A DNA stretch of 24,878 bases from a virus. Below, in pieces: positions 1 through 24,878 of this stretch. A program made the position numbers and the translations under genes. Where the stretch lies: positions 1 through 24,878 of the IMG/VR virus record IMGVR_UViG_3300044618_002870, one strand, 5' to 3'. The first letter of the stretch is position 1; each line of letters begins with the position of its first letter. The notes under the pieces are model-generated. The model saw only the letters and a program-made list of their open reading frames with translations, ran no database searches and had not been told where the DNA came from.

Positions 1-1
1 C

Positions 2-784
2 AGCACCAGCACAACCACAGGTGCTTTAAAGGTAGCCGGTGGTGTTGGAATTGTGGGAAACCTCAATGTTGGTGGTAACGTTACTGGTGCCACATTTAAC
101 AATTTAAATTTAAGTTTAGGCAATGCTGCTGTTGCTACTAATATTGCTGTTGGATACCAAGCACTCAATGTGAATACTACTGGATTACAAAATACTGCCA
201 TCGGGTGGGGTACTTTACCTGGTGTAACCACTGGAGTAAACAATACTGCTTTGGGTTATAATACTGGCGCGGGTATTGAAACCGGTGATAATAATACTAT
301 TATTGGTGCCAACGTAACAGGATTAGGTGCAACTCTATCAAACACAATTATTATTGCAGATGGTGATGGAGTACAGAGAATTTATGTGAATTCTGACGGT
401 GAAGTTCTGGTTGGCGGCACAACAGATCAAGGTGCTTATAATTTACAATGCAACGGTACTGGTGTTTGGGGTGCAGGTGCATATGTGAACGGGTCAGATC
501 TGAGATTGAAGACCAATGTAAACAGTTTAGATAACAGTCTGGATCTGATACAACGACTGAGACCAGTTTCATTTAACTATGTTCCAGAATACAACAAAAG
601 TCAAAACATTCATGTTGGCTTTATAGCACAGGAAGTCAAAGAAGTATTGAAAGATCAGGTTTATGTTGATGACGTAGTTCAACAAGGACATGAATATCTT
701 GGTATGGCGTATCAGAGTTTGATACCATTGCTGGTCAAAGCCATACAGGAATTAACAGAAGAAGTTAACCGATTGAAGAAATAA
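2..784 (+). CDS. Tail fibre/spike protein, 3' part, with C-terminal S74 intramolecular chaperone
   Basis: The frame is open from the left window edge, so the gene starts upstream; a GTG at 53 is only an internal candidate. The visible 260 residues begin with Ser/Thr/Gly-rich repeats, then repeated N-T-A-I-G / N-T-A-L-G / N-T-I-I-G units typical of trimeric beta-helix fibre shafts (about 120-345). The C-terminal part (about 491-760) has the hallmarks of the Peptidase_S74 (endosialidase-type) chaperone: GSDLRLKTN, with the expected catalytic Ser at 494-496 and Lys at 509-511, followed by LRPVSFNY and GFIAQEV. In this family the domain folds the trimer and then cleaves itself off just before the Ser. 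The last 25 residues look like a coiled coil. Stop is TAA. Family assignment is firm; which fibre it is cannot be said. Confidence 0.85.
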   Translation, partial: STSTTTGALKVAGGVGIVGNLNVGGNVTGATFNNLNLSLGNAAVATNIAVGYQALNVNTTGLQNTAIGWGTLPGVTTGVNNTALGYNTGAGIETGDNNTIIGANVTGLGATLSNTIIIADGDGVQRIYVNSDGEVLVGGTTDQGAYNLQCNGTGVWGAGAYVNGSDLRLKTNVNSLDNSLDLIQRLRPVSFNYVPEYNKSQNIHVGFIAQEVKEVLKDQVYVDDVVQQGHEYLGMAYQSLIPLLVKAIQELTEEVNRLKK

Positions 785-814
785 CGGTGCATCTATCAAA
801 CTGCTCTCACAAAC

Positions 815-822
815 AATAAATA
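815..822 (+). promoter_or_regulatory. Possible T4-type late promoter
   Basis: AATAAATA fits the late-promoter consensus of T4-like phages (NATAAATA/TATAAATA, read by the gp55-type sigma factor). It lies 39 nt upstream of the ATG at 862, in the only gap before a virion gene, which is where a late promoter is expected. The motif is short and AT-rich, so chance occurrence is possible. Confidence 0.45.
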
Positions 823-861
823 CAAATTGACGACATTGTGTAATTTGTATAGGAGAATTTT

Positions 862-3800
862 ATGGCTGCACCTCAATGGATCACTAACGCAGGAAGTTTG
901 GGAACTGCTGTTGAACTCAAACCCTATGAACTTGAACTGCAAGTGTCCACTGGAAACAGTCGCGCAGAATTTCAGATTGTGAGTGGCGGATTGCCACCCG
1001 GATTGATCTTAACGCCTTCTGGAAACATCAAAGGGTATCCCAGTGGGAAACTCAGCGGAGTTCCGCTGGATGTAAACGAAGAAACAGTGTTTACGTTTGT
1101 GATTCGCTGCATCAATGATCTGGGAGAACTCAGCGACAGAACTTTTAGTATCATAGTCACTGGTGAAGATCCACCAGAGCCCAGAACAGCACCTTACTCC
1201 AATCGAAATCTGGGAACATTTGCTGACGGCACCTGGGTAGAGGTTGATGTAACCGCACTGGATCGTGATCCTGGTGATACACTAACTTATCGTGTTGTGG
1301 GCGGTAGATTGCCTTTGGGACTGGAACTCAGTTCCACTGGCAGAATCACTGGGTATGCTGAGCCAGTGACTGAACCCAGCGTTACTTATAATTTTGATAT
1401 AAACATCACTGATGGCAAAATTCCAGTTATTGCCACCTACAACATTATTATCGTACAAAGTGATCTGCTCACCAGCGATACTGTTGAAATCTACACCGAC
1501 AGCAGCTTGAGTGATAGCAGTATTTCATTTCGAGCGCCAGTATTGTTGGATCGTGGCACAGCTATAGACACAGTGTTGGATGAAAATTATTTTTACTATA
1601 GATTTTCTGCCAGAGATTTTGACGGCGATGATATTGGTTTTGAAATTTTGCCCATTGTGAGAAGGCCCACTGTGGTAAGTTCAGTGGTTGACCCGGTTCT
1701 GACTCAGGATGACGAGATCAGCATAGATGGGAAATCTGTGGTGCTCACTGGAACCACTGTGGTGGATCTGGCTGCTGACATCAATCGAGCAATCGTGCCT
1801 GGTGTTAGTGCCGAAGTCAATAACGGGCGTTTGCTGATTTACACTGAAAACCCCAGTATTGTGTTAGTGGAAGTCAGTGGCACACTATTACAAACTTTGG
1901 GTTTTTTAACTCCTCCAACCATTGAATATACTGCTAGTAGAAACCCTGATGACACTGATGGTGATTTGATCACGCAGGATCTGGACGAAGTTCTTCCGGA
2001 AGATTTAGCAATCAACACAGACACTGGATGGTTATACGGTTATCTGAAACCCATATCACAGGGCGAAAAAGTCTATAACTTTTGGGTCAGAGTATACAAA
2101 AAGAAACACGAAGCCAGTGAAATCGCCATCCAGACTGACTATGCAACTACTCTGCCGTTTAGTATTGTAAACAACCAAACACAGGCTGTTCTGGATAATC
2201 TGGGGCTAGATGTTCCTTACACCAATTTTGTTGATAAAACCATTGTGTTTTTTCAACAAGAAAACATGTCAGCGACTTATGATGGTTTAGACGGAACCAC
2301 TTATACCACAGATCCCAGTACCGTTGAAGCAGACGGGTGGTTTGATGAGACCAGCACAATTATTCCAGGGTGGACTGAGAGTTCATCTAGTACCAGCAGT
2401 TCAATTCAGAATAAACGAGCTGGTTTGTGGAAATTTGTGGAATCAGTTACTCCTGGTTATTATGTGCTGGAGTTTGTTCAAGAGATTCAGCAGGGAAGCA
2501 TTGTGTATGCCAAGAGATTTACTGGTACCAATGCTGATAGTTATTCCGAGCCCAGTGTAAAAAGATTGTATCAGACCGGAAGCAACTGGGACCCCACTGC
2601 TGTGGTGCAATCTAACAGTGTGACTGATACTATGATTTTGGATAGTGTAGCTGAAATTGTGGTGGGAGCCACAGTGACTGGCAACAACATAACAGGAGGC
2701 ACCACTGTACTCAGTATCAATAATACATTATCCACTGTGACACTGAGTGCAGCGCCCACTGGGTCTGGAGTATATGCCGGCGACACCCTGACTTTCTCCA
2801 GTAATCAAACGGTGCCAACATTTACAGAATATCATTTGGTGAACCCATCTAGTACATTGTGGGAAAAGCAGATTACTATAAGCAGCAGCGCCAACTATTT
2901 GCTCAACTGGGTTACTGATACTGATTTGGGTGATATCATGAGCGGTGTTCCTTGTAAATTTCGCGTGGAGGCTGTGAATCAGGGCGGAAGCAAAGTAAAA
3001 TATCGGTTTGTGTCAAAAAACTTCAAAACAGTGCTGGGCAATTTCACACAATCTGAATATATCAGACTGGACAGCGTGGATAATTTGGCGCTCAATATGA
3101 CTGTGAGTGGAGAAGGCATAGTGGGCTATCCCTTGGTGCTAGAGATCAATGAGTCAAACAGCACAGTGAGACTGAGCTCTGCACAAACCATAAGTAACAA
3201 TACTACACTGGGATTTGACGGCACAGATATTCCACGTGGTTTGAGGATTTCTGAAAACGGAGAAATTGAAGGCCGAATCAGTCATCAGCATTTTGTTCTC
3301 AATGATAGAACTACCTTTGACGTATCCACTGGAGAGACCACTTTTGATAGAACCTATACCGTGAATGTTGTGGCTGAAACATATTTGAATGATCCTATTC
3401 AAAGACTCATAAGCAGCACCAAAACTTTCACATTCCGTGTTCTGGATTATAAAACACGACCCAGTAGCAACTTTTATCTGGAATTTGCTCTCAACGAGCG
3501 TGATCGTAATGAAATCTCCAGAGCTATATACAACGACCTGATAATACCAGATGAAAACGTATATCGTCCAGATGATCATTGGTTTGGAAGACAGAACAGA
3601 TATCGCATGTTGGTGGGGTATGGATTGGACACTGCCAAAGATGCTGAAGTAATTAGTGCCATAGCTGCATATCATTATAACAAAAGATATGTTTTTCGTG
3701 AACTTCGATGGGCACAGAGTTTGGATTCAAACGGCAATGTAGAATACGAAGTTATCTATGTAGACCCACTGGACAATCTCACTACCAGTACTGGTAACAC

Positions 3801-5493
3801 CATAACTGGTACCGTGGATGTTAGAAGCCTAAACATACCGATTACAACTGATACAGCTCTGGATAGCACAGATACCGAACTACTGGATGTGAGTCAGGAT
3901 AGACTGTTGGATCTTTACCCTGCCAGCTTGCCCAACATGCAACGCAGATTTAGAACAGTGTTGACTCCCAACAATCGTAAATTTTTGCCCAGCTGGATGA
4001 CCAGCAGACAACCTAATAATAGATATTTGAACTATGTTCAGGCTGTTCCCCTGGTATATCTCAAACCCGGCACAGGAAAACTGGCCTTGTATAAACTACA
4101 GCAGGTACTAAAAGTCAATACTGTTAGTGCAGTAACTGACCGTTATGCTTGGGACGACGGATTGGCTCTAAACTATGATAAAGATCTGGATCAGTTCAAA
4201 GACAATCAACCCACTACTTGGGATCAAATAATAATAGATGACAATGTGCCAATTCGTATTGTGGGAGAAGTGGACTTTGCTGTGGATTCACCATTCTGCC
4301 AGATCAATGGAAAACTGATGCGAGATCTACAAATTGCTGGTGTGGTGGATGGTGCTCGTGGCAGCTTACACAACAAGACTTTGGTATTTTACAAACAGGA
4401 AAATTTTGCTGCTTCGGAAATTGAAGAATTCCCCGACTACGATGGTTGGGGAAGACTCAATCCCAGTTTTGATGAAACTGAACTGGTGACTTTGATTGCG
4501 TCCACGACTTCAAACACCGTTATTACTGTGGATAGCGTGGACAGAATTCGTGAAGGAATGACTGCACAAGGCACTGGCATAATCGGAGCACCAGTAGTAA
4601 CTGCTGTTGATACGGTTCTCAACACTGTTACACTGAGTGTTGTGCAAACACTGGACGTTGGGCAAACACTGGACGTTGGAACGCAGGTCAGTTTTGTGGA
4701 TCTGTACGGTGACAATTACGAAACCTATCGAATAATTCCGGGATACACTGAACTTACCAAAACACAAACAGTTACCGCGGTGGTAACTGGAAATACTGTC
4801 GCAAGTCAAACAGTGATATTGGATTCTGTATATTTGATCACAGTGGGTCAAACAGTGAGTGGTGGTACTATCGCAGGATCGCCCACTGTGACTTCCATAG
4901 ATGCCGTAACCCGAGCTGTCACACTCAATAGTGTACAAACATTAAATGACGGTGATACACTGACATTTACTACACCAGGAGCATACACAGTATGGAGCAG
5001 CGGTTCATCTTATACTCAGGGAGACATAGTGAGCTACAACGGAGCATATTATGTTTGTGTCTACGCACACAGCGCAGAACCCTCTTTCCCGGCAGATTAT
5101 TTTGTGCTGTTGGACACTCCACAAGATCAGTATCAGCGAGCTGGTATCTGGAGAATGCTGGAAAATGAATCAGGCATTATCACTTTGAGGTTTGAACAGT
5201 CACTTGGTTACACTGGCGAAACATTTGACAGTGTGATTGTGCGCTCTGGTGTTCGCCACGGCGGGCAGGTTGTGAGTTTGGTGGATCCAGCAACACTGGG
5301 GATTGGTTATTCGGTGCCGGGTTTCATCAATCGTGACTCACAGATGAACGCGGCAGATGGCACAGTTTTTGATAACAGAACCACAGAATTCTTTGATCAG
5401 AACACAGATACATACCTGGAAACAGATCAAGGCACTAAATACATTAAGTTCATTCACAGCACTATCATAGATAGAGGAATAGTAGATGTCTAG
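862..5493 (+). CDS. Giant multidomain tail-surface (adhesin-like) structural protein, 1543 aa
   Basis: Start ATG has AGGAG at 852-856. The protein is built from beta-sandwich modules. Four putative-Ig (He_PIG-like) signatures of the form LPxGLxLxxxGxIxGxP occur near residues 44 (LPPGLILTPSGNIKGYP), 150 (LPLGLELSSTGRITGY), 378 (LPEDLAINTDTGWLYGY) and 790 (IPRGLRISENGEIEG). A ~60-residue repeat centred on LDSVxxIxxGxxVxG occurs four times (about residues 587-648, 730-785, 1210-1278, 1305-1370). Residues ~1378-1418 resemble a CBM5/12 chitin-binding-type fold (W-x8-Y-x2-G-x-x-V-x-Y-x-G-x-x-Y). Two larger modules sharing KT(I/L)VF(F/Y)xQEN, DGW, IIPG(W/Y)TE and RAG(L/I)W are duplicated. No signal peptide. 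Likely a virion surface, baseplate or fibre-network protein for host binding; exact position unknown. Stop is TAG, overlapping the next gene. Confidence 0.75.
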   Translation: MAAPQWITNAGSLGTAVELKPYELELQVSTGNSRAEFQIVSGGLPPGLILTPSGNIKGYPSGKLSGVPLDVNEETVFTFVIRCINDLGELSDRTFSIIVTGEDPPEPRTAPYSNRNLGTFADGTWVEVDVTALDRDPGDTLTYRVVGGRLPLGLELSSTGRITGYAEPVTEPSVTYNFDINITDGKIPVIATYNIIIVQSDLLTSDTVEIYTDSSLSDSSISFRAPVLLDRGTAIDTVLDENYFYYRFSARDFDGDDIGFEILPIVRRPTVVSSVVDPVLTQDDEISIDGKSVVLTGTTVVDLAADINRAIVPGVSAEVNNGRLLIYTENPSIVLVEVSGTLLQTLGFLTPPTIEYTASRNPDDTDGDLITQDLDEVLPEDLAINTDTGWLYGYLKPISQGEKVYNFWVRVYKKKHEASEIAIQTDYATTLPFSIVNNQTQAVLDNLGLDVPYTNFVDKTIVFFQQENMSATYDGLDGTTYTTDPSTVEADGWFDETSTIIPGWTESSSSTSSSIQNKRAGLWKFVESVTPGYYVLEFVQEIQQGSIVYAKRFTGTNADSYSEPSVKRLYQTGSNWDPTAVVQSNSVTDTMILDSVAEIVVGATVTGNNITGGTTVLSINNTLSTVTLSAAPTGSGVYAGDTLTFSSNQTVPTFTEYHLVNPSSTLWEKQITISSSANYLLNWVTDTDLGDIMSGVPCKFRVEAVNQGGSKVKYRFVSKNFKTVLGNFTQSEYIRLDSVDNLALNMTVSGEGIVGYPLVLEINESNSTVRLSSAQTISNNTTLGFDGTDIPRGLRISENGEIEGRISHQHFVLNDRTTFDVSTGETTFDRTYTVNVVAETYLNDPIQRLISSTKTFTFRVLDYKTRPSSNFYLEFALNERDRNEISRAIYNDLIIPDENVYRPDDHWFGRQNRYRMLVGYGLDTAKDAEVISAIAAYHYNKRYVFRELRWAQSLDSNGNVEYEVIYVDPLDNLTTSTGNTITGTVDVRSLNIPITTDTALDSTDTELLDVSQDRLLDLYPASLPNMQRRFRTVLTPNNRKFLPSWMTSRQPNNRYLNYVQAVPLVYLKPGTGKLALYKLQQVLKVNTVSAVTDRYAWDDGLALNYDKDLDQFKDNQPTTWDQIIIDDNVPIRIVGEVDFAVDSPFCQINGKLMRDLQIAGVVDGARGSLHNKTLVFYKQENFAASEIEEFPDYDGWGRLNPSFDETELVTLIASTTSNTVITVDSVDRIREGMTAQGTGIIGAPVVTAVDTVLNTVTLSVVQTLDVGQTLDVGTQVSFVDLYGDNYETYRIIPGYTELTKTQTVTAVVTGNTVASQTVILDSVYLITVGQTVSGGTIAGSPTVTSIDAVTRAVTLNSVQTLNDGDTLTFTTPGAYTVWSSGSSYTQGDIVSYNGAYYVCVYAHSAEPSFPADYFVLLDTPQDQYQRAGIWRMLENESGIITLRFEQSLGYTGETFDSVIVRSGVRHGGQVVSLVDPATLGIGYSVPGFINRDSQMNAADGTVFDNRTTEFFDQNTDTYLETDQGTKYIKFIHSTIIDRGIVDV

Positions 5494-6535
5494 TCAAATC
5501 ACACCCAATAGCATTAATCAGAATTATCCAGTAGCTGGAGTTGATAACAACAGCCAGGGATTCAGAGATAATTTCACCAGTATCAAGAATAATTTTACAG
5601 TAACCGCTCGTGAAATCAATGATCTCATGGACAAAGTGGTGGTAAAAGCTCCGTTAACCTACGGCAGCACACCATCAGCTACTAGCAACAATTTAGCTGA
5701 TGCAATCCTGGAAGGGGCGGTATTTAAAGATTGTAGCTTGACCACTGCTACCAAAGGTACTGTTACTACCGCTGGAACCCTTACTATTGATTATTCTGAT
5801 GGTAGTTTTCAGACTGTGACACTGAGTGGGTCTAGCGTATCCAGCACTTTGGCATTCAGCAACCTACCACCCAGTGGAAAGTACGGCGAACTGAAACTCA
5901 GAGTTAATGTAACAAACGTGACTCACACCATCACCCTGCCAGCGGCTATCTCATTGTACGATCGAGCTCTGTCCAACTATGATCACACCACCCGTGTGAT
6001 CACATTCCCCAGCACTGGTTATTATGATCTGGTTTTTGATACCGCTGATGCTGGCGGCGCCATTGCTGTACGAGAAGTGGATAGCAAACCCAAACCCATT
6101 GTGAAGTATCTGACTGCGAATGCAGTAATAACCGGCAATTCATTTGTGGTGGTGGGAAATTCCACAGTGGGCACATTGTCTTTTACTGCTTTGGCTAATA
6201 AAGTCTACAAGTTTGAAGCAGCTTTGCCCATTATTCATTCCAACGGAAGCACAGACACTCATAGTTTGGCAATGAATTTCAGCGCAGGAACCTGTTACTA
6301 TGTGGTGGAACAACAAGCTGGACCCACTAGTGCATTCACAGCAAACACAGCAATCACTTCAGACAGCACTGGCAGTACAGTCACAACCAGCAGTACCAGT
6401 GCTAAGTTTGTTCGCATTACTGGAACATTTACTCATACTGGTAACGTCACAGTGAGCGTGAGTTCCAAAACCAGTGGCAACACTTTTACTGTGATTCAGG
6501 GCGCAAGTTTAATAGCAACACAATTGGGTTACTAA
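5486..6535 (+). CDS. Phage structural protein with C-terminal jelly-roll-like domain, 349 aa
   Basis: The ATG lies 8 nt inside the end of the preceding gene and is preceded by AGAGGA (5472-5477 area), so translation is probably coupled. The N-terminus (SITPNSINQNYP-like opening, GVDNNSQGFRDNF, about residues 1-45) is of a kind common in T4-like marine phage structural proteins. The middle (about 60-200) is a Thr/Ser-rich beta region. The C-terminal ~145 residues have the pattern of the jelly-roll modules found at the ends of phage tail proteins: a hydrophobic opening strand, LANKVYKFEAALPI, an NFSAGT strand, FVRITGTF and VIQGASLIATQ. Likely a minor tail or decoration protein acting with the giant protein upstream. 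Function inferred from context and composition only. Confidence 0.6.
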   Translation: MSSQITPNSINQNYPVAGVDNNSQGFRDNFTSIKNNFTVTAREINDLMDKVVVKAPLTYGSTPSATSNNLADAILEGAVFKDCSLTTATKGTVTTAGTLTIDYSDGSFQTVTLSGSSVSSTLAFSNLPPSGKYGELKLRVNVTNVTHTITLPAAISLYDRALSNYDHTTRVITFPSTGYYDLVFDTADAGGAIAVREVDSKPKPIVKYLTANAVITGNSFVVVGNSTVGTLSFTALANKVYKFEAALPIIHSNGSTDTHSLAMNFSAGTCYYVVEQQAGPTSAFTANTAITSDSTGSTVTTSSTSAKFVRITGTFTHTGNVTVSVSSKTSGNTFTVIQGASLIATQLGY

Positions 6536-6564
6536 TTGAATATTTCTGGGATCTGTGTTATGCT
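6536..6564 (+). promoter_or_regulatory. Sigma70-type promoter for the MazG-like gene
   Basis: TTGAAT (6536-6541), 17-nt spacer, TATGCT (6559-6564). The expected transcription start lies only a few bases before the ATG at 6579, and no Shine-Dalgarno is visible, so the message would be nearly leaderless. Starts right after the stop codon of the structural block, marking a transcription unit boundary. Confidence 0.5.
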
Positions 6565-6578
6565 GAGTAAATACACAT

Positions 6579-6980
6579 ATGAACGTAGATCTCAACGCTT
6601 ACAAACAATTTGTAGATGGGGTTACCAGTAACCCCAGTAAGAACCAGGACCACTTGGATGATGTAATGGCCGCACACGCCAGCAATTTTAATGTCCCCCG
6701 CCTGCTCACTGCTGGAATTGGTCTTAGCAGCGAAACTGGCGAATTCAATGAAATACTAAAGAAAGTGATGTTTCAGGGCAAATCATTTAACCCTGAAACT
6801 CATTTTCATCTTATGAGAGAATTGGGAGACATCATGTGGTACTGGATTCAAGCCTGTATTGCATTGGGTCTGGACCCCAATCAGGTGATTGCAGAAAATG
6901 TCAACAAACTTCAGTCCAGATATCCTGGTGGTAAATTTAATGTTTACTACAGTGAAAACAGAAAGGCGGGGGACCTTTAA
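6579..6980 (+). CDS. mazG: MazG-like nucleotide pyrophosphohydrolase
   Basis: This 133-aa protein has the all-alpha NTP pyrophosphohydrolase signature: SSETGEFNEILKK with E52, E55 and E58, and ELGDIMWYW with E81 and D84. These are the EExxE...ExxD residues that bind Mg2+ in MazG and dUTPase-2 families. The family hydrolyses (d)NTPs to (d)NMP and PPi; phage MazG proteins have been linked to altering host nucleotide pools and possibly ppGpp levels. The length fits a single-domain phage MazG. There is no Shine-Dalgarno before the ATG, but a promoter lies just upstream. The TAA stop shares one base with the ATG of the next gene. Substrate cannot be told from sequence. Confidence 0.8.
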   Translation: MNVDLNAYKQFVDGVTSNPSKNQDHLDDVMAAHASNFNVPRLLTAGIGLSSETGEFNEILKKVMFQGKSFNPETHFHLMRELGDIMWYWIQACIALGLDPNQVIAENVNKLQSRYPGGKFNVYYSENRKAGDL

Positions 6981-7204
6981 TGCACCCTTTGCTCCAGGAT
7001 CTCACTACTCTCACTGATCAGGAGTTGCAGGAACGTATCTCCAAAATAAATATGGTATTGCGTGGTAATGGAAATGGTAGTGTTGTTCAACAAGCTATCA
7101 TGATTCGTGAATCGTTGGCAGCAGAACAGATTCGACGCAATCAGGCGTTGTTAGAAAAACTCAGCAAAAATCAAAAGATATCAGATGTGATTGATATCAG
7201 TTAG
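6980..7204 (+). CDS. Small conserved-type phage protein, 74 aa, unknown function
   Basis: Starts at an ATG that shares its A with the TAA of the MazG-like gene (TAATG), so expression is probably by translational coupling. The protein is predicted helical and charged, with LTDQELQERISKINMVLRG and a Q/E/R-rich stretch (residues ~40-65) that could form a short coiled coil. I do not recognise a functional motif; small proteins of this composition are common in T4-like phages. Unusually, its TAG stop (7202-7204) is followed by three sense codons in the same frame leading directly into the ATG of the next gene at 7214, so amber readthrough would fuse the two. Confidence 0.65.
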   Translation: MHPLLQDLTTLTDQELQERISKINMVLRGNGNGSVVQQAIMIRESLAAEQIRRNQALLEKLSKNQKISDVIDIS

Positions 7205-7213
7205 GAATCTATT

Positions 7214-7894
7214 ATGAATGTAAAATTGGATTGGCACAGTGATTTTTTGGGAATATGTGCTTATGATGATAAAATTTTCCCCAATCATTTTTCAGTAGAT
7301 TTACACATGGTGACCAAAAGCGAAAATGCACGCCATCAAAATATTGCTTTCGAACGAATGAAAGTGATTGTGAATGAACTTTTTGCTCACAGTATTTTCA
7401 TAAGTCATAATAATCCCCTGATGCAAAAACTCACTGATATCTACCCAGAAAAAATGGTAGTGCTTCCAGAAGAAGCCTATGATCAGGTGATTGGCATTGC
7501 TCTGTACTGCAAAATCAATGCAGCTCTGGAAGATGCTATTACCTGTAACAAAGTAAGAATCAGTAGTAAATTTGGTGACCAGGTTTGGTATGAATTTGAA
7601 GCCGGCGACGCTATGGGTCCTTTTGCCAAAGGAACCAAATTAAAGGGTCGACGTAAAAATCGAATCCCCTGGTGGCATCGCAGTGATCTTATGACATTTG
7701 ATGCAGTGGGTGACATCACTGTGACTACCTGGGAAGATCTAGAACTGGGTTGGGAGGAAACTGCTGAAACTGAAGAAACTTATGAATTTATTCCAGATCG
7801 TGCAGCAGAAGTAATAGATATCAAGAAGGGTCGGAAATCTCCCAAATTTAATGCTGAAGTTTTCAATGGCGGAAAACAGACTGATGAAGATTAA
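7214..7894 (+). CDS. Hypothetical phage protein, 226 aa
   Basis: The ATG follows the upstream stop by 9 nt, with AGGAA at 7203-7207 as a weak ribosome site. The protein starts with a beta-rich segment (LDWHSDFLGICAYDD), has a helical middle (about residues 45-125), then a basic patch KGTKLKGRRKNRIPWWHR (about 139-158) and an acidic tail rich in Glu (about 178-195). I see no catalytic motif. The gene is in the same frame as the 74-aa gene before it, separated by a single TAG. Its end overlaps the likely start of the next gene by 11 nt. Position among small early-type genes suggests a non-structural role, but this is not shown. Confidence 0.65.
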   Translation: MNVKLDWHSDFLGICAYDDKIFPNHFSVDLHMVTKSENARHQNIAFERMKVIVNELFAHSIFISHNNPLMQKLTDIYPEKMVVLPEEAYDQVIGIALYCKINAALEDAITCNKVRISSKFGDQVWYEFEAGDAMGPFAKGTKLKGRRKNRIPWWHRSDLMTFDAVGDITVTTWEDLELGWEETAETEETYEFIPDRAAEVIDIKKGRKSPKFNAEVFNGGKQTDED

Positions 7895-8393
7895 TGCGTG
7901 TGGCCAAGTGGGTTGGTCTCAGGCTGAACTGCTGGATTTAATCCGTACAGATCCCAACAAGGATTTGTCTGGAGTTTTTGTACTGGATCCACTCAAACAC
8001 AATTTGGGTGTCACTGACACATATAGTGATTTAAACATCGTACATGCTTGGTTGGAGACTGCTGATCCCGCTGACATGCACGAAAAAATGCAATCAAACT
8101 GGCAGATGCCCACGGAGTTCCAACAACTGGACATTGCTGAACTTTTGCTCAGTAGGTGCAATGACCAGGCAGAGCTCCAGCGCATGGGGCAGGAACTGCT
8201 GCTTTATTTAGATTATGGTCTACTGGATCTGTTGAGGTACCTTCATTACATGGTCACAGTGTTTCAACAACACGATATTGTGATGGGAGTAGGACGCGGT
8301 AGCAGTGTAGCCAGCTTCGCACTTTACAAAATAGGAGTACATCAGATCAACAGTTTGTATTGGGATCTGGATATCGCAGAATTTCTTAAATAA
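7884..8393 (+). CDS. DnaE-motif protein (fragment-like match to DNA polymerase III alpha)
   Basis: I chose the ATG at 7884 (MKINACGQVG), preceded by GGAAA and overlapping the previous stop by 11 nt; in-frame ATGs at 7851 and 7866 are alternatives. The 169-aa product is mostly helical. Its C-terminal 40 residues read VMGVGRGSSVASFALYKIG followed by a VHQINSLYWDLDIAEFLK-type ending. This closely parallels the bacterial DnaE segment GPGRGSAAGSLVAY...DPLxxxLLFERFLN in the Pol III alpha palm. The acidic catalytic motifs of DnaE, which lie beyond this segment, are absent, so it is unlikely to be a polymerase. It could be a decoy, regulator, or a repurposed nucleotide-binding fragment. Recognition of the motif is confident; function is not. 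Confidence 0.6.
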   Translation: MKINACGQVGWSQAELLDLIRTDPNKDLSGVFVLDPLKHNLGVTDTYSDLNIVHAWLETADPADMHEKMQSNWQMPTEFQQLDIAELLLSRCNDQAELQRMGQELLLYLDYGLLDLLRYLHYMVTVFQQHDIVMGVGRGSSVASFALYKIGVHQINSLYWDLDIAEFLK

Positions 8394-8411
8394 AAACACA
8401 AAGGAAAAACT

Positions 8412-8699
8412 ATGGCAAACATTGTAACAACTTCAAATGGCGTTCCGATTGATATGGAAGCACTCAAATCTAAAAATGAAAAAACTGTGGCTGTGGGAAA
8501 CATGAGAGTCAATGCTCGTGGTGACGAACTCAGCCCCACCACTGGAAAAATTACCAAAACTCGCAATCAAAGAATGACTGAATACTACAAGCTGCATAGC
8601 ACTGTGCCCAAACCACCAGAAAAAAGTCGCAAATCCAGTGCTTTGGTGGAAGTCAGTGTGTCTGCAGATGCAAAACCCCCAATTGGAGAAAAAAAGTAA
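8412..8699 (+). CDS. Small hypothetical protein, 95 aa
   Basis: Good ribosome site AAGGAAA (8400-8406) before the ATG. The protein is hydrophilic and basic, with a short N-terminal segment (NIVTTSNGVPIDMEAL), a central NMRVNARGDEL and a Lys/Pro-rich C-terminus (PKPPEKSRKSS, PPIGEKK), and looks partly disordered. No known motif. It lies 3 nt before the co-chaperonin gene, in one operon with it. Similar short proteins occur near chaperonin and head genes of T4-like phages by my recollection, but I cannot assign a role. Confidence 0.6.
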   Translation: MANIVTTSNGVPIDMEALKSKNEKTVAVGNMRVNARGDELSPTTGKITKTRNQRMTEYYKLHSTVPKPPEKSRKSSALVEVSVSADAKPPIGEKK

Positions 8700-8702
8700 C
8701 TC

Positions 8703-9053
8703 ATGTTTAAGACTCAGGGAAATATCAAAGCCTTGCACGACCATGTGATTGTGCAGGACATGCATTTTGGTGAAAGAGTCACCCAGGGCGGAATCGTGCT
8801 GCTGGGCGACGACGCTCGCAGCAGTGGTATCAGACCCCGGTGGGCCAAGGTATACGCGGTGGGCCACGAACAAAAGGACATCACTGTGGGCCAATATGTT
8901 TTGATTGAGCATGGACGTTGGACTCGTGGTGTGGAGCTCACTGAACCTGCGGGTGAAAAGCTGGTGATACGCCGAGTGGAAGTGGATGCAATCTTGGCAG
9001 TGAGCGACGAAAATCCAGGATCCGACGACACCATTAACGGAAATGCTGCTTAA
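8703..9053 (+). CDS. GroES/gp31-like co-chaperonin
   Basis: The 116-aa protein matches the Cpn10 layout: IKALHDHVIVQD at the N-terminus, then a mobile-loop position (about residues 22-40) with TQGGIVLLGDD, then WAKVYAVGHEQ, a VGQYVLIEHGRW strand, and a closing VEVDAILAV strand. In T4, gp31 replaces host GroES so that GroEL can fold the major capsid protein; a similar job is likely here. It is slightly longer than GroES (97 aa) because of an acidic C-terminal tail. The start has no strong ribosome site and lies 3 nt after the previous stop, implying coupling. It is the last gene before a promoter-containing gap. Confidence 0.75.
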   Translation: MFKTQGNIKALHDHVIVQDMHFGERVTQGGIVLLGDDARSSGIRPRWAKVYAVGHEQKDITVGQYVLIEHGRWTRGVELTEPAGEKLVIRRVEVDAILAVSDENPGSDDTINGNAA

Positions 9054-9082
9054 CCAAAATTCAAAAATTTTTAGAAATTTTG

Positions 9083-9111
9083 TTGACGGCAGCCAGGGCA
9101 GTTGCTAGACT
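9083..9111 (+). promoter_or_regulatory. Sigma70-type promoter
   Basis: TTGACG (9083-9088), 17-nt spacer, TAGACT (9106-9111), followed by a GTAGAGTA initial transcribed region like that of the other promoters in this block. Drives the 81-aa gene at 9149, which has its own ribosome site. Sits directly after an AT-only dyad (about 9056-9081) that might weakly terminate the upstream operon. Confidence 0.6.
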
Positions 9112-9148
9112 TGTAGAGTAGTTAAAACGTCCTTTAAGGAAAAAACAC

Positions 9149-9394
9149 ATGACAAACACTCAAAAGCAGATGGTTCAGACGCGGCTCACGGAAGGCGTGG
9201 TTTGCCTGCGGTATCAGAAGGCTGATGGCACGATTCGTGACATTCACGCCACCCTCCGGGCTGACAAGATGCCGGCTACGGAAGCCACCAAGGCTGCTCG
9301 CAGCAATGATCAGATGCAGGCTGTTTGGGACACCCAGAAGTCCGAATGGCGCAGCGTTCGCTGGGAGCGTGTGCTCAGCGCCGAGCTGGTCTAA
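9149..9394 (+). CDS. SH3-barrel-like small protein (DUF2693-like), 81 aa
   Basis: AAGGA at 9136-9140 precedes the ATG. The sequence has the pattern of small phage/bacteroidete SH3-fold proteins: an opening helix, GVVCLRYQKADGTIRDIHATLRADKMP, then AVWDTQKSEWRSVRWERVLSAEL, where the final WRSxRWERVLS strand is diagnostic to my eye. Such proteins are of unknown biochemical role; a nucleic-acid or protein-binding function is often supposed. Codon use is GC-richer than in neighbouring small genes. It is a single-gene unit with a promoter upstream and a hairpin plus terminator downstream. Confidence 0.65.
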   Translation: MTNTQKQMVQTRLTEGVVCLRYQKADGTIRDIHATLRADKMPATEATKAARSNDQMQAVWDTQKSEWRSVRWERVLSAELV

Positions 9395-9414
9395 CCTCCA
9401 ACCTTAACCCCAGG

Positions 9415-9454
9415 ATGGTTTGGTTTGCGGACTGGTTTCCTATAACCAAACCAT
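9415..9454 (+). repeat. 11-bp perfect inverted repeat with 18-nt loop
   Basis: ATGGTTTGGTT (9415-9425) pairs perfectly with AACCAAACCAT (9444-9454). The loop is 18 nt. It lies between the 81-aa gene and a canonical terminator, has no poly-U of its own and no ORF over it. It could be an mRNA-stabilising 3' structure, a processing site or a small RNA domain. Confidence 0.7.
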
Positions 9455-9479
9455 ACTGGATACAACTGAATAACCACCC

Positions 9480-9513
9480 AAAGGCCGACTTTTAGTCGGC
9501 CTTTGTGATTTTT
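9480..9513 (+). terminator. Rho-independent terminator
   Basis: Stem AAAGGCCGAC (9480-9489) and GTCGGCCTTT (9495-9504), ten perfect pairs, with a TTTTA loop, followed by GTGATTTTT. The strongest terminator in the window; it isolates the 81-aa gene from the promoter that begins nine bases later. Confidence 0.9.
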
Positions 9514-9521
9514 AAATTTGG

Positions 9522-9550
9522 TTGACAATTTTTAGCCTGTTTGCTATCAT
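9522..9550 (+). promoter_or_regulatory. Sigma70-type promoter, near-leaderless
   Basis: TTGACA (9522-9527), exactly 17-nt spacer, TATCAT (9545-9550), preceded by TTTGG and with TTGC just before the -10. The ATG of the 70-aa gene begins 10 nt after the -10, so the predicted transcript has almost no 5' leader. Confidence 0.8.
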
Positions 9551-9559
9551 AAAAGAGTA

Positions 9560-9772
9560 ATGGAAAACACAACGCTTCCTCAATTTGACCGTAACAGGCA
9601 CGGTGGCTTTTATGACCGCGGTGCCGCTGACGCTTACTATGGGCGTGAACCCAAACCACATTGGTGGCCTGAGGGCACCTACTGCGGAGAAGAAGTGCTG
9701 GTCACTTCGGCAGAAGAAGTGGCTGAGTACATGGCTGGCTACACCGAGTGTACTGATCGCAAAGAATGGTAA
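9560..9772 (+). CDS. Small hypothetical phage protein, 70 aa
   Basis: The protein is compact and rich in aromatic and Gly residues: NRHGGFYDRGAADAYYGR (about residues 12-29), then PHWWPEGTY and an acidic helix ending in EYMAGYTECTDRKEW. The RHGGxYDRGxADAYYGR pattern recurs, as far as I recall, in small uncharacterised phage and bacterial proteins; no activity is known to me. The promoter -10 ends 9 nt before the ATG, so the mRNA is predicted to be nearly leaderless and lacks a ribosome site apart from AAAAGAG at its extreme 5' end. The next gene follows after 4 nt. Confidence 0.65.
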   Translation: MENTTLPQFDRNRHGGFYDRGAADAYYGREPKPHWWPEGTYCGEEVLVTSAEEVAEYMAGYTECTDRKEW

Positions 9773-9776
9773 GAAA

Positions 9777-10001
9777 ATGAAAAACAAAATCACCATTCAA
9801 AATCGCCCGTCGGTTAAGATCAATGGCCGGTGGTACCATACCGCCAAAGCAGCGGCCGAACAATATAGCTGTTATAGTGTTGCTATGTGGAAACGTAGAC
9901 TTCGTGCAGTGCCTTCTCCTGATTTTGTGACTGCTTACTGGCGGCGTCGTGATCGTGTAGAGGAACTTGCTTACAAGGTCTTCAAAAAATATCTGCCCTA
10001 A
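9777..10001 (+). CDS. Small basic hypothetical protein, 74 aa
   Basis: I take the ATG at 9777 because the open frame upstream of it overlaps the preceding gene. The product has an N-terminal beta-like segment (ITIQNRPSVKINGRWYHTAK), then AAAEQYSCYSVAMWKRRL and a strongly basic helix YWRRRDRVEELAYKVFKKYL. The high positive charge and the helix-turn-helix-like spacing would suit nucleic-acid binding, but no family is recognised. It is co-transcribed with the 70-aa gene (4-nt gap). An ill-defined AAACT/AGTTT hairpin follows the stop but has no T-run. Confidence 0.55.
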   Translation: MKNKITIQNRPSVKINGRWYHTAKAAAEQYSCYSVAMWKRRLRAVPSPDFVTAYWRRRDRVEELAYKVFKKYLP

Positions 10002-10016
10002 AACTTTGCAGTTTGG

Positions 10017-10045
10017 TTGACTAACCCCGCTCAACTTGCTATACT
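10017..10045 (+). promoter_or_regulatory. Sigma70-type promoter, near-leaderless
   Basis: TTGACT (10017-10022), 17-nt spacer, TATACT (10040-10045), with the same TTTGG before the -35 and TTGC before the -10 as at 9522. The ATG at 10055 begins 10 nt after the -10. Confidence 0.8.
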
Positions 10046-10054
10046 AAAAGAACA

Positions 10055-10573
10055 ATGAAACAACAACATCAAAACACCGCAGACTACGCCAGCAATTTGC
10101 ACGCTCAACGCAATTTGTTTTACGACAACCAGCCCTACTCAGTACACTTGATGGATGTGTACAACGTGTTGCTGCCGCTGTTTGGCGACAACGACGTGAT
10201 TATGAAGGCTGCTCTTTGCCACGATTTGCTGGAAGACACCTCTATCACCTACAACGACCTGAAGAACCAAGTGGGCGAAGCCACAGCTGATGTGGTGTAC
10301 GACGTTACCAACGAACTGGGCAAGAACCGCCGGGAACGTGCTGAACGCACCTACCCCAAAATTGCAGCCAATCCGTTGGCTGTGATTGTTAAGGTTGCGG
10401 ACCGCATTGCCAACACTCGCTACAGCCAGAAACAGGGTAGCAGCATGTACTCTAAGTACTGTGCTGAGTACCCCAAGTTCCGAAATGCTCTTTACAACGC
10501 AAATCATATCAACCAGTACCCTGCACTGGGCAATCTGTGGGCCATTTTGGACCAGATCAGCCGCCCTGTGTAA
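10055..10573 (+). CDS. HD-domain hydrolase resembling the (p)ppGpp hydrolase of SpoT/MESH1
   Basis: The 172-aa protein carries the metal-binding set of the SpoT/Rel HD domain in order: H31 in PYSVHLMDV, H56-D57 in AALCHDLLEDT, E60-D61, and D116 in IVKVADRIANT. The E-D pair after HD is typical of ppGpp hydrolases. Length matches single-domain MESH1-type small alarmone hydrolases; no synthetase domain is present. A likely role is removal of (p)ppGpp during infection, keeping host growth functions running; other nucleotide substrates are possible. It has its own promoter and practically no 5' leader. In the same window a MazG-like protein could act on related nucleotide pools. Confidence 0.75.
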   Translation: MKQQHQNTADYASNLHAQRNLFYDNQPYSVHLMDVYNVLLPLFGDNDVIMKAALCHDLLEDTSITYNDLKNQVGEATADVVYDVTNELGKNRRERAERTYPKIAANPLAVIVKVADRIANTRYSQKQGSSMYSKYCAEYPKFRNALYNANHINQYPALGNLWAILDQISRPV

Positions 10574-10596
10574 GTTGTTGAAAACAAAGGATCAAT

Positions 10597-10794
10597 ATGA
10601 CACCAGTTTGGGTTGTATTTGAAATCTACTCTCCTCTTTATGAAAATAAAGAGTACAAAAACCTTGACAAAGTGTTTGCTTATCGCGAAAAAGCTGAATT
10701 CTACGTTCAGTGCGAACAGGAACGTCGTAAACTGGACGGCCTCAATGGGTACAGTTACGAAATACAAGAAACTGTATTCGACGTTTCTGTATAA
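10597..10794 (+). CDS. Small hypothetical protein, 65 aa
   Basis: AAAGGA (10585-10590) precedes the ATG, 23 nt downstream of the HD-hydrolase gene, so it is probably in the same transcript. The sequence is alternating beta/alpha: VWVVFEIYSPLYE, then NLDKVFAYREKAEFYVQCEQERRK, then a closing YSYEIQETVFDVSV strand. The pattern 'xVYxVxxxY...xVFxxxExAxxxVxxxxxxxxxxxYxIxExxV' is that of many very small phage proteins that resemble DUF-type regulators, but I cannot name the family. Confidence 0.6.
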   Translation: MTPVWVVFEIYSPLYENKEYKNLDKVFAYREKAEFYVQCEQERRKLDGLNGYSYEIQETVFDVSV

Positions 10795-10831
10795 ACTGTT
10801 GAAAACCAAAGGCAATTAAATTTGCATTTGG

Positions 10832-10860
10832 TTGACCCAGATTGCCCAAACTGTTATACT
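10832..10860 (+). promoter_or_regulatory. Sigma70-type promoter
   Basis: TTGACC (10832-10837), 17-nt spacer, TATACT (10855-10860), followed by AAAAGAGTAGCAG. This 3' part is repeated exactly at 11152-11170, so the two promoters look like copies of one cassette. A ~40-nt leader with AGGAG (10889-10893) leads to the ATG at 10901. Confidence 0.8.
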
Positions 10861-10900
10861 AAAAGAGTAGCAGTAACACAGCACACAGGAGACAGTTTCG

Positions 10901-11116
10901 ATGAAAGATTTCTTAAATCAAGAGCTGGCCATTGGCGATCATGTTATCTTAATTCAGGACGGATATCGTTCGTACGATGTTGGGGTAATTGAAAAATTTA
11001 CTCCCAAGCAAATTCGAGTTAAAATTAACAGCTATCCTGGATCTAAAATGCAATACCCTGTTCAGCTGGTGAAGATTCTGCCTGAACAGTTGACCTGGTA
11101 CGTCATCTCCAAATAG
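10901..11116 (+). CDS. Small KOW/SH3-like beta-barrel protein, 71 aa
   Basis: Ribosome site AGGAG about 7 nt before the ATG. The sequence LAIGDHVILIQDGYRSYDVGVIEKFTP then IRVKINSY reads as a small SH3/KOW-type barrel: a Gly-Asp turn, a hydrophobic strand and a second basic strand. Such folds commonly bind RNA, DNA or proteins, but no specific role can be given. The gene stands alone between two promoters. It ends in adjacent stops TAG-TAA (11114-11119), so an amber suppressor would add only one residue. Confidence 0.6.
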   Translation: MKDFLNQELAIGDHVILIQDGYRSYDVGVIEKFTPKQIRVKINSYPGSKMQYPVQLVKILPEQLTWYVISK

Positions 11117-11128
11117 TAAACAATTTGG

Positions 11129-11157
11129 TTGCATTTGCTTGCCCAATTTGCTATACT
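11129..11157 (+). promoter_or_regulatory. Sigma70-type promoter
   Basis: TTGCAT (11129-11134), 17-nt spacer, TATACT (11152-11157), then AAAAGAGTAGCAG as at 10861. The -35 deviates from TTGAC, so it may be weaker. Serves the 75-aa gene at 11198 and probably rIIA and rIIB beyond it. Confidence 0.7.
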
Positions 11158-11197
11158 AAAAGAGTAGCAGAAAACACACACTACACAAGGAAAACAA

Positions 11198-11425
11198 ATG
11201 GCGCGAATTACGACGGAAGTTTGTTATAAAATTTGGGACGACGATTCCGGTGACCGTTTTGAAGTTTGCGATGATGCAGACGCTTTGGGTATGACAGATA
11301 TTCGCTGCGTCGACAGCGATGGAAAAATTTGTAATCGAATTTCAATTCCTGATAAGTTTCTCCCAGCAATTTTTGCTGCACTGGAAAAGAAGATGATTGA
11401 AAAGAAATTGTCCTTGGTTGGTTAA
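11198..11425 (+). CDS. Small hypothetical protein, 75 aa
   Basis: AAGGA (11186-11190) precedes the ATG. The protein is acidic at its N-terminus (YKIWDDDSGDRFEVCDDADAL), followed by TDIRCVDSDGKICNRISIP and an amphipathic helix (FLPAIFAALEKKMIEKKL). Two short beta hairpins plus one helix is the likely fold. No motif recognised. The stop is only 6 nt before rIIA, which lacks its own ribosome site, so this gene probably feeds ribosomes into rIIA. Confidence 0.6.
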   Translation: MARITTEVCYKIWDDDSGDRFEVCDDADALGMTDIRCVDSDGKICNRISIPDKFLPAIFAALEKKMIEKKLSLVG

Positions 11426-11431
11426 AAACAC

Positions 11432-13579
11432 ATGATTATCAACAACACACCTGAAAATAATGCAGTACTCAGCAACGTCGCTCAAGTGAACAATTTTGCT
11501 ATCAAAGCGACGGCAAAAAGTTTCCAAATTTTAAGCAGTGGCCTGTATGCGAACAAGATTCGAGCTATCATCCGCGAACTCAGCTGCAATGCAGTTGACA
11601 GTCACGTGGCTGCTGGTTGCCCCGACCTTCCTTTTGATGTTCACCTGCCCAACGGGTTTGAGCCCTGGTTTAGTATCCGGGATTATGGCGTGGGTTTGAA
11701 TCACGATCAAGTGACCAATATCTACACCACCTACTTCGAAAGTACCAAGACCACCAGCAACGAATTTATCGGCGCACTGGGGTTGGGCAGCAAGAGTCCG
11801 TTTAGCTACACTGACAACTTCACAGTGACTGCGGTAAAGGATGGTGTTTGTGGTGTATACACTGCTTTTATTAACGAGCAGGGAGTACCCAGCATCGCGC
11901 TGATGAGCAGCATGCAGACTGATGAACCCAATGGCGTGGAAATCAAGTTCAGCGTAAATGGTCAAGACTTTTCCAAGTTCCGCGACGAAGCAGTAGATGT
12001 ATACAGTTGGTTTCAGCTGATACCAAAGGTTTACGGCAACGATCATTTTGCCCAGTATGTGACGGATTACAAAGTAAAATACGTTGAACAAAATTTGATT
12101 CCAGGTGTTCACCTTTTTGAAGCTTCAGTGTATCACGGCGTCGGTCAAGGCGCTTGTTATGCGGTCATGGGAAACATTGCCTATCCGATTCAGATCCCCA
12201 ATGCACAAGAAAATTTGAAGCATCTGTCCGAGTTATTGAACTGCAATCTGGTACTTGAATTTAACATCGGGGAACTGGATTTTCAAGCCAGCCGTGAGGG
12301 CCTCAGTTACGACGCGAATACTATCAAAAATATTCGCCAACGACTGGAACAGCTAAACTCAGCACTGTTTGATCGACTGGTTCAGAGTGTTGGGTGTGTG
12401 GATAATGTTTGGGAACGATTCGAACTACTACAGGAAAAGAGTCGACACAAACTATGGCGTTCAGTGATAGTAGAATATCTGACAAGAAATCCTCATCCTG
12501 CTTATTCTTGGACACGTGGACTCGTTTCCAAGATCATAAAGCTCAGTGAAACCCAGTTGGTTGAATGGAACATCAATTTGTCGTCGTTTCGGTCAGCTGG
12601 ATACTATAGCACTCTAAACAGGCTGAAAGCCAGCAATGAGTATGATTATAATACAAATCAAAACATAAAACGTTGGAACATCGAGATCGACCCTGGACAT
12701 ATGTTTGTGGAAAATGATACCAAAGTTGGAGCCTTACAGCGCACTCAGTATCATGCTCGAAAAAACAATATCCGCAATACGTTCTTCGTCCTGGATCCGT
12801 TGGATCGTAAGAAACCCATGAACGTTCAAGCGTTCTATGATGCAATCTACAATCCACAGGCCAAACAGATCCAGAAAGTCAGTTCGTTGGATCAAGAAGA
12901 GCGCAAAGCCAGAGCATCCAATGTGACTATTTTGATGCTGCAACCACGCAACCACGGCAGCTATTCTGCTCGAAGGGAACTGGTTTGGCAGGCAACTAGT
13001 GACTTGGCAAGTTTTGACACCGACGCCAAGTTTTATTATATGCCCTTGAGCAACTATGAAGTGATCAGCGATTTCAAAATCTCTGACATCAAGATGCTCT
13101 ACGACAAAATACAGAAATCTGGGTTGTTTAACACACTGAATATCTACGGTGTTCGGAAGGCTGATCTCAGCAAGGTTCAGGCTATGCCCAATTGGATCAA
13201 TCTTGAACAGTTTATGGTTGAGTCTCTCACAACGTTCGACACCAAGAAGGTTGGGAATTTGTTTAGACAATCCATTGACTGCTACGAAAAACTTTGCTAC
13301 AATAAACGTGTAGCAGATCAGTTGAGCCCCAACAGTGCTTATCGTCAATTAAGTGAGAAGCTGAACTTTAAAGATCAAGGCGTGGTTGATGGCAACAGCT
13401 TAAACGATTTGTTCCAAATTTTTGGAATTAAGTCGCCCGTGACAGAGCAGATAAAGTTGATAAAGAAAGAAGCTGCACAAGTGCTCAAACGTTATCCTCT
13501 ATTGCGTTACGTTCATTACGATTTCCGTATGGACTTCGAAGCAGTGGTGGAATATATTAACCTCATCGACCAGAAGTAA
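11432..13579 (+). CDS. rIIA: rIIA-like protein with GHKL ATPase domain
   Basis: The 715-aa length matches T4 rIIA (725 aa). The N-terminal domain shows the Bergerat (GHKL) ATP-binding motifs: N-box RELSCNAVDSH (E49, N53), G1 box IRDYGVGL (D84, G86, G88), and G2 box GALGLGSKSPF (114-124). rIIA, with rIIB, is a membrane-associated protector in T4 that prevents abortive lysis in lambda-lysogenic cells and in superinfection; the exact biochemistry is unsettled. rIIB follows after 21 nt, as in T4. The start lacks a Shine-Dalgarno and follows the upstream stop by 6 nt, pointing to coupling. Codon use shifts from GC-richer in the first third to AT-richer later. Confidence 0.9.
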   Translation: MIINNTPENNAVLSNVAQVNNFAIKATAKSFQILSSGLYANKIRAIIRELSCNAVDSHVAAGCPDLPFDVHLPNGFEPWFSIRDYGVGLNHDQVTNIYTTYFESTKTTSNEFIGALGLGSKSPFSYTDNFTVTAVKDGVCGVYTAFINEQGVPSIALMSSMQTDEPNGVEIKFSVNGQDFSKFRDEAVDVYSWFQLIPKVYGNDHFAQYVTDYKVKYVEQNLIPGVHLFEASVYHGVGQGACYAVMGNIAYPIQIPNAQENLKHLSELLNCNLVLEFNIGELDFQASREGLSYDANTIKNIRQRLEQLNSALFDRLVQSVGCVDNVWERFELLQEKSRHKLWRSVIVEYLTRNPHPAYSWTRGLVSKIIKLSETQLVEWNINLSSFRSAGYYSTLNRLKASNEYDYNTNQNIKRWNIEIDPGHMFVENDTKVGALQRTQYHARKNNIRNTFFVLDPLDRKKPMNVQAFYDAIYNPQAKQIQKVSSLDQEERKARASNVTILMLQPRNHGSYSARRELVWQATSDLASFDTDAKFYYMPLSNYEVISDFKISDIKMLYDKIQKSGLFNTLNIYGVRKADLSKVQAMPNWINLEQFMVESLTTFDTKKVGNLFRQSIDCYEKLCYNKRVADQLSPNSAYRQLSEKLNFKDQGVVDGNSLNDLFQIFGIKSPVTEQIKLIKKEAAQVLKRYPLLRYVHYDFRMDFEAVVEYINLIDQK

Positions 13580-13600
13580 ATACACACAAGAGGAGATTTT

Positions 13601-14362
13601 ATGTCTTTTCCATATTTGATTCAGGGTTCCAACATTGTGATTGTGATTGGGACTAATTCACACACGATCAATCGGGCGCATATTGCCTACGATAAGATTG
13701 TAGAGGCCATCAAGGCCAACGACTGGCAGCAGGTTCAGGACCTGGTTGAACCCAAGAAGATCGTGCTCAACTACGGTGCTGGCAATATCAGCATCCAGGG
13801 CGACAAGATGTTCTGGAAGGATCAGGAGTTCCACAATGTTTTGGCTCTGCGCCTGATCAAGATGTTCCAGGAAGGCTTCCCCATTGAGCCCATGATTAAC
13901 TTCATGGAGAACCTTATGCAGAACCCCAGCAAGCGAGCTGTGACTGAGCTGTACGGTTTCCTGGAAAAGGGCCAGCTGCCTATTACTTCCGACGGACACT
14001 TCTTGGCTTACAAGAAAGTTCGCGAAGACTACAAGGATGTGTACAGCGGTACTTTCGACAACAGCGTGGGCAAGACGGTGGAGATGGAACGCAACCAGGT
14101 GGATGACGACAAGGATCGCACCTGCAGCACTGGCTTGCACTTCTGCAGTCAGGATTATCTGAATCACTTTAGTGGCGAACGGGTGATGATCCTCAAGATC
14201 AATCCTCGCGATGTGGTTTCGATTCCCGCTGACTACGGCGACACCAAGGGCCGCTGCTGCCGGTACGAAGTGATTGGCGAGCTGGGCGTGGATCCGGCTG
14301 AAGCGTTCACTGCGGCAGTGCAGGAAAATGCCAACACCGAAGCGGAAGGTCAGGGCAACTAA
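13601..14362 (+). CDS. rIIB: rIIB-like protein
   Basis: Excellent ribosome site AGAGGAG (13589-13595). The 253-aa product has the rIIB C-terminal core: TSDGHFLAYKKV, then DVYSGTFDNSVGKTVEM, then RNQVDDDKDRTCSTGLHF, then ILKINPRDVVSIPADYGD and the final KGRCCRYEVIGEL. rIIB is the partner of rIIA in T4 and works as part of the same exclusion-resistance system. The T4 protein is 312 aa; this one is shorter in the N-terminal region. Codons are strongly enriched in C- and G-ending forms (CTG, AAG, GTG), suggesting high expression compared with neighbours. Confidence 0.9.
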   Translation: MSFPYLIQGSNIVIVIGTNSHTINRAHIAYDKIVEAIKANDWQQVQDLVEPKKIVLNYGAGNISIQGDKMFWKDQEFHNVLALRLIKMFQEGFPIEPMINFMENLMQNPSKRAVTELYGFLEKGQLPITSDGHFLAYKKVREDYKDVYSGTFDNSVGKTVEMERNQVDDDKDRTCSTGLHFCSQDYLNHFSGERVMILKINPRDVVSIPADYGDTKGRCCRYEVIGELGVDPAEAFTAAVQENANTEAEGQGN

Positions 14363-14364
14363 CA

Positions 14365-14739
14365 ATGCCTCAAGCTGAAGTAATCACTCAGCTGGAACCG
14401 AACGAAATCTTTGTGTTCGGTTCCAATACGGCAGGGCGGCATGGTGCAGGCGCCGCCCTGCAGGCACATCGCCAATGGGGTGCTGAGTTGGGAGTAGGCA
14501 AGGGGTTAACCGGACAGTGTTATGCTTTCCCCACACTTAACGGAAGGTTGGATCAACTCACTTGGGAGGAACTTGCAGCATCCGTAATCAAGCTGTACGA
14601 GTTTTGTTACCAAAATCCTCAATTGACGTTTTTGCTGACCAAAGTGGGTTGCGGGCTAGCTGATTATCCTGAGGCTTATATCCGAGCTTTGTTTCATGCT
14701 CCGCCTCCCAACTTGATTTTGCCACTGGATTGGCAATAA
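14365..14739 (+). CDS. Macro-like phage non-structural protein (A1S_2505-like), 124 aa
   Basis: Starts 2 nt after rIIB. Residues 14-31 read EIFVFGSNTAGRHGAGAA, followed by GVGKGLTGQCYAFPT and a C-terminal TKVGCGLADYP. This resembles the small phage protein family often labelled A1S_2505, whose N-terminal loop looks like the ADP-ribose-binding loop of macro domains (a Gly-rich GxGxA loop after an FVxGSN strand). Functions of macro proteins include ADP-ribose or nucleotide-derivative binding, which would fit counter-defence or NAD-related roles, but no activity is established for this family to my knowledge. It is the last gene before the tRNA. Confidence 0.65.
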   Translation: MPQAEVITQLEPNEIFVFGSNTAGRHGAGAALQAHRQWGAELGVGKGLTGQCYAFPTLNGRLDQLTWEELAASVIKLYEFCYQNPQLTFLLTKVGCGLADYPEAYIRALFHAPPPNLILPLDWQ

Positions 14740-14749
14740 AATTTAAAGT

Positions 14750-14823
14750 GCGCCCGAAGCTGTAGGGTGTAGCAGGGCCTCTAAAACCCCGGGACGTGGG
14801 TTCGAGTCCCACCGGGCGCACCA
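14750..14823 (+). tRNA. Putative amber-decoding tRNA (anticodon CUA) with encoded CCA
   Basis: Cloverleaf by hand: acceptor GCGCCCG (14750-14756) with CGGGCGC (14813-14819), discriminator A, encoded CCA (14821-14823). D stem GCTG/TAGC (14759-14762, 14770-14773). T stem GTGGG/CCCAC (14796-14800, 14808-14812) with loop TTCGAGT. The anticodon arm is imperfect: GGG (14775-14777) pairs CCC (14787-14789), flanked by C-A and A-C mismatches and closed by C14773-G14791 if the D stem gives it up. The loop centre is CUA (14781-14783), preceded by the invariant U and followed by A, with a 5-nt variable loop. Readings with anticodon UCU or UAA break the stem or lose U33. The antisense ORF here is the well-known artefact produced by tRNA genes. 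Amino acid identity cannot be told. Confidence 0.7.
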
Positions 14824-14832
14824 ACTATTTTT

Positions 14833-15030
14833 ATGTATGATTTATCAAGCTATCATGGCTGTGTAACTGAATGGAATAAATGGTTCGCATGGTACCCTGT
14901 CACTACTATTTCTAAAAAGCGTGTGTGGTTAGAATGGTGTTATAAACGAACAGTATTTGAATGGTCTTGGGAAGGGTTAAAAATTGATAAATATCAATAC
15001 GCTAACATTTTTGATATACTAGGAGAATAA
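14833..15030 (+). CDS. Small Trp-rich hypothetical protein, 65 aa
   Basis: The ATG is 10 nt past the tRNA CCA end and has no ribosome site, so it may be translated poorly or from a tRNA-processed mRNA. The product has eight Trp residues: WNKWFAWYPVTT, then RVWLEWCYKRTVFEWSWEG, then YQYANIFDILG. The WxxWFAWxPV...VWLExxYxR pattern is one I associate with small uncharacterised phage proteins. The last part (D-K-Y-Q-Y-A-N-I-F) resembles the ending (N-E-Q-Y-A-T-M-F) of the two small ORFs further downstream, suggesting a distant relation. The TAA stop lies within the ribosome-site region of the next gene. Confidence 0.6.
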   Translation: MYDLSSYHGCVTEWNKWFAWYPVTTISKKRVWLEWCYKRTVFEWSWEGLKIDKYQYANIFDILGE

Positions 15031-15031
15031 T

Positions 15032-15619
15032 ATGACGTAGATTACCGAACTACTTGCAAATGACCTGATTTTTCATTTCAACAAGAAACATTTAGAAGAC
15101 CCAACTATCCCAATGTGGACCATCAAGGCACGTGGGCGTTCTTATTATGTTAACCACGTCTCTTGCGAAATGCCCTGGAGCACAAAAGAAACACCTGACT
15201 CCAATCACACCAAGGGCAGCATCAAAATTCGCAAATGTGTGTTGCGTATTGATCAAGATAATTGTGCAACAATTACCAAACCTACCTCTAATGACATTGC
15301 TCGTCTCAAGTATAAAAAACCGCCCATCAGAGTTTTGTATGGCGCCTTGTATGCAGACAGTGTGAATCGAGCCGTTGAAAATCATCAGCTCAAACAGGGC
15401 AAGATCCTGCTGGTTAAAGGCATTTGCGGCAACAACTTTTATATCAGTGAATTCTACAAGGATACGGATATAACGCTGCTGACACTAACTTTACCATCTT
15501 ATGCCATGCGAATTTTGAACCCTTACGAACAATACTATCGTTTGTATGATGAGACCGAAGATGATGAGATTTGGGAGATTGAGGAGTACGAAGACGATGA
15601 ATCAGACGATGCCGAGTAA
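15032..15619 (+). CDS. Conserved-type phage protein with in-frame TAG at codon 3
   Basis: AGGAG (15021-15025) sits 6 nt before an ATG at 15032, an ideal start, but the third codon is TAG (15038-15040). The frame then stays open to TAA at 15617. Codons 4-28 read as normal protein (ITELLANDLIFHFNKKHLE...) and run straight into MWTIKARG at 15113, the first ATG after the amber, which has no ribosome site. The 195-codon product has a basic/aromatic N-terminal half (SYYVNHVSCEMPWSTKETPD, HTKGSIKIRKCVLRID), and ends in a very acidic tail (DETEDDEIWEIEEYEDDES). No function is recognised. Production of full-length protein would need amber suppression, and a CUA tRNA lies 215 nt upstream. Alternatives are sequencing error or a genuine null allele. 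Confidence 0.65.
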
Positions 15620-15827
15620 AGTGCCTAATATAAGGCACAAACACCAAATTGTAAAATTTGATGCATACAGTTGGGAAGGCAAGCTGGGTGAAGTTTCTGA
15701 ATGGTGTTGTGAAAATTTTGCTGATAAACAATCATGGTGGATAGACTGGCAAGGAATAAGTAGCCGCAAAGAATGGTTCATAAGCACTGATAATGAACAA
15801 TACGCTACCATGTTTGCATTGAGATAG
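15597..15827 (+). CDS. Small Trp-rich protein A of a paralogous pair, ends in TAG
   Basis: I prefer the ATG at 15597 because AGGAG (15582-15586) lies 10 nt upstream; ATG 15609 is the alternative. It overlaps the 3' end of the preceding gene by 23 nt. The product (76 aa) ends in WCCENFADKQSWWIDWQG, then FISTDNEQYATMFALR. This matches the ORF that follows (WCVLTFDQHEQWLIDI, then LITSNERYATMFVLR), so the two are tandem paralogues. Its TAG is followed in frame by AGC-TAG-CAG-TAG and then the ATG of the paralogue, with no other stop type between. A hairpin GTGCCT/AGGCAC lies at 15621-15638 inside the coding region. No function is recognised. Confidence 0.6.
   Translation: MNQTMPSKVPNIRHKHQIVKFDAYSWEGKLGEVSEWCCENFADKQSWWIDWQGISSRKEWFISTDNEQYATMFALR
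15621..15638 (+). repeat. Small hairpin early in the coding region of protein A
   Basis: GTGCCT (15621-15626), loop AATATA, AGGCAC (15633-15638): six perfect pairs immediately after the TAA of the preceding gene and 24 nt into the overlapping next gene. No T-run follows, so not a terminator; it could slow ribosomes or affect initiation. Confidence 0.4.
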
Positions 15828-15839
15828 AGCTAGCAGTAG

Positions 15840-16016
15840 ATGCAAAAATATATAATCTCATCCAATAAATCCAACTCAGTAATCGAAATAGTTGATTGGT
15901 GTGTGTTAACTTTTGATCAGCATGAACAATGGCTAATTGATATTGTAAACGGTTGTCCAACACTGATAACCAGTAATGAGCGGTATGCTACTATGTTTGT
16001 ATTGAGATGGGGTTGA
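15840..16016 (+). CDS. Small protein B, paralogue of the preceding ORF, 58 aa
   Basis: ATG at 15840, TGA at 16014-16016. The conserved ending ERYATMFVLRWG and the WCVLTFDQHEQWLIDI block align with the upstream ORF, so this is a real gene and not noise. No ribosome site precedes it; the bases before the ATG are three alternating TAG codons in the same frame as the upstream paralogue. It could be made by reinitiation after the last TAG, which directly abuts the ATG, or by amber readthrough as the C-terminal half of a tandem fusion. Function is unknown. Confidence 0.6.
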   Translation: MQKYIISSNKSNSVIEIVDWCVLTFDQHEQWLIDIVNGCPTLITSNERYATMFVLRWG

Positions 16017-16051
16017 AAATCTAATACAAAAAATCTCAGCAACGCCACTTG

Positions 16052-16057
16052 TATAAT
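16052..16057 (+). promoter_or_regulatory. Consensus -10 box TATAAT
   Basis: A perfect TATAAT 14 nt before the ATG at 16072, the same -10 to ATG distance as at 6559-6579. No -35 match is seen at 17 +/- 1 nt, so it may need an activator or may be chance in an AT-rich gap. Confidence 0.35.
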
Positions 16058-16071
16058 ATATAAGATAGAAC

Positions 16072-16299
16072 ATGAATAGCCATCACGATCGCAGCACTCA
16101 CCTCAAAGAACTTATATACGAAAGTCCCAATGGTGGCAAAACCATAAGAATAAGGCGTTCTTCGTTTTGGAATAAAAACCAGTACACAGAATTCCAATTG
16201 GTAGAATTGTTGGATATGTTGGTGGATAGTGAGCGAGATCCCTCACTGAAAGAAATGATAAGTCAAGCAGTTGCGTACTGGACTCTTAAACATCGATAA
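16072..16299 (+). CDS. Small hypothetical protein, 75 aa
   Basis: The protein begins with a His-rich stretch (NSHHDRSTHLKELIYES), then TIRIRRSSFWNKNQYTEF and a helical end (LVELLDMLVDSERDPSLKEMISQAVAYWTLK). The early beta pair plus helices with acidic spacing resembles small phage regulators, but no family is recognised. There is no strong ribosome site; a TATAAT lies close upstream. It is 26 nt before the clamp-loader gene and may share its transcript. Confidence 0.55.
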   Translation: MNSHHDRSTHLKELIYESPNGGKTIRIRRSSFWNKNQYTEFQLVELLDMLVDSERDPSLKEMISQAVAYWTLKHR

Positions 16300-16325
16300 T
16301 CAGAAGGAATATATAAAATAAGAAC

Positions 16326-17255
16326 ATGAAAGATCTATGGGTAGAAAAATACCGCCCCAAGACACTTGAGGGGTATGTGTTTGCTGGTGAGCAGCAGAAA
16401 CTTCAGATTGAAAATTGGATACAGGATCAACAGATCCCCCATTTGTTGTTTAGCGGAGGACCAGGTACTGGCAAGACCACACTGGCCAGAATATTGATTG
16501 GTGCTATAAACATACATCCCTATGATATGTTGGAAATCAATGCCAGTGCAATAACTGGTATTGAAAATATCAGAACCAATATCTTGAACTTCGTGAGCAC
16601 TATGCCCTTTGGTCCCAGCAAAGTGGTTTTGCTGGAAGAAGCCGATCACTTGAGTCAGCCAGCACAGGCTGGCTTGAGAAACATCATGGAAACTCATGCT
16701 GACACGGCTAGATTTATTTTGACCTGCAATCTTCCGCACAAAATTTTGCCAGCTATCAAAAGTCGGTGTCAGGGGTTTCATATTGAAAAACTCAACATCA
16801 CTGGGTTCACTCAACGCATAGCAGAAATTCTTATCAATGAAAACGTGGAGTTTACTGAACAAACTTTAGATATTCTAGACACTTATGTAAAAGCCACGTT
16901 TCCTGATCTTAGAAAATGCATCAACATTTGTCAAATGAATACCATAAACGGCCAGTTGACGTTGAGCAAAGAAGCTCATACTGGCACTGCGGATTATCGT
17001 ATCACTGCTACTGACTTGTTCAAGAGTGGTAAAATTCGTGAAGCTCGTAATCTGATATGCAACAATATATCTGCAGATGATGTTGAGGAACTGATCACCT
17101 GGGCTTATCAGAACCTGGAATTATGGAGCAAAACACCAGAGGGACAGGATCAGGCTATTTTGATTATACGCAAAGCAGCAGTGAACGCCAGCATGGTTGC
17201 TGATCACGAAATCAACGTAGCAGCCATGTTCACAGAATTAGGACAAATCAATTAA
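16326..17255 (+). CDS. 44: Sliding-clamp loader large subunit (T4 gp44-like AAA+ ATPase)
   Basis: 309 aa, close to T4 gp44 (319 aa). Opens with LWVEKYRPKTLEGYV, the RFC-box opening of clamp loaders. Walker A GGPGTGKTT (K50), Walker B VVLLEEADHL (E104-E105 in the DExx position, with E-E-A-D in place of D-E-A-D), sensor 1 FILTCN (about 130-135) and the SRC motif (146-148) with its arginine finger. The C-terminal collar domain is present. The gp44 tetramer with one gp62 loads the gp45 clamp on DNA for gp43 polymerase. No gp62 homologue is recognised next to it. An ATATAAAATA stretch lies just before the start. Confidence 0.92.
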   Translation: MKDLWVEKYRPKTLEGYVFAGEQQKLQIENWIQDQQIPHLLFSGGPGTGKTTLARILIGAINIHPYDMLEINASAITGIENIRTNILNFVSTMPFGPSKVVLLEEADHLSQPAQAGLRNIMETHADTARFILTCNLPHKILPAIKSRCQGFHIEKLNITGFTQRIAEILINENVEFTEQTLDILDTYVKATFPDLRKCINICQMNTINGQLTLSKEAHTGTADYRITATDLFKSGKIREARNLICNNISADDVEELITWAYQNLELWSKTPEGQDQAILIIRKAAVNASMVADHEINVAAMFTELGQIN

Positions 17256-17263
17256 GGAAGACT

Positions 17264-17683
17264 ATGTATCTACTAGCAAAATACTACAAGGTTCCTCGGG
17301 ACCCAAAAAGAACCAGCGAAAAGGGCTATATTCTAGACCAAGAAAATTTTCGCTGGGACGAATCGGTAAATTTCGTGATCAAACCCACTGATAAAGACCT
17401 CAGGGAAAACAACGTGGTGCTGGATATTTTTGGCCAGCAGATGCTGAAATGCAGTGTCGCTGATCGCATTGGCACTGATTTTGACATGGTGTTTGCCTAT
17501 TTCTATAAGAACTATCAAACTTACTTTGATCGTATCTTTGCAGCCGTGGGCATCAAGGCCGTTGACGAACAAGGTAATGAAATTGTACCCGAAACGTCTG
17601 GTCCGCTGCCAGTTGAACATCCACAACAACCAGCAGCGGAACCAAATACCGAGACTATTTCAGATCAAACAGTTTCGCCGTAA
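17264..17683 (+). CDS. Hypothetical protein at the gp62 position, 139 aa
   Basis: AAGGA (17254-17258) precedes the ATG, 8 nt after the clamp-loader gene. The product opens with MYLLAKYYKVPRDPKRTSEKGY, has FRWDESVNFVIKPTDKD and a central FDMVFAYFYKNYQTYFDRIF, and ends in a Pro/Thr/Gln-rich, probably disordered tail. In T4 the gene after 44 is 62 (clamp-loader small subunit), but I see none of the gp62 features I would expect, so I do not call it that. Similar proteins with the YKVPRDPKRTS opening occur, as I recall, in other marine T4-like phages without known function. Its 3' end overlaps the end of phoH on the opposite strand by 19 nt. Confidence 0.65.
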   Translation: MYLLAKYYKVPRDPKRTSEKGYILDQENFRWDESVNFVIKPTDKDLRENNVVLDIFGQQMLKCSVADRIGTDFDMVFAYFYKNYQTYFDRIFAAVGIKAVDEQGNEIVPETSGPLPVEHPQQPAAEPNTETISDQTVSP

Positions 17684-18390
17684 ATTTTTAAAATTTCAGC
17701 AACAGCAGGATGCCGCTCGATGTGATTGTAATTGAATTCAATTCCGCTCACAAAGCGGCATTTTCCTATCTGAGACACTAGAGTTTTAAAATCCAGCAAC
17801 CCGTTTTGGGATGCTTTGCGATCAGTTTGTGCAAGATCACCAGTGAGTATGATTTTGCTACCTTCACCAATGCGGGTAAGCAACATTTTCATTTGGGCAG
17901 GTGTGGCATTTTGCATCTCGTCAGCTATTACCCAAGCATTCTTGAAAGTTCTACCTCTCATGTATGCCAGAGGTGCTAGCTCAATGGTTTGATTCTGGAT
18001 CATTTGTTCAATTTGGTTCATATCATAACATTCTCTGATGATATCAAACAGTGGTTGAGTCCATGGTGCCATTTTGCTATTGAGGTCACCAGGCAAATAA
18101 CCATGGCTTTCACCCTCTACTCCCACGGCTGGTCTGGTTAATATCAATCGTTTTACTGTGCCATCACGCAAGGCTTGTATGCCAGCCATCATGGCCAAGA
18201 GAGTTTTGCCGGTACCTGCAGGACCCACTGCAAAAACAATATACTTAGTGGGGTCCATGAGCAAGTCCAAATATTCCTCTTGGACAGTGTTTCGAGGTAC
18301 AATATTAAGGGAATTTTTCTGTACTCGATCAAATTGGATCGTGTTGTTGGCATTAGTTGCCGCTTTTTGTTGCTGTCTTTTCTTCGACAT
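17665..18390 (-). CDS. phoH: PhoH-family ATPase
   Basis: The only minus-strand gene. Start ATG at 18390 has GGAGG 5 nt upstream; a TTG three bases earlier is too close to the ribosome site. Walker A GPAGTGKT (56-63), the PhoH block LTRPAVGVEGESHGYLPGD (84-102), KMAPWTQPL, and Walker B WVIADEMQN (153-161), then ILTGDLAQTD. The 241-aa length fits phage PhoH. PhoH is an RNA-dependent ATPase/helicase-like protein common in marine phages; in some bacteria it responds to phosphate starvation, and a phage role in phosphate stress or RNA handling is debated. It converges on, and overlaps, the gene at 17264-17683 by 19 nt. No clear promoter was found upstream on this strand. Confidence 0.92.
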   Translation of the reverse strand: MSKKRQQQKAATNANNTIQFDRVQKNSLNIVPRNTVQEEYLDLLMDPTKYIVFAVGPAGTGKTLLAMMAGIQALRDGTVKRLILTRPAVGVEGESHGYLPGDLNSKMAPWTQPLFDIIRECYDMNQIEQMIQNQTIELAPLAYMRGRTFKNAWVIADEMQNATPAQMKMLLTRIGEGSKIILTGDLAQTDRKASQNGLLDFKTLVSQIGKCRFVSGIEFNYNHIERHPAVAEILKIYGETV

Positions 18391-18512
18391 CAAGTCCTCC
18401 CTGGATTTAGTGGATGTCTATGATATTTAAGCGATATGAAAAAATATTCACCACAATGTGTTTTTGCTGAAAATTTTGACTAAGTAAACAGTATGCCTTT
18501 TCGTTCAGATAG

Positions 18513-18520
18513 TATAAATA
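18513..18520 (+). promoter_or_regulatory. T4-type late promoter TATAAATA
   Basis: An exact TATAAATA, the canonical T4 late -10 element, in the 148-bp divergent gap between phoH and the + strand gene at 18539. The transcript would start within the region just upstream of the ATG and could serve the run of genes through the lysis block. Confidence 0.7.
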
Positions 18521-18538
18521 AATGGAAGGCAATAAAAG

Positions 18539-19114
18539 ATGGCAACTCAGCTGAAAGAAATTATTGAAAACATAAAACAAGTGAGCATGTCCAGCTCTTC
18601 TCTGAATACTCTATTGGATTTTGAAAGAGTGCTGGACGAAATGAATCTGTATGCTTTTATGAACTGGAAGACTGGTGAGCTGGTTCAGGGGCCTGAAGTT
18701 GGCAAGTATCGTGTAAAATGCACGTTTATGTGGCCCTATGGTATGATGCCAGACCCAGCTGGTGCTGAACGATTACTGAACTTTGGAGCCCGTGTGCAGT
18801 GGTCCAAAGATTGGTTATTGTACCCTATTGAGGTTAAATCAGCTGATGACTATCGTCCTGGTATTAAAAAACCCCGTATTGCACAAAAGCAGATATGGTT
18901 AGTAACCATTGATTTACCCAAGAGTTTGATCAAAGACATTGAACGCGGTGTGGCAGATGTACTAAACAGCACAGTGGATCTGGATGACATTGATGCTGCA
19001 TACGAGAAAGATCTGGACAAACAGGGTGTCAACAGCGATCAAGTGGATCAGCAGGTATCAGACGAAATGCAAGGAGCCGCTGGAGAAGAGCAAACTGGAG
19101 GTTTGGGATTATGA
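18539..19114 (+). CDS. Conserved-type phage protein, 191 aa, unknown function
   Basis: AAGG (18526-18529) lies 9 nt before the ATG. The N-terminal half contains SSLNTLLDFERVLDEMNLYAF, a NWKTGELVQGPEV strand pair and CTFMWPYGMMPDP, followed by DYRPGIKKPR (about 103-112) and WLVTIDLPKSLI. These blocks match my memory of a hypothetical protein conserved in T4-like marine phages. The C-terminal 45 residues are acidic and Gln/Gly rich. The stop overlaps the next ATG (ATGA). A late promoter just upstream suggests expression with virion and lysis genes, so a structural or assembly role is possible but not shown. Confidence 0.7.
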   Translation: MATQLKEIIENIKQVSMSSSSLNTLLDFERVLDEMNLYAFMNWKTGELVQGPEVGKYRVKCTFMWPYGMMPDPAGAERLLNFGARVQWSKDWLLYPIEVKSADDYRPGIKKPRIAQKQIWLVTIDLPKSLIKDIERGVADVLNSTVDLDDIDAAYEKDLDKQGVNSDQVDQQVSDEMQGAAGEEQTGGLGL

Positions 19115-19650
19115 AACATCTAACTGAAAGTTTTGAAGTGGGCGATCTGGAAAATGTTTTGCAAAATTGGATTCATGTGGATGAATACAAAAGCAAAATG
19201 AGTCGTGATGACAAAAATTGTGTAATCAGCTTCACAGTGGATGACAAAGTTGCTGCAAGTGACCTGGTGGATTTTCTGGAACGTGGTTATGATTTTGTTC
19301 TGGATGCTGATATCAGTAATAGTGAGATCAGTATCAACCGTTATCTGGTGTTTATGGAACTGGCTAGAAGAACCACAATGTATGAAAAAATACACAAGAT
19401 ACTCAGCGATCTCAAAGCAGCCAGTGGTATTAATCCCAACCAGTGGAAATTCAAATTTATGAAAGACAAAGAGTACCAGCCTTTCACCAAAGAAAATTTT
19501 GATAACATTGTCCCGCTGAGCCCTAAAGAATATCGTAAACGCTATCAAAAACCCATTGATGATCTTAAAACAGCAGCAGGGTTACCAGTATCCACTGCAC
19601 CTGTGGAAGACCAGGATCTCAAGCAATTACAAAATCTAGCTGGTATCTAA
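19111..19650 (+). CDS. Conserved-type phage protein, 179 aa, unknown function
   Basis: Translationally coupled to the previous gene by an ATGA overlap. The sequence has VGDLENVLQNWIHVDEYKSKM near the start, VISFTVDDKVAASDLVDFLERGYDFVLDAD and YLVFMELARRT in the middle, then SPKEYRKRYQKP. The pairing with the gene before it recurs in marine T4-like phages as far as I recall; the two probably function together. The FERGYDF(V/L)xDA block and the acidic N-terminal half suggest a compact alpha/beta protein. No enzyme motif is visible. Confidence 0.7.
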   Translation: MKHLTESFEVGDLENVLQNWIHVDEYKSKMSRDDKNCVISFTVDDKVAASDLVDFLERGYDFVLDADISNSEISINRYLVFMELARRTTMYEKIHKILSDLKAASGINPNQWKFKFMKDKEYQPFTKENFDNIVPLSPKEYRKRYQKPIDDLKTAAGLPVSTAPVEDQDLKQLQNLAGI

Positions 19651-19661
19651 AAGGATCTCTT

Positions 19662-20156
19662 ATGTTCATGCGAGCAAAATTAATGGCTATTGTGGGTGTT
19701 GGACTAGCAGTCATGATGCTGGGATTTTGGCTTTATTATCGCAGCAGTCAGAAAAAATTACAAGAACAGGCTGCTGAAATTGCTCGTAAAGAAATAGAAG
19801 TAGAGCAGCAAAAAGCCATACGTGAACAGATAGAAAAAGACATCAAAAAAGCCACTGAGCTCAGAGGCGAAGTAAATCGTGCAATGCAACGAACCCAGCA
19901 GAGTATTGATGATATGAGAACAAAACTGGGACCCAGAACTGACCCTGCCACTGGTGCAGTAACCACATTAGGAAAAGCTGCGGTAGAAAAAACCGACACC
20001 ATAGAACGAGCAGTAAACCGTGGTACGTTGGAACAATTGAGGTGCTTTGAACTATTAACTGGCAGTCCACTATCCGAAGGAGAACGCAATGGCAAAATCA
20101 CCAATTCACTTTGTCCTGACCTGCTTGCTCAGCCTAAACCTGTTGCTGCTAAGTAG
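19662..20156 (+). CDS. Inner-membrane spanin (Rz-like)
   Basis: AAGGA (19651-19655) precedes the ATG. Residues ~8-26 form one N-terminal membrane anchor (LMAIVGVGLAVMMLGFWLYY), followed by a long charged helix (about 27-92) rich in Lys, Glu and Gln that should form a periplasmic coiled coil, then a C-terminal region with CFELLTGSPLSEGERNG, a pattern seen in Rz proteins. The next gene begins inside this one in another frame and encodes a lipoprotein, which is the classic overlapping i-spanin/o-spanin arrangement. Together they fuse inner and outer membranes in the last step of lysis. 164 aa is within the usual range. Stop is TAG. Confidence 0.8.
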   Translation: MFMRAKLMAIVGVGLAVMMLGFWLYYRSSQKKLQEQAAEIARKEIEVEQQKAIREQIEKDIKKATELRGEVNRAMQRTQQSIDDMRTKLGPRTDPATGAVTTLGKAAVEKTDTIERAVNRGTLEQLRCFELLTGSPLSEGERNGKITNSLCPDLLAQPKPVAAK

Positions 20157-20679
20157 TTGTTTTAGTCGCAAAGTTCAAGTTCAAGTTGCTCCGGTTGACA
20201 GAAAACCCATTGATCTGCCTGCTATCCCACCACTACAACTGGACGGTATGCGGTGGCAAATCGTTACGGAATCCAACTTTCAGGAACAAATGAAAAAAAT
20301 CAAAGACAGTGGATTACAACCAGTATTTTTTGCACTGGATGAAAAAGGTTACGAAGCTCTAAGCATTAACATGACCAAGATACGCGGTTATGTTTCTCAA
20401 CAAAAATCAGTGATTTTCGCATTGAAGAGCTACTATGGGGTTCCGGATAATCCAGAAAGCCTAACTCCTCCTGCCAGTATAATAGCTCAGATGCAGGCTG
20501 CACAAACCAATACACCAGTCACAAAACCTGCCGAAACGCCTGTGGCCAAACCTGCCGAAACACCCGCATCCGCGCCCACTGCTGCACCACCAGCCAATCC
20601 TATTAGCAATAACACTCAACCAGCCGCTGGTGCTAAAAAACGGCTGGCTAAACTGATACCACAGTATGTGAAGAAATAA
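20089..20679 (+). CDS. Outer-membrane spanin lipoprotein (Rz1-like), unusually long
   Basis: Start lies 68 nt inside the spanin gene upstream, with GAAGGAG before the ATG. The N-terminus is a lipoprotein signal peptide: basic start, hydrophobic stretch LLSLNLLLLSS and lipobox with Cys24. Mature Rz1 proteins are usually short and Pro-rich; this one is 196 aa. A globular part (about 55-135, PPLQLDGMRWQIVT and KGYEALSINMTKIRGYV) precedes a Pro/Ala/Thr linker with an imperfect repeat KPAETPVAKPAETPASAP (about 144-161) and a basic tail. The globular region resembles small phage proteins with a DPE/'RWxVxxxxN' style, so the spanin part may be fused to another domain. Overlap and lipobox make the spanin call likely. 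Confidence 0.7.
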   Translation: MAKSPIHFVLTCLLSLNLLLLSSCFSRKVQVQVAPVDRKPIDLPAIPPLQLDGMRWQIVTESNFQEQMKKIKDSGLQPVFFALDEKGYEALSINMTKIRGYVSQQKSVIFALKSYYGVPDNPESLTPPASIIAQMQAAQTNTPVTKPAETPVAKPAETPASAPTAAPPANPISNNTQPAAGAKKRLAKLIPQYVKK

Positions 20680-20737
20680 CACTATACTATTTTGGTCTCA
20701 AATGGTGTAAATATAATATACCAAAAGGAGATCAAAA

Positions 20738-21526
20738 ATGCCTGGAGTTAAAGACCTTTCCTTTGCTGAACAGAGTTGGTTTTTTGCAGTGTTAAGTGGA
20801 CTGTGTTATCAAGCCCCCAAAGAAGCTCGTCCACAATTTAAAAAACTAGGGTACACCAATGTAACTTTCCTGGATCGTAATGGTTCTCAGGGATACATTT
20901 TGGAAAATCGCACCGAGAACATTGTGGTATGTCGTGGAACAGAAGTATCTGACCCACGTGATGCAATAGCTGACCTCAAAGTCTGGTACGCTAAAGAACC
21001 TCGTTTGGGTATGGTACATGCAGGATTTCGCCAGAGCGTGGACAATCTTTGGGATGAAGTAAAACATCACATCCTGGAAGATGGTTATAAGCCTGTGTTT
21101 TTTGCTGGACATAGTCTGGGCGGAGCAATGGCCAGCATCATGGCTGTGCGCATGTTACACGATCCTGAAATGATTAAACCACAAAAACTTTATACCTATG
21201 GGGCGCCACGTGCATTTAGTATGCTGGGCAGTCGTTTGACTTGTGCTGGTATTGAACATCATCGCTGGGTCAATAATATGGACATAGTTCCTCGTAGCCC
21301 TGGAGTGCTTATGGGATACGGGCATTTTGGTGAAATGCATTACATCAACAGTTGGGGTAACGTGGTACCTAACCATAATGTATTCAACCGAGAATGGGAT
21401 CGTCTCACTGCTTGGAAAAGAGCAGCCACTGACGATACACTGGGATATGTGGACAGTCACAGTATGGTACAGTATGTGGCTGCACTGGAACGATTTAAGA
21501 ATGGCATAGTAATGCCTCAAGGGTAA
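20738..21526 (+). CDS. Class 3 lipase-family alpha/beta hydrolase
   Basis: AAGGAG (20725-20730) before the ATG. The 262-aa protein has the class 3 lipase core: VVCRGTE strand-turn (63-69), nucleophile elbow GHSLGGA with Ser126, YTYGAPRAF, Asp182 in NNMDIVPR and His241 in DSHSMVQY, so a complete Ser-Asp-His triad in the right order and spacing. No signal peptide is visible. Family enzymes cleave acyl esters of glycerolipids. It lies between the spanin genes and the holin, so attack on host membrane lipids at lysis is an attractive idea; release of fatty acids for host metabolism or a virion role are alternatives. Phage-borne lipases are uncommon. Confidence 0.85.
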   Translation: MPGVKDLSFAEQSWFFAVLSGLCYQAPKEARPQFKKLGYTNVTFLDRNGSQGYILENRTENIVVCRGTEVSDPRDAIADLKVWYAKEPRLGMVHAGFRQSVDNLWDEVKHHILEDGYKPVFFAGHSLGGAMASIMAVRMLHDPEMIKPQKLYTYGAPRAFSMLGSRLTCAGIEHHRWVNNMDIVPRSPGVLMGYGHFGEMHYINSWGNVVPNHNVFNREWDRLTAWKRAATDDTLGYVDSHSMVQYVAALERFKNGIVMPQG

Positions 21527-21548
21527 AATTCAAACAAGGAGAATTACA

Positions 21549-22163
21549 ATGGGTTTAATTGCTCGACGAGCCGAAAAATACAAGAGCGTGGACGGCTATC
21601 TTAAAGAACTCTGGCGCCCACTTATGGCCTGGAACTATGCTATTATTGTTCTATTTGATTTCATGCTAGGGCCTATTCTGTTAGGAATCTATAGTGTAGC
21701 AACTCACCAACCTTACATACAGTGGCAACCACTAACCATCCAGGGTGGCGGCATGTTTCATATTGCCATGGGTGCTGTGATTGGTGTTAGTGCTTGGAGC
21801 CGAGGTCAGGAAAAAATTTCTGGTACCGACACTGGCGGAATGCCCGAAATGCCTGGTAGTTGGGATACAAACGCAAAAACTGGTCCACTGATTCCACAGT
21901 ATGTGCCGCCGCAGAACAATCAGTTTAACACTGGTCAGTTCCCTCAGCCCATACAAAACACACCACCACAGTTTAACCAGATGCCTGCTAACCCTGGCGT
22001 AAATCCCGGTTACAGTGAACCAGTATATACACCAACGCCGCAACCGGTTGCACAGCCAGCGCCGCAGCCCTATGTACAACCACAAATTAACATCAGTGTG
22101 GATACCACTCCAGACACACCAGTAAAAAGCAAATCTGGATTTCCCAAAGCCAAACGGTTTTAG
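21549..22163 (+). CDS. Holin of the GTA 3-TM type with long Pro/Gln-rich tail
   Basis: AGGAG before the ATG (21538-21542). The first 90 residues match the layout of the gene-transfer-agent release holin family: a basic amphipathic start (RRAEKYKSVDGYLKELWRP), a hydrophobic segment WNYAIIVLFDFMLGPILLG (28-46), a second one around MFHIAMGAVIGVSAW (69-83), then RGQEKI. Residues ~100-190 are Pro/Gln/Asn-rich and probably cytoplasmic or disordered, ending in a basic KSKSGFPKAKRF, and are unusually long for this family. Role: permeabilise the inner membrane and time lysis. The neighbouring spanin genes support the call. Stop is TAG. Confidence 0.7.
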   Translation: MGLIARRAEKYKSVDGYLKELWRPLMAWNYAIIVLFDFMLGPILLGIYSVATHQPYIQWQPLTIQGGGMFHIAMGAVIGVSAWSRGQEKISGTDTGGMPEMPGSWDTNAKTGPLIPQYVPPQNNQFNTGQFPQPIQNTPPQFNQMPANPGVNPGYSEPVYTPTPQPVAQPAPQPYVQPQINISVDTTPDTPVKSKSGFPKAKRF

Positions 22164-22225
22164 CGAGAATTTTTCAGCACAGAGTATTCAACAAAATAAC
22201 TATTCAGAGGAGCGTATAAACATCA

Positions 22226-22411
22226 ATGACACTACATGAACAAATTGTTTCTGCTTATGAGACTTATGTTGCTGAAACTGAGAAGTTTGAAAGCAAGGGA
22301 GTAAAGGCTGCTGCCGCTCGTGCTCGCAAAGCACTGGGTGACATGGGCAAACTGGCCAAGGCTCGCAGAGCTGAAATTCAGGAAGCCAAGAACGCAGCAG
22401 ACAACAAGTAA
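22226..22411 (+). CDS. Hc1/histone H1-like small basic protein, 61 aa
   Basis: A polybasic, Ala-rich helical protein: KFESKGVKAAAARARKALGDMGKLAKARRAEIQEAKNA (residues about 20-56). The KFExxGxKAAxxRARKALxxxxxLAxxxRxxIQExKN pattern resembles the Hc1-like histone family of bacteria and phages, whose members bind DNA without specificity. AGAGGAG (22206-22212) lies 13 nt before the ATG, longer than usual. Could compact phage or host DNA or act on host chromatin-like structure. It is followed after 2 nt by the J-protein gene. Confidence 0.6.
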   Translation: MTLHEQIVSAYETYVAETEKFESKGVKAAAARARKALGDMGKLAKARRAEIQEAKNAADNK

Positions 22412-22413
22412 AC

Positions 22414-23199
22414 ATGCCCAATCCATGGACAGTACTGGGGATAGACCAGACTGCTTCAGCAGATGAAATCAAAGCGGCATACAGACGATTGGCAAAGGAT
22501 CATCATCCCGACAAAGGTGGTGATCCTGATCGTTTTATGGAAATACAAAACGCTTATCAGCAGCTGACCAATCCCCAAAAAAATCAAACACATAGTCAGA
22601 ACTCACATCCTTTCTCAAATTTCAATGAACAAGATTTCTTTAAAGAAATCTTTGAAAAATTCAGCACACAGGGGTTTGGGTATAGACCTGCGAATCCCAA
22701 TTTTGAAGCCGCCATTATGATCACAGTTGCAGAGCATATTCAGGGATGCACTAAAACTATTGAGATCGATGACAACGGAAAAACTCGCACCGTTAATATC
22801 ACTATTCCGCCTGGTTCTCAAACTGGAGATGCTGTGAAATACAGTGGCCAGGGTAGTACAATTAACCCCAAACTGCCACCCGGCGATCTTTATGTACGAA
22901 TCCGTGTTCAGCCCTATGATAATTTTGAACTTCGTAACGGGGATCTTTATGCAGAAAAAACACTGTCTGTGGTTGATGCCTGGATCGGGTGTTCTGTCGC
23001 AGTGCGTGATCCTTTTGGATCAAATCTGGAAATCCGTGTACCTGATGCTTGCCAACCAGGCACAATATTGAGAGTCAAAGGTCAGGGTGGTTTTACTCGT
23101 GTTAGTCGACAGCGAGGAGACATGATGATAAAAATTCACATTGAGTTACCTAAACTGACAGATGACCAAAAAGAGCAACTAAAGAGTATTTTGAGCTAA
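22414..23199 (+). CDS. DnaJ/CbpA-type J-protein
   Basis: The J domain occupies residues ~4-52 with the HPD tripeptide at 31-33 (AKDHHPDKGGDPDRF), which stimulates Hsp70 ATPase. A Gly/Phe-like linker follows and the two C-terminal substrate-binding domains start around residue 105 (EAAIMITVAEHIQGCTKTIE), continuing with IPPGSQTGDAVKYSGQG, GDLYVRIRVQP and a final GDMMIKIHIELP. There is no CxxCxGxG zinc finger, so it is class B (CbpA-like). At 261 aa it is shorter than CbpA (306 aa). It would recruit host DnaK for phage processes such as replication complex remodelling or protein folding. It starts 2 nt after the previous gene and is next to a Clp ATPase. Confidence 0.85.
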   Translation: MPNPWTVLGIDQTASADEIKAAYRRLAKDHHPDKGGDPDRFMEIQNAYQQLTNPQKNQTHSQNSHPFSNFNEQDFFKEIFEKFSTQGFGYRPANPNFEAAIMITVAEHIQGCTKTIEIDDNGKTRTVNITIPPGSQTGDAVKYSGQGSTINPKLPPGDLYVRIRVQPYDNFELRNGDLYAEKTLSVVDAWIGCSVAVRDPFGSNLEIRVPDACQPGTILRVKGQGGFTRVSRQRGDMMIKIHIELPKLTDDQKEQLKSILS

Positions 23200-23205
23200 T
23201 TTGTT

Positions 23206-23235
23206 TTGACTAATGGCACCGACAATTGCTATCAT
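23206..23235 (+). promoter_or_regulatory. Sigma70-type promoter for the Clp gene
   Basis: TTGACT (23206-23211), 18-nt spacer, TATCAT (23230-23235), with the TTGC before the -10 seen in the promoters at 9522 and 10017. Leads into a short leader carrying AAAGGAAA and a TTG start codon at 23256. Confidence 0.6.
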
Positions 23236-23255
23236 TAATACTAAAGGAAAATACT

Positions 23256-24878
23256 TTGCTAAAAGATAATCCAGAAATTACACTTGTACTCAGTAAAGCC
23301 GTGGAATATGCTAACGCTCTGAACCATCAATATGTGACTACAGAACATTTGCTTTATAGCATGATCTGTTACCGAAATTTCAAAACGGTACTAAAAGATT
23401 TTGGTGTCGATGTTGATGACCTGGGGTCAGAGCTCAAGACTTATTTGGAGAATCATCGTACTCTAAAATCCAAAACGCCTGATACTACTCCTACTCGCAC
23501 TGCGTCTTTGGAGCGAATTTTTAATCGGGCTGCTAGTCAGGCTATGTTTCAGAACCAGGATCAGCTACAGTTGCTGAATCTATACACAGCCATTATGCAC
23601 GAAACCAGCAGTTTTTCCTCTTATATTCTACTCAAGTATGGCGTAGAACGAGAAAAATTTGAACCCTTCTGCGCTGAGAGATATCAGCAACACAAACAAA
23701 ATAAAAGTGGTCACGGAGAAATTGATCAGAAACAAGCACTGGAATGTCTGGAAAAATACTGTGTAAATCTCAACGACCAAGCTCGGGACGGGCGTATTGA
23801 CCCAGTGATTGGGCGAGAAACTGAAATTTCTGAAATCACCCAGGTACTAGCAAAACGCAACAAGAGCAATGTGCTGTTGGTGGGCGATCCGGGTGTGGGT
23901 AAAACTGCATTGGCTGAAGGTCTGGCACTGAACATTGTGAATGGAGAAGTTCCCAACTACCTCCGAGATTGGACCGTGTGGAATCTGGATATCGGCACTC
24001 TGGTGGCAGGCAGCAAATATCGCGGCGAGTTTGAAGAAAAACTGGTGGAAGTAATAGATAGTCTGAGCTCACTGGGCAAGTGCATTCTGTTTGTGGATGA
24101 AGCGCATCAGATGAGAGGTGCAGGCGGTGGTGCTGATCGCGGCCCGGACTTTGCTAACATGATCAAGCCGGCCATTAGCAAAGGCAAAATCAAAGTGATC
24201 GCCAGCACCACCTGGGAGGAATTCAGCCAGAGCTTTGAAAAGGATCGTGCTTTGATGCGTCGGTTCTATCGACTGGGAGTGGATGAACCCACGCCAGCTG
24301 AAGCCAAGCTGATTCTGCGAGGGATCAAGAGCAAGTTTGAAGACTTCCACGGCGGCAAAATTACAGATGAGGCGATTGACGCTGCTGTGGATTTGACCGT
24401 ACGGTATCAGACTGACAAGAAGCTGCCAGATAAGGCCATTGACATGATTGATACAGCCTGTGCCAAACAGAAGGTGCAGGATGCTGGTGACTGGTGTGTG
24501 AACCGTACAGAAATCATGCAGGAAATCAGCCGCGCCACTCGTATTCCGATGGACCAGCTGACGCAGACCAAGCGCACTCAGTTGCGTGACATGGATGTTG
24601 ATATCAAGCAGAAACTGTATGGTCAGGACAGTGCTGTGGACACGGTTACTGAAAAGATTCTGATCAGCCGCGCAGGCCTCAAAAGTCCCACCAAGCCCAT
24701 TGGCAGCTTCCTGTTTGTGGGTCCCACTGGTGTGGGCAAGACTGAGTTGGTCAAGCTGCTAGCAGAAAACTTGCAGATGAAGCTTCACCGTTACGACATG
24801 ACCGAGTATCAGGAAAAGCACAGCATCAGCAAGCTGATTGGTGCACCTCCTGGATATGTTGGGCACGATGACGGCAAG
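23256..24878 (+). CDS. ClpA-type double AAA+ ATPase, 5' part (runs off window)
   Basis: Start is TTG at 23256, 7 nt after AGGA in AAAGGAAA; the next in-frame Met (residue 36) would cut into the N domain. The frame is open to the window end (541 codons). Clp N domain about residues 1-140 (VTTEHLLYSM motif). AAA1: Walker A GDPGVGKT (210-217), Walker B ILFVDEAH (277-284). AAA2: Walker A GPTGVGKT (489-496), then the GAPPGYVG pore loop segment. No ClpB-type M domain is inserted between the AAA modules, so ClpA/ClpC-like rather than ClpB. It could unfold proteins, alone or with host ClpP. The rest, including any ClpP-binding loop, is outside the window. Confidence 0.88.
   Translation, partial: MLKDNPEITLVLSKAVEYANALNHQYVTTEHLLYSMICYRNFKTVLKDFGVDVDDLGSELKTYLENHRTLKSKTPDTTPTRTASLERIFNRAASQAMFQNQDQLQLLNLYTAIMHETSSFSSYILLKYGVEREKFEPFCAERYQQHKQNKSGHGEIDQKQALECLEKYCVNLNDQARDGRIDPVIGRETEISEITQVLAKRNKSNVLLVGDPGVGKTALAEGLALNIVNGEVPNYLRDWTVWNLDIGTLVAGSKYRGEFEEKLVEVIDSLSSLGKCILFVDEAHQMRGAGGGADRGPDFANMIKPAISKGKIKVIASTTWEEFSQSFEKDRALMRRFYRLGVDEPTPAEAKLILRGIKSKFEDFHGGKITDEAIDAAVDLTVRYQTDKKLPDKAIDMIDTACAKQKVQDAGDWCVNRTEIMQEISRATRIPMDQLTQTKRTQLRDMDVDIKQKLYGQDSAVDTVTEKILISRAGLKSPTKPIGSFLFVGPTGVGKTELVKLLAENLQMKLHRYDMTEYQEKHSISKLIGAPPGYVGHDDGK

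Follow-up and report, generated by a model that had tools for sequence, protein, structure and literature searches.

Evidence for a conserved suppressor-tRNA gate at a stop codon near the start of two gene families of large phages

From sequence comparison we conclude that many large phages carry what appears to be a conserved natural suppressor-tRNA gate, in which a stop near codon 3 of a gene would be read by a tRNA of the phage itself. One such pair lies in the window, by which we mean the whole 24,878-base stretch of IMG/VR virus record IMGVR_UViG_3300044618_002870, a T4-like phage with the standard code whose genes include rIIA, rIIB and a clamp loader, together with GroES-like and PhoH-like genes that we take to be such from their translations. 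There, 215 nt separate a tRNA with a CUA anticodon from a gene reading ATG ACG TAG (Table 1), and we consider it probable (about 0.8) that the two form a stop-codon gate opened by the phage tRNA. As judged by comparison among relatives, the stop is conserved, has coding sequence on both sides, is linked to a tRNA, is matched by the anticodon of that tRNA and occurs in two target families only; its decoding by the phage tRNA is strongly supported at this level.

Table 1. Features of the putatively gated region, in positions of the window
Feature	Position	Strand	Description	Source
tRNA gene	14750-14823	+	CUA anticodon at 14781-14783; CCA encoded	ARAGORN, Rfam
Small ORF between the tRNA and the gated gene	14833-15030	+	65 codons; weak PHROG 14828 match	
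Shine-Dalgarno sequence AGGAG	15021-15025	+	6 nt before the ATG	Sequence
Putative amber-gated gene, FHFNKK family	15032-15619	+	ATG (15032-15034), ACG, TAG, then 192 codons; terminator TAA (15617-15619)	
TAG (amber) at codon 3, putative gate	15038-15040	+	Kept in 80 of 100 distinct homologues	
Coding stretch from the amber to the first internal ATG (15113)	15041-15112	+	Purifying selection; no in-frame ATG, GTG or TTG	

The tRNA was the only one that ARAGORN found in the window, and it scored 40.1 bits with the Rfam tRNA model against a gathering score of 29, confirming the first-pass annotation, which had placed a CUA-anticodon tRNA upstream of a gene with TAG at codon 3. The label 'Pyl' reflects the CUA anticodon alone. 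The tRNA is an ordinary cloverleaf with three G-C pairs in the anticodon stem and positions 27:43 and 31:39 open, and it was identical in four other contigs of the same phage (L002-L005). An Arg(UCU) anticodon lying one base out of register was rejected, since the CUA register pairs helix 28-30 in nearly every scaffold; relatives L006, L013 and L087 have well-paired anticodon stems in this register.

The small ORF between the tRNA and the gated gene is not required in relatives. It resembles the motif of an ORF at 15546-16016 of the window, which ends in TAG at about 15827 and, if TAG were sense, would continue into a second copy of that motif (EQYATMFALR ... ERYATMFVLRWG); the repeat may be a tandem duplication or another case of read-through. 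The FHFNKK protein of the window gave no significant match in Pfam, PHROG or the PDB sequences. Its AlphaFold model had a mean pLDDT of 89, a fold search of the PDB with this model also gave no significant match, and no FHFNKK homologues were found in GTDB genome contigs.

Protein searches of IMG/VR returned about 300 FHFNKK relatives, and the best 80 per wider scan were read. The amber of the 80 distinct homologues that retain it lay within codons 2 to 7, and in 68 of them it stood at codon 3. The same phage was present in five other metagenome contigs (L002-L006), all with ATG ACG TAG, while diverged homologues (43-67% identical) started with ATG GCA TAG, ATG TCA CAA GCC TAG, ATG ACA TAG, ATG TCC TAG or ATG AAG TAG, in each case with a CUA tRNA no more than about 2 kb away. 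An assembly or sequencing error at the TAG was rejected, since the codon is the same in five independent contigs and recurs in about 80 diverged homologues. The suggestion that a single recent mutation had created the amber did not hold either, the codon being conserved across hundreds of large phages. The base after the amber was always a purine (A in 74 and G in 6 of the 80), and the following codon was mostly ATT.

Over the 15 codons FHF...PM, which lie between the amber and the first internal Met, pN/pS was 0.11 in the 80 distinct sequences; for the five codons preceding them it was 0.44. The low value after the amber agrees with the earlier impression that these codons look like protein, and the stretch is therefore taken to be translated. 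A start at the internal Met of 15113, which had been named as the alternative for the homologues, was rejected given the purifying selection upstream of this Met and its absence from one homologue (L007).

A CUA tRNA on the same strand was found in the flank of 72 of the 80 amber-bearing FHFNKK genes, at a median distance of 604 nt (69 within 3 kb; 62 upstream), and in no case was one found on the opposite strand only. For the remaining eight, no CUA tRNA was recognised in the stretch examined, and contig ends and misses by ARAGORN account for some of these. In L123, L126, L130 and L144, ARAGORN missed CUA tRNA-like genes that lie directly upstream of the gated gene and whose T-loops are degenerate (e.g., GATCGTT). 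In six whole genomes a single CUA tRNA lay close to the gated gene, namely G002 (43 tRNAs, 361 kb), G008 (32, 344 kb), RHph_I1_18 (24, 171 kb), GAP32, BF and ME3; a combined Fisher test over the six gave p of about 4e-8, a value not corrected for relatedness.

The scaffolds of the CUA tRNAs differ widely among relatives. Contig L006 is more than 99% identical to the window apart from a replacement of about 1 kb (L006 4776-5738), which takes out window positions 14341-14778, and with them the 5' half of the tRNA, and supplies an intact CUA tRNA of another sequence, leaving the amber unchanged. This stretch has the appearance of a mobile element that targets tRNA genes and supplies a substitute. 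On contigs L002-L162, the 31:39 pair was open in 32 of 54 CUA tRNAs, compared with 11 of 384 other tRNAs, and pairs 28-30 were nearly always kept in the CUA tRNAs. The contrast was weaker in the set collected around the second gene family described below, with 31:39 paired in 45 of 65 CUA tRNAs versus 150 of 165 others, and we record the open pair without taking it to define these tRNAs; it possibly tunes suppression. In L025, L027 and L028, which share rIIB with the window, ARAGORN predicted tmRNA genes (permuted flag).

In the FHFNKK clade that lacks the amber, the stop is found instead in the gene just upstream, which begins M-T-H-TAG, M-K-TAG or M-K-N-TAG and encodes a protein of PTH2 (peptidyl-tRNA hydrolase 2) fold. 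This was so for 18 of the 20 distinct amber-less FHFNKK sequences, the two exceptions being L102 and L245, the latter truncated at its start where the contig stops. The amber was present in 62 of 65 distinct IMG/VR homologues of the PTH2 gene (in L372 at codon 9), and in some phages both adjacent genes carry it (L014, L225-L236). The main partner family of the tRNA is this PTH2-type protein, which is absent from the window. In one clade a TATCTTTG motif, which we take to resemble a Bacteroidota promoter, precedes the tRNA, and the overlapping genes in the order tRNA, PTH2, FHFNKK point to a single transcript.

The assignment to the PTH2 fold rests on several comparisons. With Pfam PF01981 (cut-off 23), four of the five amber-gated phage proteins scanned scored 27.7-34.0 bits and the fifth (L091) only 15.8, below the cut-off, while the protein of phage Phosso reached 73.8 bits. 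Profile comparison matched the phage protein to archaeal PTH2 structures, and a Foldseek search with the predicted fold gave 2zv3 at E 7e-8 and 3erj at TM 0.80. In alignment A4 and in the HMMER alignments, the active-site region of the gated proteins read RxDLxxGYQxxQxxHA in place of RxDLxMGKGKxxAQxxHA, GYQ replacing GKGK of the canonical catalytic lysine region. The active-site GK is missing, and hydrolase activity is therefore uncertain; we refer to a PTH2-fold protein. According to the alignment and the predicted fold, the first strand of the gated proteins precedes any internal start. The FHFNKK and PTH2 families are unrelated by profile comparison (hhalign of A2 against A4, probability 0.7%), and both conserve the context M-[S/A/T/K]-TAG-I-[E/N].

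In an unbiased screen of all loci collected to that point, every ATG followed by one to five codons, a stop and at least 45 open codons was taken, and the downstream peptides were clustered for each stop. TAG, TAA and TGA occurred with equal frequency, about 750 times each. Large conserved clusters nevertheless numbered just two (82 and 31 loci), both with TAG, and these were the FHFNKK and PTH2 families; no other cluster, whatever its stop, exceeded 6 loci.

The same gate was found in cultured phages, namely Serratia BF (gene unannotated), Cronobacter GAP32, Pectobacterium CBB, Xanthomonas XbC2, Erwinia Kaldavass, Acinetobacter ME3 (CUA tRNA upstream), Salmonella Arash and Tenacibaculum pT24 (annotated tRNA-Sup), as well as in huge metagenomic phages of 462, 595 and 735 kb. 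In Erwinia SNUABM relatives, where the gene is also unannotated, the protein after the stop was 100% identical, the start itself being out of view. Annotators have placed the starts of GAP32 and CBB internally, and a gate at the N-terminus would explain why such genes go unannotated or receive wrong starts. The 735-kb genome (L469, LR756501) has a PTH2 gene with an amber at codon 3 and another TAG in the same frame roughly 30 codons later, which suggests wider TAG recoding in that phage.

Phage XacN1 has two CUA suppressor tRNAs and phage Summit has an orphan one, in both cases with the target reported as not found (PMC5852040, PMC9022506). In XacN1, an in-frame ATG AAG TAG precedes ORF364, a longer protein with a PTH2-type domain, and the sequence ILQHGLSV is conserved after the amber in XacN1 and RAS14, in the latter upstream of the annotated start; ORF364 is a candidate target of the XacN1 tRNAs. 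The Summit relative DLP_5 has a CUA tRNA, and no ATG-started gene with an N-terminal amber was found in it as a target. Klebsiella phage K64-1 has a PTH2 gene free of amber and no CUA tRNA in its 346 kb. A CUA tRNA with no amber found in either gene was seen in L102/G006, L374, L376 and L383. L102/G006 has an amber-free FHFNKK gene with the CUA tRNA 6.7 kb away and an amber-free PTH2 gene with canonical GKGK; it is apparently a lineage that lost the gate.

The suppressor tRNA of Agrobacterium phage Atu_ph07 has the opal anticodon UCA (PMC6102473), and this was the only suppressor tRNA in the whole 490-kb genome. Its PTH2 gene starts ATG ATT GGC GAA CAC TTT TGA, whereas in the related Phosso a CUA tRNA goes with a PTH2 gene that starts ATG AAG TAT TAG. 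Judged from these sequences, which are the most telling of the comparisons, stop and anticodon change together (TAG with CUA, TGA with UCA), one opal genome being represented. The opal tRNA lies about 230 kb from its target, and linkage is therefore not required. In Mycobacterium phages Myrna and Cane17 (L393, L394), [A/G]TG TAG GTG stands before the PTH2 gene and a CUA tRNA lies 0.5-0.6 kb downstream of it; the start is ambiguous in both, since the GTG that follows the stop is better spaced from the Shine-Dalgarno sequence.

Taken together, stop conservation, tRNA linkage, the co-variation of TAG/CUA and TGA/UCA and the restriction to two target families strongly support the earlier proposal of a local suppressor tRNA/amber-target switch in a standard-code phage. 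The local pair is real and no isolated case, the phenomenon being much larger than had been reported.

On the proposed mechanism, ribosomes would reach the UAG after only two amino acids. Without charged phage CUA tRNA, they would terminate or the short peptidyl-tRNA would drop off, and no protein would result; once the linked tRNA had been transcribed, matured and charged, an amino acid would be inserted at the UAG and the complete protein made. Output would need two products of one phage region, as in an AND gate or coherent feed-forward loop, and this requirement would filter leaky early transcription and delay the protein. A stop at codon 3 would cause the least waste and leave no partial protein. 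Charging of the tRNA, the amino acid inserted, the timing in infection, late on the earlier proposal, and the biochemical role of the gated proteins are points that we infer. The gated PTH2-fold and FHFNKK proteins, one or both and often neighbours, would act on tRNA or translation and could feed back on tRNA supply. In E. coli, peptidyl-tRNA often drops off this early in elongation and is recycled by peptidyl-tRNA hydrolase (PMC10192219), which makes a PTH2-like gated product suggestive. More tentatively, and with our own expectation leaning somewhat against it, large phages of several bacterial phyla might share a natural coherent feed-forward loop with feedback, in which nothing but the phage's own suppressor opens an N-terminal stop and the gated proteins have peptidyl- or aminoacyl-tRNA as their substrate, the suppressor perhaps included, giving a self-limiting translational clock. 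Of the features expected of the feed-forward class, an amber near the start and a linked cognate suppressor tRNA are present, and the co-variation of stop and anticodon supports indirectly a dependence of the output on that tRNA.

Among other readings, the stop might serve as a meter of termination, like the in-frame UGA of prfB, with protein made when RF1 (or RF2) is in short supply and the tRNA no more than a competitor that sets the threshold. Its position right after the start, a point at which both termination and drop-off of peptidyl-tRNA respond sensitively, would suit such a sensor, as would a PTH2-like product, given that early drop-off is recycled by PTH in E. coli (PMC10192219). A pure sensor, however, would need no tRNA, yet a CUA tRNA is mostly linked, and the stop is TGA where the tRNA is UCA; we find this reading unlikely. 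Two-sense-codon ORFs are classic drop-off minigenes, as in lambda bar, and ATG-x-TAG resembles them. It could accordingly be functional in itself, the downstream protein being made by re-initiation at an internal start, which is where GAP32 and CBB have theirs annotated. The purifying selection between stop and internal Met (pN/pS 0.11) is not what a lambda bar-type minigene would display, the first PTH2 strand lies before any internal start, the stretch in the window has no in-frame ATG, GTG or TTG, and the co-variation of stop and anticodon is not predicted; such a minigene is thus very improbable.

Global reassignment of the amber, with the gated genes merely containing one of many reassigned codons, has precedents in code-15 phages with CUA tRNAs (PMC9523058, PMC11210395), and LR756501 has its extra internal TAG. 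TAG nevertheless terminates 5 of 32 window genes (picked by eye), about 5-10% of genes overall and 8-11% in five complete or large relatives, and a screen for internal read-through gave no excess of conserved TAG over TAA or TGA, as code 15 would have, and only shadow-ORF clusters. With TAG an ordinary terminator and no internal excess, global recoding is therefore discounted and we give it hardly any weight. We rate equally low the idea that the codon is kept for the chemistry of a special residue at position 3 and not for control: the M-[S/A/T/K]-TAG-I-[E/N] context shared by two unrelated families speaks for it, but the stop varies in position from codon 2 to 10, and L091, L102 and L159 have no amber codon at all. 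A dedicated synthetase is also unlikely, because the tRNA scaffolds are very diverse. Against the tRNA-opened gate itself counts the finding that back-up stops were not enriched after genes ending in TAG, because a strong suppressor should select for them. The genomes with a CUA tRNA and no amber in either gene, and the eight ambers with no CUA tRNA recognised nearby, also weigh against it.

A suppressor-tRNA gate has likenesses in known systems. In code-15 gut phages (crAss-like, Lak), a phage CUA tRNA likewise decodes UAG while the host keeps the standard code; those phages have reassigned UAG throughout many late genes, whereas here TAG still ends genes as usual and the conserved target is a single gene or a pair of neighbours, with the amber at codons 2-10, usually 3. 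The orphan CUA tRNAs of XacN1 and Summit are the same kind of tRNA in standard-code phages. The pyrrolysine system also has a dedicated amber-decoding tRNA with few target genes, but the phage scaffolds resemble standard tRNAs and the amber is N-terminal rather than at a catalytic residue; no pylS-like gene was noticed among the genes viewed. In prfB, too, an early in-frame stop decides the output of a translation-related protein, by frameshifting at a UGA instead of by a tRNA. With PF01981 the second gated family has fold and sequence in common, the GK element being absent from the phage proteins. The closest architecture is that of the leak dampener of Ho et al. (2020), in which a suppressor tRNA and a gene with an amber directly after its start codon are under the same regulator, and which its authors called the first control system to employ such tRNAs (PMC7969014); that device was engineered in E. 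coli, while the phage gate would be natural and conserved. No earlier description of such a gate was found in open-access full texts, and one may exist elsewhere.

The gate would offer a job for the orphan stop-reading tRNAs of standard-code phages, whose targets were formerly reported as unfound. It points to a gene-specific, tRNA-controlled switch in cultured phages (GAP32, BF, CBB, ME3, Arash, Phosso, Atu_ph07, XacN1 and pT24), where it is therefore directly testable, and it suggests that a circuit which synthetic biologists designed to dampen leaky expression is also in natural use.
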